Shown one piece after another: positions 1 through 64,000 of a DNA stretch of 64,000 nt (its first letter is position 1; the number at the start of each line of letters is the position of its first letter). The stretch comes from Gemmatimonadota bacterium. Its GTDB lineage: Bacteria; Gemmatimonadota; Gemmatimonadetes; Longimicrobiales; Gaopeijiaceae. A program made the translations under genes and the position numbers. The notes under the pieces are model-generated. The model was not told the DNA's origin. It saw only the letters and a list, made by a program, of their open reading frames with translations, and did not search any database. The stretch lies in assembly GCA_027623325.1 (NCBI GenBank), contig JAQBXY010000015.1, positions 1 through 64,000 on the forward strand, written 5' to 3'.

Positions 1-109
1 GTACTACATTCCCGGAACGGAACCTACCGAGCTTTGCGACCGCTCCAGTCGCCGTTTCCGTTTCCCGCGAATCAACTGACTCTGCGGGATCGAACCGCTT
101 CTCCCGGTT

Positions 110-1441
110 TCAGAGCAGGCGTTCGGAGCCATCGGAATGAATCCGATGTGAAACGAGACTGCGGGTCACCGGGGTCCCCCCGCGCTCGATCAGGAGCGCC
201 CGCCTGAGAAGGTCCGAGCCCATCGCCGCAGCGCCAGGATCTCGGGCGTGCACGACACCCAACAGGTCACCGCGCGCAACGCGCACTCCTGTCGAAGCGT
301 GCACCTCGAAGCCAACTCCCGGGTCGACCGTCTGCTCGAGCTTTGAGCGGCCACCACCCAGGCGAACGATCCCATCCCCCAGCAGGCGAGCCGAAACACC
401 GATGACCACGCCGTCGGCTTCTGCTCGGACTTCGGCCAGCGAGGGGGCGGTCCGCAGCCGGTCTGGGTGATCCACGATCGTCGCGTCTCCGCCCTGGGCT
501 TCGACCATTCGCGTAAATCGCTCCAGCGCCTGCCCACCATCGAGCTTCGACTCGGCGATGTGTCGGGCTCGGTGAGGGTCGCCCGTGCCATCGGCGAGAA
601 GCAGCATCTCGGTTGCCTCGACCAGGACCAGTTCACGCAGGTCGGACGGCCCTCCCCCCTGTAGACAACGAATCGCCTCGGCCGTTTCAAGTCCGTTGCC
701 CAGGGCCACACCGAGCGGACGATCCATGGCCGTTAGAAGGGCACACGCCTTCAGCCCTCGCTCGCTCGCGATCTCGACCATGAGCCTGGCCAGATCGAGT
801 GCACGCTCCTCTTCCGGGATGAACGCCCCCTCCCCGACTTTCACGTCGAGCAGCAGACCGTCCAGCCCCTCCGCCAGCTTCTTGCTCATGATGCTCGCGG
901 CGATGAGCGGAATGGAAGAAACAGTCCCGGTGACGTCGCGGAGCGCGTAGAGCCGGCGATCCAGCGGTGCGATCTCTGACGTCTGGCCGATGATGGCACA
1001 TCCCACCCTCGACACCACCGCACGGAATTCATCGAGACCGAGGTCCGTTCGAAAACCGGGAATCGCCTCCAGCTTGTCGAGCGTCCCCGTCGTGTGCCCG
1101 AGTCCCCTGCCGGCCATCATGGGAACGAACATCCCCATCGCAGCCGCCAGAGGTGCCAGAACGAGGGAGACTTTGTCCCCCACACCACCGGTCGAGTGTT
1201 TGTCGATCCGAGCACCGGGCAAATCGCTCAGGTCGAGGACCTCACCGGAGTGGAGCATCGTTCGGACCAGGGTCGCCGTCTCACCCCCTTCGAGCCCTCT
1301 GAAACACACGGCCATCAGAAACGCAGACATCTGATAGTCCGGAACGTCACCCCGGAGATAGGCCTGAAGGAATGCTTCGAGGTCGGCGCCGGGTACGGGC
1401 CTGCCTTCCCTCTTCCTCTCGATTACCTCGGTCGGTATCAC
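110..1441 (-). CDS. deoA: Pyrimidine-nucleoside (thymidine) phosphorylase
   Basis: This enzyme splits thymidine, deoxyuridine or uridine with phosphate into free base and (deoxy)ribose 1-phosphate, feeding pyrimidine salvage in the cytoplasm. The 443-residue protein has the full family length: a helical N-terminal domain, the phosphate/nucleoside signature KHSTGGVGDK at residues 81-90, a second glycine-rich stretch (GRGLGHTTGTLDKLE) just after residue 110, and the C-terminal alpha/beta domain. It starts at a GTG. The YtxH-like gene lies 43 bp upstream on the same strand. Sequence alone does not separate DeoA (thymidine-specific) from Pdp (uridine plus thymidine). It is functionally linked to the purine nucleoside phosphorylase and nucleoside transporter at 18.4-20.8 kb. 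Confidence 0.93.
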   Translation of the reverse strand: MIPTEVIERKREGRPVPGADLEAFLQAYLRGDVPDYQMSAFLMAVCFRGLEGGETATLVRTMLHSGEVLDLSDLPGARIDKHSTGGVGDKVSLVLAPLAAAMGMFVPMMAGRGLGHTTGTLDKLEAIPGFRTDLGLDEFRAVVSRVGCAIIGQTSEIAPLDRRLYALRDVTGTVSSIPLIAASIMSKKLAEGLDGLLLDVKVGEGAFIPEEERALDLARLMVEIASERGLKACALLTAMDRPLGVALGNGLETAEAIRCLQGGGPSDLRELVLVEATEMLLLADGTGDPHRARHIAESKLDGGQALERFTRMVEAQGGDATIVDHPDRLRTAPSLAEVRAEADGVVIGVSARLLGDGIVRLGGGRSKLEQTVDPGVGFEVHASTGVRVARGDLLGVVHARDPGAAAMGSDLLRRALLIERGGTPVTRSLVSHRIHSDGSERLL

Positions 1442-1484
1442 GCGCCGGCAGGCCGTTGGGTCAGCGTAGGTGCGCTCGACGCGC

Positions 1485-1730
1485 TCAGCTCGCGATGTTG
1501 CTTCGCGCTACGCGCACCGCTTCGTCGACCTTGGTCTTGAATTCCCCGGCCCACTCGTCGATTCGGTCGGTAGCGGACCCCTGCAGCCGACCGGCGACCC
1601 GGCGTAGCCGCCGCCTCGTCTTGCGCCCTGGCTGAGGGACAGTCAGGAAGGCGACTCCAGCTCCGATCACCGCCCCCAATATGAGCCCAGAGACGAAGCT
1701 GACCGCCTGTCGTTCTTGATCGGAATCCAT
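1485..1730 (-). CDS. Small YtxH-like membrane-anchored protein
   Basis: This is an 81-residue protein with one hydrophobic segment at about residues 10-28 containing small-residue packing (GLILGAVIGAGVAF). It is followed by a basic patch (GRKTRRRLRRVAGR) and an amphipathic helix. That architecture matches the YtxH/gas-vesicle-like family of general stress proteins of unknown mechanism. A strong ribosome binding site (GGAGG) lies 8-9 bases before the ATG. The gene is divergent from the V4R-domain gene, with an 80-bp shared intergenic region, and precedes deoA on the same strand. The YtxH call rests on architecture, so it is moderate. Confidence 0.6.
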   Translation of the reverse strand: MDSDQERQAVSFVSGLILGAVIGAGVAFLTVPQPGRKTRRRLRRVAGRLQGSATDRIDEWAGEFKTKVDEAVRVARSNIAS

Positions 1731-1809
1731 GGACCTACCTCCACGTTGCGCGCACCTTAGTTGTGTATATTAGCCGGGTGCAACGTCAGCGACGAGACAG
1801 GAGCAATCG

Positions 1810-2352
1810 ATGAGCAGGAGTGGTGGAGGCCCGAGGGAGATCGTGGTGCCAGTCTCGGTCTTCGGATCCCTGCGCAGTGATCTCGAGAAGGAGGCCGGAA
1901 TGCTACCTACGATCCGAGCCCTTCATAATGCCGGATATCACGCCGGACTTGCTGCGGCCGCGACGGTCAATCATGAGGCCGGTGGGGCGTCATTCGACCT
2001 CGGGCACGAGAAGTTCTGGTCGCTCCTATCGGCCTACTTTGCGAAACGTGGATGGGGTACGCTCAGCCATCGGTCCGTGCATCCGGGGGTGGGTATGCTC
2101 ACGAGTTCCGACTGGGCTGAGGCGACGCCCGAACAGATTCAAGCCGACGCGAGCTGCGGGTTCAGCGCGGGCTTCCTCTCCGGACTGCTGTCTCAGCTAG
2201 CGGGGGGCCCGGTCGCAGTCCTTGAAGTCGGATGTCAGACGCGAGGCGCCGACGTATGCGACTTCGCGTTCGGGTCGGAGTCTGCGATCCACGATCTGTA
2301 CGGGCGACTGCTCGACGGTGAAGATCTTCCGACCGCGCTCGCGGCGCTCTGA
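1810..2352 (+). CDS. V4R (4-vinyl reductase-like) domain protein
   Basis: This 180-residue soluble protein is built as a single V4R domain, the small-molecule or metal-binding module related to the bacteriochlorophyll 4-vinyl reductase family and found in many regulators. The diagnostic end of the domain is visible: a Glu followed by Cys142, then Cys150-Asp-Phe (EVGCQTRGADVCDF). A further Cys lies at 116 in the helix-rich middle (ASCGFSAGF). No DNA-binding or output domain is attached, so it is probably a stand-alone sensor or a partner protein; its ligand is unknown. The ruvX start lies 8 bp after its stop, so the two are probably co-transcribed. Confidence 0.65.
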   Translation: MSRSGGGPREIVVPVSVFGSLRSDLEKEAGMLPTIRALHNAGYHAGLAAAATVNHEAGGASFDLGHEKFWSLLSAYFAKRGWGTLSHRSVHPGVGMLTSSDWAEATPEQIQADASCGFSAGFLSGLLSQLAGGPVAVLEVGCQTRGADVCDFAFGSESAIHDLYGRLLDGEDLPTALAAL

Positions 2353-2360
2353 TCGGACCG

Positions 2361-2789
2361 TTGCGGGCTTTGGGCGTCGACTTCGGCGAGAAACGCGTAG
2401 GACTCGCGGTAAGCGACCCGTCGAACACTTTGGCGACGCCGTTACAGACGCTGAAGCGCAGAGCAGGAAAACGCCCGCCGATCGCTCGCTTGGCTGAGAT
2501 CGCCCGTGACCTCGACGTCGGGCAGGTCGTCGTCGGCCTTCCGCTTTCCTTGGACGGCACCGAGAACCGATGGTGTGAAGAAGTCCGCGCGATGGGGACC
2601 ACGCTCGGTGAGCGGCTCGGAGTCGGCGTGGCATTCATAGACGAGCGCCTCACGTCCGTGAGGGCGGAACGCGCCATCAGAAGCATGGGGCTGTCGAAGA
2701 AACAGCGTGAACAGAAGGGCCGCATCGATGCGGGTGCGGCACAGCTCATCTTGCAGGCGTGGCTCGATCACCCGGAGGTGGCGAGATGA
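2361..2789 (+). CDS. ruvX: RuvX/YqgF RNase H-fold nuclease
   Basis: This is a putative pre-16S rRNA nuclease or Holliday-junction resolvase of the YqgF family. It is 142 residues, the normal size. RNase H-fold motifs are in order: GVDFGEKRVGLAVSD with Asp7, VVVGLPLSLDG at about 57-66, DERLTS with Asp94, and the final DAGAAQLIL with Asp123. Translation starts at a TTG 8 bp after the V4R gene. The stop overlaps the mltG start as ATGA, so the two are translationally coupled. The ruvX-mltG pairing is widely conserved. Confidence 0.93.
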   Translation: MRALGVDFGEKRVGLAVSDPSNTLATPLQTLKRRAGKRPPIARLAEIARDLDVGQVVVGLPLSLDGTENRWCEEVRAMGTTLGERLGVGVAFIDERLTSVRAERAIRSMGLSKKQREQKGRIDAGAAQLILQAWLDHPEVAR

Positions 2790-3778
2790 AACGTCGGAAG
2801 CCGGGCCTGGTCATTGGCGGGCTTCTAGCGGTCTGGGTCGGCTTCGTGATCACCGGAGGCGAGGGTGAATCGGTCCAGGTGACCATTCCCGCTGGCTCGA
2901 CTCTACCCGCGGTTTCGGAAATCCTCGAGGCGCATGACGTCATCGGGAGTGCGACCCTCTTCCAGCTCTACACCCGAGCCCGTCGCGGCGATCGGAAATT
3001 GAAGGCCGGCACGTACCAGCTCGCCACGCGCACGTCCATGCGGGACGTCTTGACCCGCCTGACCCGAGGTGAGGTCATGACGGTCGCGATGACGATCCCG
3101 GAGGGCTTCCAACTCCAGCAGATGGCCCAACGGATCGCCGAAGTGACGGGCCTGAGCAACGATGAGGTGAGGGAGACGTTGACGGATTCGCTCCTCGAGG
3201 ACGTGCACTCTGTGCCCGGCCCAGGGCTCGAAGGCTACCTGTTTCCGGACACCTACCGCTTCGCGGAGGCGGTCCCGGTGGACGCCGTCCTCGATGCCAT
3301 GGTCGCCCGGTACCGCGCAGTCTGGACACCTCAGCGGCTTGCCCTTCTCGACCGATCGGGCATGACCGAGCGTGAGATCGTGACCCTCGCCTCCATCATT
3401 CAGGCAGAGGCTCGTCACGTCTCCGAGATGCCTCGCATCTCCGGGGTCTATCACAATCGCCTCGAGGCGGGTTGGCTTTTACAGGCTGATCCGACGGTCT
3501 TGTTCGCACTAGGTGGATATCGGGCACGCCTCCTGTACGCCGCGATCGACTCGGTCGAGGACCACCCCTACAACACCTACTCCCAACGTGGACTCCCACC
3601 CGGCCCCATCGGGGCGCCGGGCGAAGCGGCGATCGACGCGGCTTTATCGCCCGAGGATCACGACTTCATGTATTTCGTCGCCTGGCCGGACGGATCTCAC
3701 GTCTTCACGCGATCCCTTGCCGAGCACAATCGGGCGAAAGAAGACGCCCGTAGCGCTCGGACGAGCGACCGAAGCTGA
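2786..3778 (+). CDS. mltG: Endolytic murein transglycosylase MltG
   Basis: This inner-membrane lytic transglycosylase cuts nascent peptidoglycan strands and sets glycan length. The 330-residue product starts at the ATG overlapping the ruvX stop (ATGA), with GGAGG about 8 bases upstream; an upstream in-frame GTG at 2759 is less likely. A single membrane anchor spans roughly residues 7-24. It is followed by a LysM-like region and the YceG domain with GLEGYLFPDTY at about 148-158. The catalytic glutamate lies in SIIQAEA (about Glu208), followed by NRL and the late DHDFMYFV block. Length and motif order are normal. thiE begins 23 bp downstream. Confidence 0.93.
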   Translation: MKRRKPGLVIGGLLAVWVGFVITGGEGESVQVTIPAGSTLPAVSEILEAHDVIGSATLFQLYTRARRGDRKLKAGTYQLATRTSMRDVLTRLTRGEVMTVAMTIPEGFQLQQMAQRIAEVTGLSNDEVRETLTDSLLEDVHSVPGPGLEGYLFPDTYRFAEAVPVDAVLDAMVARYRAVWTPQRLALLDRSGMTEREIVTLASIIQAEARHVSEMPRISGVYHNRLEAGWLLQADPTVLFALGGYRARLLYAAIDSVEDHPYNTYSQRGLPPGPIGAPGEAAIDAALSPEDHDFMYFVAWPDGSHVFTRSLAEHNRAKEDARSARTSDRS

Positions 3779-3801
3779 CACCCTCCGCGATCGAGCCACG
3801 A

Positions 3802-4407
3802 TTGCGGCTCATCGTGATCACCGACGTCGAGCTCGCCGAGCCGCGGAGCCTCGCCCATGTCGTCCGGGCGGCCCTCGACGCGGGCGCACCCGCGATCCAG
3901 CTGCGAGACAAGTCCTTGCCGGCCCGTGAGTTGTTCGAGCTCGGGCAAGTCCTGAGGGCAATGACCCACGAGGCTGGCGCGCTCTTCTTCGTAAACGACC
4001 GGGTCGACGTCGCTCTCGCACTGGGCGCCGATGGCGTCCACGTGGGGCCCGACGACCTGCCGGTCCAAGCGGTCCGAGCCTCCACCCCATCAGGATTCCT
4101 GATCGGTGCGTCCACGGACGATCCGCGGGTCGCGGGCCGCCTGGTCGACGACGGCGCGGACTACATCGGTTGTGGAGCCGTCTACAGCACCTCGACCAAA
4201 GCCGACGCCGGGGATCCGATCGGCGTGGACGGCCTGAGACGCGTCGTCGAAGCCGTTTCGGTTCCCGTCATCGGAATCGGGGGGATAACAGCGCCGCGGG
4301 CGGTCGAGATCGCGGCGACCGGAGCCGCTGGCATCGCGGTCGTGGGGTCCGTCATGTCCGCGAGCGACATTGGCGCGGCCGTTCAGTCCTTGCTCGCACC
4401 CTGGTAG
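3802..4407 (+). CDS. thiE: Thiamine phosphate synthase
   Basis: This enzyme joins hydroxymethylpyrimidine diphosphate and thiazole phosphate into thiamine monophosphate. The 201-residue TIM barrel carries the family motifs: QLRDK at 33-37, FVNDRVDVA at about 63-71, DGVHVGPDDLP at about 77-87, the phosphate-binding GCGAVYSTSTK at 123-133, and GIGGI plus a terminal GAAGIAVVGSV. It starts at a TTG 23 bp after mltG. The pathway partner thiD is in this window at 17.6 kb, but the other thi genes are not, so the pathway is scattered. Confidence 0.94.
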   Translation: MRLIVITDVELAEPRSLAHVVRAALDAGAPAIQLRDKSLPARELFELGQVLRAMTHEAGALFFVNDRVDVALALGADGVHVGPDDLPVQAVRASTPSGFLIGASTDDPRVAGRLVDDGADYIGCGAVYSTSTKADAGDPIGVDGLRRVVEAVSVPVIGIGGITAPRAVEIAATGAAGIAVVGSVMSASDIGAAVQSLLAPW

Positions 4408-4459
4408 GCGCCGCGAACCCGCGCGCCTTCAGCCGCACCATGCACGCGGTCGACGACCG

Positions 4460-5278
4460 CTACAGGCCTCCGGCCTCCAGCAGTCCCTCGATCTCGTCGG
4501 CCGTGACATGGAAGTCACCGAGCGCATTGCCCCACTCGGGCGAATGCCAGTCTGACCCACCGCTCATGAGAAGCCCCGCGGTCTTGCAGATCGACTCGTA
4601 GCGCAGCACCTCGGCACGTTTGCTCCGAGGCCGATAAACCTCGAGCCCGCGGAGCCCCGCCTTTGTCATCGAAGGCAGGAGCGTGTCCACTAGGTCACCC
4701 GGCGGGTGCGCCCACATGGCGACGCCCCCCGACTCGCCGATCAGCGACACTGCACCTACCGGATCGAGAAGCTCCATGGGCACGAACGCCTCATGATCAT
4801 CACCGATCAGTCGAAGAAACGCTTCGTTCACACTCGATACATGGCCGGCCGCCACGAGGGCCTTGGCCAGGTGCGGTCGACCGATCACCACGCCCTCTGG
4901 GCCCGCCTCGGCCTCGACGGCGGCATAGGGCACGTCGATGCCCTGCTCCCTCAGCCGATCGAGCATCTCCCGCATGCGATCCTCCCGCCGACCGCCGGCC
5001 CGTCGTTCGTGGTCTCGCAGAGCGGGGGCCTCCAGGTCGACGAAGTACCCAAGCACGTGCACGTCTCGACCCTGAAACGATGAGGATACCTCGATGGCCG
5101 TGACGACCTGGACGTTGACCTCGCGCCCCACCCGTTGGGCTTCGGAGACGGCCGCGGTCGTATCGTGGTCCGCAATCGCGATGACGTCGAGACCTCCCTT
5201 CGCGGCCCCACGCACGACGGCCTCGGGCGACCATGAGCCGTCCGAGGCCGTCGTATGGATGTGCAGATCGAGTCTCAT
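4460..5278 (-). CDS. PHP-domain metal-dependent phosphoesterase
   Basis: This 272-residue PHP phosphoesterase resembles the TrpH/YciV family, whose members hydrolyse 3',5'-nucleoside bisphosphates or trim short RNA 5' ends. The metal-binding motifs are intact: HIHT at residues 6-9, DHDT near 40, a GRPHLA block in the middle, AHPPG, and the terminal GSDWHSP. I place the start at the ATG whose product begins with MRLDLHIHT. A longer in-frame ATG at 5374 adds 32 unconserved residues running back into the 3' flank of atpC. It follows atpC on the same strand by 25 bp and may be transcribed with the ATP synthase operon. The exact substrate is not predictable. Confidence 0.85.
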   Translation of the reverse strand: MRLDLHIHTTASDGSWSPEAVVRGAAKGGLDVIAIADHDTTAAVSEAQRVGREVNVQVVTAIEVSSSFQGRDVHVLGYFVDLEAPALRDHERRAGGRREDRMREMLDRLREQGIDVPYAAVEAEAGPEGVVIGRPHLAKALVAAGHVSSVNEAFLRLIGDDHEAFVPMELLDPVGAVSLIGESGGVAMWAHPPGDLVDTLLPSMTKAGLRGLEVYRPRSKRAEVLRYESICKTAGLLMSGGSDWHSPEWGNALGDFHVTADEIEGLLEAGGL

Positions 5279-5303
5279 CGGTCCGCCTCCGGGCTGGCCG
5301 AGA

Positions 5304-5618
5304 TCAGTCCTCCAGATCCTCGACGAACACACGAGCTGAAGCGGGAATCTCGGCGGGCGGTTCGGTTCCGGCATACTCGGTCAGCAACGTGACCGCATTA
5401 CGTTCGACCTTGAGCACACCCCCGGCAACGTGGAACGTGTCGCTCCCACCACCCGGGCGATCCACGCTCAGCTCTCCTGAACCGATCAACGCCAACATCG
5501 GCGCGTGGCCCGGCAAGATGCCGACCTGCCCATCCCAGGCGGGAGCCACCACCGAGGCGGCTTCACCCTCGAAGACGATCCGATCGGGGGAAACGACGCG
5601 CACCCGCAGCGAGGCCAT
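5304..5618 (-). CDS. atpC: F-type ATP synthase epsilon subunit (short form)
   Basis: This is the central-stalk subunit that couples gamma to the c-ring. Only about 104 residues are present. The N-terminal beta-sandwich is clear (RVVSPDRIVFEGEA, GILPGHAPMLALI, HVAGGVLKV), but the sequence ends within about 20 residues of it. The helical C-terminal domain that fills the last 45-50 residues of E. coli-type epsilon, and inhibits ATP hydrolysis there, is absent. The last gene of the atp operon, it starts 3 bp after the atpD stop. Short epsilons are known in some phyla, so this is unlikely to be a frameshift. Confidence 0.92.
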   Translation of the reverse strand: MASLRVRVVSPDRIVFEGEAASVVAPAWDGQVGILPGHAPMLALIGSGELSVDRPGGGSDTFHVAGGVLKVERNAVTLLTEYAGTEPPAEIPASARVFVEDLED

Positions 5619-5621
5619 GCC

Positions 5622-7067
<1,446 letters not shown>

Positions 7068-7928
7068 CTACTCGAGGGCAGCGGAGCCACCGACGATCTC
7101 GGCGATCTCCTGCGTGATCTGGGCCTGACGGGCCCGGTTGTAGGTCCGGGTGAGGTGCTCCAGCACATCCCCGGCGTTGTCGGTCGCACTCTTCATCGCC
7201 GAGCGGCGGGCACCCTGCTCCGCCGCGGCGTTCTCCACGAGCGCCGTATAAACGGCGTTGCGGATGTACGCGGGCAGGATCCTCTCGAGGATCAGGTCAC
7301 CGCTCGGGGTCAGGATGTACACGGCTGCGGACGACGCCCCGCCATCCGCCTGAATCGGCAGAAGGTCGCGCGTGTGCGGCGGCGTAGACATCACCGACTT
7401 GAACTTGGAACTGACGAGATAGACGGCATCCACATCGCCGTTCTCGAACCGATCGCGAATGGGGCCTACGATCGACTCCGCATCCTGAACCGTCGGATGA
7501 TCGCTGACGTCGATCCGCGATGTGAGGATCGGTTCGCCACGAAAGCGGAAGTAGGCGACCCCCTTCTTCCCTGCGATGTGAAGCTCGGTCTCGATGCCTC
7601 GGCGACGGAGGTCATCCATGAGGTTGCGCGCCTCTTTGATCAGGTTCGAATTGAACCCGCCGCACAAGCCTCTGTTCGCCGTCAGAAGGAGAATCGCCGC
7701 GCGTTTAGTTTCTTCCGGACGCCGCAGGATCGGATACTTCTCCGACAACTCGGGCGAGTAGAGTCCCGACACGATTTCATGCAACGCCTCGGAGTACGGG
7801 CGCGCTGCATGAACGCGATCCGTCGCGCGCTTCAACTTCGAAGTCGCTACGAGCTCCATCGTGCGCGTGATCTGTTTGGTATTCTCGACCGACTTGATCC
7901 TGCGTTTGACTTCCCGGGAGCCTGCCAC
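7068..7928 (-). CDS. atpG: F-type ATP synthase gamma subunit
   Basis: This is the rotating central shaft of F1. The 286-residue protein has the two signature coiled-coil ends: the N-terminal REVKRRIKSVENTKQITRTM with SKLKRA, and the C-terminal block ending in NRARQAQITQEIAEIVGG. The middle contains the TANRGLCGGFN motif. It lies between atpA (42 bp upstream) and atpD (15 bp downstream). The length is typical. Confidence 0.97.
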   Translation of the reverse strand: MAGSREVKRRIKSVENTKQITRTMELVATSKLKRATDRVHAARPYSEALHEIVSGLYSPELSEKYPILRRPEETKRAAILLLTANRGLCGGFNSNLIKEARNLMDDLRRRGIETELHIAGKKGVAYFRFRGEPILTSRIDVSDHPTVQDAESIVGPIRDRFENGDVDAVYLVSSKFKSVMSTPPHTRDLLPIQADGGASSAAVYILTPSGDLILERILPAYIRNAVYTALVENAAAEQGARRSAMKSATDNAGDVLEHLTRTYNRARQAQITQEIAEIVGGSAALE

Positions 7929-7970
7929 GTCGTCTCTTCCTCTCGGCCTAAGTGATCAGGGTCGACGGCC

Positions 7971-9536
7971 TCAGGCCGTCGCTCCGACGTGGGCACGGGC
8001 TGCAGCAAACGACTCGTTGTAGCTCTCGATCGCCGCGACAAGCTTCTTGGTCAACTCGTCCGTCAACTGCCCGCCCGAACGGAGTTCGTCGAGCACACCC
8101 TCGTGCCGCGCCGCCATATCCTCATGGAAGCCAAGCTCCCATTCGCGAACCTGGTCGACCGCGATGTGATCGAGCAGACCATTGGTTACCGCATAGATGA
8201 CGGCGACCTGGTTCTCGACTGGCATCGGCTGGTACTGCGGCTGCTTCAACATCTCGACCGTCCGAGCGCCCCGAGCCAACTGACGCTGGGTTGTGGCGTC
8301 GAGGTCCGAACCGAACTGGGAGAACGCCTCTAGCTCGCGGTACTGAGCCAGGTCGAGCCGAAGACGACCGGCGACCTTCTTCATCGCCTTGATCTGGGCC
8401 GAACCACCGACTCGGGACACCGAGATGCCCACGTTCACGGCCGGGCGGACACCGGAGTTGAAGAGATCCGGCTCCAGGAAGATTTGACCGTCCGTGATCG
8501 AAATGACGTTGGTCGGAATGTACGCCGACACGTCACCACCCTGCGTCTCGATGATCGGAAGGGCGGTCAGCGAGCCGCCGCCCTGCTCATCGGAGAGCTT
8601 GGCCGCGCGCTCCAGCAGACGAGAGTGCAGATAGAAGACGTCGCCGGGGTACGCCTCGCGACCCGGAGGCCGTCGCAGAACCAGCGAGAGCTGACGGTAC
8701 GCCTGGGCCTGCTTCGAGAGATCGTCGTAGACGACCAGCGTGTGCTTGCCCTGCCACATGAAGTGTTCCGCGAGGGCCGTCGCCGAATATGGAGCGATGT
8801 ACTGCATCGGCGCCGGATCCGCCGCGCTCGAGGTGACGATGATGGTGTACTCCATCGCCCCATGCTCGCGAAGCGTCTCCACGACGCTCCTCACCTTACT
8901 CGCGCGCTGTCCGATCGCACAGTAAATGCAGATGACGTCGGTGTTCTTCTGGTTGATGATCGTATCGATCGCCACGGCCGTCTTGCCGGTACCGCGATCC
9001 CCGATGATCAACTCACGCTGACCACGTCCCACCGGGATCATCGAGTCGATCGCCTTGATTCCCGTCTGCATCGGCTGGCCAACCGGCTGACGCTTTACGA
9101 TGCCCGGAGCCACGATGTCGATCTGCCGTGAGCCTTCGATTCCGTCGATCGGGCCGAGACCGTCTTGGGGAACGCCGAGCGGATCGACGACGCGTCCGAG
9201 ATAGCCCGCGCCGACGGGTACCTCGAGCACACGTCCCGTGCGGCGCACCTGATCGCCTTCGTGGAGGGTGGTCCAGTCGCCCATGATCACCGCACCGATG
9301 TTGTCCTCTTCGAGGTTCAACGCGAGCGCCGTGACGGAGTCACCCGTATCAGAAGACGTGATCTCGAGCATCTCCGAAGCCATCGCCTTGGTCAGGCCAT
9401 AGATGCGGGCAATGCCGTCCTTCACCTCGAGGACTTCGCCGATCTCCTCGGCCTGGAGCTCGTCCTCGTAACGTTCGATCTCGTTGAGGAGGACGTCCTT
9501 GATCTCGCTGGCGCGGAGTTGGGAGTCGTTGGCCAT
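7971..9536 (-). CDS. atpA: F-type ATP synthase alpha subunit
   Basis: This is the non-catalytic nucleotide-binding subunit of F1. At 521 residues it has the Walker A motif GDRGTGKT at 179-186, the conserved [13 protein letters not shown] lead-in, the YDDLSKQA block, and the terminal alpha signature [17 protein letters not shown] with its arginine finger. It follows atpH by 12 bp in the operon. No anomalies are visible. Confidence 0.98.
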
Positions 9537-9548
9537 CTTTATTGGGTC

Positions 9549-10148
9549 CTAAGAGTTGGGATCGGGCTGATTCATCGCCTGCTGCGCGCCGGCGACGCCG
9601 ACGGGCAACCTGACTTGAAGCAGCTGACGACGCATACGCTCGAGCTGTCGCCGTATCGATCCATCGTAAATGGTGTCACCGGTACGAATGACGAGCCCAC
9701 CCAGGAGTGCAGGCTGCACCTGTATATGGGGGATCGCCTGCTTGCCGAGGGCTGCCGACAGCTTCTCGGTAATGATGTTCTTGGTCGCATCGTCGATGGG
9801 ACGGGCGACCGTTACCTGCACGTGCTCCCGGCCCATGTGGGCGTCGAGCAGAAGGTGATACTCTCTCGACACCTCGGGGAGAAGTCGCTGACGCCTCTTC
9901 TCGATCATGACCAGAACGAAGTGTACGACGTGCTTGGGTAGCGCACTCCCGAGCGCGCGCAGAATCACTTCCTTGCGTTCCTCGTCGCGGATTCGGGGGG
10001 TTTCCATGAAGAGACGAACTTTCGGATCGTCCTCAATCAGCTGCGCGACCGTCGCGATCGCCTCCGCGTACTCCTCAAGGGCATCGCTTCGGACGCCGAG
10101 TTCGAACAGCGTCTCCGCGTAGTTCCTTGCGACGGTATCGTCCCTCAC
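9549..10148 (-). CDS. atpH: F-type ATP synthase delta subunit
   Basis: This peripheral-stalk subunit connects the b dimer to the top of the alpha3beta3 head. The 199-residue protein has an N-terminal helical bundle (VARNYAETLFELG), a central linker and the C-terminal signature ending GGLVIRTGDTIYDGSIRRQLERMR. It starts at a GTG that overlaps the atpF stop (GTGA), indicating coupled translation. About 15-20 residues extend past the usual end. Confidence 0.95.
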   Translation of the reverse strand: MRDDTVARNYAETLFELGVRSDALEEYAEAIATVAQLIEDDPKVRLFMETPRIRDEERKEVILRALGSALPKHVVHFVLVMIEKRRQRLLPEVSREYHLLLDAHMGREHVQVTVARPIDDATKNIITEKLSAALGKQAIPHIQVQPALLGGLVIRTGDTIYDGSIRRQLERMRRQLLQVRLPVGVAGAQQAMNQPDPNS

Positions 10149-10738
10149 GCCCGAGCACCTCCACTACCGCTCATGTCATCGAGATACCGCTCGACGAGTT
10201 GACGATCCTTGTTCTGATCGAGGCTTTCCCGGATCAGGTGCGACGCTGCAGCCAGAGCCAAATCGACGGCTTCGCTCCGCAACGTCTCGAGCGCCGCGTC
10301 GCGCTCTCTCTCGATCTCGGTCCGCGCCCGCTCGATGATCGCCTGGCCTTCCGCGCGGGCCTTCTCTTCGATGTCCTTGCGTACGCGGTCGCCGGCCGCC
10401 TTCCCCTCCGCAATGATCTCACTCGCCTGACGTCGGGCATCAGCCAACTGCTCCTTGTGCTCGGCCAGCATGCCGGCCGCCTCTTCATTTCGCTTCGCGG
10501 CTTCGTCCAGCGCGGCCTGGATGCCCTTTTCGCGAGCCTCGACGGCTGCGAGGATCGGCCCCCAGGCATACTTGCCGAGCAGGAACACGAGTCCCGCGAA
10601 CACGAGGAGTGTCCACGTGCTCAGGCCCGTGTTGATATCGAAGAGGCCGCCCTCTCCGCCCCCGCCCTGAGCCCATAGGACCTCAGGCAGACTGGCTGTC
10701 AACGCCACAATGGCCGGTACGATCCGACTCGCTTTCAT
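10145..10738 (-). CDS. atpF: F-type ATP synthase b subunit
   Basis: This peripheral-stalk subunit anchors the stator in the membrane. I place the start at the ATG giving MKASRIVP; the frame is open 27 codons further upstream without conserved sequence. The 197-residue protein begins with a hydrophobic, signal-peptide-like segment (about 7-25, ending LWAQ). It then has the true transmembrane helix at about 40-60 (WTLLVFAGLVFLLGKYAW) and a long charged helix rich in Ala, Glu, Lys and Arg. The signal-like leader before the anchor is unusual relative to E. coli b but recurs in several GC-rich phyla. Its stop overlaps the atpH GTG. Confidence 0.94.
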   Translation of the reverse strand: MKASRIVPAIVALTASLPEVLWAQGGGGEGGLFDINTGLSTWTLLVFAGLVFLLGKYAWGPILAAVEAREKGIQAALDEAAKRNEEAAGMLAEHKEQLADARRQASEIIAEGKAAGDRVRKDIEEKARAEGQAIIERARTEIERERDAALETLRSEAVDLALAAASHLIRESLDQNKDRQLVERYLDDMSGSGGARA

Positions 10739-10832
10739 GATTTCTCCGCGGGTTCTTCGGACACGGGCGCCGAACGTCTCGGACGCCCTCTCTCCACCCG
10801 TCGCCCGAATTTCGGGCAACGGACGACGCGCC

Positions 10833-12091
<1,259 letters not shown>

Positions 12092-12466
12092 CTACACTTC
12101 AACCTGTGTCGCCCGGCTCGAACGAAAGAAGATCGGTTCGAGCAGCAGAAGTCCGAAGAAGAATCCGGCGAGAGCGAGGAGGAGCGGCACTGCGCCCTCC
12201 ATCCCACTCCCAATCACCACGATCGCCGTCACAGCAAGAACAACCATCCGTGCCAACGTCCCGCCGACCCACGCCGCGAGGAAGCCGTTCCCTTCCCCGT
12301 GATACCGATTAAGTATCGCGAACGCCGCGATCTGAACCGGAACCGCGATCGCCGCCGCGGTCACAACACCCATCCAGGCTGCGCGACCCAGAAGCGGCCA
12401 AAGCCCGACTAGAATGAGGGCGACCGCGGACACACCGGACGTCGCATACTTCAGCGAGGGACTCAT
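12092..12466 (-). CDS. ATP synthase-associated membrane protein (AtpI-like)
   Basis: This 124-residue protein has four predicted transmembrane segments and little soluble sequence. Its position, second gene of the atp operon, overlapping atpZ by 4 bp and directly abutting atpB, is the place of atpI, the subunit-I/c-ring assembly family. Sequence similarity to E. coli AtpI is not obvious by eye, so the name is inferred from context, size and topology. Confidence 0.6.
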   Translation of the reverse strand: MSPSLKYATSGVSAVALILVGLWPLLGRAAWMGVVTAAAIAVPVQIAAFAILNRYHGEGNGFLAAWVGGTLARMVVLAVTAIVVIGSGMEGAVPLLLALAGFFFGLLLLEPIFFRSSRATQVEV

Positions 12467-12678
12467 TGCGGGTCTTTTCCCCGCTCACGAGGTTCTATCA
12501 CGATGTGGTAGTAAAGACTGTAGAAAGCTGCGCCGCCACCGACAAACGCACCGAGTACCATCAGGATCGGCGCGGTCCCCACCTTCGAGTCAACCCACGC
12601 CCCGAGACCCATGAAGAGCAGAACAGCGAGGGCCAGCGTCATTCCGTGACCCATGAACTGACCAGATGCGCGCATCAT
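12463..12678 (-). CDS. atpZ: AtpZ/AtpI-family small membrane protein
   Basis: This 71-residue protein has two hydrophobic helices (about 12-28 and 36-55) joined by a short loop, GAWVDSKVGTAP. The family signature GxWxDxxxGTxPxxxxxG is recognisable. AtpZ proteins assist divalent-ion transport or c-ring assembly and typically open atp operons. This is the first gene of the ten-gene cluster; it starts with ATG and overlaps the next gene by 4 bp. Confidence 0.8.
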   Translation of the reverse strand: MMRASGQFMGHGMTLALAVLLFMGLGAWVDSKVGTAPILMVLGAFVGGGAAFYSLYYHIVIEPRERGKDPQ

Positions 12679-13070
12679 TTCCCGTCGCCCATCCGGTTCC
12701 TTTTGCTCTTCGCTCAGGACCGTGCTCCCTCGGGCGTCTGCGGGTTCGGAGCCGATTCGAAACCGATACCCGCATAGCCTGGATAAAGTAGCCCTTGTGA
12801 AAAAAAGCGCAAGCGGGATTCCCCTTCGTTTTCGCGGCCGAGGAACGCTTGACGCCGGCGATGCTTCCCCTCAATCTTCGCCGCGATCCCGGTCCCCGCG
12901 GTCACGCCTCAATCCCTGCTCGAATTCGGATCCGGGCTCGGCTTGACGGGTACCGCAGCGGGCCCCGATATCCATGTAGGAACAGGGCTCGAAACGTTTA
13001 CTCCGGACCTCGTCCAATGGAGAGGGACCGGAACCATGGCCCGAGGGGCCGATGCCGGAGACGAGGCCGA
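12679..13070. other. Intergenic region between atp operon and moxR
   Basis: I see no convincing gene in these 392 bases. Short open frames exist on both strands but show no recognisable protein sequence. Reading the minus strand towards atpZ, a possible sigma-70-like pair is TTGCGC at 12812-12807 and TACTTT at 12790-12785 with 16 bp between. It would start transcription about 100 bases before atpZ, but the match is weak. An A/T-rich spot with seven consecutive adenines on the plus strand lies at 12800-12806. Confidence 0.4.
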
Positions 13071-14087
13071 ATGCCCAACACCGAAGGAGCCACCATCATC
13101 GACCGTGATCTCGAACTCCTCGAGCGAGCCGCCGAGGTGTCCGAAGCCATGCGCGCACAGGTCGAGAGGCGGATCGTCGGTCAGCACGAGGTCATCGACG
13201 AGCTTCTCACTGCCCTGCTCGCGAACGGCCACGTGCTCTTGGTCGGCGTCCCGGGCTTGGCGAAGACGCTCCTGGTGCAGACGGTCGCGGACGCGATGGA
13301 TCTCGAATTCAGTCGGATCCAGTTCACTCCCGACCTCATGCCAACGGACATCACGGGGACCGAGGTGATCGAGGAAGACCGCACCACGGGACGCCGGGTC
13401 TTTCGCTTCGTGAAGGGACCGATCTTCGCGAACATCGTCCTCGCGGATGAAATCAATCGGACGCCGCCCAAGACCCAGGCGGCCTTGCTGGAGGCGATGC
13501 AGGAGCGGGCCGTAACTGCAGCGGGCGACACCTACGTGCTTCCACCACCTTTTTTCGTGCTCGCCACCCAGAATCCCATCGAGCAGGAGGGCACCTACCC
13601 ACTGCCCGAGGCACAGCTCGATCGCTTCATGCTCGAGCTACCGATCGACTATCCGTCCAAGTCCGAAGAGGAAGAGGTTGCGATGCGGACCACCGGGGAG
13701 GACCAGCCGGAGGTTCACGGCGTGGTCACCGCCGCGGAGTTGATCGAGCTGCAGCGACTCGTGCGTCGTATTCCTGCACCACCCTCTCTCGTATCGTTTG
13801 CTGTCCATCTGGCACGGGCGACCCGTCCGGGATCCGAGGCGGCGCGCGTCGCGTCCAAGTACGTCGCCTGGGGTGCCGGACCACGAGCCTCGCAGTTCTT
13901 GGTCCTAGGTGCGAAGGCGCGGGCAGCGTCGCGCGGCGCAGCAATTCCCTCGTACGACGACGTTCGGGCCGTTGCGCCCGCCGTCTTGGCTCATCGTCTC
14001 GTACTCAACTTCGAGGCTGAAGCCGATGGGCGTGGCACGAGAGACATCATTCGGGAGCTGCTCGAGGAGAGCCAAGGTTGGTCATGA
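13071..14087 (+). CDS. MoxR-family AAA+ ATPase
   Basis: MoxR ATPases are chaperones that activate partner complexes, usually with DUF58 and VWA-domain proteins encoded next door. The 338-residue product is placed at the ATG giving MPNTEGAT; a longer frame from 12849 adds 74 residues of arginine-rich, non-conserved sequence. Visible motifs are Walker A GVPGLAKT at 59-66, the FTPDLMPTDITG block, Walker B LADEINRTPPKTQAALLEAM, sensor ATQNPIEQEGTYPLPEAQLDRF, and the C-terminal lid. No DUF58 or VWA gene follows; a CorC-type gene comes next after 61 bp, so the partner is unknown. Confidence 0.9.
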   Translation: MPNTEGATIIDRDLELLERAAEVSEAMRAQVERRIVGQHEVIDELLTALLANGHVLLVGVPGLAKTLLVQTVADAMDLEFSRIQFTPDLMPTDITGTEVIEEDRTTGRRVFRFVKGPIFANIVLADEINRTPPKTQAALLEAMQERAVTAAGDTYVLPPPFFVLATQNPIEQEGTYPLPEAQLDRFMLELPIDYPSKSEEEEVAMRTTGEDQPEVHGVVTAAELIELQRLVRRIPAPPSLVSFAVHLARATRPGSEAARVASKYVAWGAGPRASQFLVLGAKARAASRGAAIPSYDDVRAVAPAVLAHRLVLNFEAEADGRGTRDIIRELLEESQGWS

Positions 14088-14148
14088 CCCGAGGCAGCGA
14101 GGCGGGCGACCGCCCTCCGAGTAGACGAGACGGTCCGGTGGTCCCTTC

Positions 14149-15396
14149 GTGATCGTACTCGCCGCCGCGTCCGTCGCACTTCTCCTGATCGTGTCCGCAG
14201 TCCTCACGGCTGCAGACACCGCTGCGTTCCAGATCGGGGCATCCCACATCCGCACGCTGCTGGACGAGGGCTTCGATGGCGCCCGCGAGTTGGCCACCGT
14301 TCGGGAGAACCGGCTCGCGCAACGTGCGAGCGTACGGATCATCACTCAGGTGTGCGACTTGGCTGCCCTATCGATCATGGTGTTGACGGGGGGAGGCACC
14401 TTCGGAGCCGCCGGGCCGATCGGCAGCGCCGTCATCGGCATTATCATCGTCATCGTCGCCGCTGACCTGGTCCCTCAGGCGATCGCGTCGCGCCGCCCGG
14501 TGCGTCTCGCACTTTCGCTCGCCCCCCTTCTGCTCACCTCGGAACGTATCGTGCGGCCGCTCATCGCTCCGGTCATGAAGCTGGAGGACAGACTGGGAGC
14601 GACGGACGACGTGCTCAGCGTGCACGGTCGCGAGCTCCGTGAGATGCAGGAGATAGGAGAGGAGGAAGGGGTCCTCGAAGCGTCGGAGAATCGGCTCGTG
14701 GAACGGGCGTTCCGGCTCGACGAGTTGACCGCGTGGGACGTCATGATCCCCAGGGTCGACATCTTCGCGTGGAAAGAGGAACAAACCCTCGCGGAGATCG
14801 TCGGACAGTTGGCGGCCGTACCGTACAGCCGCGTGCCGGTCTATCGCGAAACCGTCGACGATGTAACGGGCATTGTGTATGTGAGGGAAGCCTACGAACG
14901 GTTCGCGAAAGGCGAGCGGGACACCCTGCTCGGTGACATCGCTCGCGAGCCGTTCTTTGTGCCCGGCTCCCTCTCGCTCACGCAACTTCTCCAGGACTTC
15001 CAGGCCCGCCGAATCCACCTGGGCATCGTCGCGGACGAGTTCGGTGGCACCGACGGACTGGTGACCCTCGAAGACATCCTCGAGGAACTCGTCGGAGAGA
15101 TCGTGGACGAGACCGATGTCGAGGAAGAAGACATGGTGCGAATCTCCGATACCGTGGTGGAGTGTGATGCAGCCGTCGATATCCGAGATCTGGAGAACGC
15201 GCTCGATGTGACGTTGCCCAAGGTCGAACACCGCTCGCTCAACGGCTTCATTCTCGAAGAGTTGGGGCTCGTCCCCCGAATCGGCGAGACATTCGAGACC
15301 GGCGGCGTGCGGATCGAAATCCTCGACGCTTCCGAGACCCAGGTCCTTCGAGCGAGACTGACCAAGCTGGGCGAAGCGGACGCTGACGCCCCCTGA
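14149..15396 (+). CDS. CNNM/CorC-HlyC family membrane protein
   Basis: This 415-residue protein has the order DUF21 membrane domain (about 1-150, several hydrophobic helices), a CBS pair (about 190-320, beginning WDVMIPRVDI and ending with VADEFGGTDGLVTLEDILEELVGEI) and a C-terminal CorC/HlyC domain. CNNM/CorC proteins mediate or regulate Mg2+ efflux; haemolytic activity implied by older names is not supported. The start is a GTG. The stop overlaps the next start by one base (TGATG), so it is co-translated with the gamma-carbonic-anhydrase-like gene. Confidence 0.88.
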   Translation: MIVLAAASVALLLIVSAVLTAADTAAFQIGASHIRTLLDEGFDGARELATVRENRLAQRASVRIITQVCDLAALSIMVLTGGGTFGAAGPIGSAVIGIIIVIVAADLVPQAIASRRPVRLALSLAPLLLTSERIVRPLIAPVMKLEDRLGATDDVLSVHGRELREMQEIGEEEGVLEASENRLVERAFRLDELTAWDVMIPRVDIFAWKEEQTLAEIVGQLAAVPYSRVPVYRETVDDVTGIVYVREAYERFAKGERDTLLGDIAREPFFVPGSLSLTQLLQDFQARRIHLGIVADEFGGTDGLVTLEDILEELVGEIVDETDVEEEDMVRISDTVVECDAAVDIRDLENALDVTLPKVEHRSLNGFILEELGLVPRIGETFETGGVRIEILDASETQVLRARLTKLGEADADAP

Positions 15397-15929
15397 TGGC
15401 CACGATACTGTCCTTCGGTGGTCACACTCCCCAGATCCATCGGACCGCCTTCGTCGCGCCGACCGCGGTCCTCATCGGTAACGTGACGGTCGGCGAAGAG
15501 GCGAGCGTCTGGTTCGGTGCCGTCCTCCGGGGCGACGACGCGAACCACGGGATCTCCGTTGGGGCTAGGACGAGCGTTCAGGACAACTGCGTGGTCCACG
15601 TGGGTGCCTGGGGCCCGACCGTGATCGGAGAGGATGTGACCGTCGGGCACGGCGCCAAGTTCGAGAGTTGTACGATCGGAGCGCGCAGTGTTGTCGGAAT
15701 GAACGCCGTGATCCTGCCGGGTGCGCAGGTGGGTGTCGAGTGCCTCCTTGCGGCCAACACGGTCGTCCTGGAAGGGCAGACAATCCCGGACCGGAGCCTC
15801 GTCGCTGGAGTGCCCGGCGTGGTGAAGAAGACCGTGGACGGATCGGCCGCCGATTGGATCGCAAGGAGCAGTGGTCACTACGTCGCGATGTCTCGCCGTT
15901 ACCTGGACAGCGGGATCGGTCGGCCGTAG
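15396..15929 (+). CDS. Gamma-carbonic-anhydrase-like hexapeptide protein
   Basis: This 177-residue left-handed beta-helix protein belongs to the YrdA/PaaY/gamma-carbonic anhydrase family (GNVTVGEEASVWFGAVLRGDD, then hexapeptide repeats). In this family three histidines bind zinc across the trimer interface. The first two are present, His68 in CVVHV and His85 in VGHGA. The third, normally in an LHGC motif, is replaced by Glu90 (KFESC). Classical carbonic anhydrase activity is therefore uncertain. The last 25 residues form the usual C-terminal helix (RSSGHYVAMSRRYL). It is translationally coupled to the CorC-like gene. Confidence 0.85.
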   Translation: MATILSFGGHTPQIHRTAFVAPTAVLIGNVTVGEEASVWFGAVLRGDDANHGISVGARTSVQDNCVVHVGAWGPTVIGEDVTVGHGAKFESCTIGARSVVGMNAVILPGAQVGVECLLAANTVVLEGQTIPDRSLVAGVPGVVKKTVDGSAADWIARSSGHYVAMSRRYLDSGIGRP

Positions 15930-15961
15930 TGGCTAGCGGCCCTGACGGCTCGGGGAGCGGG

Positions 15962-16038
15962 GCTCGCCAAGCTGACCTGCGAACGTTGCGGCTATAAGCG
16001 CGACTGTTCCGACCCCTAGGCAGCCGGTATTGGCGAGC
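15962..16038. repeat. Nine-base inverted repeat between convergent genes
   Basis: GCTCGCCAA at 15962-15970 is repeated in exact reverse complement (TTGGCGAGC) at 16030-16038, with 59 bases between. The element fills most of the 108 bases separating the gamma-carbonic-anhydrase-like gene from the convergent pilD. No T-run follows on either side, so it is not a classical intrinsic terminator. The function is unknown. Confidence 0.45.
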
Positions 16039-16850
16039 TAGGCGGAGACACCCACCACGGTCGTCAAATACCAGCGGACGATGACGTCTCCCCACACGTA
16101 GGCCACGCCCCCGCCCGCCGCCAGGAATACACCCAGGGGAATCAGTCGCTTGGAGATCGCCGAGATGGGGCCGAAAACGATCAGTGCGAGAAGCGAACCG
16201 AGGAAAACCGTCAGAGCCACGCCCCAGACGCCGAGGAACGCGCCGACCATCATCATCATCTTGATGTCGCCCCCGCCCATCGCCTGATCGACCCCCGCCT
16301 CTTCCAGCCGACCGGGTGAGAGCCTCTTGATGACCCAGGTGCCAACGAACCCCACAAACCAGAGCACCCCGTATCCGACAGCCGCACCGATGAGGGACTG
16401 AATCCATCCGAGCCCCCCCGGGAGGAACGCCGTCGCGAATCCGAGCACTGCTCCCCCCAGCGAGAATTCGTCGGGGATGATGTAGAAGCGCGCATCGGAG
16501 ATCGCGATCCCGAACAGGATCGTCAGGAAGACACTTCCCCTCAGTGCCTCCCAGGTCGGCCCATGAGCGGCAAAGGCCCCGGCCCACATCAGCGCGGTGG
16601 CCAACTCCACGAGCGGATATTGAATCGAGATCGCTTCCGAACAATGTCGGCAACGACCGCGCAGGAGCGCCCAACTCAGCACCGGTACATTGTCGAACCA
16701 GCGGATCAGCTCTTCGCAGGAAGGACACCTCGAGCGAGGGCTCACGACCGACTCGTCCACCGGCCAGCGAAGCGAGCAGACGTTGAGGAATGAGCCGATG
16801 AGAAGTCCGATCAACCCGGCTAGCGCCGGCACGACCCAGCCTTCGATCAC
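16038..16850 (-). CDS. pilD: Prepilin peptidase / N-methyltransferase
   Basis: This inner-membrane aspartyl protease cleaves prepilin leaders after Gly and methylates the new N-terminus. The 270-residue protein has the cytoplasmic zinc-binding domain with two CxxC pairs (Cys42/45 and Cys67/70), needed in bifunctional enzymes. The two catalytic aspartates are in SDARFYIIPDEF (Asp119) and GGGDIKM (Asp195). About eight hydrophobic segments follow. It should process the nine prepilins encoded at 49-61 kb. The gene overlaps the upstream SpoU methyltransferase gene by 4 bp and is far from the pilus clusters. Confidence 0.95.
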   Translation of the reverse strand: MIEGWVVPALAGLIGLLIGSFLNVCSLRWPVDESVVSPRSRCPSCEELIRWFDNVPVLSWALLRGRCRHCSEAISIQYPLVELATALMWAGAFAAHGPTWEALRGSVFLTILFGIAISDARFYIIPDEFSLGGAVLGFATAFLPGGLGWIQSLIGAAVGYGVLWFVGFVGTWVIKRLSPGRLEEAGVDQAMGGGDIKMMMMVGAFLGVWGVALTVFLGSLLALIVFGPISAISKRLIPLGVFLAAGGGVAYVWGDVIVRWYLTTVVGVSA

Positions 16851-17614
16851 GCATCCCCCCGAGTCAGATCATACAGGAGGATCGACCCGGCGATCCCCAC
16901 ATTCAATGATTCCGCCGGCCCGCTCATAGCCACACCGATCGTGGCCGTGGCAGCCTCGCGAACTTCGTCTCGAACGCCAATGCCCTCATTCCCGAGCACG
17001 AGCCCGAAGCCGGAGGCGCCGTCCGCTGGCGCGACACTTCGCCCCTCGGCCGAGGCCACCAAAACGGGGATCCCCCGCTCGCGCAACGCGGCCAATGCGG
17101 GACCCGCGCTACACACGATCAGGGGCACCCGAAAGGCCATTCCGGCCGAGGCGCGTACCGCTTTTGTACTCCAAGGATCCACGCTTCCGTCGAGGCATAC
17201 TACGGCGTCGAGACCGAACGCGACGGCCGACCGAACCAACGTGCCCACATTACCCGGATCTTGAATCGCGTCGAGAAGGAGAACCCGCCCCCCGGCCGGC
17301 AGATCCCGGACGCCGAACACCGGCTCGTCGCACACGAGGAGAACCCCCTGCGGATGATCCGTTCCCGCGAGCACTTTCATTTCGCGATCGGTCACGGTGG
17401 CCGTTTCGAACGGACCCAGCTCATGGAGCATGGCCTCTCCGGCCTCCGTGGACGAGAGTCGCGGCGAAGTAACCGCGAACGAAACTACAGCCCTGGCGGC
17501 GAGCGCTTCGTGGACCCCTCTCACGCCCTCCACGAGTACGAGGGCCTCCTTCGAACGCGTCTTCCGCTGATGCAGTCTCTTGCACAGTCGCGTACGTCGC
17601 TGGCTCAGTTCCAT
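16847..17614 (-). CDS. TrmH/SpoU-family RNA 2'-O-methyltransferase
   Basis: This 255-residue SPOUT enzyme probably 2'-O-methylates rRNA or tRNA. It has an N-terminal substrate-binding segment (about 1-95) and the C-terminal trefoil-knot SAM-binding domain with the three family motifs: [26 protein letters not shown] and [19 protein letters not shown]. The target nucleotide cannot be read from sequence. Its stop overlaps pilD by 4 bp and its start faces thiD across 23 bp. Confidence 0.88.
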
Positions 17615-17637
17615 GCGGGAAGCGACCTTCTCTCGGT

Positions 17638-18435
17638 ATGAACGAACGAACGATTCCGATCGCGCTGACGATCGCGGGCAGTGACTCCGGAGGTGGAGCC
17701 GGCGTCCAGGCGGACCTGAAGACCTTCCACGCGTTCGGGGTCTACGGCACGAGCGCGGTCACCGCAGTCACGGCCCAAAACACCATCGGGGTTCGATCGG
17801 TCCATGCGCTGCCGCCTGATGAGGTCCGTGCTCAGATCCTCGCGGTCGTCGACGATCTGAGACCCGCCGCCGTCAAGACGGGCATGCTCGCGACCCAAGC
17901 CCTGGTCGTCGAGGTGGCGCGCACGATCGGAGAGGCCCAACTGGACCGGTTCGTGATGGACCCCGTGATGGTCGCGACGAGTGGAGATCGACTGCTTCAA
18001 CCCGACGCAGTGCAGGCGCTCCGTGGTCTCCTCCTTCCTCTCGCGTCTCTCGTAACACCCAACCTGGAGGAAGCCGCCATCCTTTCGGGGCATCCGGTCC
18101 GATCCCTCGACCAGATGCGGGATGCGGCTCGCGTGATCGCGGATCTCGGCGCGGCTGCCGTATTGGTGAAGGGGGGGCATCTGGAAGGTGACGCGGTCGA
18201 CCTCTTGTGGGACGGCGTCGAGGAGCACATCTGGCGAAGGCCACGCATCGTCACGCGCCACACACACGGCACCGGTTGCACCCTGTCCGCGGCGATCACC
18301 GCCGGGCTGGCCCGGGGGCGTGACCTCACGACAGCGGTCGACGCGGCAGTCCGGTTCGTCGCCCGAGCCATCGAAGCGGCTCCAGGGCTCGGCTCCGGCC
18401 GCGGGCCGATCAATCACTTCGTCGCTCACGACTGA
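17638..18435 (+). CDS. thiD: Hydroxymethylpyrimidine (phosphate) kinase
   Basis: This enzyme phosphorylates hydroxymethylpyrimidine twice, giving the pyrophosphate substrate used by ThiE. It is a 265-residue ribokinase-fold protein with the N-terminal signature [18 protein letters not shown] at 13-30, a central [16 protein letters not shown], and the anion hole [13 protein letters not shown] near 214-225. Its 3' end overlaps the convergent purine nucleoside phosphorylase gene by 10 bp. Confidence 0.95.
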
Positions 18436-19271
18436 CTCGAGGCTCTCTTCACGAGCTCCGTCACGAGGCGACCCAAGCTGACCCCGGCTTCGCGGCTCCC
18501 CACGAGGACGTCCTCATGGGACAGCGGCCCGTTGGCCAACCCCGTTGCCCAATTGGTAACGACCGACAATCCAACACATCGGAGTCCGAGCGCCCGCGCC
18601 ACGACCACCTCTGGGACCGTCGACATCCCCACAACATCCGCACCGAATCCGGCGAGCATCCTTACCTCCGCCGCCGTCTCGTAGGCCGGACCCAGCACAC
18701 CGGCGTATGTGCCGCGAGCCAGGTGTAGCCCTAGATCGTCCGAAACCGACATGGCCAACAGCTGCAAGGATCGATCGAACGGCATGCTCATATCGGGGAA
18801 CCGCGCTTCCGCTCCCGCCACCGGCCCCACGAGTGGGTTCCGAAACGTCAAATTGATCTGATCATCGAGCAGGACGAGTGTCCCCGGCCCCATGTGCTTA
18901 CTCACCCCTCCCGTCGCGTTCGTCATGATCAGGACGTCCACCCCCAACGCGGCCAGAATCCGGACCGGGGCGGCGACAACGTCCATCGTGTGCCCCTCGT
19001 ACACGTGGTAACGACCCAGCTGCAGAACCACGGCCGTCTCCCCGAGGCGACCCATCACGAAGCGGCCATCGTGCCCGGCTACCCCGGTTCGAGGGAGCCC
19101 GGGCAGGTCGGAAAACGGCACGCTCACCGGCTCCGACAGGTGGTCGATCAGGTGGCCGAGGCCCGACCCGAGGACGACGGCTAGCTTCGGGATCGGACCC
19201 GCCAGAGCTCGTACCGCCTCCGCAGCGCGGCTCACATCCACGAGACCCGATTCGAGCGGCGCCACCATCAC
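18426..19271 (-). CDS. punA: Purine nucleoside phosphorylase (trimeric type)
   Basis: This enzyme phosphorolyses inosine and guanosine (family members differ on adenosine) to base plus ribose 1-phosphate. The 281-residue protein has VVLGSGLG at about 32-39, the phosphate-site RTGVAGHDGRF, LGRYHVYEGH, the TNATGGV motif, and MSTVPEVVVARALG, all typical of the low-molecular-mass trimeric class. Its start overlaps the stop of the upstream nucleoside transporter by 4 bp, so uptake and phosphorolysis are co-expressed. The symbol could equally be deoD2 or pnp. Confidence 0.92.
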   Translation of the reverse strand: MMVAPLESGLVDVSRAAEAVRALAGPIPKLAVVLGSGLGHLIDHLSEPVSVPFSDLPGLPRTGVAGHDGRFVMGRLGETAVVLQLGRYHVYEGHTMDVVAAPVRILAALGVDVLIMTNATGGVSKHMGPGTLVLLDDQINLTFRNPLVGPVAGAEARFPDMSMPFDRSLQLLAMSVSDDLGLHLARGTYAGVLGPAYETAAEVRMLAGFGADVVGMSTVPEVVVARALGLRCVGLSVVTNWATGLANGPLSHEDVLVGSREAGVSLGRLVTELVKRASSQS

Positions 19272-20779
19272 AAGATCACGCCTGCCACGGTCGCCGTCAT
19301 GAAGGCTGCCAGGGATCCGCCCACCATCGCCCGGAGTCCCAGTCGGGAAAGATCGTGCCGTCTACCCGGCGCGATGCCGCCGATCCCTCCGATCTGAACT
19401 GCGATCGAAGCGAAGTTCGCGAAGCCGGAGAGCGCATAGGTCGCGATGATGATCGAGCGGGGCTGAAGCTGATGGTCACCGCCCAGAGTTCCCGCAAGCT
19501 GGAGGTAGGCGACAAACTCGTTGAGAATCGTCTTGACGCCCATGAGCGACGCGACCGTCGGCGCATCGACCCAGGGGACTCCCATGAGCCACGCGAGCGG
19601 CGCGAGCAAGAACCCGAGAATCGACTCGAAGGTCAGATCTCCAAACCCCACGAGCCCCCCTGCCCAGCCCAGCATCCCGTTACACAGATGGATGAGTGCG
19701 ATGAAGGCGAGCAGCATGGCACCCACGTTGAGCGCCAGGAACAGGCCCTCCGAGGCCCCCCGAGCCGCCGCATCGATGACGTTCACATCGGGGCGTTCAA
19801 CGACGATCCCCGCGGACTCCGCAGTCTCCGGGACGCCGTCTTCCGGCACCATGATCTTGGCGATGACCAGGGCTGCGGGAGCCGACATCACCGAGGCCGC
19901 GATGAGGTGCCCTGCGATGTCGGGGAAGTACGAGATCAACATGCCGACGTAGGCGGCCATCACCCCACCCGCGACCGTGGCGAACCCCCCGGTCATGACC
20001 GCCATCAACTCCGACATGGTCATCTTGTCCACGAACGGCTTGATCAGAAGCGGAGCCTCCGTTTGTCCGACGAAGACGTTGCCCGCGGCCGAAAGTGTTT
20101 CGGCTCCCGACGTGCCCATCGTCCGCTGCATAACCCACGCCATGCCACGCACGGCGACCTGCATGATGCCGAGGTGGTACAGCACCGTCATCAGCGCTGA
20201 AAAGAAGATGATGGTCGGCAGCACGTTGAACGCGATCACCGCGCCCGTTTGAGCGACCTGCCCGGGCAACGCCGAGAAGTCGCCCTGCCCCACGACCCCA
20301 GTGCCGACCGGCACCGTCGCATAGACCAGGTTTCCGAACACGAATTGTGCGCCGCTCATCGTGAAACCGAGCAGTGCGACGACCACCCGTCCTGCGGCGT
20401 CGAAGACCCCAGCTCCCAGCGGCGTCTTCAGTATGAAGACGGCGAACCCCATCTGCAGCGCGACCCCCCAACCTACGACGCGCCAAGAAATGCGACCGCG
20501 GTCCAGGCTGAGGGCCCAGGCGATCCCTCCGATGACCAGCAACCCCAGGAGCGAGCGTAGCCGCTCGAGGAGGGGCGTACCCAACGAACCTCGTGGTACG
20601 CTGATCGTGGGTGCTTCCTGGACTGGGATCGCGACCGCCGTACCGCTCGAAACGGGCGGGCCATGACTCAATTCGGCCCCGTAAGGGCTTCCCGAAGCAG
20701 CACCGGGGGCGGCGAACAGGACGACCGCCACCGACACCATCCCCATCGAAACAGGGAGTACGGTGAGGAATCGCTTCAT
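19268..20779 (-). CDS. nupC: NupC-family concentrative nucleoside transporter
   Basis: This inner-membrane symporter imports nucleosides with H+ or Na+. The 503-residue protein contains the CNT core: a nucleoside-recognition region, GAQFVFGNLV, the AGNVFVGQTEAPLLIKPF signature with MTMSELMAVMTGGFATVAG, and a distal ALSGFANFASIAVQIGGIG block. About ten hydrophobic segments are visible. Unlike roughly 400-residue NupC, it carries about 75 extra N-terminal residues. These comprise a signal-peptide-like stretch (about 5-29, ending APGAASG) and a polar linker before the first core helix. It overlaps the purine nucleoside phosphorylase gene by 4 bp. Confidence 0.9.
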   Translation of the reverse strand: MKRFLTVLPVSMGMVSVAVVLFAAPGAASGSPYGAELSHGPPVSSGTAVAIPVQEAPTISVPRGSLGTPLLERLRSLLGLLVIGGIAWALSLDRGRISWRVVGWGVALQMGFAVFILKTPLGAGVFDAAGRVVVALLGFTMSGAQFVFGNLVYATVPVGTGVVGQGDFSALPGQVAQTGAVIAFNVLPTIIFFSALMTVLYHLGIMQVAVRGMAWVMQRTMGTSGAETLSAAGNVFVGQTEAPLLIKPFVDKMTMSELMAVMTGGFATVAGGVMAAYVGMLISYFPDIAGHLIAASVMSAPAALVIAKIMVPEDGVPETAESAGIVVERPDVNVIDAAARGASEGLFLALNVGAMLLAFIALIHLCNGMLGWAGGLVGFGDLTFESILGFLLAPLAWLMGVPWVDAPTVASLMGVKTILNEFVAYLQLAGTLGGDHQLQPRSIIIATYALSGFANFASIAVQIGGIGGIAPGRRHDLSRLGLRAMVGGSLAAFMTATVAGVIL

Positions 20780-20916
20780 GGCACGGAAGTCCGCAGACGA
20801 GGGGGCACGATCGCGGCAATATCGAGGACGGCGGGCCGCTTCACCAGCCGGAGGTGGCGTGCCGACGCCCTGAGCAGCGTCCTCACGACCGGCTGACGTG
20901 ATTCCGTCGGCGTGTC

Positions 20917-20929
20917 CGCCATTTTGGCA
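20917..20929 (+). promoter_or_regulatory. Dyad element upstream of dnaK
   Basis: CGCCA-TTT-TGGCA is an imperfect inverted repeat of the form TGCCA-N3-TGGCA. Its centre lies about 58 bases upstream of the GG of the sigma-54-like promoter at 20980-20995. The same 13-bp element, identical at 10 of 13 aligned positions and followed in both cases by a G, occurs upstream of hslV at 37338-37350. The likely role is an activator or repressor site; this is inference. Confidence 0.4.
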
Positions 20930-20979
20930 GTTCTTCGCGAGAAACCCGCCAATCCGGCGGGATTTTCACCCTCGTTCGT

Positions 20980-20995
20980 CGGCATGGGGATTGCA
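20980..20995 (+). promoter_or_regulatory. Candidate sigma-54 promoter of dnaK
   Basis: CGGCAT-GGGGA-TTGCA matches the sigma-54 consensus TGGCAC-N5-TTGCA at 9 of 11 positions, including the near-invariant GG and GC at exact spacing. Transcription would begin near 21007, about 40 bases before the dnaK ATG. A small hairpin (CCCGCC / GGCGGG, 20945-20961) lies upstream. No CIRCE (HrcA) or HAIR (HspR) element is visible in the 269-bp intergenic region. Confidence 0.5.
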
Positions 20996-21048
20996 TTTCT
21001 CGTGCCGTACGTCGTGCGCATTCATTAATCGCTGAGAAGAGGGAAGAC

Positions 21049-22992
21049 ATGGGCAAAGTCATCGGAATCGACCTCGGAACCACCAACTCGGTGGTTGCGG
21101 TCATGGAGGGCGGCGAGCCCGTCGTGATTCCAAACTCGGAAGGTGGTCGGACGACCCCGTCGGTCGTGGGCTTCACGAAGGACGGGGAGCGCCTCGTGGG
21201 ACAGGTGGCGCGTCGTCAGGCGATCACGAATCCGGAGAACACGGTGTTCTCCATCAAGCGATTCATGGGGAGAAAGCACGACGAGGTCATGGAAGAGGAG
21301 AAGCTCGTGCCGTATGACGTGGATCACGATGCGAGCAAACGCGTTACGGTGAAGATCCCGAACGCCGATAAGACGTTCACGCCCCCGGAAATCAGCGCAA
21401 TCATTCTTCAGAAGATGCGCCAGACCGCCGAGGACTACCTCGGCACCAAGGTCAGCCAGGCCGTGATCACGGTCCCCGCCTACTTCAACGACGCTCAGCG
21501 GCAGGCCACCAAGGACGCCGGCAAGATCGCCGGTCTCGAAGTCCTGCGGATCATCAACGAGCCGACCGCGGCGGCACTCGCCTACGGTCTCGACAAGAAG
21601 GCCGAAGAGAAGATCGCCGTGTTCGATCTCGGCGGCGGCACGTACGACATTTCGATCCTCGAGTTGGGTGACGGCGTCTTCGAAGTGAAGTCCACCAACG
21701 GAGACACTCACCTCGGCGGTGACGACTACGATCAGCGAGTCATCAATTGGCTCGTGACGGAGTTCAAGAAGGACCAGGGCATCGATCTGTCCAAGGACTC
21801 CATGGCTCTCCAGCGCCTCAAAGAGGCAGCCGAGAAGGCCAAGATGGAGCTGTCCACAACCATGACTTCGGACATCAACCTGCCCTTCATCACGGCGACG
21901 CAGGACGGACCGAAGCACCTGAACTACAGCCTCACGCGGGCCAAGTTCGAACAACTCGTCGACGAGCTGAATCAGCGTACGATTCCGCCCATGGAGATGG
22001 CGCTCAAGGATGCCGGGCTGACCAAAGCCGACATCGATGAGGTCATCCTGGTAGGGGGATCGACGAGAATTCCGAAGATCCAGGAGATCGTGAAGGCGTT
22101 CTTCGGCAAGGACCCACATCGGGGAGTCAATCCCGATGAGGTTGTGGCGGTAGGCGCCGCGATCCAGGGCGGAGTCCTGTCCGGAGATGTCAAGGATGTG
22201 GTGCTGCTGGACGTGACGCCGCTCTCCCTGGGCATCGAGACGCTGGGTGGTGTCATGACCTCACTGATTGAACGCAACACGACGATCCCGACCAAGAAGG
22301 CAGAGGTCTTTTCGACCGCCGAGGACACGCAGACCACGGTCGAGATCCATGTCCTTCAGGGTGAGCGGAAGATGGCGATGGACAACAAGACCATCGGCAA
22401 ATTCCAGTTGACCGGCATTCCACCGGCACCACGCGGCGTACCCCAGGTCGAGGTCACGTTCGACATCGACGCCAATGGCATTCTGCACGTCTCGGCAAAG
22501 GATCGGACGACCGGCAAAGAGCAGAAGATCCGAATCGAGGCTTCGAGCGGACTCTCGGACGCCGAGATCAACCGGATGGTGCAGGACGCAGAGGTCCACG
22601 CGTCTGAGGACGACGAACGGCGCCAAAAGGTCGAGTCACGGAATCAGCTCGACTCCCTCGTCTATCAGGTCGAGAAGGACATCGGAGAATGGGGTGACAA
22701 GGTCTCGGAAGAGACCCGGGGGCGGCTCACGGAGGCGACCGACGCCGCCAAGGAAGCGCTGAAGGGTGATAAGCTCGAGACCATCAACTCCGCCCGCGAC
22801 GAGCTCATGCAGGCATTCAGTGCGGCGGGGCAGGAGATGTACCAGTCCCAGGCGGCTGAACCCGAGGCGGCCGGAGAAGACGGGACTGAGTACGACGATC
22901 AGGGAACGGCCGAAGAGGTCGTGGACGAAGCAGCGGCGGACGATGGTGTGGTCGAAGCCGACTACGAGATCGTCGACGAGGACAAGAAGTAG
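21049..22992 (+). CDS. dnaK: Hsp70 chaperone DnaK
   Basis: This is the cytoplasmic ATP-dependent chaperone. The 647-residue protein has the complete Hsp70 layout: [18 protein letters not shown] at the N-terminus, the phosphate loops ([42 protein letters not shown]), the linker [15 protein letters not shown], the beta substrate-binding domain and the helical lid. It ends in an acidic tail finishing EDKK. It stands alone; grpE, dnaJ and hrcA are not adjacent. It is divergent from nupC and is followed by a strong hairpin terminator. A candidate sigma-54 promoter lies upstream. Confidence 0.98.
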
Positions 22993-23022
22993 TCTCCTCT
23001 GCGAACCGTCGATGATGTGAGT

Positions 23023-23056
23023 GGAGCCGGCGGGGCAACCCGCCGGCTCCTTCTCA
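23023..23056 (+). terminator. Hairpin terminator after dnaK
   Basis: A perfect 12-bp stem (GGAGCCGGCGGG / CCCGCCGGCTCC) is capped by the tetraloop GCAA, a GNRA type. It begins 31 bases after the dnaK stop and is followed by TTCTC. The T-run is poor but the stem is very stable. Confidence 0.75.
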
Positions 23057-23074
23057 TCGTCGAAGACACTTGTA

Positions 23075-23100
23075 GAAGGTCGGATCGAGATTCGACCTTC
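23075..23100 (+). repeat. Inverted repeat upstream of htrA
   Basis: GAAGGTCG at 23075-23082 and CGACCTTC at 23093-23100 are perfect 8-base arms with a 10-base spacer, about 80 bases before the htrA start. It could be an operator for envelope-stress control or a leader hairpin. No T-run follows, so a terminator is unlikely. Confidence 0.4.
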
Positions 23101-23180
23101 CCGGGTAGGAAGGACCGACATACCGGGACTCCGCCAGCGGGTACCCGGCACCAATGGATGCGACTGGGGAGGGAGTAGGC

Positions 23181-24731
23181 ATGTACGATCCGCTGAAGGC
23201 CAAGGCACGTGTCGTCATGTACGCGGCTACCGCCGCACTCGTCGGTATCGGCATCGCCGCCGGGCTTGGGTGGACAAGCACGTCCCACGCTATGCCCTTG
23301 CTCAACGAGGTCGGTCAGGTCTCGGAGGCGGCCGTGCGTCCGGCCCTGGACCTCAGCGATGCGTTCACGAATCTCGCTGATGCCGTCACTCCCGCGGTCG
23401 TTCGGATCGAGAGCCGCAGAACCGCACAGGCACGAGACCGCGAGGAGGTCCCTCAGCAGTTCCGACAGTTTTTCGATACGCCGGAAGGCACTCCCGCTCC
23501 GCCCCAGTCTCAGATTTCTGGCGGAAGCGGGTTCATCGTCTCTTCCGATGGCTACATCCTCACCAACAATCACGTCGTGGAAGGTGCGACGGACGTTCGG
23601 GTCTACTTCCCGGATCGCCGCTATTTCCAGGCTCGGATCATCGGCACGGATCCCTTTACTGACGTGGCGGTCATCAAGGTGGACGTCGACGAAACGCTTC
23701 CCGCCATGGTCATTGGCGACTCCGACCGCATCAAGGTGGGCGAGTGGATTCTCGCGATCGGCAACCCTGGATTCGGAGCGTCGACCCAACTCGACTTCAC
23801 GGTGACCGCCGGCATCATCAGCGCCCGGGGCCGCGGACTACAGCTTCTGCAGCGCGATCTGTTCAACGATCCTCGCTACGGGGCTGACCTCTCACCCTAT
23901 GCGATCGAGGATTTCATCCAGACGGACGCGGTGATCAATCCCGGGAACTCGGGTGGGCCGATGGTCAATCTCCGTGGACAGGTCGTGGGTATCAATTCTG
24001 CGATCGCGTCGACCACCGGGGTCTATCAGGGATATGGCTTCGCCATCCCGATCAATCTGGCGCGCCGAATCATGGAGGACCTCGTCGAATACGGGCATGT
24101 GAGACGGCCCCGGATCGGGGTCACCATCGAGGAAATCGAAGCGGAAGATGCCGAACAGTATGGCCTGCCCTCGGTCTCGGGGGTGCTCGTTCAGGCGGTC
24201 GATCGGAGCGGGCCTTCGGCCGGAGCGCTTCGCCCAGAAGACGTGATCGTGAGGCTGGATGACGAGCCCGTCGGGTATGTGTCTGAGTTGCAGGCGGAGA
24301 TCGCCGAACGCCGACCGGGCGACCGAGTCCGCCTCACGGTCTACCGCGCCCGTCAGTCCATCCAAGTCGAAGTCCGGCTCGGGGATGCTCCGATCAACGA
24401 CGTACCGGCCGTGGTGGCTGAAGCCGCGACCAACGCCGAAGAGCGACTCGGCATCAATGTGGAAGCACTCGATGCTCAACGCGCTCAGGACCTCGGATTC
24501 AGCGATCCCAGCGGAGTCATCCTGTCGGAGGTCGCCCGCGGAAGCGCGGCCGAGCGGCGCAACATCAACAACTATCGGGGCTACAAGCTCATCCGGATCA
24601 ACGATGCCGAGATTGCGACGCCCGATGACGTTCGTGCCGCCCTCGTCGGAGCAGCTGCGGGAGAGATCGTATCGCTGCATTTCCTGCATCCCAACGGCGA
24701 CGAACGCGTCGTAAACGTGCGGATGCCCTGA
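23181..24731 (+). CDS. DegP/HtrA-family periplasmic serine protease
   Basis: This is a trypsin-like protease/chaperone that removes misfolded envelope proteins. I choose the ATG at 23181 because GGAGGGAG sits 7-8 bases before it; an in-frame ATG at 23154 would add nine residues. The 516-residue protein has an N-terminal membrane anchor or signal (about 12-31). The catalytic triad is His131 (TNNHVV), Asp161 (DPFTDVAVIKV) and Ser257 (NPGNSGGPM). Two PDZ domains follow (about 300-390 and 410-510). It lies between dnaK and the tRNA-Leu gene, on the same strand, with its own leader. Confidence 0.95.
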   Translation: MYDPLKAKARVVMYAATAALVGIGIAAGLGWTSTSHAMPLLNEVGQVSEAAVRPALDLSDAFTNLADAVTPAVVRIESRRTAQARDREEVPQQFRQFFDTPEGTPAPPQSQISGGSGFIVSSDGYILTNNHVVEGATDVRVYFPDRRYFQARIIGTDPFTDVAVIKVDVDETLPAMVIGDSDRIKVGEWILAIGNPGFGASTQLDFTVTAGIISARGRGLQLLQRDLFNDPRYGADLSPYAIEDFIQTDAVINPGNSGGPMVNLRGQVVGINSAIASTTGVYQGYGFAIPINLARRIMEDLVEYGHVRRPRIGVTIEEIEAEDAEQYGLPSVSGVLVQAVDRSGPSAGALRPEDVIVRLDDEPVGYVSELQAEIAERRPGDRVRLTVYRARQSIQVEVRLGDAPINDVPAVVAEAATNAEERLGINVEALDAQRAQDLGFSDPSGVILSEVARGSAAERRNINNYRGYKLIRINDAEIATPDDVRAALVGAAAGEIVSLHFLHPNGDERVVNVRMP

Positions 24732-24754
24732 GCAAGGGGCTCGCGGGTGTGTGG

Positions 24755-24788
24755 ACGGGGTGCGGGACTCACAGGTCCCTCACCCCGT
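24755..24788 (+). terminator. Hairpin after htrA
   Basis: ACGGGGTG-C-GGGAC ... GTCCC-T-CACCCCGT forms a 13-bp stem with one internal mismatch and a small loop, starting 23 bases after the htrA stop. No T-run follows, so termination strength is uncertain. Confidence 0.5.
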
Positions 24789-24807
24789 TCGCCGTTACGG
24801 CCTGAGA

Positions 24808-24837
24808 TTGAACGCTTTATCTCTGTGGGTTTATCTT
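24808..24837 (+). promoter_or_regulatory. Candidate sigma-70 promoter for tRNA-Leu/tig
   Basis: TTGAAC at 24808-24813 and TATCTT at 24832-24837 are separated by 18 bases, with TTATCT one base earlier giving 17. The start point would be near 24844, immediately before the tRNA 5' end. The leader would be very short, so the call is tentative. Confidence 0.4.
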
Positions 24838-24845
24838 TGGCGAGC

Positions 24846-24928
24846 GCGAAAGTGGCGGAACTGGTAGACGCGCGGGATTTAGGATCCCGTGGCCTCGTGC
24901 CTTGGGGGTTCGAGTCCCCCCTTTCGCA
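24846..24928 (+). tRNA. tRNA-Leu (anticodon TAG)
   Basis: The cloverleaf is complete. The seven-base acceptor stem GCGAAAG pairs with CTTTCGC and the discriminator is A. The D-arm contains AACTGGTAGACGC, and the anticodon stem CGGGA/TCCCG holds the loop TTTAGGA with anticodon TAG (reads CTA and other CTN codons). The long class II variable arm GGCCTCGTGCC and the T-arm GGGGGTTCGAGTCCCCC follow. The 3' CCA is not encoded. It lies 41 bases before the trigger factor gene. Confidence 0.97.
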
Positions 24929-24969
24929 CTCGCAAGTCCCAATCTCAGTAACCCCTACCGTGTGACGGT

Positions 24970-26247
24970 ATGACGATAGACGCATCCCGACTGCAGATTT
25001 CCGTTCAGGAGCAAGAGCGGTGGCGACGGCGAATGAGCGTGACCGTTCCCGCTGCCCTCGTCCAGGAAGAGGAAAAACGAGCGGCACGGAAACTGGCTTC
25101 ACAGGCTAGCCTAAAAGGCTTCCGGAAAGGCCGTGTCCCTTCCCGTGTGATCGAGTCCCGCTTCGGGGGCGCGCTTCGCCGCGAGGCCCTCGACCGCCTC
25201 ATCGGCAGTGCCTATCGCGAGGCGTTGGCATCTCAAGAGCTGCGGCCGATCAGCGAGGGGGAAATCGACGACGTCCACTACCAGCCCGACGAAGACCTGA
25301 CCTTCGCCATCACCTTCGATGTCGAGCCGGTCCTCGAGCTCGAACGCCTCGGCGGCTTCGCCATCGAGCGCACGACACAGGCCGTGACGGACGAGCAGAT
25401 CGCGGAAGTACTCGCTCGGGTCCGGGAACAGAACGGGGTGTGGCAACCCTTCGAAGAAGGACTCCCGCAGGAAAAGGACCTCGTTTCGGTCAAGATCGTT
25501 CGCCTGGCCGAGGGAGGGGAACCGACCGACGCGGGACGTGATTATGACTTCTTGATCGGGCAGGGGGATGCGATTGCCGACATCGAGAACGCGATCAAGA
25601 CTCTCGAGGTGGGTAGGTCCGGCGACTTCGACGTCACCTTCCCCGAAGACTTCCCTGACCAGAGCCGGAGGGGGGAATCCGAGCGGATTCGTATCTCTCT
25701 CGTATCGCGCCGGTCGATGGATTTGCCCGAACTCGACGACGACCTGGCCAAACAGGTCGGCGATTTCGAAACACTCGATGCGCTCCGGAGCAGGATTCGA
25801 GAAGACATGGAGAAGGAGGCCTCGCAGCAGGCCGAGGCCGTGGTTCGCGGACGCCTGCTCGACATGCTGGTGGATGCGAACCCCTTCGAGGTTCCGGCGT
25901 CTATGGTCGCACGCTACGCCGATCGTGTGATCGGCGACGCGAAGAACATCCCGGAAGAGAAACTCGCCGAATTCCGCGAGCAGATTCGGCCGGAGGCCGA
26001 GCGGGCGGTGAAGCGGATCTTGATGGTGGAACGGATCGCCCAGGTCCAGGGCCTGGCGGCGACCGATGACGATCTCGATGTACGGATCCAGGAGATCGCT
26101 ACCAAGAACAAAGCGGACCCGGCCAAGGTATACGCAGAGTTCCAGAAGGCCGGTCGCCTCGAGTCGATGGAACGGGAGTTGACCGAGAACGCGGTATTCG
26201 AGTTCCTAAAGGGACAATCCGAGATCACCGACGCGCCGGCCGCCTGA
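24970..26247 (+). CDS. tig: Trigger factor
   Basis: This is a ribosome-associated chaperone and peptidyl-prolyl isomerase. The 425-residue protein has the ribosome-binding domain with the signature GFRKGRVP at 50-57, a central FKBP-type PPIase domain (about 160-245, including KDLVSVKIV and [13 protein letters not shown]), and the long helical C-terminal chaperone domain. It opens the tig-clpP-clpX cluster, a widely conserved order. Confidence 0.96.
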
Positions 26248-26267
26248 CGGCACGCCCAGGGAAACAC

Positions 26268-26897
26268 ATGACGATTTATCCTCCGTATGTCATCGAACGC
26301 ACCAGCCGCGGTGAACGCAGCTACGATATTTTCAGCCGGCTCCTCATGGACCGGATCGTTTTTCTCGGCACAGCGATCGACGACAACGTCGCGAACATCA
26401 TCCTCGCGCAGCTGCTCTTTTTGGACGCCGAGGACCCGGAGCGGGACATCTTCATGTACATCAATTCGCCCGGTGGCAGCGTGTACGCCGGCCTGGCGAT
26501 CTACGATACGATGCAGCACCTACGCGCCCCGGTCTCGACATTCTGTGTCGGCATGGCCGCTTCGATGGGAGCGGTGTTGCTCACGGCCGGCGCCAAAGGC
26601 AAGAGAAGCGCCCTCCCGAACTCGCGGATCATGATGCACCAGCCATCCGGTGGCTCCCACGGAACGGCCTCAGATATTCAGATCGCCGCACAAGAAATCT
26701 TGCATATCCGAGAGAAACTGAACGGTATTGTTGCTAAGCACACGGGTCAGAGCACGGAGCGGATCGCCGACGACGTCGACCGCGACAGGTTCATGAGTCC
26801 CGAGGCCGCCGTGGAGTACGGTCTCATCGATCGGGTCTTAGAGGGCCCGGTTCGGCCGGTGAAGGGAAAGCCCGTCGATTCGGACAGCGCCGAGTAG
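26268..26897 (+). CDS. clpP: ATP-dependent Clp protease proteolytic subunit
   Basis: This is the tetradecameric serine peptidase that works with ClpX. The 209-residue protein has Ser99 in [11 protein letters not shown], His124 in MMHQPSGG, and the third triad member, an Asp at about 171-173, in [11 protein letters not shown]. The N-terminal residues form the usual short propeptide/loop region ([22 protein letters not shown]). It lies 20 bp after tig and 21 bp before clpX. Confidence 0.97.
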
Positions 26898-26918
26898 AAT
26901 CGGAACGAGGAGTCGCAC

Positions 26919-28148
26919 ATGACGGACAAACACCTCCGATGCAGTTTCTGCGGAAAGTCCAAGGAGAGCGTCAAGAAGTTCATCTCCGGACCTAACGTCT
27001 ATATCTGCAACGAGTGTATCTCGCTCTGTAACGAGATCCTCGCCGAAGAGGAGGAGCGCGAGGCCCAGGAACAGACGGTTCCGAGCCCTACGCCGCAGGA
27101 GATCAAGGCGGTCCTCGACCAGTACGTGATCGGGCAGGAAGTCGCCAAGAGAGCCCTGTCCGTGTCGGTGTACAATCACTACAAGCGTGTCGCTCACCAG
27201 GGCGTGCTGGACGACGTCGAGATCGACAAGGCCAACATTCTCCTCATCGGTCCGACCGGTGTCGGCAAGACGCTGCTGGCGCAGACGCTGGCGCGAACGC
27301 TCCACGTGCCGTTCACGATCGCCGATGCCACGACGCTGACCGAGGCCGGCTACGTCGGCGAGGATGTAGAGAATATCCTCGTGCGGCTGTTGCAGGCCGC
27401 CGACTTCAACGTCGCCGAGTGCGAACGCGGCATCGTATACATCGACGAGATGGACAAGATCGCCCGAAAGTCGGAGAACCCTTCGATCACCCGTGACGTT
27501 TCGGGCGAGGGCGTGCAGCAGGCCCTTCTCAAGATCCTGGAAGGTACCATCGCAAGTGTGCCGCCTCAGGGCGGTCGCAAACACCCGCAGCAGGAATACA
27601 TCCAGATCAACACAAAGAACATCCTGTTCATTTGTGGGGGCGCCTTCGACGGATTGGAGAAGATCGTCGAGGCTCGGATCGGAAAGCGGAAGATCGGCTT
27701 CGACGGCGGCGACGTCGAGAAGAAGGAAGGCGATGTCATGCGGTGGGTCGAACCGGAAGATCTCCAGCGATATGGTCTTATTCCCGAGATCGTCGGTCGT
27801 CTCCCTGTGACTGTGAACCTCGAGGAGCTCGACGAAGCGACGCTGATACGGATTCTCCAGGAGCCGAAGAACGCTCTCGTGAAGCAATACGAGAAGATGT
27901 TCGAACTCGAGAGTATCGGCCTGACGATTGACCGAGACGCCATCGAGGCGATCGCTCGCAAGACGCTCGAACGGAACACGGGTGCGCGGGGCCTCCGGTC
28001 GATCATCGAAACGGTCATGCGCGACGTCATGTTCGACATCCCCTCTCGCAATGACGTCCGGGAGGTGGTCGTGACCGTAGAGTCGATCGAGGACGGGGTC
28101 CCTCCCCTTCTCGTCCTGCACTCGGGAGAACGGGCCAAGGAAGCGTAG
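26919..28148 (+). CDS. clpX: Clp protease ATPase subunit ClpX
   Basis: This is the AAA+ unfoldase for ClpP. The 409-residue protein has the N-terminal zinc-binding domain (Cys8, Cys11, Cys30, Cys33), Walker A GPTGVGKT at 111-118, Walker [11 protein letters not shown], the pore loop region ([11 protein letters not shown]) and the sensor/Arg-finger block [22 protein letters not shown] ribosome binding region precedes the ATG. A classical terminator follows. Confidence 0.97.
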
Positions 28149-28172
28149 ACTTTACTTGTTGCCTGGACGACA

Positions 28173-28214
28173 AGAGCCCCCGGCGCGCCGAGCGACGGGG
28201 GCTCTCCCTTTTTT
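28173..28214 (+). terminator. Rho-independent terminator after clpX
   Basis: A 9-bp stem AGAGCCCCC / GGGGGCTCT, with GC-rich loop bases able to pair further, is followed by CCC and TTTTTT at 28209-28214. It lies 24 bases after the clpX stop and separates tig-clpP-clpX from lon. Confidence 0.9.
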
Positions 28215-28292
28215 CAATGGTCCCGAAGCCGTACGATACGCGGTCGACCCTTCTCGTAGGAGCTTCCGTTTGACCCGGAGTTCCTCATCCTG

Positions 28293-30740
28293 GTGCCCAT
28301 GGCCACTCTGACTCGGGCCGAAGACCAAGTCGAAGTCCCGGACCGCCTCCCCGTGGTGGCGCTTCGCGACCTCGTATTCTTTCCCTATGTGGTCCTCCCC
28401 ATCCTCATCGGGCGGAGGAGATCGGTGGCGGCCCTCGAGGCCGCTCAAGAGGAAGACGGGCTCGTTCTCCTCGTCGCGCAGAAGGACCCGGGGATCGACG
28501 ACCCGGGCACGGCCGACCTCTTCCGGATCGGGACGATTGCGAGGGTCGTCCAGGTCAGTCGCCTACCCGACGGTACGTCTCGCGTGGTGCTCGAGGGGCT
28601 CGGTCGCGGCAAGATTCGGCGACTCACGACGACCACGGAGGCGCTTCGCGCTAGCGTCGACCTTCTGGTTGGAAGGGAATCCGATCCGCCGCTCGATCGG
28701 GAGGGCGCCCGGCCGCCAGAAATCGAAGGTGAAGCGGCCCTTGCCTCACTCTGTGACGCCGTGAGCCGGCTGTATGCTGAGTACACCCGAGCCCACGACC
28801 GAATACCGGAAGAGCTTTCGGGAATGCTGTCCGCTGCCGGAGATCGACTTCGATTCGCCCATCTGGTCGCGGGCCATATGATTTTGCCCTCGTTGGAAAA
28901 GCAGGAAATCCTCGAGGCCCAGGACACGGCGGCCCAACTCGAGATCCTAAAAGAAGTGCTCATCCGTGAGTTGGAGATCCTCCGCATCGAGAAGAAGCTG
29001 GACCGACAGATTCAGCTGCAGCTCGGCGGCAAGGATACCCCGTTCGATCTGTCACCCGGACTGAAGGTCGTCCACCGGGAGTCCGGACGAGACGAACCCG
29101 AGGAATGGGACGAGATCGCCGAGCAGATTCGCGGGGCCAACCTCCCCCCCACCGCGAGAGTACGAGCAGAAAAGGAGTTCAACCGCCTTAGGAAACTCAA
29201 CCCGGTCGCCCCGGAGGCGGCGGTGATCCGGACCCATCTCGACTGGATCGTATCGCTGCCCTGGAGCCGGCGCTCAGAGGACAACCTCGACGTCCGGCAC
29301 GCTTCCGAAGTCCTGGAAGCGGAGCACTTCGGTTTGAGCGAGGTCAAGGAGCGGGTGCTCGACCACGTTGCCGTGCTCTCGCTGGTTCGCGAGATCCGAG
29401 GGCCGATTCTCTGCCTGGTGGGGCCGCCCGGTGTCGGGAAGACGTCACTCGGACGGAGCATCGCCGGCGCCTTGGGTCGGGAGTTCGTGCGAGTGAGCCT
29501 CGGCGGTATACGCGACGAGGCTGAGATCCGGGGGCATCGCCGGACCTATGTCGGCGCGCTGCCCGGTCGGGTGATTCAGGGGATGCGTCGGAGCGGGACA
29601 CGAAATCCGGTCTTCCTCCTCGACGAGGTCGACAAGCTGGCTCGCGATTTCCACGGGGACCCGGGAGCGGCTCTCCTGGAAGTGCTCGATCCAGAGCAGA
29701 ACAAGTCCTTTACCGACCACTACCTGGAGCTTGAGTACGACCTATCGGACGTACTCTTCGTCGCCACGGCCAATACGCTCCAGGATGTACCTGATCCCCT
29801 CCGTGATCGTATGGAGGTAATTCGCCTACCGGGCTACCTCGACACGGAGAAGCGCGAGATCGCGACCCGCTTTCTCTGGCCGCGGCAGATCTCGCAACAC
29901 GGTTTGCCTGAGGATCGGATCTCCCTCTCCGCAGCCGCTCTGCACGAGATCATCGAGCGGTACACGCGCGAGGCAGGTGTACGAGAACTCGAGCGTCGCC
30001 TCTCGCGGATCGCCCGCAAGCTCGCCCGCGCCTTCGCCGACGGGCAGGACATTGGCCCCCGGATCGAGCGGGATGACCTGAAGGAACTCCTGGGTCCCCC
30101 TCCCTATCAGCCCACCGACCGTGACGAGGACGGCGACCGTGTTGGTATCGCGAACGGCCTCGCCTGGACCGCGGCGGGTGGACAGGTCATGGACGTCGAG
30201 GTGGCCATCGTTCCGGGCTCGGGGACCCTTCGGCTTACGGGAACCCTCGGCGACGTGATGAAGGAGTCGGCGCAGGCCGCGGTCACGTACGCACGATCCC
30301 GCTCGAAGCCATTGGGTCTCGACCCGCAGTTCCACGAGAAGATCGACGTCCATATCCACATTCCTGAGGGCGCCACGCCCAAGGACGGGCCTTCGGCGGG
30401 CATCACCATCGCCGTCGCGCTCATTTCGGCGCTCACCGACACGCCCACACGGGCAGACGTGGCGATGACGGGGGAGATCACTCTGCGTGGCCGGGTGATC
30501 GGGGTAGGCGGCGTCAAGGAGAAGGCGGTCGCCGCTCTGCGCTCGGGCATGAAGCGCGTGGTCTTGCCTTGGGCAAACGCTGGGGACCTCGAGACCTTGC
30601 CGCAGGAGGTGCTGGACCATGTCGCCTTCGATCTGGTGAAGACGATGGACGAAGTTCTGGATGCTGTCCTTACGCGGAGTCCAGTCATCGTCCGTCCGGT
30701 GGCGGAATCGGACCTCGGTGTTCCACTGTCGCACGGATGA
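28293..30740 (+). CDS. lon: ATP-dependent protease Lon
   Basis: This is a AAA+ serine protease for damaged and regulatory proteins. The 815-residue protein has the N-terminal substrate-binding (LAN) domain beginning LPVVALRDLVFFP, a long helical linker, Walker A GPPGVGKT at 377-384, and the FLLDEVDKL block. The protease domain carries the Ser701 (KDGPSAGIT) and Lys744 (GGVKEKAVAA) dyad, with the 43-residue spacing seen in E. coli Lon. The start could be the GTG at 28293 or the ATG two codons later. Its stop overlaps the engB ATG. Confidence 0.96.
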   Translation: MPMATLTRAEDQVEVPDRLPVVALRDLVFFPYVVLPILIGRRRSVAALEAAQEEDGLVLLVAQKDPGIDDPGTADLFRIGTIARVVQVSRLPDGTSRVVLEGLGRGKIRRLTTTTEALRASVDLLVGRESDPPLDREGARPPEIEGEAALASLCDAVSRLYAEYTRAHDRIPEELSGMLSAAGDRLRFAHLVAGHMILPSLEKQEILEAQDTAAQLEILKEVLIRELEILRIEKKLDRQIQLQLGGKDTPFDLSPGLKVVHRESGRDEPEEWDEIAEQIRGANLPPTARVRAEKEFNRLRKLNPVAPEAAVIRTHLDWIVSLPWSRRSEDNLDVRHASEVLEAEHFGLSEVKERVLDHVAVLSLVREIRGPILCLVGPPGVGKTSLGRSIAGALGREFVRVSLGGIRDEAEIRGHRRTYVGALPGRVIQGMRRSGTRNPVFLLDEVDKLARDFHGDPGAALLEVLDPEQNKSFTDHYLELEYDLSDVLFVATANTLQDVPDPLRDRMEVIRLPGYLDTEKREIATRFLWPRQISQHGLPEDRISLSAAALHEIIERYTREAGVRELERRLSRIARKLARAFADGQDIGPRIERDDLKELLGPPPYQPTDRDEDGDRVGIANGLAWTAAGGQVMDVEVAIVPGSGTLRLTGTLGDVMKESAQAAVTYARSRSKPLGLDPQFHEKIDVHIHIPEGATPKDGPSAGITIAVALISALTDTPTRADVAMTGEITLRGRVIGVGGVKEKAVAALRSGMKRVVLPWANAGDLETLPQEVLDHVAFDLVKTMDEVLDAVLTRSPVIVRPVAESDLGVPLSHG

Positions 30741-31342
30741 AGATCCGCTCCGTCGAGTATGTGGGAACCATCGCCAAGCCGGGGGGCGAGGCGCCGGGGA
30801 CCCTTCCTCAAGTGGCGTTCTCCGGTCGGTCGAACGTTGGCAAATCGTCGCTCATCAACACGCTTCTCCGGCGCACGCGCAAGAAGATCGCTCGCGTGTC
30901 CAGCACTCCGGGAAAGACACAGGCGCTCAACTTCTACAAGGTCAACGACGAGTTCTTTCTCGTGGACCTCCCGGGGTACGGGTTTGCTCAGGTGCCCGTG
31001 CCCGTCCGGGACGCCTGGTCCGGATTGATCGAATGGTACCTCGCGGAATCGGGCAACGTGCGCGGCGTCGTCCACTTGGTCGACGCGCGCCACGAGCCGA
31101 CGCCCCACGACCACCGAATGGTAGCCTACCTGGCTGAGGTCGGACTTCCCACGCTCGTGGTTTTGACCAAGACCGACAAGCTCAAAAGGTCGGAGCGTCG
31201 GAAGGCCGAAGCGAGGGCCCTGAAGGCGCTGTCGCTCGACGAGTCTCAGCTGCTGCCGTTCTCCTCGAAGACCGGGGAAGGCCGCGAAGCGCTACTCGAG
31301 GCACTCGCCGATATTCTCATGGACCCAGGAGACGAAGCGTGA
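30737..31342 (+). CDS. engB: Ribosome biogenesis GTPase EngB (YsxC/YihA)
   Basis: This is an essential small GTPase for assembly of the 50S subunit. The 201-residue protein starts at the ATG overlapping the lon stop (ATGA); longer frames upstream lie inside lon. Visible GTPase motifs are G1 GRSNVGKSS at 30-38, G2 with STPGKTQ, G3 DLPGYGFA, G4 TKTDK and G5 SSKTG. The lon-engB neighbourhood is conserved in other phyla. Confidence 0.96.
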   Translation: MKIRSVEYVGTIAKPGGEAPGTLPQVAFSGRSNVGKSSLINTLLRRTRKKIARVSSTPGKTQALNFYKVNDEFFLVDLPGYGFAQVPVPVRDAWSGLIEWYLAESGNVRGVVHLVDARHEPTPHDHRMVAYLAEVGLPTLVVLTKTDKLKRSERRKAEARALKALSLDESQLLPFSSKTGEGREALLEALADILMDPGDEA

Positions 31343-31962
31343 AGGGTCGGCTCGTCTTCTTCGCGACGAGCGCGCTGGCCGCCTGCACCCTCGCGCCCGC
31401 CCCCGAGGGAACCCCGGGGTCGAGCCTCACGAGTGAGGTCCCGGCCGGCTATGGCACGCTGACCCAGAGTGAAATCTCGATCTCCATTTCGAGCAGAGAC
31501 CTAGAGATCATGGTGACACCGCTCGACGAATCCGTGACGCGCGTCACCGCCCCGGATACGTATCGGCGTCTCGCCGGAATGGCCCAGGCCCATCGGAGCG
31601 CCGACGATTCCGACACTGCGATATTCCTGGTCTCGTTCTTCTCCTCGCAGCCCGACGTGCGCTTCATCCCCGAAGAGGTCCAGCTCATCTCTCGAGGCCT
31701 TCGCGTGCGCCCTGGCACGATCACGCCGGTGACTCCCACTTGGGGTCAACGTCGTGTTCAGCAGCGACGGACAGAAATGGCGGTCTATTCGTTCGCGGGA
31801 GAGGTGGATCTCGCGTCGGATCTAGTTGTGGCGTACGGGCTCGACCAGACGCGCGCTTGGGGTACGATTCTGCCACGGATTCAGGCGGAACGCGCGCGAG
31901 CCCGGGCACGGGCTGGAATCGGCGGACCGGGAGACCTCGGATCGCGGACGGACCCGAGCTAG
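31339..31962 (+). CDS. Predicted lipoprotein of unknown function
   Basis: This is a 207-residue exported protein. A short leader with the lipobox LAAC places the lipidated cysteine at residue 16, followed by a Pro/Gly/Ser-rich tether. The mature part looks beta-rich in the middle (SEISISISSRDLEIMVTPLD, AIFLVSFFSSQPDV) and ends in an Arg/Ala-rich tail (RARARARAG). I recognise no domain. It starts with GTG overlapping the engB stop by 4 bp and ends 7 bp before the convergent activator gene. Confidence 0.65.
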   Translation: MKGRLVFFATSALAACTLAPAPEGTPGSSLTSEVPAGYGTLTQSEISISISSRDLEIMVTPLDESVTRVTAPDTYRRLAGMAQAHRSADDSDTAIFLVSFFSSQPDVRFIPEEVQLISRGLRVRPGTITPVTPTWGQRRVQQRRTEMAVYSFAGEVDLASDLVVAYGLDQTRAWGTILPRIQAERARARARAGIGGPGDLGSRTDPS

Positions 31963-31969
31963 TTCCTGC

Positions 31970-33565
31970 TCAGGCCTCGAGTCCGTATTTCGAGATCTTG
32001 CGATAGAGGGTTCGCTCACCGATGCCGAGCAGCTCGGCCGCCTTTCGTCTATTCCCCTGAACGTCCTTGAGGGCCGTGGCGATGGCGAGGCGCTCGATTT
32101 CATCCATCGTCATCCCGGGTCGAAACACGACGACATTCTCCTCCACGGCGGGACGCGGCGGCTCCACTTCTCCCACGGACCCGCTCGGCGCATAGGACGG
32201 AATCTCGACCCATCCCTCGACGTCGATGCCGCTGAGGGGCTCGCCCGACCCGACCCGACCGACGATGGCATCAGAGCCGTGTGCGGATCCACGAGTTCGA
32301 TACACGTCGAAGTCACGGCGAAGGTCATCCATGTCGACGCGCAGTTCGACCAATGTGCGAAACACGAATTCGAGCTCCGGTCGCAGCCGACCGACTCCGA
32401 CATCCTCCAACGGCTCCCGAAAGCTCGGCACAGGCAGAAGGGACACACCTCGCCCGCCGCGCACGTCATCGGGCAGGTCTTCCGGTCGAATCGCCCGCCC
32501 CGGCGCCAACACGACCATGGACTCGACGAGATTCCTCAATTCCCGGATGTTCCCGGGCCAGCTATATGCTGTGAGGAGTTCCATCGCCGCGGGGGAAATG
32601 CCCGGAAAGACCCGATCGTTATGATCGGACACCTCGCGGACGAACGACTCCACCAGCAACGGAATGTCGGCCCGTCGTTCCCTAAGTGCGGGGAGCTCGA
32701 TGTTCAGGACGTTGAGGCGAAAGTAGAGGTCCCGTCGGAACTGCCCGATCGCCACGAAGTGTCTCAGGTCCTGGTTGGTGGCCGCAACGATCCGCACATC
32801 GACCTTGATCGACACCTCACCACCCACGCGATGGAACTCACGCTGCTCGAGAACTCGAAGAAGCTTGGTCTGGGTCGCGAGCGGCATGTCGCCGATCTCA
32901 TCCAGGAAGATGGTCCCGCCGTCTGCGAGTTCGAAGAGGCCCTTTCTGGCCGTCATGGCGCCGGTGAAGGCGCCCTTCTCGTGCCCAAAGATCTCGGACT
33001 CGATCAATGTCTGCGAGATCGCAGCGACATTGACGGCGATAAACGGCTTGTGACGGCGAGGAGAGAGAGCATGAATGCCCCGAGCCACCAGCTCCTTACC
33101 GGTTCCCGACTCCCCGGTGACGAGAACCGTCGAGCCCACGGGTGCAATTTGAACGACACGCTCGAGTACCTGGTACATGGCGTCGGTCTCACCGACGATC
33201 CCGGTGATCTCACGCAAACGCTGCCGCTCGATTACACGCCGACCGAGCAGAACGATGTCCTCCACCGACGCCGAGCGCGTAAACACCTCCTCGTACCCTG
33301 GCCGCCGCCCTCGCACATGCTCGTCGCTCTCACTGATCGCGAAGATCGGAACGTGAAGCTCTTCATGCGCTTGGCGTGCCAGCTCAGGGACCTGGTCCTC
33401 TTGGAAGCCGCCGGTTAGAACCAGGAGTGCCACGCTCGAGTCCTTCGTCAGCCGTTCGGCGGGAGTCACGAGTTCCGTGGGGTACCCGGCCTTCTGGAAG
33501 CCTTGTCGTAAGGCTCCCGCGCGCGGAAGGTCGTGCGTCGACACGAGGACCCGATCCCCCTTCAC
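31970..33565 (-). CDS. Sigma-54-dependent activator with degenerate receiver
   Basis: This 531-residue bacterial enhancer-binding protein has an N-terminal receiver-like domain (about 1-115), a central AAA+ domain (about 120-360) and a C-terminal Fis-type helix-turn-helix (NRRKAAELLGIGERTLYRKI). Walker A GESGTGKE is at 151-158 and the sigma-54 contact loop GAFTGA at 198-203. In the receiver the phospho-acceptor strand reads LLVLTGG, with no Asp, and the usual acidic pair and Lys are also missing, so it is probably not switched by phosphorylation. A 90-residue linker precedes the HTH. The start is a GTG overlapping the moaB stop (GTGA), so it ends the hslV-hslU-gcvT-moaB cluster. Confidence 0.9.
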   Translation of the reverse strand: MKGDRVLVSTHDLPRAGALRQGFQKAGYPTELVTPAERLTKDSSVALLVLTGGFQEDQVPELARQAHEELHVPIFAISESDEHVRGRRPGYEEVFTRSASVEDIVLLGRRVIERQRLREITGIVGETDAMYQVLERVVQIAPVGSTVLVTGESGTGKELVARGIHALSPRRHKPFIAVNVAAISQTLIESEIFGHEKGAFTGAMTARKGLFELADGGTIFLDEIGDMPLATQTKLLRVLEQREFHRVGGEVSIKVDVRIVAATNQDLRHFVAIGQFRRDLYFRLNVLNIELPALRERRADIPLLVESFVREVSDHNDRVFPGISPAAMELLTAYSWPGNIRELRNLVESMVVLAPGRAIRPEDLPDDVRGGRGVSLLPVPSFREPLEDVGVGRLRPELEFVFRTLVELRVDMDDLRRDFDVYRTRGSAHGSDAIVGRVGSGEPLSGIDVEGWVEIPSYAPSGSVGEVEPPRPAVEENVVVFRPGMTMDEIERLAIATALKDVQGNRRKAAELLGIGERTLYRKISKYGLEA

Positions 33566-34059
33566 GATCCGGCGTCCCGTGCGGAGTGTGGCGCAGTGGG
33601 ATCGCGCAGCAAGGCACAAGCGTGTTCAATGATGGGCGATAGGACTGCAAGTCCATCTTCGACGCCTCCGGGGCTGCCCGGGAGATTCACGATCAACGCG
33701 CGCCCCCGCGTACCCGAGACACCCCGCGACAAGATGGAGAAGGGGGTCGAGACGAGGCCGCGGCGGCGAATCTCCTCGGCGATGCCTGGTGCCTCGCGTT
33801 CCAGAACGGCTCGGGTCGCCTCCGGCGTGACATCTCGCTCGGCAAGCCCCGTCCCGCCCGTCGTAACGATCAAGGCGATACCTTCGTCCGCCCACTCCAC
33901 CAGGATCGGGGAAATCTGGGCGGTCTCGTCATGTACGACCGCTCTCCGCACGACGGAGTAGCCGTGCGCTGCGCACCACGCCACGATCTTCTCACCACTC
34001 ACGTCCTCGCGGACTCCGTCCGCTGATCGGTCGCTCACGGTGAGTACTCCGACGGTCAT
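33562..34059 (-). CDS. moaB: MoaB/Mog-family molybdopterin protein
   Basis: This protein acts in molybdenum-cofactor synthesis, in molybdopterin adenylylation (MogA-type) or as its MoaB homologue. The 165-residue protein has the characteristic VGVLTVSDRSADG opening, the TTGGTGLAERDVTPEAT signature and a terminal NLPGSPGG. I use the ATG at 34059, which has GGAAG upstream; a GTG four codons earlier is also possible. It lies between gcvT (27 bp) and the activator gene, which it overlaps by 4 bp. No other moa or mod gene is in the window. Confidence 0.85.
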   Translation of the reverse strand: MTVGVLTVSDRSADGVREDVSGEKIVAWCAAHGYSVVRRAVVHDETAQISPILVEWADEGIALIVTTGGTGLAERDVTPEATRAVLEREAPGIAEEIRRRGLVSTPFSILSRGVSGTRGRALIVNLPGSPGGVEDGLAVLSPIIEHACALLRDPTAPHSARDAGS

Positions 34060-34086
34060 GTGGGCTTCCACGCGCGTTCCCGACCC

Positions 34087-35196
34087 CTATCGTTTGATCG
34101 AACCCTCGGTGTAGAACGGAGGGCGTTGAACGACGGCGTCAATCAATCGCCCCCGGGCGTCGATCTGGAGAACGGTGTCCGGCTTGGACAGCTCCGTGGG
34201 GACATACCCGAGCGCGACACCGATCCCGAGCGTCGGACTCACGGTTCCACTCGTGACCGAGCCCACGACCTGCCCACCGGCGACGACGGGATAGCCCGGC
34301 CGCGGAAAGCCCTTATCGGTTAAACGCAGGCCCACGAGCCGGCGCGGAACGCCTGCATCCTTCTGGGTCGCGAGGGCGCTTCTCCCGACGAAGTCACCCT
34401 TGTCGAACTTGGTTACCCAGCCGAGTCCCGACTCGAGTGTCGTGTGCTCTTCGTCCAGGTCGTTGCCATACAACGCGTAGCCCACCTCGAGGCGGAGCGA
34501 GTCTCGCGCACCCAGGCCAGCGGGAATCAAGCCCGCGTCGCGCCCCGCTGCCAAGAGAGCACTCCAGAGGGCAGGTGCATGCTCGGCGGGGATGTACAGC
34601 TCGAACCCGTCCTCGCCGGTGTAGCCCGTGCCGCTGATTACCGCAGGCACATTCCCGACCTCGCCCTCGATGAAGCGGTAGTACTTCACGTCGTCGACAT
34701 CGATGTTCGCCAACGGGCGCAGGACCTCACGGGCCATGGGCCCCTGCAGCGCCAGAAGCGCGGTCGCCTCGGAGACGTCGGAGATCTCCACGTCGAAGTC
34801 CTTGGCGTGACGTGAGAGCCAAGCCCAGTCCTTGTCCAGATTGGATGCGTTGACGACCAGCATATAGCGGTCCTCGAACCGATAGATGATCAGATCATCG
34901 ATCACACACCCCGACTCGAGGCACATGGCAGAGTACTGGGCCTGACCGATTTCAATGCGCTCGGCATCGTTGACGGAGATCCGCTGTACGAGTGCGAGTG
35001 AATCCGGCCCCCGGACGATGAACTCGCCCATGTGCGACACGTCGAACAGCCCACACGCCTCACGCACCGCCTTGTGCTCCGCGGTGATGCCTGACGGGTA
35101 CTGTACGGGCATGGCGAACCCCGCGAATGGCACCATCTTCCCGCCCAGGGCGACGTGCTGGTCATGCAAAGGTGTGTGCTTCAGACCATCGGTCAT
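34087..35196 (-). CDS. gcvT: Glycine cleavage system T protein (aminomethyltransferase)
   Basis: This enzyme transfers the methylene group from the lipoylated H protein to tetrahydrofolate, releasing ammonia. The 369-residue protein has full family length with the motifs KMVPFAGFAMPVQYP, LFDVSHMGEF, the folate-binding GTGYTGEDGFELY, LGARDSLRLEVGYALYGNDLD and the C-terminal RPGYPV and GTVSPTLGIGVALGYV blocks. It lies alone, without gcvH or gcvP, 43 bp downstream of hslU on the same strand. Confidence 0.94.
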   Translation of the reverse strand: MTDGLKHTPLHDQHVALGGKMVPFAGFAMPVQYPSGITAEHKAVREACGLFDVSHMGEFIVRGPDSLALVQRISVNDAERIEIGQAQYSAMCLESGCVIDDLIIYRFEDRYMLVVNASNLDKDWAWLSRHAKDFDVEISDVSEATALLALQGPMAREVLRPLANIDVDDVKYYRFIEGEVGNVPAVISGTGYTGEDGFELYIPAEHAPALWSALLAAGRDAGLIPAGLGARDSLRLEVGYALYGNDLDEEHTTLESGLGWVTKFDKGDFVGRSALATQKDAGVPRRLVGLRLTDKGFPRPGYPVVAGGQVVGSVTSGTVSPTLGIGVALGYVPTELSKPDTVLQIDARGRLIDAVVQRPPFYTEGSIKR

Positions 35197-35239
35197 CCTT
35201 CGGACTCCAGAATATGTGGTTTCGGTTCGTGCGGGGTCA

Positions 35240-36700
35240 TCACAGGATGTAGCGACTCAGATCCTCGTCATCGGAGACCTTCCGGAGTCGATCCTGCACG
35301 AACTCCTTGTCGACCAGGAGGGGGTCCTTCAACCCCTCCGGCAGGTCGAACATGACCTCCTCCAGCAGGGTCGTCATGACCGTCTGCAGTCGGCGGGCAC
35401 CGATATTCTCCATTCGGTCATTGAGCTCCATCGCGATGCGAGCGATCTCCTCAACCCCCTCATCGGTGAACGAGATGCTCGCGCCCTCCGTTTCGATGAG
35501 CGCGCGGTACTGTTCGAGGAGCGCGTTCTTCGGCTCCTTGAGGATTCGCACGAACTCTTCCTGACCCAGCGTCTGAAGTTCGACGCGAATCGGAAAGCGG
35601 CCCTGGAGCTCGGGAATCAGGTCCGATGGTTTGGCGACGTGAAATGCCCCGGCTGCGATGAAGAGAATGTGGTCGGTTCGCACCAATCCATACTTCGTCG
35701 TCACAGTCGACCCCTCAACGATCGGAAGCAGATCGCGTTGGACCCCTTCTCGACTCACGTCGGGGCCGTGGGTCCCACGTTCGCCCGCCACCTTGTCGAT
35801 CTCGTCGAGGAAGACGATACCCATCTCCTCAGCTCGATACAGCGCCTCGTTCACCACCTCATCCATGTCGACCAGCTTGTCGAGCTCATCCTGCAGCAGA
35901 ATGCGCCGCGCCTCGGCGACGGAGACCTTCCGACGCTTCTTCTTCTTCGGCAGCATCTCCTGGAGCATCTCGGTGAAGTTGTAGTCCATTCCTTCACCAC
36001 CACCCATCGGGACCATCATGCCATCGATCGATGCCGACTGAGTTACCTCGATCTCGACCTCCCGCTCCTCGATCTTTCCATCCAGGAGCAGCTTACCCAG
36101 CTTTTCACGGGTGCGCGCTCGGCGATCCTGCACCCCCTCGCCGCGCGGTTCCACTCCGTCGGGGCCCACCACGAAAACGCTGGCGCCCTCAGCCGGTGGT
36201 GCCGGGTCGGGGTTGGTAACGGGGAGCAGAAGGTCGAGAAGTCTCTCGTGTACTCGGCTCTCGGCGATGTCCTGCACGTCGTACTCTCGATCCGCACGCA
36301 CGAGGTTGATCGAAATATCGACGAGGTCCCGGATCATCGACTCGACATCGCGGCCGACGTATCCGACCTCGGTGAATTTTGACGCCTCCACCTTGAGGAA
36401 GGGGGCGCCCGCCAGCCGAGCCAGACGGCGGGCGATTTCCGTCTTGCCCACACCTGTGGGTCCGATGAGGATCAGGTTGTTGGGTGCGATCTCCTGCCGC
36501 ATCTCCTCCTCGACCCGTTGCCGTCTCCAGCGATTCCTGAGAACGATGGCGACCGACTTCTTCGCATCGTTCTGGCCGATGATGTACTTGTCGAGCTCGG
36601 CGACGATCTGCCGTGGGGTCAGCTCATCGAGCCAGGGCTCCTCGGCGCCCTCTCCAACCGGGAGGATGGGGGCGGTCTTCTTGAGCGCGTCCGCCTTCAT
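35240..36700 (-). CDS. hslU: ATPase subunit HslU of the HslVU protease
   Basis: This AAA+ unfoldase works with HslV. The 486-residue protein has the N-terminal [17 protein letters not shown] block, Walker A GPTGVGKT at about 80-87, the [18 protein letters not shown] pore region, the inserted I-domain (about 150-260), Walker [11 protein letters not shown], and the C-terminal Arg-finger block [10 protein letters not shown] ending RYIL, the tail that docks into HslV. About 20 extra residues precede the conserved start. It overlaps hslV by 4 bp. Confidence 0.97.
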
Positions 36701-37260
36701 GCTTGGCCCCCTCCGTTCGCGCCCAATTCGAGGACGACGATGTCCTTGTTGGTGTAGATGCAGATGTCACCGGCGATCTCCAGCGAACGACGCACGATCT
36801 CGGACGCATCGAGGTCGGACGACTGGAGGAGAGCTCGAGCGGCTGCGAGCGCGTACGAGCCTCCTGAGCCGATCGCGAGCACGTCGTTGTCGGGCTCGAT
36901 GACATCTCCGGTGCCACTGACGAGGAAGAGATGGTCAGCGTCCGCCACCGCGAGGAGAGCGTCGAGACGCCTCAAATAGCGATCCGTCCGCCAATCCTTG
37001 GCGAGTTCGACGACCGCTTTCCTCATGTTGGCCGGGTACCGATCCAGCTTCTCCTCGAGCTTCTCGAAAAGCGTGAACGCGTCTGCGACGGCACCCGCAA
37101 ACCCCGCAAGGATCTTTCCACCCTTCAGTGCCCGGACCTTTCGAGCGCTGCCCTTTACGACGGTATCGCCCATCGTGACTTGTCCGTCGCCGCCCATGGC
37201 GACACGGCCGGCCCTTCGGACGGCGAGAACTGTGGTGGCGCGAACTTCGGGTAGGCTCAT
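36697..37260 (-). CDS. hslV: Peptidase subunit HslV of the HslVU protease
   Basis: This is a proteasome-like N-terminal threonine peptidase. The product from the ATG at 37260 is 187 residues; the frame runs 20 codons further upstream without conserved sequence. The mature N-terminus is TTVLAVRR, so the catalytic threonine is Thr9 after an eight-residue propeptide (MSLPEVRA) that must be removed. Family motifs [29 protein letters not shown] and [12 protein letters not shown] are intact. It overlaps hslU by 4 bp. A candidate sigma-54 promoter lies about 45-60 bases before the ATG. Confidence 0.97.
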
Positions 37261-37303
37261 GAGATCGGGGTTATGGGTTCGCCCACAGGACGGAGCGCCC
37301 AAG

Positions 37304-37319
37304 TGCAAGGGAAGGACCA
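37304..37319 (-). promoter_or_regulatory. Candidate sigma-54 promoter of hslVU
   Basis: Read on the minus strand, TGGTCC-TTCCC-TTGCA matches TGGCAC-N5-TTGCA at 9 of 11 positions, with exact GG-to-GC spacing. The predicted start point is near 37292, about 30 bases before the hslV ATG. The element is between the xerC stop and hslV, so hslV-hslU-gcvT-moaB-activator could be transcribed separately from the upstream xerC cluster. Confidence 0.5.
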
Positions 37320-37337
37320 AGAATCTAACAAGAAATC

Positions 37338-37350
37338 TGCCGATATGGCA
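37338..37350 (-). promoter_or_regulatory. Dyad element upstream of hslV
   Basis: On the minus strand this reads TGCCA-TAT-CGGCA, a near-perfect inverted repeat (TGCC / GGCA arms). It matches the element upstream of dnaK at 10 of 13 bases, and GCCA and GGCA-G are identical in both. Its centre is about 26 bases upstream of the GG of the candidate promoter, versus about 58 at dnaK. The 32-base difference is close to three helical turns. Confidence 0.4.
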
Positions 37351-37368
37351 GGCAGCGGCGTGGGAAGG

Positions 37369-38289
37369 CTATTCGGACCGGGGATGCGCGTCCCGGTATA
37401 CGCGCAGGAGCCGCTCCCTGCTCGTGTGCGTGTAGATCTGCGTCGTGGACAGGGAGACATGCCCCAGCAGTTCCTTGACGGCGAGAAGGTCCGCCCCTGC
37501 CTCCATCAGGTGCGTAGCGAAGCTATGGCGTAGGGAATGGGCGGACAGGCCACGCGCACCCGCCGCGTGTTCCAGGCTTTCTCGGACCGCGCTCTGAATG
37601 GAACGACGCGAAAGTCGTCCGCCCCGAGCATTCAGGAGCAATGCATCCTCGTCCGGTCGTGCGACCTCCGTGCGCCGGTTCGAATATCGGTCGATGGCCC
37701 GAAGAGCCGAGCCCGTGATCGGGACGATGCGCTCCTTCGATCCCTTCCCCACGACGCGGACCTGACTCGCCCGAAGATCGATGCGGGATCGATCGAGGCC
37801 ATGAAGCTCCGCGAGGCGGAGCCCGCTTCCGTAGAGCAGTTCCAGAATGACCAACGTCCTCGTACCGGTGAGACGATTCTCCTCGGCGTTGCGCTCGGCC
37901 ACCTCGAACACGACGCGAATATCGCCCATGGCCACATGACCGGGCAGGCGCCGATCGAGCTTGGGTGCGCGGACGGTCCGTGCTGGGTTCGCGGGAATAC
38001 GATCCTCGAGGTGTAGAAAAGAGAAGAGTGTTCGCGCGGCCGCGAGCCGGCGGGCAGCACTCCTCTTCGACAATCCCTTTCTCCCACACCATCCGAGGAA
38101 CGCCCGCAGCGCGAGTCGATCAATCTCCGGATCGGACCACTCCCACGAGTCGCGCCCCAAATAGTCCGTGAGAAACACCTCCAGCTGTTCGAGATCCCTC
38201 CGATATGCCTTCAGCGTGTTCTCAGCCAGCTGCCGCTCGTCCGACAAATGGCGGAGGAAATCTCCGACCTCGGATCGAGCGGTCGCCAC
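37369..38289 (-). CDS. xerC: Tyrosine recombinase XerC
   Basis: This recombinase resolves chromosome dimers at dif with XerD. The 306-residue protein has an N-terminal SAM-like core-binding domain and the catalytic domain with the RKHRH(W)Y set: Arg in LLYGSGLRLAEL, Lys in GKGSKER, HxxR in LSAHSLRHSFATHLM, His in LLGHVSLSTTQ and the nucleophile Tyr in IYTH. The start is a GTG 6 bp after trmFO. It sits in the conserved order topA-trmFO-xerC-hslV-hslU known from Bacillus, which supports a housekeeping role, not that of a mobile integrase. Confidence 0.94.
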   Translation of the reverse strand: MATARSEVGDFLRHLSDERQLAENTLKAYRRDLEQLEVFLTDYLGRDSWEWSDPEIDRLALRAFLGWCGRKGLSKRSAARRLAAARTLFSFLHLEDRIPANPARTVRAPKLDRRLPGHVAMGDIRVVFEVAERNAEENRLTGTRTLVILELLYGSGLRLAELHGLDRSRIDLRASQVRVVGKGSKERIVPITGSALRAIDRYSNRRTEVARPDEDALLLNARGGRLSRRSIQSAVRESLEHAAGARGLSAHSLRHSFATHLMEAGADLLAVKELLGHVSLSTTQIYTHTSRERLLRVYRDAHPRSE

Positions 38290-38295
38290 CTGCGA

Positions 38296-39624
38296 TCACT
38301 CCTGCGCGGCGGCAGACACGGTTAGTCCGTGTGTTCGCATCCATTCCAGGAAGTCGGACTGGGCCCGCTCCGCGAGGAGTACCCGCTTCTCCTGCTTGTT
38401 CTTGATCCTCTTGGCCAGAGGATCGACAAGGCCCCAGTTCGAGTTCATCGGCTGAAAATTCCCCGGAGCGGCGTCACGCAGATACTGGTAGAGCCCGCCG
38501 AGCATGGTAGTCGGTGGGGGCACGACAGGCTCCTCGCCCTCGAGCATCCTGCACATGTTGATGCCGGCCAGAATTCCGCTCGCCGCAGATTCGGTGTAGC
38601 CCTCCACCCCCGTCAACTGCCCCGCGAAGAGAAAATCCGGGCGCTCCGGGAGCGCCCCATGCGACGTGAGTCGCATCGGGAAGTTGAGGTAACTGTTCCG
38701 GTGGATCGATCCCCATCGCAAGAACTCTGCGTCCGCGAGACCCGGAATCGTGCTGAAGACCCGCCGCTGTTCGCCCGTACGCAACCGAGTCTGGAAGCCC
38801 ACCATGTTCCACATCTGGCCGGCGCGATCCTCTCGACGAAGCTGCACGACGGCCCAAGGGCGCGCGCCGGTACGTGGGTCCGTCAGGCCGATCGGCTTCA
38901 TGGGTCCGAAACGGAGTGTCTCGGCACCCCGTGAGGCCGACACTTCGACCGGGAGGCACCCTTCGAAATAGGGCACGTTATCCCAGTCGTGACCGGCATG
39001 CCCCTCGGCCGAGTTGAGCGCGGTGATGAACGCCTCGTACTCCGCCTGATCCATGGGGCAGTTCAGGTAGTCCGCGTCTTCGTCGAAGCGGCCGGCCGCA
39101 AACACGATCGATTCGTCGAGACTGTCCCTGTGCACGATGGGGGCGATCGCGTCGAAGAAGGCGAGGCCGCCGTCTCCAAGAGCGCGCTCGATCGCGGAAA
39201 AAAGTGCGCCGGAGGTCAGCGGACCCGTGGCGAGGATCGTCGGACCGTCGGGTAGCTCGGTGCACTCCTCCCGCACGACCTCGATCAGGGACTCCGACTC
39301 AACCGCCTCCGTCATTCTTTCCGAGAAGATCCTTCTGTCGACCGCCAGCGCGGACCCGGCCGCTACGCGTGAGGCATCGGCAGATCGCAGAAGGAGCGAC
39401 CCCAACGCTCGCATCTCACGCTTCAGTTGTCCGTGCGCATTCTCGGGGGACTCGCTCTTGAACGAGTTGGTGCACACCAGCTCGCCGAGCCGGTCCGATT
39501 GATGAGCTTCGGTGGTTCGGGACGGCCTCATCTCGATCAGACGGACCGAGTGCCCCACTGCGGCGAGTTGGAGGGCCGCCTCGCAGCCGGCGAGACCACC
39601 GCCGACAACGGTAACGCGGGTCAC
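38296..39624 (-). CDS. trmFO: tRNA m5U54 methyltransferase TrmFO
   Basis: This folate/FAD-dependent enzyme makes ribothymidine at position 54 of tRNA. The 442-residue protein has the N-terminal dinucleotide-binding motif VVGGGLAGCEAALQLA, the signature LVCTNSFKSESPENAHGQLKRE with a conserved Cys, and the mid-protein blocks YFEGCLPVE and GPMKPIGLTDPRTG. The C-terminal FAGQLTGVEGYTESAA is also clear. It overlaps topA by 4 bp. Confidence 0.97.
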   Translation of the reverse strand: MTRVTVVGGGLAGCEAALQLAAVGHSVRLIEMRPSRTTEAHQSDRLGELVCTNSFKSESPENAHGQLKREMRALGSLLLRSADASRVAAGSALAVDRRIFSERMTEAVESESLIEVVREECTELPDGPTILATGPLTSGALFSAIERALGDGGLAFFDAIAPIVHRDSLDESIVFAAGRFDEDADYLNCPMDQAEYEAFITALNSAEGHAGHDWDNVPYFEGCLPVEVSASRGAETLRFGPMKPIGLTDPRTGARPWAVVQLRREDRAGQMWNMVGFQTRLRTGEQRRVFSTIPGLADAEFLRWGSIHRNSYLNFPMRLTSHGALPERPDFLFAGQLTGVEGYTESAASGILAGINMCRMLEGEEPVVPPPTTMLGGLYQYLRDAAPGNFQPMNSNWGLVDPLAKRIKNKQEKRVLLAERAQSDFLEWMRTHGLTVSAAAQE

Positions 39625-42107
39625 TTCTTCTTCCGCGCCCGACCCTTCTTTTTGCCACCACCCTTTGCCGCTTTCTCTGCGAGCATGACGATCGCGGATT
39701 CGAGGTCGACATCGTCCGGTTCGGTGCCCCGCGGGAGGGTCGCGTTCACGGTACCATCGGTCACGTAAGGGCCGTACCGTCCGGACATGAGGGAGATTTC
39801 GTCACCGGTCTTGGGGTGTTTGCCCAATTCCTTCAAGGGCAGACGCTTGCCCGAGGCCTTGGCATCCAGGAGCGCCACTGCTTCTTCGAGCGTCACAGTC
39901 CAAAGGTGCTCCGTTCCCTTGAGACTGGCGAACACCTTGGCCCTGCGGACGAACGGTCCAAACCGGCCCAGTCCTGCCTCGATTTCTTCTTTGGTGGTCG
40001 GATCGACTCCGACCATCCGGGGAAGCTCGAGTAGTTTAAGCGCGTAGGCGAGGTCGACATCGGCGGGCTCTCGACCCTTCGGGATGCTCACACGCTTGGG
40101 CTTGGTCCCTTCTTCGGCCGCTTCGAGTTCGACGTACGGTCCGTACGGCCCGTTCTTGAGCCGCACCGGCCGCCCCTCGGTCGGATGCTCACCCAACTCC
40201 TGCCCCTCCGGGTCGAAGCCATCGAGCGAACGCGTACTCTTGCATTCGGGATAGCCCGAGCATCCGAGGAATCGTCCGAAGCGATTCCAGCGCACAAGCA
40301 TGGGGCGCTCACACTTGTCGCAGACCTCACCTTCCGCGGCGAGGATCTCCTTGATGATCTCGTCGGAGTTCTCCTCGCCCTCTTGAATGCGCTTCATGAG
40401 GCCCGGATAGAAGTCCGCGAGGAGCACTCGCCAATCGACCTCCCCGTCCTCGACACGGTCGAGCTCGGTCTCCATCCTGCTCGTGAACTCGACGTCGAAG
40501 ATGTTCGGGAGCACTCGTACAAGGAGCTTCGCGACCACCTCTCCCAAGTCGGTCGGGAAGAAGCGGCGCTGGTCCAGGTCGACGTAGCCACGATCGGCGA
40601 TCACCGAAATGATGGATGCGTATGTAGACGGGCGTCCGATCCCGAGCTTCTCGAGTTCCTTGACCAGACTGGCCTCCGAAAAGCGCGGAGGCGGCTGCGT
40701 GAAGTGCTGGCGTGCGGCGAGATCCTTCAAGTCGGCGACGTTGCCTTCGTCGAGCTCTGGCAGCGGCTCGAGATCGTCCAGCCGGCGCTTCTCCCCTGCC
40801 TCGGTGGCTTCGAGATACAGCCGGGTGAACCCTTCAAACTTCACGATCGATCCCGTGGCCCGGAAGAGATACATCTTTCCGTCGGAGCCGCGAATGTCGA
40901 AGTCGGCCGTCGTCGTATCGTAGACCGCCGGCGACATCTGGCTGGCGACGAAGCGGAGCCAGATGAGCTCGTACAGCTTCGCTTGATCAACCTCGAGGTA
41001 GCGAGCCGCTTCGCTCGGCAGGATCGTCACATCGGTCGGCCGAATCGCTTCATGCGCGTCCTGGGCCGCGCGGGCCTGATTCCCCCCGTAGAGTTGCGGC
41101 GCGTCGGGAATGAACGGCCGACCGAATTCGCCGGTGATCCACTCCCTGGCCTGCTCGACAGAACTGGGAGCGACACGCGTCGAATCCGTTCGCATGTACG
41201 TGATCAGACCGATCTGCCCTCTCGACCCGATCTCCTGACCTTCATAAAGCCTCTGCGCATTCGACATCGTGCGCTTGGCCGAAAACCGGAGTCCCTTCGC
41301 TGCTTCTTGCTGCAGGGTCGAGGTCGTGAAGGGAGCGGCCGGATTCTTCCTTCGCTCCCGTCGCTTCACGCTCGAAACTTCGAAGGAGGCGTCACGAACG
41401 CCGTCTACGACGCCGGTCGCGGCCGCCTCGTCCCCGAGCGTGAACGACTTCCCGTCGATCTGGTGGAGTTTGGCCTCGAATGGCTGATCGGCGCGCTCGA
41501 GATGCGCGGTGATCGACCAGTACTCTTCCTGATTAAAGGCCCGAATCTCGTCCTCGCGCTCACAGATGAGGCGGAGGGCGACGGTCTGCACCCGGCCTGC
41601 TGAAAGCCCCGGGCGAATTGGCTTCCACAGGAGCGGACTGACCTTGTAGCCGACGAGCCGGTCGAGAATCCGGCGCGCCTGTTGCGCTTCGATCTTCTTT
41701 ACATCGAGTTGACCGGGGTTCGCGATCGCTGCCTGGACGGCGCTCTTGGTGATTTCGCGGAACGTGACACGGTGGAATCGTGAGGCATCCGACTCGAAGC
41801 CCAGCTGCTCCGCCACGTGGTACGCAATCGCTTCTCCCTCGCGATCCGGATCCGTAGCGAGGATAATGGTCTTGGCCCCCTTCGCCCGCTTCTTGAGGTC
41901 CGAGATGACTTTGGCCTTTCCTCGGATCGTGACGTACTTGGGTTCAAAACCCTGATCGACGTCGACACCCAACTCCTTCGTCGGCAGATCGCGGACATGG
42001 CCTACCGAGGCCGCGACGTCATAGTCGCTTCCGAGGTACTTGCCGATGGTTCGCGCTTTCGCGGGAGACTCGACGATTACGAGGTGCTTGTCGTTTTTGT
42101 CGCTCAT
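39621..42107 (-). CDS. topA: DNA topoisomerase I
   Basis: This type IA enzyme relaxes negative supercoils. The 828-residue protein has the Toprim domain (VIVESPAKARTIGKYLG, later DPDREGEAIA), the active-site tyrosine in LITYMRTDSTRV (about Tyr304), and the cap/gate domains. The C-terminus has a single four-cysteine zinc ribbon (CDKCERPM ... GCSGYPEC) and two Toprim-C repeats recognisable by GRFGPFV/GRYGPYV. It ends in a Lys/Gly-rich basic tail. It overlaps aroK and trmFO by 4 bp each. Confidence 0.97.
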   Translation of the reverse strand: MSDKNDKHLVIVESPAKARTIGKYLGSDYDVAASVGHVRDLPTKELGVDVDQGFEPKYVTIRGKAKVISDLKKRAKGAKTIILATDPDREGEAIAYHVAEQLGFESDASRFHRVTFREITKSAVQAAIANPGQLDVKKIEAQQARRILDRLVGYKVSPLLWKPIRPGLSAGRVQTVALRLICEREDEIRAFNQEEYWSITAHLERADQPFEAKLHQIDGKSFTLGDEAAATGVVDGVRDASFEVSSVKRRERRKNPAAPFTTSTLQQEAAKGLRFSAKRTMSNAQRLYEGQEIGSRGQIGLITYMRTDSTRVAPSSVEQAREWITGEFGRPFIPDAPQLYGGNQARAAQDAHEAIRPTDVTILPSEAARYLEVDQAKLYELIWLRFVASQMSPAVYDTTTADFDIRGSDGKMYLFRATGSIVKFEGFTRLYLEATEAGEKRRLDDLEPLPELDEGNVADLKDLAARQHFTQPPPRFSEASLVKELEKLGIGRPSTYASIISVIADRGYVDLDQRRFFPTDLGEVVAKLLVRVLPNIFDVEFTSRMETELDRVEDGEVDWRVLLADFYPGLMKRIQEGEENSDEIIKEILAAEGEVCDKCERPMLVRWNRFGRFLGCSGYPECKSTRSLDGFDPEGQELGEHPTEGRPVRLKNGPYGPYVELEAAEEGTKPKRVSIPKGREPADVDLAYALKLLELPRMVGVDPTTKEEIEAGLGRFGPFVRRAKVFASLKGTEHLWTVTLEEAVALLDAKASGKRLPLKELGKHPKTGDEISLMSGRYGPYVTDGTVNATLPRGTEPDDVDLESAIVMLAEKAAKGGGKKKGRARKKK

Positions 42108-42649
42108 TCAGCGTCTGTTTCGGTTTCGATTTCGGCCAGGATTCGAAGGACCCGTGCCGCCACATCTTCTACGGAGGAGCGCTCCGTGTCTACACTCCAG
42201 CCCGCAGACGAGTAGAAACGGACACGATCGGCGAGCAGCTTTCGGGCGTCGTCGAGTCGATTCACACCGGCCAGCAGAGGCCGCGTTCCGCGTTCCGCCG
42301 ATGCCCTGCGCAGCGCCTCATCTGCACCGACCTGAAGCCAGATCGCGACGGTCCCCGGAGGTAGCGAATCGAGCCGTCCCGGTTGGGCGGCCCACCCGCC
42401 CCCGCTTGCTAGCACGACCCTGTGCTCCGCCAAGAGCCGGACGGCGACCTCGGTCTCGGCTTCCCGGAAGAGACGTTCGCCATGCGTGGCGAAGATCTCG
42501 GCCACGGGCATCTCGAAGCGAGCCTCGATGACGTCGTCGAAGTCCACGAATCGCCACCCGAGCGCCTCCGCGACCCTTCGTCCGACGCTGCTCTTCCCGG
42601 AACCCATGAAGCCGACGAGAAGCACTCGGGCCACCGTCGGATCGGTCAA
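42104..42649 (-). CDS. aroK: Shikimate kinase
   Basis: This enzyme phosphorylates shikimate at the 3-OH in aromatic amino-acid synthesis. The 181-residue P-loop protein has Walker A GFMGSGKSSVG at about 13-23, the shikimate-binding DFDDVIE and FREAE segments, GGGWA, and the lid region RPLL with the terminal adenine loop. It overlaps aroC and topA by 4 bp each, so chorismate synthesis and topA share one transcript. Confidence 0.95.
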   Translation of the reverse strand: MTDPTVARVLLVGFMGSGKSSVGRRVAEALGWRFVDFDDVIEARFEMPVAEIFATHGERLFREAETEVAVRLLAEHRVVLASGGGWAAQPGRLDSLPPGTVAIWLQVGADEALRRASAERGTRPLLAGVNRLDDARKLLADRVRFYSSAGWSVDTERSSVEDVAARVLRILAEIETETDAE

Positions 42650-43851
42650 CGAGTACCGAAGCCCCGCTCCGCCAGATGATCGAGGTAGCCGTCCAGGTTG
42701 CGTCGGATCTCGCCCACCGAGTCGCCACCAAACTTCTCGAGCATCGCATCGGCAAGAACGAGCGCCACCATCGCTTCGCCGACCACACCGGCCGCCGGCA
42801 CCGCACAGACGTCGCTGCGCTCGACCGCTGCATCACCGGCGCTACCGTCCCGAAGATCGACACTGTCCAGGGGTTTGCGCAGAGTGGAGATCGGCTTCAT
42901 GGCACCGCGCACGACCAGAGGTTCCCCGGTCGTTACACCGCCCTCCAGTCCCCCTGCCCGGTTCGATGCGCGGCCGATACCGCCGGAACGGGCCTTTTCC
43001 TCGTCACGGACGATCGCGTCGTGGACTTCCGAGCCCGGACGGAGCGCCTGGTCGAATCCGAACCCCAACTCGACGCCCTTCACGGCCTGGATGGACATCA
43101 CGGCGGCGGCGAGGCGACCGTCGAGTTTTCGGTCCCAGGACACATAACTACCGAGCCCAACCGGAAGCCCGGTCGCGATCACCTCGAACACCCCTCCCAG
43201 TGTGTCGCCCCGTTCCTTGGCTGCGTCGATCTCGGCCATCATCCGGCCGGCGGCCTCCTCGTCGAGACAACGCACCGGACTCTCGTCCGCAGCGGCGTTC
43301 AGATCCTGGGGCAGGTCGAGCGCTTGCGCAGCTACGGGTCCGATCGAAGTGACATGACTCCCGACCTCGATCCCGAACTCCCGAAGAAGGCATTTGGCGA
43401 CCGCACCGCATGCCACGCGCGCCGCAGTCTCACGCGCACTTGCTCGCTCCAGTATGTCGCGGACGTCCCTGCGATCGTACTTGAGTGCTCCCACTAGATC
43501 CGCGTGACCGGGCCGGGGAAGGTAGTGCGGCTTGAGCGCCTTCGGATTCACGTCTTCCTCAGGCGCGGTATGGCTCATGGCGACGGTCCAATTCTCCCAA
43601 TCGCGGTTCCAGATCACCATGGAGATCGGCGACCCCAGCGTCTCGCCCAACCGCACGCCACTCAAGAGTTCTGCGCGGTCCGACTCGATCTGCATTCGCC
43701 GGCCGCGCCCGTACCCGCCTTGTCGCCGGGCGAGCTCAGGATCCACGTCGCGCTCCATGGTGAGCAGAAGCCCCGCTGGAACCCCCTCCAGCAGCGCGGT
43801 GAGTCCTCTGCCGTGTGACTCGCCCGCCGTATGGAATGTCAGCCGTCTCAT
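42646..43851 (-). CDS. aroC: Chorismate synthase
   Basis: This FMN-dependent enzyme makes chorismate from EPSP. The 401-residue protein starts MRRLTFHTAGESHGRGL and has the family signatures RRQGGYGRG, RPGHADLVGALKYD, the ERASARETAARVA block and the late AVPAAGVVGEAMVALVL. It opens the aroC-aroK-topA-trmFO-xerC cluster. The terminator just upstream (43869-43897) separates it from the pilMNOPQ transcript. Confidence 0.97.
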   Translation of the reverse strand: MRRLTFHTAGESHGRGLTALLEGVPAGLLLTMERDVDPELARRQGGYGRGRRMQIESDRAELLSGVRLGETLGSPISMVIWNRDWENWTVAMSHTAPEEDVNPKALKPHYLPRPGHADLVGALKYDRRDVRDILERASARETAARVACGAVAKCLLREFGIEVGSHVTSIGPVAAQALDLPQDLNAAADESPVRCLDEEAAGRMMAEIDAAKERGDTLGGVFEVIATGLPVGLGSYVSWDRKLDGRLAAAVMSIQAVKGVELGFGFDQALRPGSEVHDAIVRDEEKARSGGIGRASNRAGGLEGGVTTGEPLVVRGAMKPISTLRKPLDSVDLRDGSAGDAAVERSDVCAVPAAGVVGEAMVALVLADAMLEKFGGDSVGEIRRNLDGYLDHLAERGFGTR

Positions 43852-43868
43852 GAAGGTCTAGTTGGTGG

Positions 43869-43897
43869 AAAACGCAAAAGCCCGGCAGTGCCGGGCT
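43869..43897 (-). terminator. Terminator after the pilMNOPQ/lipoprotein operon
   Basis: On the minus strand AGCCCGGC-ACT-GCCGGGCT forms an 8-bp stem followed by TTTTGCGTTTT. It lies about 75 bases after the stop of the 43970 lipoprotein gene and 18 bases before aroC. Confidence 0.8.
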
Positions 43898-43969
43898 CCC
43901 GCCGGCCGGTCAGGCCGTGGCGCGTCCTACTATATAGAGGTGCCGTACGGGGCACCAAGCCCCGAATGA

Positions 43970-44407
43970 TCAGCCGATGGTAACCTTCACGGAATCCTTG
44001 CCCACGTCGCCGCCGAGATCGGTGACCTCGATCACGATATAGACCGAGCCGGTGACCTGACCATCCGCCGCCCTCAGGTAGTTGCTCAAGTTCGCGACGG
44101 CGGCACCGCTCAGCGTCTGGGTCTCGGCTACGAACGCCGGGGCCCCGCCCGTCACATAGTTACCCCGAAACGTCGCCGAACCCGTGCCGGCCGGCGCATT
44201 CACGTCGGCCGTCACCAGGATCGAGTCACCGATTGCCAGCGTGAACGCCTCGCTCGGGGCATTGATCGACACCTCCGGACCCACTTCCCCCACCGACGCC
44301 GCGAGCGAGAAAAGATTCTCTCCCGCGCAGCCCGCGAATAGAACGCTGCTCACAAGTGCCGTTAGAAGCACCCCGCGGTTTGCCCTACTCCGGCCAATTG
44401 GACGCAT
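43970..44407 (-). CDS. Predicted lipoprotein with Ig-like domain, pilus-linked
   Basis: This 145-residue protein has a signal peptide ending in the lipobox LFAGC (Cys27). The mature part of about 118 residues is beta-strand rich, with alternating patterns (FTLAIGDSILVTADV, GSVYIVIEVTDLGGDVGKDSVKVTI) resembling a bacterial Ig-like/PKD-type fold. I recognise no specific family. It is the last gene of the pilMNOPQ operon, 25 bp after pilQ, so a pilotin-like or pore-associated role is possible. Pilotins are usually helical or TPR proteins, so this is weak inference. Confidence 0.7.
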   Translation of the reverse strand: MRPIGRSRANRGVLLTALVSSVLFAGCAGENLFSLAASVGEVGPEVSINAPSEAFTLAIGDSILVTADVNAPAGTGSATFRGNYVTGGAPAFVAETQTLSGAAVANLSNYLRAADGQVTGSVYIVIEVTDLGGDVGKDSVKVTIG

Positions 44408-44432
44408 GGTCTCGTAAGTCCTATTCGGTGCG

Positions 44433-46157
44433 TTAGCGTCGGCTGCGCACGATGTGCGGCGTGACCAAGATGATGAGATCCCTCTGGATCTCCTGCTCCC
44501 GGCGGGTGCGGAACAGCGCGCCGATCAGGGGCAGGTCCTTCAGGAATGGAATGCCCGCCAGGGCCTCAGTCCGCTCTGTTTGCGTCAATCCACCGATCAC
44601 CACGGTCTCGCCGTCCTCAACGAGAACCCGAGTCTGGCCACGCTGTGTCCGGAAGATGAAGCCCGCGTCGGAATCGGCCAATTCGGCTGCCGACCGCTCC
44701 GCCTCGACCTCGAGGAGGATGAAGCCGTTCGCGGTCACGTGGGGAGTCGCCCTCAGGATGATACCCGTCTCCTGCTGAGCTACCTGAGCGGTCGGGAAGG
44801 CAGAACCACCGCCGCCACCCGCCCCGGCACCCGCGTCAATCGTGCGGATCGGCGTCAATTCACCGACCAGCAACTCTGCCTGATGGTTGTCGAGCACCGT
44901 CACCTGCGGCGTTGCCTCGATGTCACTGAGCTGAACCGACTGAAGTGCGTCGATGAAGCCGATGAGTTGATGCCGACCCAAGACCAGCGAGGTCAGCAAC
45001 TGGAGCGTCGGCGCGGCGACACGCGCGGTAGCGTTGCCAAGCGCGGCAACGGAGTTGCCTCCGAGGGCTACCACGGAGGTCCCTTGGCCGATCGCCTCCA
45101 GGGTACCATCTCCGTTCAGATCTGCGGCACCGCCGGACAACGTGTTGAACTGATTGCCACGGGAGTCCTTCAACTCATACGTGACGCCGAGTTCGTCGAG
45201 GTCCGTGCGGTTGACGAAGATGATCTTGGCCTGAATCGAAACCTGTGGCGTCTCGATATCGAGTTGTTCGAGCAGTCCCTCGATCTGATTCTGCACACGC
45301 TCGATGTCCGAGACGATCAGCGTGTTCGTGCCACTGCCCACGGTGATCCGGCCACGGGCCGTCAGCAGCGGCTCGATCGAAGCCTGAAGCTCCTGAGCCG
45401 TCGCAAAAGAGATGCGGTGGGCGCGCGTCAGAATCGGCTCGATCGCTTCCCGGTCATTGAGGTCCGCGATGTTGTCGACGCGGATGATCCCGTACAGATC
45501 TTCTTCACCCGCCAAGCCCTGTCCACCGAGGATCGTGCTGAGAGCCACGTCCCACGGTTGGTCGTTGATGTCGGCTGTGACGAAGCCCGCCACGTTCGAA
45601 CCGGGAACGATGGACTTTCCTGAAAAGGCAGCGAACGCCAGGAGCACGTCATTGATGGGCGCTTCGGTCCACGTGACCGAAATCCGACGAGCCTCCTGAA
45701 CCGGGGCCGCCTGAACCGGGGCGGCCTGAGCCACCGGAACCAATGTGGTGGGGTTGAACGGCGCCGTCGCACCGGACGACCACGGCTCGAAGTCACCCAC
45801 GGGGTTCTCGAGCGAAATGCGAAGTCCCCGGCCATCTGGGATGACGGTGTACGCGAGCGGCTCGTCCAACTCGAAGACCACCCGGACCACGTCCTCGGAG
45901 TATTGACTCGAGCGGATGGAGCGGATGCCCCCGCGGTTGACGGCACCGAAGTTGTCTTGCGGCAGAGCGTGGCTCGCGCCCATGAGGTCGATCACCAACC
46001 GGTGAGGCCCCTCCATGGTGAAGTCGCGATACTCGACGTTGCCGCGGACGGAAATCAGGACGCTGGTTTGTGAGGCCATCGGGGTGATCGTCACTTCCGT
46101 GACGGGTCCCCCAAGGGCCAAGAGCGTGCCCGCCCATAGAGCGAACATCGACGTCAT
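44433..46157 (-). CDS. pilQ: Type IV pilus secretin PilQ
   Basis: This is the outer-membrane channel through which the pilus exits. The 574-residue protein has a short signal peptide, one AMIN domain (about 20-120), a Pro/Ala/Val-rich linker, an STN/N0-type domain (about 155-225), an N1 domain with SGTNTLIVSD (about 240-310) and the secretin domain to the end. The hallmarks VLDNHQAELLVGE, GETVVIGGL and GIPFLKDLPLIGALFR are clear. An inserted loop near 345-355 reads DLNGDGTLE, like the start of a Ca2+-binding EF loop. It overlaps pilP by 4 bp. Confidence 0.95.
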   Translation of the reverse strand: MTSMFALWAGTLLALGGPVTEVTITPMASQTSVLISVRGNVEYRDFTMEGPHRLVIDLMGASHALPQDNFGAVNRGGIRSIRSSQYSEDVVRVVFELDEPLAYTVIPDGRGLRISLENPVGDFEPWSSGATAPFNPTTLVPVAQAAPVQAAPVQEARRISVTWTEAPINDVLLAFAAFSGKSIVPGSNVAGFVTADINDQPWDVALSTILGGQGLAGEEDLYGIIRVDNIADLNDREAIEPILTRAHRISFATAQELQASIEPLLTARGRITVGSGTNTLIVSDIERVQNQIEGLLEQLDIETPQVSIQAKIIFVNRTDLDELGVTYELKDSRGNQFNTLSGGAADLNGDGTLEAIGQGTSVVALGGNSVAALGNATARVAAPTLQLLTSLVLGRHQLIGFIDALQSVQLSDIEATPQVTVLDNHQAELLVGELTPIRTIDAGAGAGGGGGSAFPTAQVAQQETGIILRATPHVTANGFILLEVEAERSAAELADSDAGFIFRTQRGQTRVLVEDGETVVIGGLTQTERTEALAGIPFLKDLPLIGALFRTRREQEIQRDLIILVTPHIVRSRR

Positions 46158-46639
46158 GGAGTGCCTCCCTCGCGCCTGGATACGAAGTTCATGGTTACCC
46201 GTTCAACTGCGTCGAACACCTCAACGTCCACGATCACGGCGTCTCGCCGAATCTGAACGATGGTCGTGTTTCCAATTCTCTCACCCGGCTTCAGATAGAA
46301 CGAATCACCTGGGATCGCGCTGATGGTCCCGTCCTCCGCCACTGCGACTCCACCGGTACTCAGCACGGCCACACTCGAAGAGGCGTCCGGAGAGTACATG
46401 ATTCCGATCAGGCTCAGGCGCTCGAATCGCGGCCCGCCCCCATCATCGACCCCGAGGGGACGGAACGGGTTACGGCGGGTGAACGAGGGGTATTGAAACA
46501 CCTCACGCTCGAAGACGAGCTCGGTCTCGGGAGCCGGACGCGGCGGCGGCGTCTGAGCGTTCGCTTCCGCTGCCAAGGGCAGCGCGAGCGCTGAGGCAAC
46601 CGTCAGCATTACGAATCGACGAGTGGTCATAGTCATCAA
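46154..46639 (-). CDS. pilP: Type IV pilus assembly protein PilP
   Basis: This periplasmic protein links PilN/PilO to the secretin. The 161-residue product has an N-terminal signal sequence (about 8-28, AxA-type end AEANA; no lipobox cysteine) and a Pro-rich tether. The C-terminal beta domain has the recognisable RRNPFRPLG lead and LIGIMYSPDASSSVAVL ... IGNTTIVQIRRDAVIV. Classical PilP is a lipoprotein; this one appears not to be. It overlaps pilO and pilQ by 4 bp each. Confidence 0.82.
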   Translation of the reverse strand: MMTMTTRRFVMLTVASALALPLAAEANAQTPPPRPAPETELVFEREVFQYPSFTRRNPFRPLGVDDGGGPRFERLSLIGIMYSPDASSSVAVLSTGGVAVAEDGTISAIPGDSFYLKPGERIGNTTIVQIRRDAVIVDVEVFDAVERVTMNFVSRREGGTP

Positions 46640-47247
46640 CCTCCCCCGGGCAGCGCAGCGGCCGCGACGGTGGATGGGTCAGGAAGTACGTAGGTCTCGA
46701 TGCGAAAGCTGGCCTGCACGGGCGATACCAGATTCTTGTGGGTTTGAGGCGAACCGTACAGTTCGACGTCCACCTGGACCGGCGTCACAATTCGGGAAAG
46801 ACTGGCGACATCCGTCAGGAACCGTGCAACGGCGTGATACTCACCCACCACGCTCATCGCGTATCCGGTCTTGTTGTACGGTCCGGCCGGTTCGGTGGGC
46901 TCGGGGTCGAGACTACGGACGTCGATTCCCGCCAGGCGCGCCCGAGTCTGGATGTCGTCGAGGAGGAGCGCCACTTCTTCCTGCCCGGGGATCAATTCTT
47001 CCAGGCGGGCGACGTGCCGCTCGTACAGGGCCATGCGTTCCTCGAGGTCGCCGCCGCCGCGAAGAGCGATCACCTGGGCGGATCGATCCTGCCCATCGAG
47101 CGATTCGAGTCGATCACGGACGAGTGTGTTCGCCTCTTGGCGAGGCGCCATCAGATACATGTTGAACGGCACGATCAGGACGAGGGAGAGTAGCCCCCCG
47201 AGCATGAAGTTGCGTTGCCTCGGATCCGTCGGGTTATACCATGCCAT
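46636..47247 (-). CDS. pilO: Type IV pilus assembly protein PilO
   Basis: This bitopic inner-membrane protein pairs with PilN in the alignment subcomplex. The 203-residue product has a short cytoplasmic N-terminus (PTDPRQRNFM), one membrane helix at about 15-32, a coiled coil (about 40-95) and a ferredoxin-like periplasmic domain (YAMSVVGEYHAVARFLTDVASL). It starts 2 bp after pilN and overlaps pilP by 4 bp. Confidence 0.88.
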   Translation of the reverse strand: MAWYNPTDPRQRNFMLGGLLSLVLIVPFNMYLMAPRQEANTLVRDRLESLDGQDRSAQVIALRGGGDLEERMALYERHVARLEELIPGQEEVALLLDDIQTRARLAGIDVRSLDPEPTEPAGPYNKTGYAMSVVGEYHAVARFLTDVASLSRIVTPVQVDVELYGSPQTHKNLVSPVQASFRIETYVLPDPSTVAAAALPGGG

Positions 47248-47249
47248 GA

Positions 47250-47948
47250 TCAGTTCCCCGCTCCCGCGCTTTGTGCCTGAACGGTTCCGCCATCGAACAG
47301 GGGGACGGACTCCAGTTCTTCGATCGCAGGCGACTCATAGGTGACCAGCAGCTCGAACATGTAGACCAGATCTTCGGGATTCTCCTCCGAGGGAACTTGC
47401 TGCATCGTCTCGGGGGATACCGCGCGCAAGAACCGGGAGGCTTCGAGTCGACGCATGAAGCTGGTCACCGCGAAGATCGAGCTGGCTCGGCCGGTCACCC
47501 GGACCTGGAGCGGCGACTCCCCTGCATAGATGATCTCGCGCAGCCATGTGAAGTCAGGGACGGCGGCCGCGATTTCATCCAGCAAATGGGGCCAGGTATA
47601 ACGACCCGCATCGATGTCCTGGATGATCGCCACCCTCCGCTGGATGGAATCACCACGCGCTTGCAATTCATTGGTGCGCTGAATGATCGCCGCATTCTTG
47701 ATGGAGTCCTGAACGGCGACCTGCAGCTGCACGTCGAGGTCTTCGGTCGTCGACCGGATACCCATGAACGCCCAGCCCATGTAGCCGATGGCAATCGCAG
47801 CTCCGAACGCGAAGAAGCCCATGTACGGATCGACTGCGCCACCACCGCTGCCCAGCTTCTTGAGGGCGTCGAGGTTGAGGCTAAAGGAAAAACCGCCCCC
47901 CGCCGAGGAGCGTTTCTTTCCACCTGGGAGAAGATTGACTTCGATCAC
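47250..47948 (-). CDS. pilN: Type IV pilus assembly protein PilN
   Basis: This is the partner of PilM and PilO. The 232-residue protein begins with the PilM-binding motif MIEVNLLPGGKK. A Gly/Ser-rich stretch, a membrane helix at about 44-64, a coiled coil with many Gln and Arg, and a periplasmic ferredoxin-like domain (YAGESPLQVRVTGRASSIFAVTSFMRRLE) follow. It lies 18 bp after pilM and 2 bp before pilO. Confidence 0.9.
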   Translation of the reverse strand: MIEVNLLPGGKKRSSAGGGFSFSLNLDALKKLGSGGGAVDPYMGFFAFGAAIAIGYMGWAFMGIRSTTEDLDVQLQVAVQDSIKNAAIIQRTNELQARGDSIQRRVAIIQDIDAGRYTWPHLLDEIAAAVPDFTWLREIIYAGESPLQVRVTGRASSIFAVTSFMRRLEASRFLRAVSPETMQQVPSEENPEDLVYMFELLVTYESPAIEELESVPLFDGGTVQAQSAGAGN

Positions 47949-47966
47949 GATATCGTTGTCCTCATC

Positions 47967-49004
47967 CTAGGCCCGAAGGGCCAGCCCGAGTGGCAACAGC
48001 AGCATCGGTGCGGCCTCATCGAGCGAGATGTCACCTGCGGCACCCGCCCGTACTGGAACGCGCTCAAACGGATTCACCACCTCTGTCTCGACGTTCATCC
48101 GTCGAGCGAGCGTTTGGGCCATACCCGGCACGCGCGCGCCCCCTCCACTCAAGAAGATGCGCCCAACAGAGTCGCCATCTTCCCGTGTCATGAGGAACGC
48201 GCTCGCTCGCTCAATGCCTACCGCGACTTCATCCGCAGAGGCCTCGACGAAACTCTCGAGGTCGGTAGCGGTCTCGCGGGCCTGGACGACGTCCTCGGCC
48301 TGCTCCGCGGTGAGGCCACGTTCGCGCTGCAGATCCTCGCGAATCTTGCGGGAGCCGAAGGGGATGTCCCGGGTGAGGATCGGAACCCCGTCTTCGAGAA
48401 TATTCACGTTAGTCGTTTCGTGCCCGACGTTCACCAAGGCCACGATTCCATCTTGGGAATCGGGATAGTTGTGTTCGAACGCGTTGTGCAGCGCGAACGC
48501 GTCGACGTCGATCACGACCGGATTCACGCCCGCGTCCTGCAGGAGTCCGACCTTGTTGTCGACGAGTTCTCGCTTGGCAGCGACGAGAAGGACCTCCATC
48601 TGGAGGCCGTCCCCGTTGGGGTCGAGGATCTGAAAGTCGAGCTCGACGCTCTTGATGTCGAACGGAACATGCTGCTCCGCTTCCCATCGAATCACTTCTC
48701 GGGCGTCCGAGGCTTTCATCCGATCCATCTGGATCTTCTTGATGATCACGTCGTGACCCCCGATGGCGGTCACGACATTCGCGTTCTTCAACCCCATGTC
48801 CTGGAAGAGGCTGCGCACCGCGTCCGATACGAGTCCATAGTCCATGATCTCACCCTCGACGATGGCGTCGGGGAGGAGGGGCCGCATAGCGACTCGGATC
48901 ACCTCAGGCTGGTCGCCCGAATGATCGACTTCTACGACCTTCACGAATCCGGACCCGATGTCCAGACCGATCACGGTGCGCTTTCCGATTCCGAAGAGGC
49001 CCAT
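47967..49004 (-). CDS. pilM: Type IV pilus actin-like ATPase PilM
   Basis: This cytoplasmic actin-fold protein binds the N-terminus of PilN. The 345-residue protein has the phosphate-1 motif GLDIGSGFVKVVEV, a Q-rich SHS2-like insertion (NVVTAIGGHDVIIKKIQMD, VIRWEAEQHVPF), the phosphate-2 motif ALVNVGHETTNVNIL and the adenosine motif IFLSGGGARVPGM. It opens pilMNOPQ. A sigma-70-like promoter lies upstream. Confidence 0.94.
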   Translation of the reverse strand: MGLFGIGKRTVIGLDIGSGFVKVVEVDHSGDQPEVIRVAMRPLLPDAIVEGEIMDYGLVSDAVRSLFQDMGLKNANVVTAIGGHDVIIKKIQMDRMKASDAREVIRWEAEQHVPFDIKSVELDFQILDPNGDGLQMEVLLVAAKRELVDNKVGLLQDAGVNPVVIDVDAFALHNAFEHNYPDSQDGIVALVNVGHETTNVNILEDGVPILTRDIPFGSRKIREDLQRERGLTAEQAEDVVQARETATDLESFVEASADEVAVGIERASAFLMTREDGDSVGRIFLSGGGARVPGMAQTLARRMNVETEVVNPFERVPVRAGAAGDISLDEAAPMLLLPLGLALRA

Positions 49005-49058
49005 TCTCCACCTTGAACCGAGGGGATGGAAACAAATTTTCCTGAGAATGTCGAACTC

Positions 49059-49087
49059 AGGTTACCACCAAAAGTCGAGACTTTCAA
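49059..49087 (-). promoter_or_regulatory. Candidate sigma-70 promoter of pilMNOPQ
   Basis: On the minus strand TTGAAA (49087-49082) and TAACCT (49064-49059) are separated by 17 bases. The start point would lie about 45 bases before the pilM ATG. The -35 matches well and the -10 moderately. The 190-bp gap is the most A/T-rich stretch nearby. Confidence 0.45.
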
Positions 49088-49146
49088 GAAGAAAATGCCA
49101 CCCGCCCTAAGTGCAATAATTGGTAAACATTTGGCGCAAATTCGAA

Positions 49147-49186
49147 CAAAATAAATGGCCGGTGGAGCGCTGCGCTCCACCGGCCA
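49147..49186 (-). terminator. Terminator after minor-pilin set A
   Basis: TGGCCGGTGGAGCGC and its exact reverse complement lie at 49156-49170 and 49172-49186, a 15-bp stem. Read on the minus strand it is followed by ATTTATTTTG. It sits 11 bases after the pilX-like stop and isolates pilMNOPQ from the minor-pilin transcript. Confidence 0.85.
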
Positions 49187-49197
49187 CCCACGAAGGG

Positions 49198-50358
49198 TCA
49201 GTTGATGACCGCCGTAAGGTCGACCCAACTTCGCTGGGCGAGGGGTCGAGCACGCGAGAGGCTCGCGTTGTTCAGGATGGCGCGCTGGACCGTGCATCGT
49301 GAATACGTGATCTCCGAGCCACCCGTGATGGACTCCACACTGACGTTCCCGTTGGCGGCCATGACCGCACCAATGATCCGGTTGCCGTTTCCCTGTGTCG
49401 AGAAGTCGCCCTGAATGATGATCACGCCGTAGAAGAGGAAGTTGCCCCGGAGGTCGAGCGCGCCATCGACGAGGAGAATCCCTTGTCCCATGCCACCACC
49501 CTGGAGCCTCAAAGAAGGACCGGCGTGGTAGATCAGCGGGAAGTAGGCACCACAGGCGGCGGAAGGAAGTGTGTCTCCCCAATTATACAGGTTCGCTTCG
49601 TTGCACCGCCCTGTGATCGTCGTGTCCGGACCGACGGCCGAGATCGTCGTGCCAAGCGACGTGATGTCCTTCCCCTCTGCCTGGGCCAGCGCCGTCAATT
49701 GCGCCCAATTCATGTTACCGAAGTTATTGAACGTCGAATCCACGACGCTCGGGTCCTGAATTGAGGGGGGGTTTCCCTGCACTTGCCCCCCACCGACCGT
49801 GGAGACCGACCCCGCGGAGTCCACGAGCACGCCGGTGGTGTCGTTCGTCGGGACACCCGAGCAATACGGGGCCCAGGATGGGGGCGTAGTGTTCGTGCCA
49901 TTGATGGCTGCGGTGCCCTTCACGACCACCTTGCCCGTCGTCGTCAGTGCGGCGGGCGGATCGATGTTCGCGAAAATCATCTTGGTCACGAGCCCGATGG
50001 TACGGGTCGCGCCCGCCCAACGGGTGCCACCTTCCGTCACCGTGCCCTTCGCGGTCAGGAAGTAGATGAAGTTGTTCGCGTTCGAGATGGACACTTCCCA
50101 GGTCCCCCCCGCCATCGACGCCGTAATGGTCGTGTCGGCCCAAACACCGATGTTGCCGAGTTGGTACCCGTTCCAGTCGCCCATCACCTCGTTCAAGCCG
50201 GCCTGCGCGATGTTGACCGCCATGTTGGCGTGCTTGCTCGCGACGCCGATTCGCAGCTCCTGCTGGGCCATGAAGAACCCACCGGTCACTAGGATGCCGA
50301 TGATCACGAGCGCACCGATGGCGGCGGGGAGCGCAAAGCCTCTTCGATCGTTTCTCAT
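49198..50358 (-). CDS. PilX/GspK-like minor pilin, set A
   Basis: The 386-residue protein from the ATG at 50358 begins MRNDRRG, then a hydrophobic helix starting FALPAAIGALVIIGILV. Position +5 of the mature helix is Ala, not Glu, as in tip-capping GspK-type pseudopilins. The C-terminal third has regularly spaced strands (GQGILLVDGALDLRGNFLFYGVIIIQGDF ... IIGAVMAANGNVSVES) suggesting a beta-solenoid. The same pattern recurs in the set B homologue at 55457-56524. The frame stays open 48 codons further upstream, but that part is arginine/serine-rich non-conserved sequence overlapping the preceding gene. It is the last gene of the fimT-pilV-pilW-pilX-like set. Confidence 0.8.
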   Translation of the reverse strand: MRNDRRGFALPAAIGALVIIGILVTGGFFMAQQELRIGVASKHANMAVNIAQAGLNEVMGDWNGYQLGNIGVWADTTITASMAGGTWEVSISNANNFIYFLTAKGTVTEGGTRWAGATRTIGLVTKMIFANIDPPAALTTTGKVVVKGTAAINGTNTTPPSWAPYCSGVPTNDTTGVLVDSAGSVSTVGGGQVQGNPPSIQDPSVVDSTFNNFGNMNWAQLTALAQAEGKDITSLGTTISAVGPDTTITGRCNEANLYNWGDTLPSAACGAYFPLIYHAGPSLRLQGGGMGQGILLVDGALDLRGNFLFYGVIIIQGDFSTQGNGNRIIGAVMAANGNVSVESITGGSEITYSRCTVQRAILNNASLSRARPLAQRSWVDLTAVIN

Positions 50359-50395
50359 ATATCTATCCACTCCAAGGGCGCGCGAGCGCCGCGGA

Positions 50396-51220
50396 CTAAT
50401 TCCTGGTGTAAATCCAGACGTTGACCGAGTCGGAGACCATACGCCCCAGCGAATTGAGAACGGTCGACCCAGTCCGGATCGTGACCTCGATCTGCCGCAC
50501 ATCGGCGGGGACTGCGGTCACAACGCCATCGGCATCGCGATAGACGAACTCGAGCCCGCCCGTTGGGCGAAGCGGACCGGCGATCGGGATCATATCGCCT
50601 CCGCCTGATCGGCGAGCCAGATACCGGTCCCCCGCCATCGTCGTCAGGCCGAAGGTGTACTCCTCAAAGCTCCGCACCGGTGCGCCGAGGCCCACCGAGT
50701 CCGCAGCGAACAGGGCGGACTGACCACTGAAGGTGAGGGTGTGTGCTGGAGTCAGGTCTTGAGGGCACAGAACCGTGACGGCTTGGTCTACCGCCGTGAC
50801 TTGAGCGATGATCCAGACGTCGTCGGAGTCGATGTCTTCATCGTTGTCCGCAAAGATGAATACTGAATCGTTTACGGCGAACGCGTTGGGGCCTTGCCCC
50901 AGCCTGACTACCGTGAGTGCGGGCTGACCCGTGAAGTTTGTCACACAGATCACGGAGAACTTCCTCATGAGGCGGACCCGAATCGAGTCCGAACTCATGG
51001 CGAGGATGTCTCCACCGGGCGGGCTCACCTCACGCAATTCGGCGAACAAGACCTCGACCGCCATACGCGTGCTCTGTTGACCGGAAATCACCGCTGATTG
51101 TGCGTTGTACGTCCGTTGATTGGTGACAAGCACCTGCATGGCGGCCCCCACGACCATCGTGCCCAGAACGACGACGACGAGCAGCTCGATGATGGTGAAG
51201 CCCTTTCGGTCGCGACTCAT
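50396..51220 (-). CDS. PilW-like minor pilin, set A
   Basis: The 274-residue prepilin has a seven-residue basic leader, cleavage after Gly7 and a mature helix FTIIELLVVVVLGTMVVG with Glu at +5. The long C-terminal part is beta-rich with a few cysteines (VICVTN, VLCPQ) that may form a disulfide. Size and order identify it as the PilW/GspJ-type minor pilin that helps prime assembly. It overlaps the pilV-like gene by 4 bp. Confidence 0.82.
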   Translation of the reverse strand: MSRDRKGFTIIELLVVVVLGTMVVGAAMQVLVTNQRTYNAQSAVISGQQSTRMAVEVLFAELREVSPPGGDILAMSSDSIRVRLMRKFSVICVTNFTGQPALTVVRLGQGPNAFAVNDSVFIFADNDEDIDSDDVWIIAQVTAVDQAVTVLCPQDLTPAHTLTFSGQSALFAADSVGLGAPVRSFEEYTFGLTTMAGDRYLARRSGGGDMIPIAGPLRPTGGLEFVYRDADGVVTAVPADVRQIEVTIRTGSTVLNSLGRMVSDSVNVWIYTRN

Positions 51221-51645
51221 CGTCTGAGAATCCTGAAGTCGAAGGAGTCGAGTTGCTGGGGATTGTTCGTTTGTGAGGTCGTGCCGCCGATGCCAGGGCC
51301 GAGCGTCCAGATTCTCAGCATCTTCGACTGAGGACCATCAGGAGTCACGGTCCAACTCAGAGCGTAGATCCCTACGGAGTCGCTACCGGCGACGACGCTG
51401 GCGTACGGAAGGGACTGGAGCCGGTCGATGATCGTCTGGAAGGCGACGGAGCGCTCGGTCATTAGGTCGGAAAGCGTGATCTGGCGCACGATATAGGCCG
51501 TTGAACCCGCCAGGCCCAAGACGCCGACCGCAAGAATCACAATCGCGATCACGACTTCTACCAAGGAAAAGCCAGCCCTTGGATCAAACGAGGGCGAGGC
51601 CCCAAAGCGGCGCCGGGTCCGTTTCCCACCGAGCGGCTGTTTCAC
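51217..51645 (-). CDS. PilV-like minor pilin, set A
   Basis: The 142-residue prepilin starts at a GTG that shares one base with the stop of the upstream gene (TAGTG), with GGGGG as ribosome binding site; the open frame further upstream lies inside that gene. The leader is unusually long, 25 residues and arginine-rich. Cleavage after Gly25 gives FSLVEVVIAIVILAVGVLG, with Glu at +5, typical of PilV/GspI. The C-terminal domain is short. Confidence 0.82.
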   Translation of the reverse strand: MKQPLGGKRTRRRFGASPSFDPRAGFSLVEVVIAIVILAVGVLGLAGSTAYIVRQITLSDLMTERSVAFQTIIDRLQSLPYASVVAGSDSVGIYALSWTVTPDGPQSKMLRIWTLGPGIGGTTSQTNNPQQLDSFDFRILRR

Positions 51646-52136
51646 TATTCCCCCACCAACTGCCCCATGGGCAGCACTAAGACACTCGCCGAGTCGGCAT
51701 TGAGCCAGAACTGCAGGCGGACGGTATCCGCGAAGGTCTGCGTGAATCCGAGCGCGCCATACGACCCGCAGTTGTAGTCCGAATAACCACGCGGGGTCAT
51801 GCACATCATGAAGGACGCGTTTCCTTGCGTCCGCAGATCGACGTTCAACTGCTCGTCGAAGCGCGTGATGTCGGAAATGCCCTGGCTCGGGCTGAAGATC
51901 AAGACGGAATCTCCGTTGGTGTACACGAGGAGCAGTACCGTTTCACCGTATTCGACCGCTTTCGACCGAGCCCGTTGATGGAGCGTCATGTACATGGACT
52001 TGGCGCTTCGCACGGCAAACCGTGTCTGCACGTTCTGGAAGCTCGAAAGGGCCACCCCGGTCAGGATGCTCCCGATCACGATGACGATCACGAGCTCGAT
52101 CAGTGTAAATCCGGATTTCTTCCGCTTCACAGACAC
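51645..52136 (-). CDS. FimT/GspH-like minor pilin, set A
   Basis: The 163-residue prepilin is placed at the GTG at 52136 (a second GTG lies at 52130). A longer frame to 52205 would run through the candidate sigma-54 promoter at 52177-52192, which argues against it. The leader MSVKRKKSG is cleaved before FTLIELVIVIVIGSILTG (Glu at +5). The globular domain has the GspH-like pattern with the SMYMTLHQRARSKAVEYGETV helix and a disulfide candidate (MCMTP ... YNCGS). It is the first gene of set A. Confidence 0.82.
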   Translation of the reverse strand: MSVKRKKSGFTLIELVIVIVIGSILTGVALSSFQNVQTRFAVRSAKSMYMTLHQRARSKAVEYGETVLLLVYTNGDSVLIFSPSQGISDITRFDEQLNVDLRTQGNASFMMCMTPRGYSDYNCGSYGALGFTQTFADTVRLQFWLNADSASVLVLPMGQLVGE

Positions 52137-52176
52137 CGACTCAAGAAAGGCGCACGGTCGCGTTGAGAGTAATGTA

Positions 52177-52192
52177 TCCAAGTTCCGTGCCA
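52177..52192 (-). promoter_or_regulatory. Candidate sigma-54 promoter of minor-pilin set A
   Basis: On the minus strand TGGCAC-GGAAC-TTGGA has a perfect -24 element and TTGGA instead of TTGCA at -12, so the near-invariant C is a G. The predicted start point is near 52165, about 30 bases before the GTG start. A PilR-type activator is encoded in the window, so sigma-54 control of pilin genes makes biological sense. Confidence 0.5.
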
Positions 52193-52367
52193 GAGACGGC
52201 TTCAATATTGATCCCGCCCCCCGTCATCGCAAAGGAATGTTGTACGCACTTTTTGCCTTTCCCTGCAATGTGTTGGGGCCAGCGCGCCGGAACTACCAAC
52301 AACAGCCGGTTCACTCTATGCTCCCCGGGTCCACGCTGAGACAAGATTCACTACGAAGGGAGCGCAG

Positions 52368-55300
52368 GTGACGAAACAGCGCACGACTCAAGTCGCGTTC
52401 GTCCTTTCAGGGATCGCGGGGCTCACGTACGAGGTCCTGTGGACGCGCTACCTCGGACTCTACGTCGGTCACGGGGCCTACGCACAGGTACTCGTTCTCG
52501 CGGTCTACCTGGGCGGCATGGCCGTGGGAGCCTTGGCCATCGCAGATCTGTCGCGACGGGTCGCCCGGCCCCTGCTGTGGTACGCCGGGGCCGAGGGCAT
52601 CCTCGCGCTCTCCGGACTAGTCTTCCACGGGGTCTTCCTCCTGGCATTGGACCTGAGCTACGAGGTGTTCTTCCCCGCCATTGGCAGCGCCGGACTTGTC
52701 GGTTCCGTGCGTTGGGGTATCGCAGGACTGCTGATCTTGCCGCAGGCCATGGTCCTCGGAGCGACGTTTCCGCTTATGGCAGCAGGGGTTGTCCGCGCAA
52801 ACCCGAGCCACCCCGGGCGGGGGGTAGCCAACGTCTATCTGCTGAACACACTCGGGGGCGCCATCGGCGTCCTGCTCGCCGGTTTCTGGCTTATCGGATG
52901 GCTGGGGCTACCCGGGACGTCGGTGGGCGCCGCTTTGCTGAACCTGACGGCCGCTGCACTGGTCTGGCGCGTGGTTCGCACCTCAGATCCATCCGCGTCC
53001 GGCGCGGCAGCCGGAGACCAGACTGTCCAGCCGGTCGGGACCCATTCGACCGACACAGGCATGGACGACTCCGCCCCCGCTACCGCCGCGCCGGCCTGGG
53101 CTCCCGGAATTCGGCCACTCCTTTGGGTACTGCTACCCGTGAGCTTCGGCACCGCGCTGGCCTCCTTCGCGTACGAGATCGGCTGGATTCGGATGTTGTC
53201 GTTGGTCCTCGGGAGCGCGACCCACGCGTTCGAGTTGATGCTGTCTGCCTTCATTTTTGGGCTCGCCGTTGGAGCCTGGCTCGTCAGAAACCGGGCCGAC
53301 GCGACACCTGATCCGATTCAGCTCCTAGGCAGGATCCAGATCGCCATGGGCCTCGCGGCGCTGATCTCCTTGCCTCTCTACTTGCTTACCTTCGACGCGA
53401 TGGCGTCGCTCGTAACCGCACTGCCGGGACGCACCGGAGGGTACGTCGTCTTCAACCTGAGTCGGTACGCGCTGTGCCTACTCGTCATGCTGCCCGCGAC
53501 GATTTTGGCGGGCATGACGCTCCCGCTCATTACCGGCTCGTTGCTGCGAGCGGGCGCGAGCGAGGAAACGATCGGCCGAGTGTACGGCATCAACACGATT
53601 GGCTCCGTCGCGGGCGCCGGGTTGGCGGGCCTGTTCTTCCTCCCGCTCCTGGGACTCAAAGGGCTGATCGTCGCCGGCGCGGCGCTCGACGTGCTCCTCG
53701 GCGTCTGGCTTCTTGAACGGTCCGGACGTTGGACGCGACCGGCGTGGGGACCGGTTCTAGGTGCCGTGGCGGCGAGCGCCGTCCTGTTCGGTGCGGTCGG
53801 ATTTGGGGTCCGCCTCGACCCCATTACGGTCACGAGCGGGGTATACAGGCGCGGCCTGCTCCCGGGTGACGACGAGTGGCGAGCCCTCTTTTACCAGGAC
53901 GGTCGGACTGCCACGGTGTCGGCTCACATCGGAACCACCGACGGGGTCATCGTCCTGGCCACCAACGGGAAGCCGGACGCCTCCGTCGGTCCCCGGTGGA
54001 TCTTCGAAGGGCGTGACTCGTTGCCCGAGCTGCCGATCCCGGTGGGTAGCGACTTCGCCACTCAGATTCTGGCCCCGATCGTCGCCCTCGCGCACCGACC
54101 CGATGCCCGCACCGCCGCCAACATCGGGCACGGGTCCGGGATGACCGCGGCGTCACTACTCACGAGCAGCACGCTCGAGAGGCTCGTCACGATCGAGATC
54201 GAGCCCCTCATGGTGGAGGCATCGCTCGTGTTCTTGCCTGCAAACGGACCGGCGCTGGCCGACACCCGGGTCACCTACGTATTCGATGACGCCAAATCGT
54301 ACTTCTCGTACCGGCGCGAGCGCTTCGACATCATCTTCGCCGAACCGAGCAATCCGTGGGTCAGCGGCACCGCGAGCCTGTTCACGAAAGAGTTCTACCG
54401 GACAATCAAGAGCTTCCTGAGTGACGACGGAGTACTCGCGCAGTGGATGCAGATCTACGAACTGAACGATGACCTCTTCCTGTCCGTCCTCGCGGCGTTC
54501 GATGCCGAGTTCTCCTCCTATCGTGCCTATCTGGTAGGGGACTCGGACGTCGCGATCGTCGCCCGGCTGGATGGCGAGACCGGCGAACCCGACTGGTCCG
54601 TAGTGGAGTCGGCGTCGTTCCGTACCCTCGCGACCAGCACGCCACCGTTCCTCACGCAGCACATGGACGCACTCCTCCTCTTCGACGAGAACACCTTCCG
54701 AGCGGTCCTCGACCAGGGAATCGAACCGAATTCGGACTTCCATCCCATCCTCGATATCGGCGCCGAGCGGGCTCGGTTCGAGCAGACCGCCGCCGAGGGT
54801 GTGTACAGCTTCGCCGTCAGTCGAGTCGATCTCACGCGCTATCTGTCCGGATACGGTTCGGTCCGAACTCCTTATGCCACGGCACCGGCGTACGGGCTCG
54901 CCCCCATGGTTCTCCGGGAACGGGGCGCGTGGCTGCGGGGCGCGATGAGCGCCGGTGGCGGTATCGACCCCATCGAGTTCCCGGAGTGGTCCGAGGACCT
55001 CATCCACCTTCAGACCTTTCTGCTCCTCTCGACCGGCGATAGCCAGCTCGGCTCCTGGGAGACGTGGGCTTCCGGTTTCATTCGCGCGGAGATGACGCTG
55101 CACTGGGGCACGAACAATTGGGTGGACCCCGACTTCTACCGGACCGTGTATGCGTTCATGGACCGTGCGGAGGCGCCTCCCGAGGCTCGTGCGAGTGTGG
55201 ATCTCATGCACGCGTACAGTCTGGGAGAGTGGGAACAAGCGGCGACCGCCGCCGATCAACTCGTCGGGCGTGTGGCCGCTGGAGGGAGATGGGTCACATC

Positions 55301-55460
55301 AGAGATTCTTCTGGACATCGCGGTGATCGCCTACCTCGAGACGGGGCGACCCCAAGCGGCCCGGAGCGCGCACAACCTACTCGCGCCCCGAACGGGTCGG
55401 GCAAGCTGGAACCTCCGCAATCGTTTACTCGACGCCATGATCCAGGCGCAAGGCGGCTAG
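52368..55460 (+). CDS. Polytopic membrane protein with spermidine-synthase-like domain
   Basis: The 1030-residue protein has two blocks of about six to seven membrane helices each (about 5-200 and 245-490), separated by a polar Ala/Ser/Thr linker. A Rossmann methyltransferase/spermidine-synthase-like domain (about 500-760) and a helical, TPR-like C-terminus (about 890-1030) follow. The SAM-type loop is NIGHGSGMTA near 584-593. The motif DIIFAEPSNPWVSG near 659 replaces the aspartate-rich catalytic loop of true aminopropyltransferases, so polyamine synthesis is doubtful. It is transcribed opposite to, and lies between, the two minor-pilin sets; its last 4 bases overlap the convergent set B gene. 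Such fusions are widespread but functionally uncharacterised. Confidence 0.75.
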   Translation: MTKQRTTQVAFVLSGIAGLTYEVLWTRYLGLYVGHGAYAQVLVLAVYLGGMAVGALAIADLSRRVARPLLWYAGAEGILALSGLVFHGVFLLALDLSYEVFFPAIGSAGLVGSVRWGIAGLLILPQAMVLGATFPLMAAGVVRANPSHPGRGVANVYLLNTLGGAIGVLLAGFWLIGWLGLPGTSVGAALLNLTAAALVWRVVRTSDPSASGAAAGDQTVQPVGTHSTDTGMDDSAPATAAPAWAPGIRPLLWVLLPVSFGTALASFAYEIGWIRMLSLVLGSATHAFELMLSAFIFGLAVGAWLVRNRADATPDPIQLLGRIQIAMGLAALISLPLYLLTFDAMASLVTALPGRTGGYVVFNLSRYALCLLVMLPATILAGMTLPLITGSLLRAGASEETIGRVYGINTIGSVAGAGLAGLFFLPLLGLKGLIVAGAALDVLLGVWLLERSGRWTRPAWGPVLGAVAASAVLFGAVGFGVRLDPITVTSGVYRRGLLPGDDEWRALFYQDGRTATVSAHIGTTDGVIVLATNGKPDASVGPRWIFEGRDSLPELPIPVGSDFATQILAPIVALAHRPDARTAANIGHGSGMTAASLLTSSTLERLVTIEIEPLMVEASLVFLPANGPALADTRVTYVFDDAKSYFSYRRERFDIIFAEPSNPWVSGTASLFTKEFYRTIKSFLSDDGVLAQWMQIYELNDDLFLSVLAAFDAEFSSYRAYLVGDSDVAIVARLDGETGEPDWSVVESASFRTLATSTPPFLTQHMDALLLFDENTFRAVLDQGIEPNSDFHPILDIGAERARFEQTAAEGVYSFAVSRVDLTRYLSGYGSVRTPYATAPAYGLAPMVLRERGAWLRGAMSAGGGIDPIEFPEWSEDLIHLQTFLLLSTGDSQLGSWETWASGFIRAEMTLHWGTNNWVDPDFYRTVYAFMDRAEAPPEARASVDLMHAYSLGEWEQAATAADQLVGRVAAGGRWVTSEILLDIAVIAYLETGRPQAARSAHNLLAPRTGRASWNLRNRLLDAMIQAQGG

Positions 55461-56524
55461 TCGAACGGGCCGAAGCGTCGCGCCTCGTGGATCGGTATCG
55501 GGGCACCCAGCGCGGGTCGGAGGGCCGCGAGCGCCCGGAGTGCCCAGCACGCCGAGCCGGTGACCGTCGCGTCGGACGCGATCTCGACTCCCTCGAACGC
55601 GACGACGAGGCCCTCGACGCTCGCCCCCTCCAGGACACGAAGTCGGCCCGCGATGAGAAGGAATCCATAGAAGCGGGCGCCGGCGCTCAATACCAGATCT
55701 CCGTCGATCACGAGCGTCCCCTGCCCCACACCCCCGACCACCTCCGTGGACTCCACACCCCGTCGAAGGGTGAGGTGGGGTCCGCATGGGCGAAACGGCC
55801 GGTCGGGATCTCCCCAATTCCACGGCCCGTCCCCCACACATTCGCCGGCCGCTTCCTCGGGCTGGGGGGTTCCGACGGGACCCAGAGCCGTCACCGCGAG
55901 CGTCCTTAGGGTTTCGAAGTCCAACAGTCCCAGCCCAAGTGACTCGATCTGCCCGAGCGGTGGCTTCACACCCGTCGGCATCGCCTCGGTCACGCGTGTA
56001 ATCCATGGCGCACACGCTTCCTCATCGAGAGGAGCCCGCACCTCTGTGATCGCATCACCAAGCAGCCTACCAGCTACCGCGACGTCAGCGGAAGGCCCCA
56101 CCGACACGACGCCCGGCAGCGCACGAATGCGCTCGATCGGGTCGTACACCCAGACGAGTCGGTGCGAATCGGTCGCGAGGCGTCCGAACCAACGCGCCGT
56201 GCTCTCGACGAGCCAGACCTCTGATGCGAGCCGGCGCCAGCGGGTAGAGACACTCAGGCCACCGGTCTCCGCGCGGATGTCGGGGCCCCATCGCCCGATG
56301 TCGACGGAGTCCATCCAGGCGCCGGGCGGTTCCTGCAGCGCGGCGGCGACGCCCCCGTCTGCGGACGCCTGCAACTCCACGTGACGAGCCGCCGCCCGAC
56401 TCTCCTCCAAGGCCGCCGCGGCCATGAGGTGGAGAGCGTGCGCGAGGGTGTACATCGCCAGCCCCATGAGAACCACGACGAGCAACACGGCTCCGCCCTC
56501 ACCCACCTCCCGGCGGCGTTTCAC
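55457..56524 (-). CDS. PilX/GspK-like minor pilin, set B
   Basis: The 355-residue protein starts at a GTG overlapping the pilW-like stop (GTGA); the upstream open frame lies within that gene. After a basic leader ending EGG, the helix reads AVLLVVVLMGLAMYTLAHAL with no Glu at +5, as in set A. The C-terminus repeats the set A pattern (GVGQGTLVIDGDLVL ... FYGFLLIAGRLRVLEGASVEGLVVAFEGVEI), predicting a beta-solenoid. A Cys-containing loop (GECVGDGPW, PCGPH) lies in the middle. It is the last gene of set B. Confidence 0.75.
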   Translation of the reverse strand: MKRRREVGEGGAVLLVVVLMGLAMYTLAHALHLMAAAALEESRAAARHVELQASADGGVAAALQEPPGAWMDSVDIGRWGPDIRAETGGLSVSTRWRRLASEVWLVESTARWFGRLATDSHRLVWVYDPIERIRALPGVVSVGPSADVAVAGRLLGDAITEVRAPLDEEACAPWITRVTEAMPTGVKPPLGQIESLGLGLLDFETLRTLAVTALGPVGTPQPEEAAGECVGDGPWNWGDPDRPFRPCGPHLTLRRGVESTEVVGGVGQGTLVIDGDLVLSAGARFYGFLLIAGRLRVLEGASVEGLVVAFEGVEIASDATVTGSACWALRALAALRPALGAPIPIHEARRFGPFD

Positions 56525-57246
56525 TGGCGCACCCACGACAGAAGGCCTCTCCACGGGGGTCCGGCATCGGTGCGCGGAGTCACCTCCAGGACGACGCCGG
56601 TTCCGTCCAGCCGAAAACCCGTCGAGGCGTCGATCCAGACTTCGGGCGTGAGTGGTTGGCGACCTGATGCACCCCGTCGGTACCGAAGGGCAGACCCGGT
56701 CAGATGATACGACCCGCGCTCGAAGACACGCGCGACCACCGGCCCCGGAGGGAGGGCTGGCTCGAATCGCCACGAGCCTATGGCACCATCCTCAGCCAGA
56801 GCCTCGCAACCCACGACGGCCGCGCCGCCGGGTGCCAACGCAGCGGCCAACGCCACGTAACGAACCGTGCCGTCCGCATAGAGCACCTCAAGGGAGTCCT
56901 TCGTCGGATCCGGTGCCCGAGCGCCTCGGTACGCGACCGTCACTTCTGTCGAGGACACCGTCCCACAGATGACCCCGGTGCCACGGAAGGCGCGTAGCGA
57001 CAAGGAGTCGACATCGGCCGACCAATCCCGGGTCCCATCGGCCCATCCGAGTTCTGTACGCAGGACGTGGCGCGCCACGCGCAAAGCGACGAGCGCGTCC
57101 TGTCGGGACTCCAGTCGGGCTTGCGACCTCCGCAGAGCGCCGACCGTGTCGAGCCCGAGGTGGAGGACGAACAATCCCAAGACCAGCGCGACGATCGCCT
57201 CGATGAGGGTCGTGCCCGCGAGGCGGTGAGGACCTGAAGACATCAT
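56521..57246 (-). CDS. PilW-like minor pilin, set B
   Basis: The 241-residue prepilin has an 11-residue leader ending LAG. The mature helix is TTLIEAIVALVLGLFVLHLG, with Glu at +5 but Thr instead of Phe at +1. The remainder is beta-rich with a possible disulfide (VICGTV, VVGCEAL). It is PilW/GspJ-like by order and size. It overlaps its neighbours by 4 bp on both sides. Confidence 0.78.
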   Translation of the reverse strand: MMSSGPHRLAGTTLIEAIVALVLGLFVLHLGLDTVGALRRSQARLESRQDALVALRVARHVLRTELGWADGTRDWSADVDSLSLRAFRGTGVICGTVSSTEVTVAYRGARAPDPTKDSLEVLYADGTVRYVALAAALAPGGAAVVGCEALAEDGAIGSWRFEPALPPGPVVARVFERGSYHLTGSALRYRRGASGRQPLTPEVWIDASTGFRLDGTGVVLEVTPRTDAGPPWRGLLSWVRQ

Positions 57247-57557
57247 CGGAGATCCATCTGGGTACGAACGCGAAGCAGCGTAACCGCAGCAGCGGACGCT
57301 TCGAGATTCACGACACCCTGATCATCGATCACCCACCGTACTACCCCACCGTGAAACGCGTCCGAGCCTGTCCCCGGTGTAGCTCCCCCTCGCAGTGAGT
57401 CCAAAACACCCTCGGCGCGGGCCGCCGCGTGCTCAATGACCTCCGCGCGCCGCTGCGTTTCTGACGCGAGCACAAGGGTTCCAAGGACTCCGAGGACCGA
57501 GATCTCCAGAATGACGAGCGAGACGAGCACCTCGAGCAGCGTGAAACCGCCCCTCAT
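57243..57557 (-). CDS. PilV-like minor pilin, set B
   Basis: The 104-residue prepilin has a four-residue leader MRGG. The mature helix is FTLLEVLVSLVILEISVLGVLG with Glu at +5, typical of PilV/GspI. The globular part is very small (about 70 residues), with VVRWVIDDQG and a Val/Ala-rich end. It overlaps both neighbours by 4 bp. Confidence 0.8.
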   Translation of the reverse strand: MRGGFTLLEVLVSLVILEISVLGVLGTLVLASETQRRAEVIEHAAARAEGVLDSLRGGATPGTGSDAFHGGVVRWVIDDQGVVNLEASAAAVTLLRVRTQMDLR

Positions 57558-57979
57558 CGACGCCGGATCCGGCCATAGCTCGACACCACCACTGTCGCCG
57601 ACACGTCTCCTCGGGTCAGCACGATCGTTTCACTGGCGAATCTGCCCAGGCCGAGGGCGTCGAAGCGGATCACGGTGGAGTCTCGGGCGCCCCCGAGCAC
57701 AAGCTGCACGTCGCGATCACCGAACAGATCGACGCTCCGTATCAACGCGGTTCCAGATTCGATCCGGGCGCGGGGCGGGTCAGCCGCGAAAGTGACGACC
57801 CCCGAACCGTTCGCCATAGCCACGCTTCGAGCTTCGCCCAGAAGTGCGACGACCTCTTCACGAGCCGAGTGGACGGCTGCTCGGTCGGCCAGGCGTCGTG
57901 CGGTTGGAGCCGCGGCGGACGCGCCGACCCCGAACAGAGTCAGAACCGTCAAGAGCTCGAGAAGCGTGTGGCCATCCAT
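57554..57979 (-). CDS. FimT/GspH-like minor pilin, set B
   Basis: The 141-residue prepilin has the minimal leader MDG. The mature sequence HTLLELLTVLTLFGVGASAAAP keeps Glu at +5 but has His at +1, where Phe or Met is usual. The globular domain shows the FimT/GspH helix (VHSAREEVVALLGEARSVAMA) and ends SSYGRIRRR. It follows pilR by 66 bp and starts set B. Confidence 0.78.
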   Translation of the reverse strand: MDGHTLLELLTVLTLFGVGASAAAPTARRLADRAAVHSAREEVVALLGEARSVAMANGSGVVTFAADPPRARIESGTALIRSVDLFGDRDVQLVLGGARDSTVIRFDALGLGRFASETIVLTRGDVSATVVVSSYGRIRRR

Positions 57980-58045
57980 GCCACCAAGCTGCCCGCGTCA
58001 GTGGGGCGCTACGATGGCAGAACGAGTCTGCCTTCAGGGTCTCCC

Positions 58046-59404
<1,359 letters not shown>

Positions 59405-59426
59405 GGACGCTCCATCGCTTCGGTGC

Positions 59427-60680
59427 CTACGACCGCTCGGTCGATTCGGCTGTATCGTACATCGCCGGAAGCCGAATTACGAAGAGGGCACCCCCGTCGG
59501 GTCGGTTTCCAGCCTCGATTATCCCACCCATCCCCTCCACCAACCGAGCGCAGATGGAGAGGCCGAGGCCTGTGCCCTCGCCCGGCTCCTTGGTCGTGAA
59601 GAAAGGATCGAAGAGGTGCTCCGTGATCTCTTCCGGGATGCCGGGTCCGTTGTCGGACACCTCGATGACGGTCAGCCGCTCGGCAGTTGCGACCGACCCC
59701 ACGCCCGCCTCGTCCTGAGCGAGCCGACGTCGGTGCATGTAGTCCACTCCGCGAGGGTCAGCCTCGCGGCGGCGGGGCATGTGGAGGAGCGCACCGTCCT
59801 CTTCGGACACGCGGACGGCGATGCGAGGCTCCTGGACTCCGCGAACCGCATGCAGCGCGTTCAGGAGCAGATTGACCAGAACCTGTTCGAGGCGATGCGC
59901 CTCCAACACTCCTCGTTCGCCCGCTTCACGGACGTCCCAGGCACACTCCACTTGGTCGAGCTTGCCCTGGTCTTCCAGGAGGCGTCGCACCCGAACCACC
60001 ACCTCGCCTGCTGTAGAGGCGCTACTCTCCGGGTCGGAGGGCCGGGCGTAATCGAGGAGACCCCGCACGATCCGATCGATCCGTTTGGCCTCTCCGCGAA
60101 TCGCATCGAGGAGTTCCACGTCACCCCCGGCCTTTTCGACCCTCGCGCGGGCGACGTCCACGAAGCCGATGATGGCGCCGAGCGGGTTTCCGACCTCGTG
60201 TGCGATTCCCGCCGCGAGGGTCCCCACCGACGCCAATCTGGCCGTACGAACAACCTGATCGCGGACGAGCAACAACTCACGATTCGTATCTTCGAGCGAC
60301 TGTACGTTGTCCGCCAACAACAGCTGGTCGGCGATGAGTCGGTCTGCGAGCCGGTTGACGCTGTCGCGAAGCCCGAGGAGTTCGTCGCGGTGCAGATCAC
60401 CGATGCGGTGATGGAAGTCGCCGTCCGCGATTCGATGAACGTCTGCGGAGAGGCGCTCGAGCGGGCTCGTGACCGAACCCTGGATGATCCACCCCGAAAA
60501 GACGGCAAGAATGACGAGGTCTGCAAAGACCAGTCCGATGATGAGCACGGGGCCGGTACTAATGGTCTTCATGGCCGGAAGCGCAAACAGAACGCCGAGG
60601 ACGGCGATCACCTGTCCGAGCGCGAATAGGAGCGCCAGTCGAACGAGGAGCCTGCGCGTACGCAGAGGATTCCAGGTCAA
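59427..60680 (-). CDS. pilS: PilS-like sensor histidine kinase
   Basis: The 417-residue kinase has two membrane helices (about 12-36 and 43-67), a HAMP domain (about 65-120), the phospho-acceptor His161 in [13 protein letters not shown], and N-box Asn274. The G1 box is DNGPGI at 343-348, followed by the F-box [17 protein letters not shown]. Classical PilS has six helices and a PAS domain; this one has neither. An extra arginine-rich loop of about 40 residues (295-335) separates the N and G1 boxes. It precedes pilR by 22 bp. Confidence 0.85.
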
Positions 60681-60715
60681 CTCGGCACTCCTGACGACGG
60701 TGGGTGAGAATCAGT

Positions 60716-60758
60716 TGGTAAAGCGAAGGGTGGCCTGGGCGAACCGCCCAGACCACCC
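60716..60758 (-). terminator. Hairpin between pilA and pilS
   Basis: On the minus strand GGGTGG-T-CTGGGCG / CGCCCAG-G-CCACCC forms a 13-bp stem with one mismatch and a 3-base loop, followed by TTCGCTTTACC. Two further hairpins precede it: CCCGCAT/ATGCGGG at 60776-60793 and the palindrome AGCTGACCCTAGGGTCAGCT at 60802-60821, which overlaps the pilA stop. They may stabilise the pilA mRNA and limit read-through into pilS. Confidence 0.55.
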
Positions 60759-60815
60759 CACCGCTTCATGTCACACCCGCATCGAGATGCGGGAGCCTGT
60801 CAGCTGACCCTAGGG

Positions 60816-61208
60816 TCAGCTCGTGCAGGCAACCTCACCGGGCTGAGTCGGCGTGGTCGGCGACGTCGGCGCCGTGGCGGTGCCGTAGTAGAGCGCGCAA
60901 CCCTCACCCGTGCCGAGTGCGGCATGGGTGGCCGTGCCCGACCAACCTGAAGACGAAGCCGCGATGGTCACGGTGACGCCGTCGGAGTTGGTGAAGGCCA
61001 GATCGGTCGTGGCCGTCGAGTACGCATAGGCGTCCGAGTAGTAGATCTCCTGCTGGCTAGCCAGGTTCTTGAGATCCGACTTCATGGCCGCAAAATAAGC
61101 CTTCTCACGCGTGGCGCTGAACTTCGGAATGGCGATAGCCGCCAGAATTCCGATGATCACGACCACGATGAGGAGCTCGATCAAGGTAAAACCCTTGTTG
61201 TCCCGCAT
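60816..61208 (-). CDS. pilA: Type IV major pilin PilA
   Basis: The 130-residue prepilin has a six-residue leader MRDNKG and the canonical helix FTLIELLIVVVIIGILAAIAIPKF with Glu at +5. This is followed by the alphaN helix (REKAYFAAMKSDLKNLASQQE, Tyr pair at 56-57). Cys104 and Cys128 frame the C-terminal D-loop. The loop contains a Pro/Thr/Ser-rich run (APTSPTTPTQP, 113-123) that could be O-glycosylated. GGAG lies 8 bases before the ATG and a sigma-54-type promoter lies 54-69 bases upstream. Confidence 0.95.
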   Translation of the reverse strand: MRDNKGFTLIELLIVVVIIGILAAIAIPKFSATREKAYFAAMKSDLKNLASQQEIYYSDAYAYSTATTDLAFTNSDGVTVTIAASSSGWSGTATHAALGTGEGCALYYGTATAPTSPTTPTQPGEVACTS

Positions 61209-61261
61209 CGGAGTAACTCCAGGTGTGAAGTAAAAAACGGTGATAAGCGGTTCTAGAATAA

Positions 61262-61277
61262 GGCAAGGCTCGGTCCA
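61262..61277 (-). promoter_or_regulatory. Candidate sigma-54 promoter of pilA
   Basis: On the minus strand TGGACC-GAGCC-TTGCC matches TGGCAC-N5-TTGCA at 8 of 11 positions, including GG, GC and exact spacing. The predicted start point is near 61250, about 42 bases before the ATG. Control of pilA by PilS/PilR and sigma-54 is established in Pseudomonas and Myxococcus, and both partners are encoded immediately downstream here. Confidence 0.65.
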
Positions 61278-61426
61278 GATCGCAGAGCACCTTCGTCAAA
61301 CCGTTACCCTAGTTGGATTTAGCGAATTTTGTGGCCTTGGGGCACCACCCCAGGGAAGCACGTTCCTGCCTTGGATTCTGCAACTCTCGTGCGTCTTGCA
61401 AGAGCGAGGGGACCCCGCCGGGACGG

Positions 61427-63331
61427 TCAGCGACCTTGGCGCCCGCCCTCACTCCCCGGTGATTCAAGCAGGGATTCTCTACCAAAGTCGGCCACTCTGA
61501 CCGAATCGAGAGAGGCCCTGCCGATGTCCGTCGCGACCCGGATCCAGGCGGAGTCGACGGCGGCCTGAGCCCTGATCGTATCTCCCCGGGCGCGGTGCGT
61601 GTACGCCTGATACATGTACTGCTGCCAAAAAAGGGCCTCACCCTGCTCGAGCCCCCGGGCCCTGGCAGCCTCGGCTTCGGTGAAGCGGCCCTGCGCCGCG
61701 AGCGCCCAGGCGAGTAGATGATGGCGGGTCGGATCGTAGTCCTCCCGTTCCAGGGATGCCCGGGCGTACTCCTCCGCACCCACCGCATCACCATACTCGG
61801 CCCGGCTCAGCGCCAGCAGGCCCAGGGCGAGTGGATATTCGGGATGATCCTGGGCAGCGAATTTCAGCAACCCTTCGGCCGCCTGATAGCGCTCGACCTG
61901 CAGAAGCCGCTTCGAGATCTCGGTCAGGAGTTGGTAGTGCGTACCGAGCAAGTTGATCGCAGCGCGATAGGAACGGAGGCCATCGCTCACGCGTCCTCGA
62001 ATGAGAAGGACGTCGCCGAGCACCCACTGTGATCGTCCGGACTGCGGGTAGTCACGGATCAGGACGGTCAACATGGTCGCGTTGTCGTACCACGTCGGAT
62101 TGCGCGTCCAGCTACGGATCGAACTCAACGCAAGCATGAGGACCAGAAGGACGGCGGCGCCCCTGGGTCGGTCGCGAGACAGCCGTACCATCAGGCACCC
62201 CGTCGCAGCCGCGAGGCCGACCGAAGGGAGATAGAGCGTCCTCTCGGCGAGGAGGACCCCCGATAGGAAGAGTGTATTGGAGATCGGCGAGATCGTGATC
62301 AGGAACCACACGACTCCGAATCCAGCCGCCCGGGCCGTATCGACCCCGCGTCCCATGTCCGGCTTCCGCCAAGCGAAGAGAGCGAGCCCAAGAAGGATGA
62401 CAGCTAGGGCAGCGCCGACGGCGCCTCCCGCCGTCCACCCGATCGCGATCGGAATCACGCCGGGGGAATAGTCGGACGACAGGTCCAGGGGGAATACCCA
62501 GAGCCTCACGTAATGCATCCAGACCTCTCCCAGGGTCCAGATTCTGGGGATCTCCTCGAGCAGGTCCCCACCCAAAGGCGCGAAGGGGCTGGCGATGCTC
62601 CCCAAGACGGCGAACCGGCCCGCCAGGAGACCGATCGCGACGACGAGCATCACCAGGTACACGCGCCAACGGTCGGCCAGATATCCGGGGAGATCGGAGA
62701 TGGCGATCTGTCGTCGGACCGCGTCGAGCAGAAAGATGACGCCGGGCAACGTGACCGCGCTCTCTTTCGCCCCAAACCCGAGCAGGTAGAGTGCGCCGAC
62801 GAGGAGAGCGCTACGCCACCCGGTGCGTGGCCCTCCCCTGATGTGAATCAGGCAAGCTCCGAGGAGGGCGGCGGCCGAGATCAGCTCGGACAGCCCGATT
62901 ACGTTCGCGACGGCCTCCACGTGTACGGGATGGACTGCGAAGATGAGCCCAGCGCTGACCGCGGCAGGCACGGACATCAACTCGAGTAGGAGTGCCAGCA
63001 CCAGGAGTGACACTACGACGTGCGTCACCACATTCACCACGTGGAAGACGATCGGCGACCCCCCGCCTATGACATACTGCACGCTCAGGAGCGCGGTGGT
63101 CGTCGGTCGCCAAAGGCCCAATTCTCGACCGTAGTCCCCGGGCCAGTACGGTTGCACCAGGGCGTTGGGTAGCGCGTCGAGCGTGTGAATGCCGGTGTTC
63201 GTCACAACGATATGCATGTCGTCGTAGGCGAATTGGTTCGGCAGCGCGTTCAGGTACACGGCGCAGGCCAGGACCCCAACGAGCAGGAACGCAGAGCGTG
63301 GGTCGGTCAGGGGCGAGCCTAGGCGCATCAC
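61427..63331 (-). CDS. TMTC-like membrane protein with TPR domain
   Basis: The 634-residue protein has about ten membrane helices (to about residue 405) and a C-terminal run of tetratricopeptide repeats (about 420-600). It resembles the TMTC/DUF1736 class of GT-C-fold O-mannosyltransferases. The first periplasmic loop carries the FAYDD motif (Asp37-Asp38), followed by HVVNVVTHVVVSLL, HPVHVEAVA and ERTLYLPSVG. It lies just upstream of pilA on the same strand and overlaps the next TPR gene by 4 bp. A role in glycosylating pilin or other surface proteins is inference. Confidence 0.7.
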   Translation of the reverse strand: MMRLGSPLTDPRSAFLLVGVLACAVYLNALPNQFAYDDMHIVVTNTGIHTLDALPNALVQPYWPGDYGRELGLWRPTTTALLSVQYVIGGGSPIVFHVVNVVTHVVVSLLVLALLLELMSVPAAVSAGLIFAVHPVHVEAVANVIGLSELISAAALLGACLIHIRGGPRTGWRSALLVGALYLLGFGAKESAVTLPGVIFLLDAVRRQIAISDLPGYLADRWRVYLVMLVVAIGLLAGRFAVLGSIASPFAPLGGDLLEEIPRIWTLGEVWMHYVRLWVFPLDLSSDYSPGVIPIAIGWTAGGAVGAALAVILLGLALFAWRKPDMGRGVDTARAAGFGVVWFLITISPISNTLFLSGVLLAERTLYLPSVGLAAATGCLMVRLSRDRPRGAAVLLVLMLALSSIRSWTRNPTWYDNATMLTVLIRDYPQSGRSQWVLGDVLLIRGRVSDGLRSYRAAINLLGTHYQLLTEISKRLLQVERYQAAEGLLKFAAQDHPEYPLALGLLALSRAEYGDAVGAEEYARASLEREDYDPTRHHLLAWALAAQGRFTEAEAARARGLEQGEALFWQQYMYQAYTHRARGDTIRAQAAVDSAWIRVATDIGRASLDSVRVADFGRESLLESPGSEGGRQGR

Positions 63332-63999
63332 CGTGACCCCTCGGTGCGCGAAGTCAGGCGCGTGGCCTGAGCCCGGGCCTCGGCGGCCTGCAACGGACGG
63401 CCCATGGCGTCGAGGAGATCACCGAGTCGAGCCCATCCGACCGCGGTCGGCTCCGCGGCGATAGAAGCCGCGCGAGCGCGGGTCGCCGCCCCGAGGTCCG
63501 CCTTCGCCACGTAGGACTCCGACACGAGGGCCCATAGTTCGCGGTCCGACCCGGCGAGCGCGAGGCCCTGGAGGGCGACGCGGTGTGCACCCCTTCCATC
63601 TCCTCGAAGGAGCAGGTGTTCCGCGTGGCGCCGGTAGGCAGCTGGATGGGCCGGCAAGAGGACCATCGCTCGAGCGAGCAGGTCGTCGGCCCGCTCCGGG
63701 CGGCCACGCGCCTCGAAGAACACCGCCGCATCCACCAGAAGCTGATAGTGATCGGGCGCGATTTCGAGCGCCGCCTCGTACGCACCGGCGGCCTCCTCGA
63801 AAGCGCCGACCCTCGTCAATCCGGTGGCCCGCGTTCGTTGGGAAAACCACGACTCGGGGTGTTCCTCGGCCAGGGTACTCAACGCCGTGAACGTGTCGAG
63901 CCACGTCGGGTTACGCGTTGTGGTTCGGACGAGCAGCGCACTCCCGGCCGCGATCGCGAGTATCGTCGCCCCTCGCCTCATCCACGGGTGCGGCGACTC
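63328..63999 (-). CDS. C-terminal part of a second TMTC-like TPR protein (partial)
   Basis: The frame is open to the right edge of the window, so the N-terminus is missing. The visible 223 residues begin at the end of a membrane domain (GATILAIAAGSALLV). They then show RNPTWLDTFTALSTLAEEHPES, which parallels RNPTWYDNATMLTVLIRDYPQS in the neighbouring 61427 protein, followed by about five TPR units (Ala/Leu/Arg-rich). It is therefore most likely a tandem paralogue. An in-frame ATG at 63981 is probably internal. It overlaps the downstream paralogue by 4 bp. Confidence 0.7.
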   Translation of the reverse strand, partial: ESPHPWMRRGATILAIAAGSALLVRTTTRNPTWLDTFTALSTLAEEHPESWFSQRTRATGLTRVGAFEEAAGAYEAALEIAPDHYQLLVDAAVFFEARGRPERADDLLARAMVLLPAHPAAYRRHAEHLLLRGDGRGAHRVALQGLALAGSDRELWALVSESYVAKADLGAATRARAASIAAEPTAVGWARLGDLLDAMGRPLQAAEARAQATRLTSRTEGSR

Positions 64000-64000
64000 G

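Follow-up and report, generated by a model that had tools for sequence, protein, structure and literature searches.

A conserved sigma-54 promoter with helically phased dyads before dnaK in the Gemmatimonadota, and a candidate NtrC-family activator

Judging from the sequences available, the whole phylum Gemmatimonadota appears to drive dnaK through sigma-54 and a dedicated activator that would not be conventionally phosphorylatable. The explanation that best accounts for the observations, and one that we hold to be probable, joins a sigma-54 promoter of dnaK, an NtrC-family activator bound at the dyads upstream of it, and a module that includes an hsp20 gene and probably the hslV operon. The motif, its conservation and helical phasing, the gene order and the pseudo-receiver of the candidate activator are all read directly from the DNA, and the features lying in the window, that is, the whole stretch of 64,000 nucleotides analysed here, are collected in Table 1. 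Bacterial heat-shock control is usually described in terms of sigma-32, HrcA/CIRCE, HspR/HAIR or CtsR, dnaK being regulated through HrcA/CIRCE or RpoH in many bacteria, and sigma-54 is mostly associated with functions in nitrogen, motility and the envelope. A search of the literature, with subscription journals mostly outside its scope, gave no report of dnaK being under sigma-54 in Gemmatimonadota, and the arrangement suggests that heat-shock genes are switched on throughout this phylum in a manner not reported before.

Table 1. Features of the dnaK and hslV regions, with positions in the window
Feature	Position	Strand	Basis or remark
Distal dyad CGCCATTTTGGCA of dnaK	20917..20929	+	midpoint at about -83, 57 bp upstream of the T of the -24 element
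Proximal dyad CGCCAATCCGGCG of dnaK	20947..20959	+	midpoint at about -53, 27 bp upstream of the -24 element
Candidate sigma-54 -24/-12 promoter element CGGCATGGGGATTGCA of dnaK	20980..20995	+	sequence; kept in 86/87 phylum members
dnaK (Hsp70)	21049..22992	+	Pfam HSP70, E=1e-268
Terminator-like hairpin 3' of dnaK	23024..23049	+	sequence
Candidate activator, NtrC-family	31970..33565 (open frame to 33619)	-	pseudo-receiver, sigma-54 AAA+ with GAFTGA, Fis-type HTH; closes the hslV operon
MoaB/MogA-like (MoCF_biosynth)	33562..34071	-	
gcvT-like aminomethyltransferase	34087..35196	-	
hslU	35240..36700	-	Pfam AAA_2/AAA; overlaps the end of hslV
hslV (ClpQ protease)	36697..37260 (ATG 37260)	-	Pfam Proteasome; orthologues
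Sigma-54-like element TGGTCCTTCCCTTGCA before hslV	37304..37319	-	intact in part of the relatives
GTTAGATTC	37321..37329	-	adjoins the hslV dyad; retained also in relatives that have lost the sigma-54 element
hslV dyad TGCCATATCGGCA	37338..37350	-	midpoint 25 bp upstream of the -24-like element; conserved in relatives

The dnaK promoter region across the phylum

The element CGGCATGGGGATTGCA, which a sequence-only reading of the window had proposed as a sigma-54-type promoter with coordinates and counts that proved exact, agrees with TGGCAC-N5-TTGCA at 9 of 11 positions, keeps the GG-N10-GC spacing exactly and ends 53 bases upstream of the dnaK ATG, which places the predicted transcription start at about 21006. 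That reading had seen the distal dyad, conserved in position (55-59 bp) in most genomes of families f1-f3, and had overlooked the proximal one, which relatives retain at 25-27 bp in forms such as CGCCATTTCGGCG. The proximal dyad resembles a terminator hairpin (CCCGCC-AATC-CGGCGGG, about 20945-20961), a role that was rejected because the hairpin is the dyad itself, its position is conserved and no gene on the same strand ends upstream. The dnaK gene is probably monocistronic.

Conservation was followed in 87 dnaK upstream regions from nine Gemmatimonadota families. A sigma-54 element scoring at least 16 occurs in 86 of them, against a mean of 13.2 and a maximum of 22 in dinucleotide shuffles, and 76 regions combine the element with a dyad 8-95 bp upstream (shuffled mean 0.4, largest 3). 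In a further set of 20 genomes the element scores at least 16 in 19, and 15 of the 20 have a dyad, placed in 14 cases at the ladder positions given below. Phylogenetic footprinting of this region, which had been proposed as a check, reveals overwhelming conservation, and we hold with very high confidence that a conserved sigma-54 promoter exists at dnaK. It is very improbable that the element is a chance, non-functional one and that dnaK depends on a sigma-70-type promoter under HrcA: such a situation would be in line with the presence of HrcA in 56 of 59 relatives and with a sigma-54 pattern that is not by itself enriched genome-wide, but it has to face the persistence of the element in all but one of the 87 regions while the surrounding sequence diverges, as well as the distribution of CIRCE. 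No CIRCE-like site (TTAGCACTC-N9-GAGTGCTAA) was found before dnaK in the window, in keeping with the earlier observation, and the 87 upstream regions gave one weak match, so that CIRCE control of dnaK was rejected on this search and HrcA presumably serves other genes. The difference from the HrcA/CIRCE system is also one of gene order, as hrcA adjoins dnaJ on a contig other than that of dnaK in the genome of the window.

The distances between dyad and sigma-54 element form a ladder at 15, 26, 37, 47, 57, 68, 78 and 88 bp, for which 10.5 bp is the best period among those from 8 to 14 bp. This phasing amounts to R=0.83 after deduplication by genus and to R=0.72 over 29 family-level classes, a value reached by none of 20,000 random sets; the latter is the safer figure, since related species share positions by descent. 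Most dyads are therefore confined to a single helix face, and the ladder represents a clear natural record of the helix-face constraint on activator placement. Two dnaK dyads at 26 and 57 bp are found in most genomes of the home family and order, a single dyad, at 15 bp, in f4 and f5, and pairs at 37 and 78 bp in f7 and at 16-17 and 37 bp in f9. Some genomes of family f5 retain the sigma-54 element with no recognisable dyad. The motif extends to CTGCCA-N3-TGGCAG, with the outer C at 73% and the outer G at 68%, both being positions unused in selection. The dyad is very probably the binding site of the dnaK regulator.

In the window, 27 dyad-like sites stand against 19 expected and 27 sigma-54 pattern sites against 25, neither excess being significant, and across the genome neither of the two shows enrichment relative to its reversed control. 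It is the combination of both motifs that is significant, and neither of them singly: a sigma-54-like element with an in-phase upstream dyad occurs only before dnaK and hslV in the whole 64 kb, and a strict dyad plus sigma-54 pattern gave 25 matches in 59 genomes, 21 of them before dnaK. A large regulon was rejected, the dyad not being enriched genome-wide and the strict combined pattern being nearly confined to dnaK. The list of regulon members is a partial one, drawn up from pattern searches in the genome of the window (3.35 Mb, 60 contigs) and from stretches of it.

Beyond the phylum, a matching arrangement was absent from 24 dnaK upstream regions of named non-Gemmatimonadota genomes. A Gemmataceae match was rejected, having ATGC in place of TTGC and a dyad out of phase at 116 bp. 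Within the phylum, genome G058 carries a second dnaK copy (L165, G058:C273) that lacks a good sigma-54 element, the other dnaK of this genome having one.

The hsp20 gene and the hslV operon

Among 71 sigma-54-like sites fetched from the genome of the window, the best-scoring one is TGGCACGGCGATTGCA, which ends 40 bases before an hsp20 gene (product matching Pfam PF00011 with E=2.5e-22) and is preceded by three in-phase dyads, of which that at 27 bp is weaker than those at 68 and 100 bp. Since hsp20 also has a sigma-54 element with in-phase dyads, two chaperone genes, dnaK and hsp20, carry the module, and hsp20 is likely to be a true member of the regulon. The locus (L032, contig C15:18412-21427, minus strand) shows a perfect sigma-54 element.

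The hslV dyad is identical to the distal dyad of dnaK at 10 of 13 positions and both are followed by G, as had been counted before. The 32-base difference between their distances to the promoter, already described as about three turns, turns out to equal the spacing between the distal and proximal dnaK dyads, the hslV dyad holding the proximal position (a register of 25 bp, compared with 26-27 bp for the proximal dnaK dyad). This dyad is present in 17 aligned relatives, in most of them with the adjacent GTTAGATTC, which follows it by 5-9 bp (37321-37337, minus strand). The sigma-54 element before hslV scores at least 16.5 in only 6 of these 17 relatives and is lost in several that retain the dyad; it is probably functional in three genera and lost elsewhere, since it recurs in those three at the same distance. 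The idea of one regulator for dnaK and hslV gains from the phylum-wide, helically phased promoter and dyads of dnaK and from the common register of the hslV dyad, and is weakened by the small share of relatives with an intact hslV element. As an interpretation, a sigma-54 promoter and a dyad common to dnaK and hslV under one regulator is supported, and we lean towards including the hslV operon among the regulon members of this genus. Moreover, hslV, hslU, gcvT, the MoaB-like gene and the candidate activator stand in a row on the same strand, overlapping or separated by short gaps, so that transcription from the hslV promoter would reach the activator gene as well.

A different role for the dyads has to be weighed at this point. 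GTTAGATTC is possibly a sigma-70-type -10, with the hslV dyad over the -35 region, and the dyads might be operators for a different protein, either a repressor or an auxiliary DNA-binding factor, at promoters of the sigma-54 (dnaK, hsp20) or sigma-70 (hslV) type. The persistence of the hslV dyad and GTTAGATTC where the sigma-54 element has been lost would agree with such a protein, as would the dnaK dyads of two families at about -41, nearer the promoter than is usual for enhancer sites. However, phasing maintained over eight turns and the multiplicity of sites fit an activator contacting the polymerase, and sigma-54 promoters require an activator anyway, which makes a separate protein decidedly unlikely and keeps activator binding as the preferred reading.

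The candidate activator and a proposed mechanism

The protein encoded at 31970-33565 has the domains of a sigma-54 activator (Pfam PF00158, 8.6e-71; PF02954, 3.8e-12), and in its GAFTGA loop G198 and F200-A203 are invariant and A199 nearly so. Its N-terminal domain matches receivers, and a predicted model shows the alternating strand-helix order found in them. The succession of receiver, AAA+ and Fis-type HTH is that of NtrC1 (PDB 1ny5, 4l4u; E of about 1e-104 to 1e-112), from which the protein differs in that the phosphorylated Asp of NtrC1 is matched in the alignment by Thr51, invariant in 24 orthologues, and in having a conserved extra helix (RPELEFVFRTLVELRVDMDDLRREFEAYR-like, residues 396-426) between the AAA+ domain and the HTH. 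The phosphorylatable Asp of NtrC-type two-component receivers is absent, and a pseudo-receiver of this kind suggests that the signal does not come from a histidine kinase. That DnaK itself or misfolded protein may be this signal is an attractive idea; on general knowledge of the genes controlled, a heat or unfolded-protein signal seems rather likely.

The gene is single-copy; of the 59 genomes in the set of relatives, 58 have an orthologue, as do 119 of 130 genomes of the phylum; gcvT, moaB or hslU stand alongside it in several families, and in five of them (f1, f2, f3, f7 and f8) it lies within about 11 kb of dnaK. The sequence-only reading had pointed to this protein as the putative regulator, a suggestion strengthened by the finding of a phylum-wide, single-copy sigma-54 activator whose gene closes the hslVU operon, downstream of one dyad. 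Synteny, co-conservation and operon context argue for its binding to the dyads and make it the favoured candidate for the dnaK regulator. Another NtrC-family protein of the genome might act at the same promoter and dyads, as RpoN is accompanied by five full sigma-54 activators and dyads are kept in five of the seven genomes in which none of the 11 candidates scored per genome matched the activator at E<=1e-98, although the gene may be missed there. This possibility is unlikely in view of 31970 being the activator kept in single copy across the phylum, beside regulated genes, and of the small genome of relative G026 (L159; reduced, 2.0 Mb), where only two sigma-54 activator matches are found and the dnaK sigma-54 element and dyad are still present. 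The dnaK match of G026 contains an internal TAA stop.

With the 31970 protein as the preferred activator, we infer sigma-54 dependence, binding by this protein and induction by heat or misfolded protein. In the proposed mechanism, dnaK would be transcribed from the sigma-54 promoter in this genome and in nearly the whole phylum. A dimeric regulator, most likely the phylum-conserved NtrC-family protein, would bind CTGCCA-N3-TGGCAG dyads on one helix face between about -41 and -115, often two of them 31-32 bp apart, and would open the promoter as a sigma-54 enhancer-binding protein. With a degenerate receiver and no usual phosphorylation, it would probably answer to a ligand, a protein partner or temperature, and not to a histidine kinase. 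The hsp20 gene of this genome would be under the same sigma-54/dyad module, which in this genus and close genera would probably also control the hslV-hslU-gcvT-moaB-activator operon, the activator being in that case autoregulated. A bolder and frankly tentative extension is that the core heat-shock response is run by sigma-54 and a dedicated, phosphorylation-independent activator sensing chaperone demand (for example DnaK or its clients through the pseudo-receiver or the extra helix) and autoregulated through the hslVU operon, a system that would functionally take the place of dnaK control by sigma-32 or HrcA.

Known heat-shock systems and gene neighbourhood

Sigma-54 control of single heat-shock genes (lonD, ibpB, grpE/groES) is already known. 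According to the passage of PMC9109919 that cites Ueki and Inouye (2002), the NtrC-like HsfA of Myxococcus xanthus directly activates the heat-shock gene lonD and is phosphorylated by HsfB. The likeness lies in an NtrC-like activator acting on a heat-shock gene; as far as that passage goes, HsfA is phosphorylated and its target is the Lon protease, whereas here a receiver lacking the acceptor Asp would act on dnaK and hsp20 phylum-wide. An HsfA-type phosphorelay control by a histidine kinase does not match the 31970 receiver, which is without that Asp. In Bacteroidota, grpE/groES are sigma-54-dependent, and chaperone enrichment has been predicted in Bacteroidota and Planctomycetota, in agreement with sigma-54 control of general chaperone genes outside proteobacteria; in the portions of that source available, Gemmatimonadota are unmentioned and neither dyads nor phasing nor a dedicated activator are described (PMC12316311). 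The small heat-shock protein gene ibpB of E. coli is also transcribed by sigma-54 (PMC4370416). It resembles hsp20 in being a small heat-shock protein gene under sigma-54, and differs as a single gene in which this control stands beside that of sigma-32. We know of no phased dyad array at E. coli ibpB.

As for the surroundings of these genes in the window, positions 21049-37260 hold a protein-quality cluster of dnaK, a degP-like gene, tig, clpP, clpX, lon, the activator, hslU and hslV within 17 kb, which is partly retained in several Gemmatimonadota families. A tRNA-Leu-like sequence, recognised by eye, lies between the degP-like gene and tig (24851-24930).
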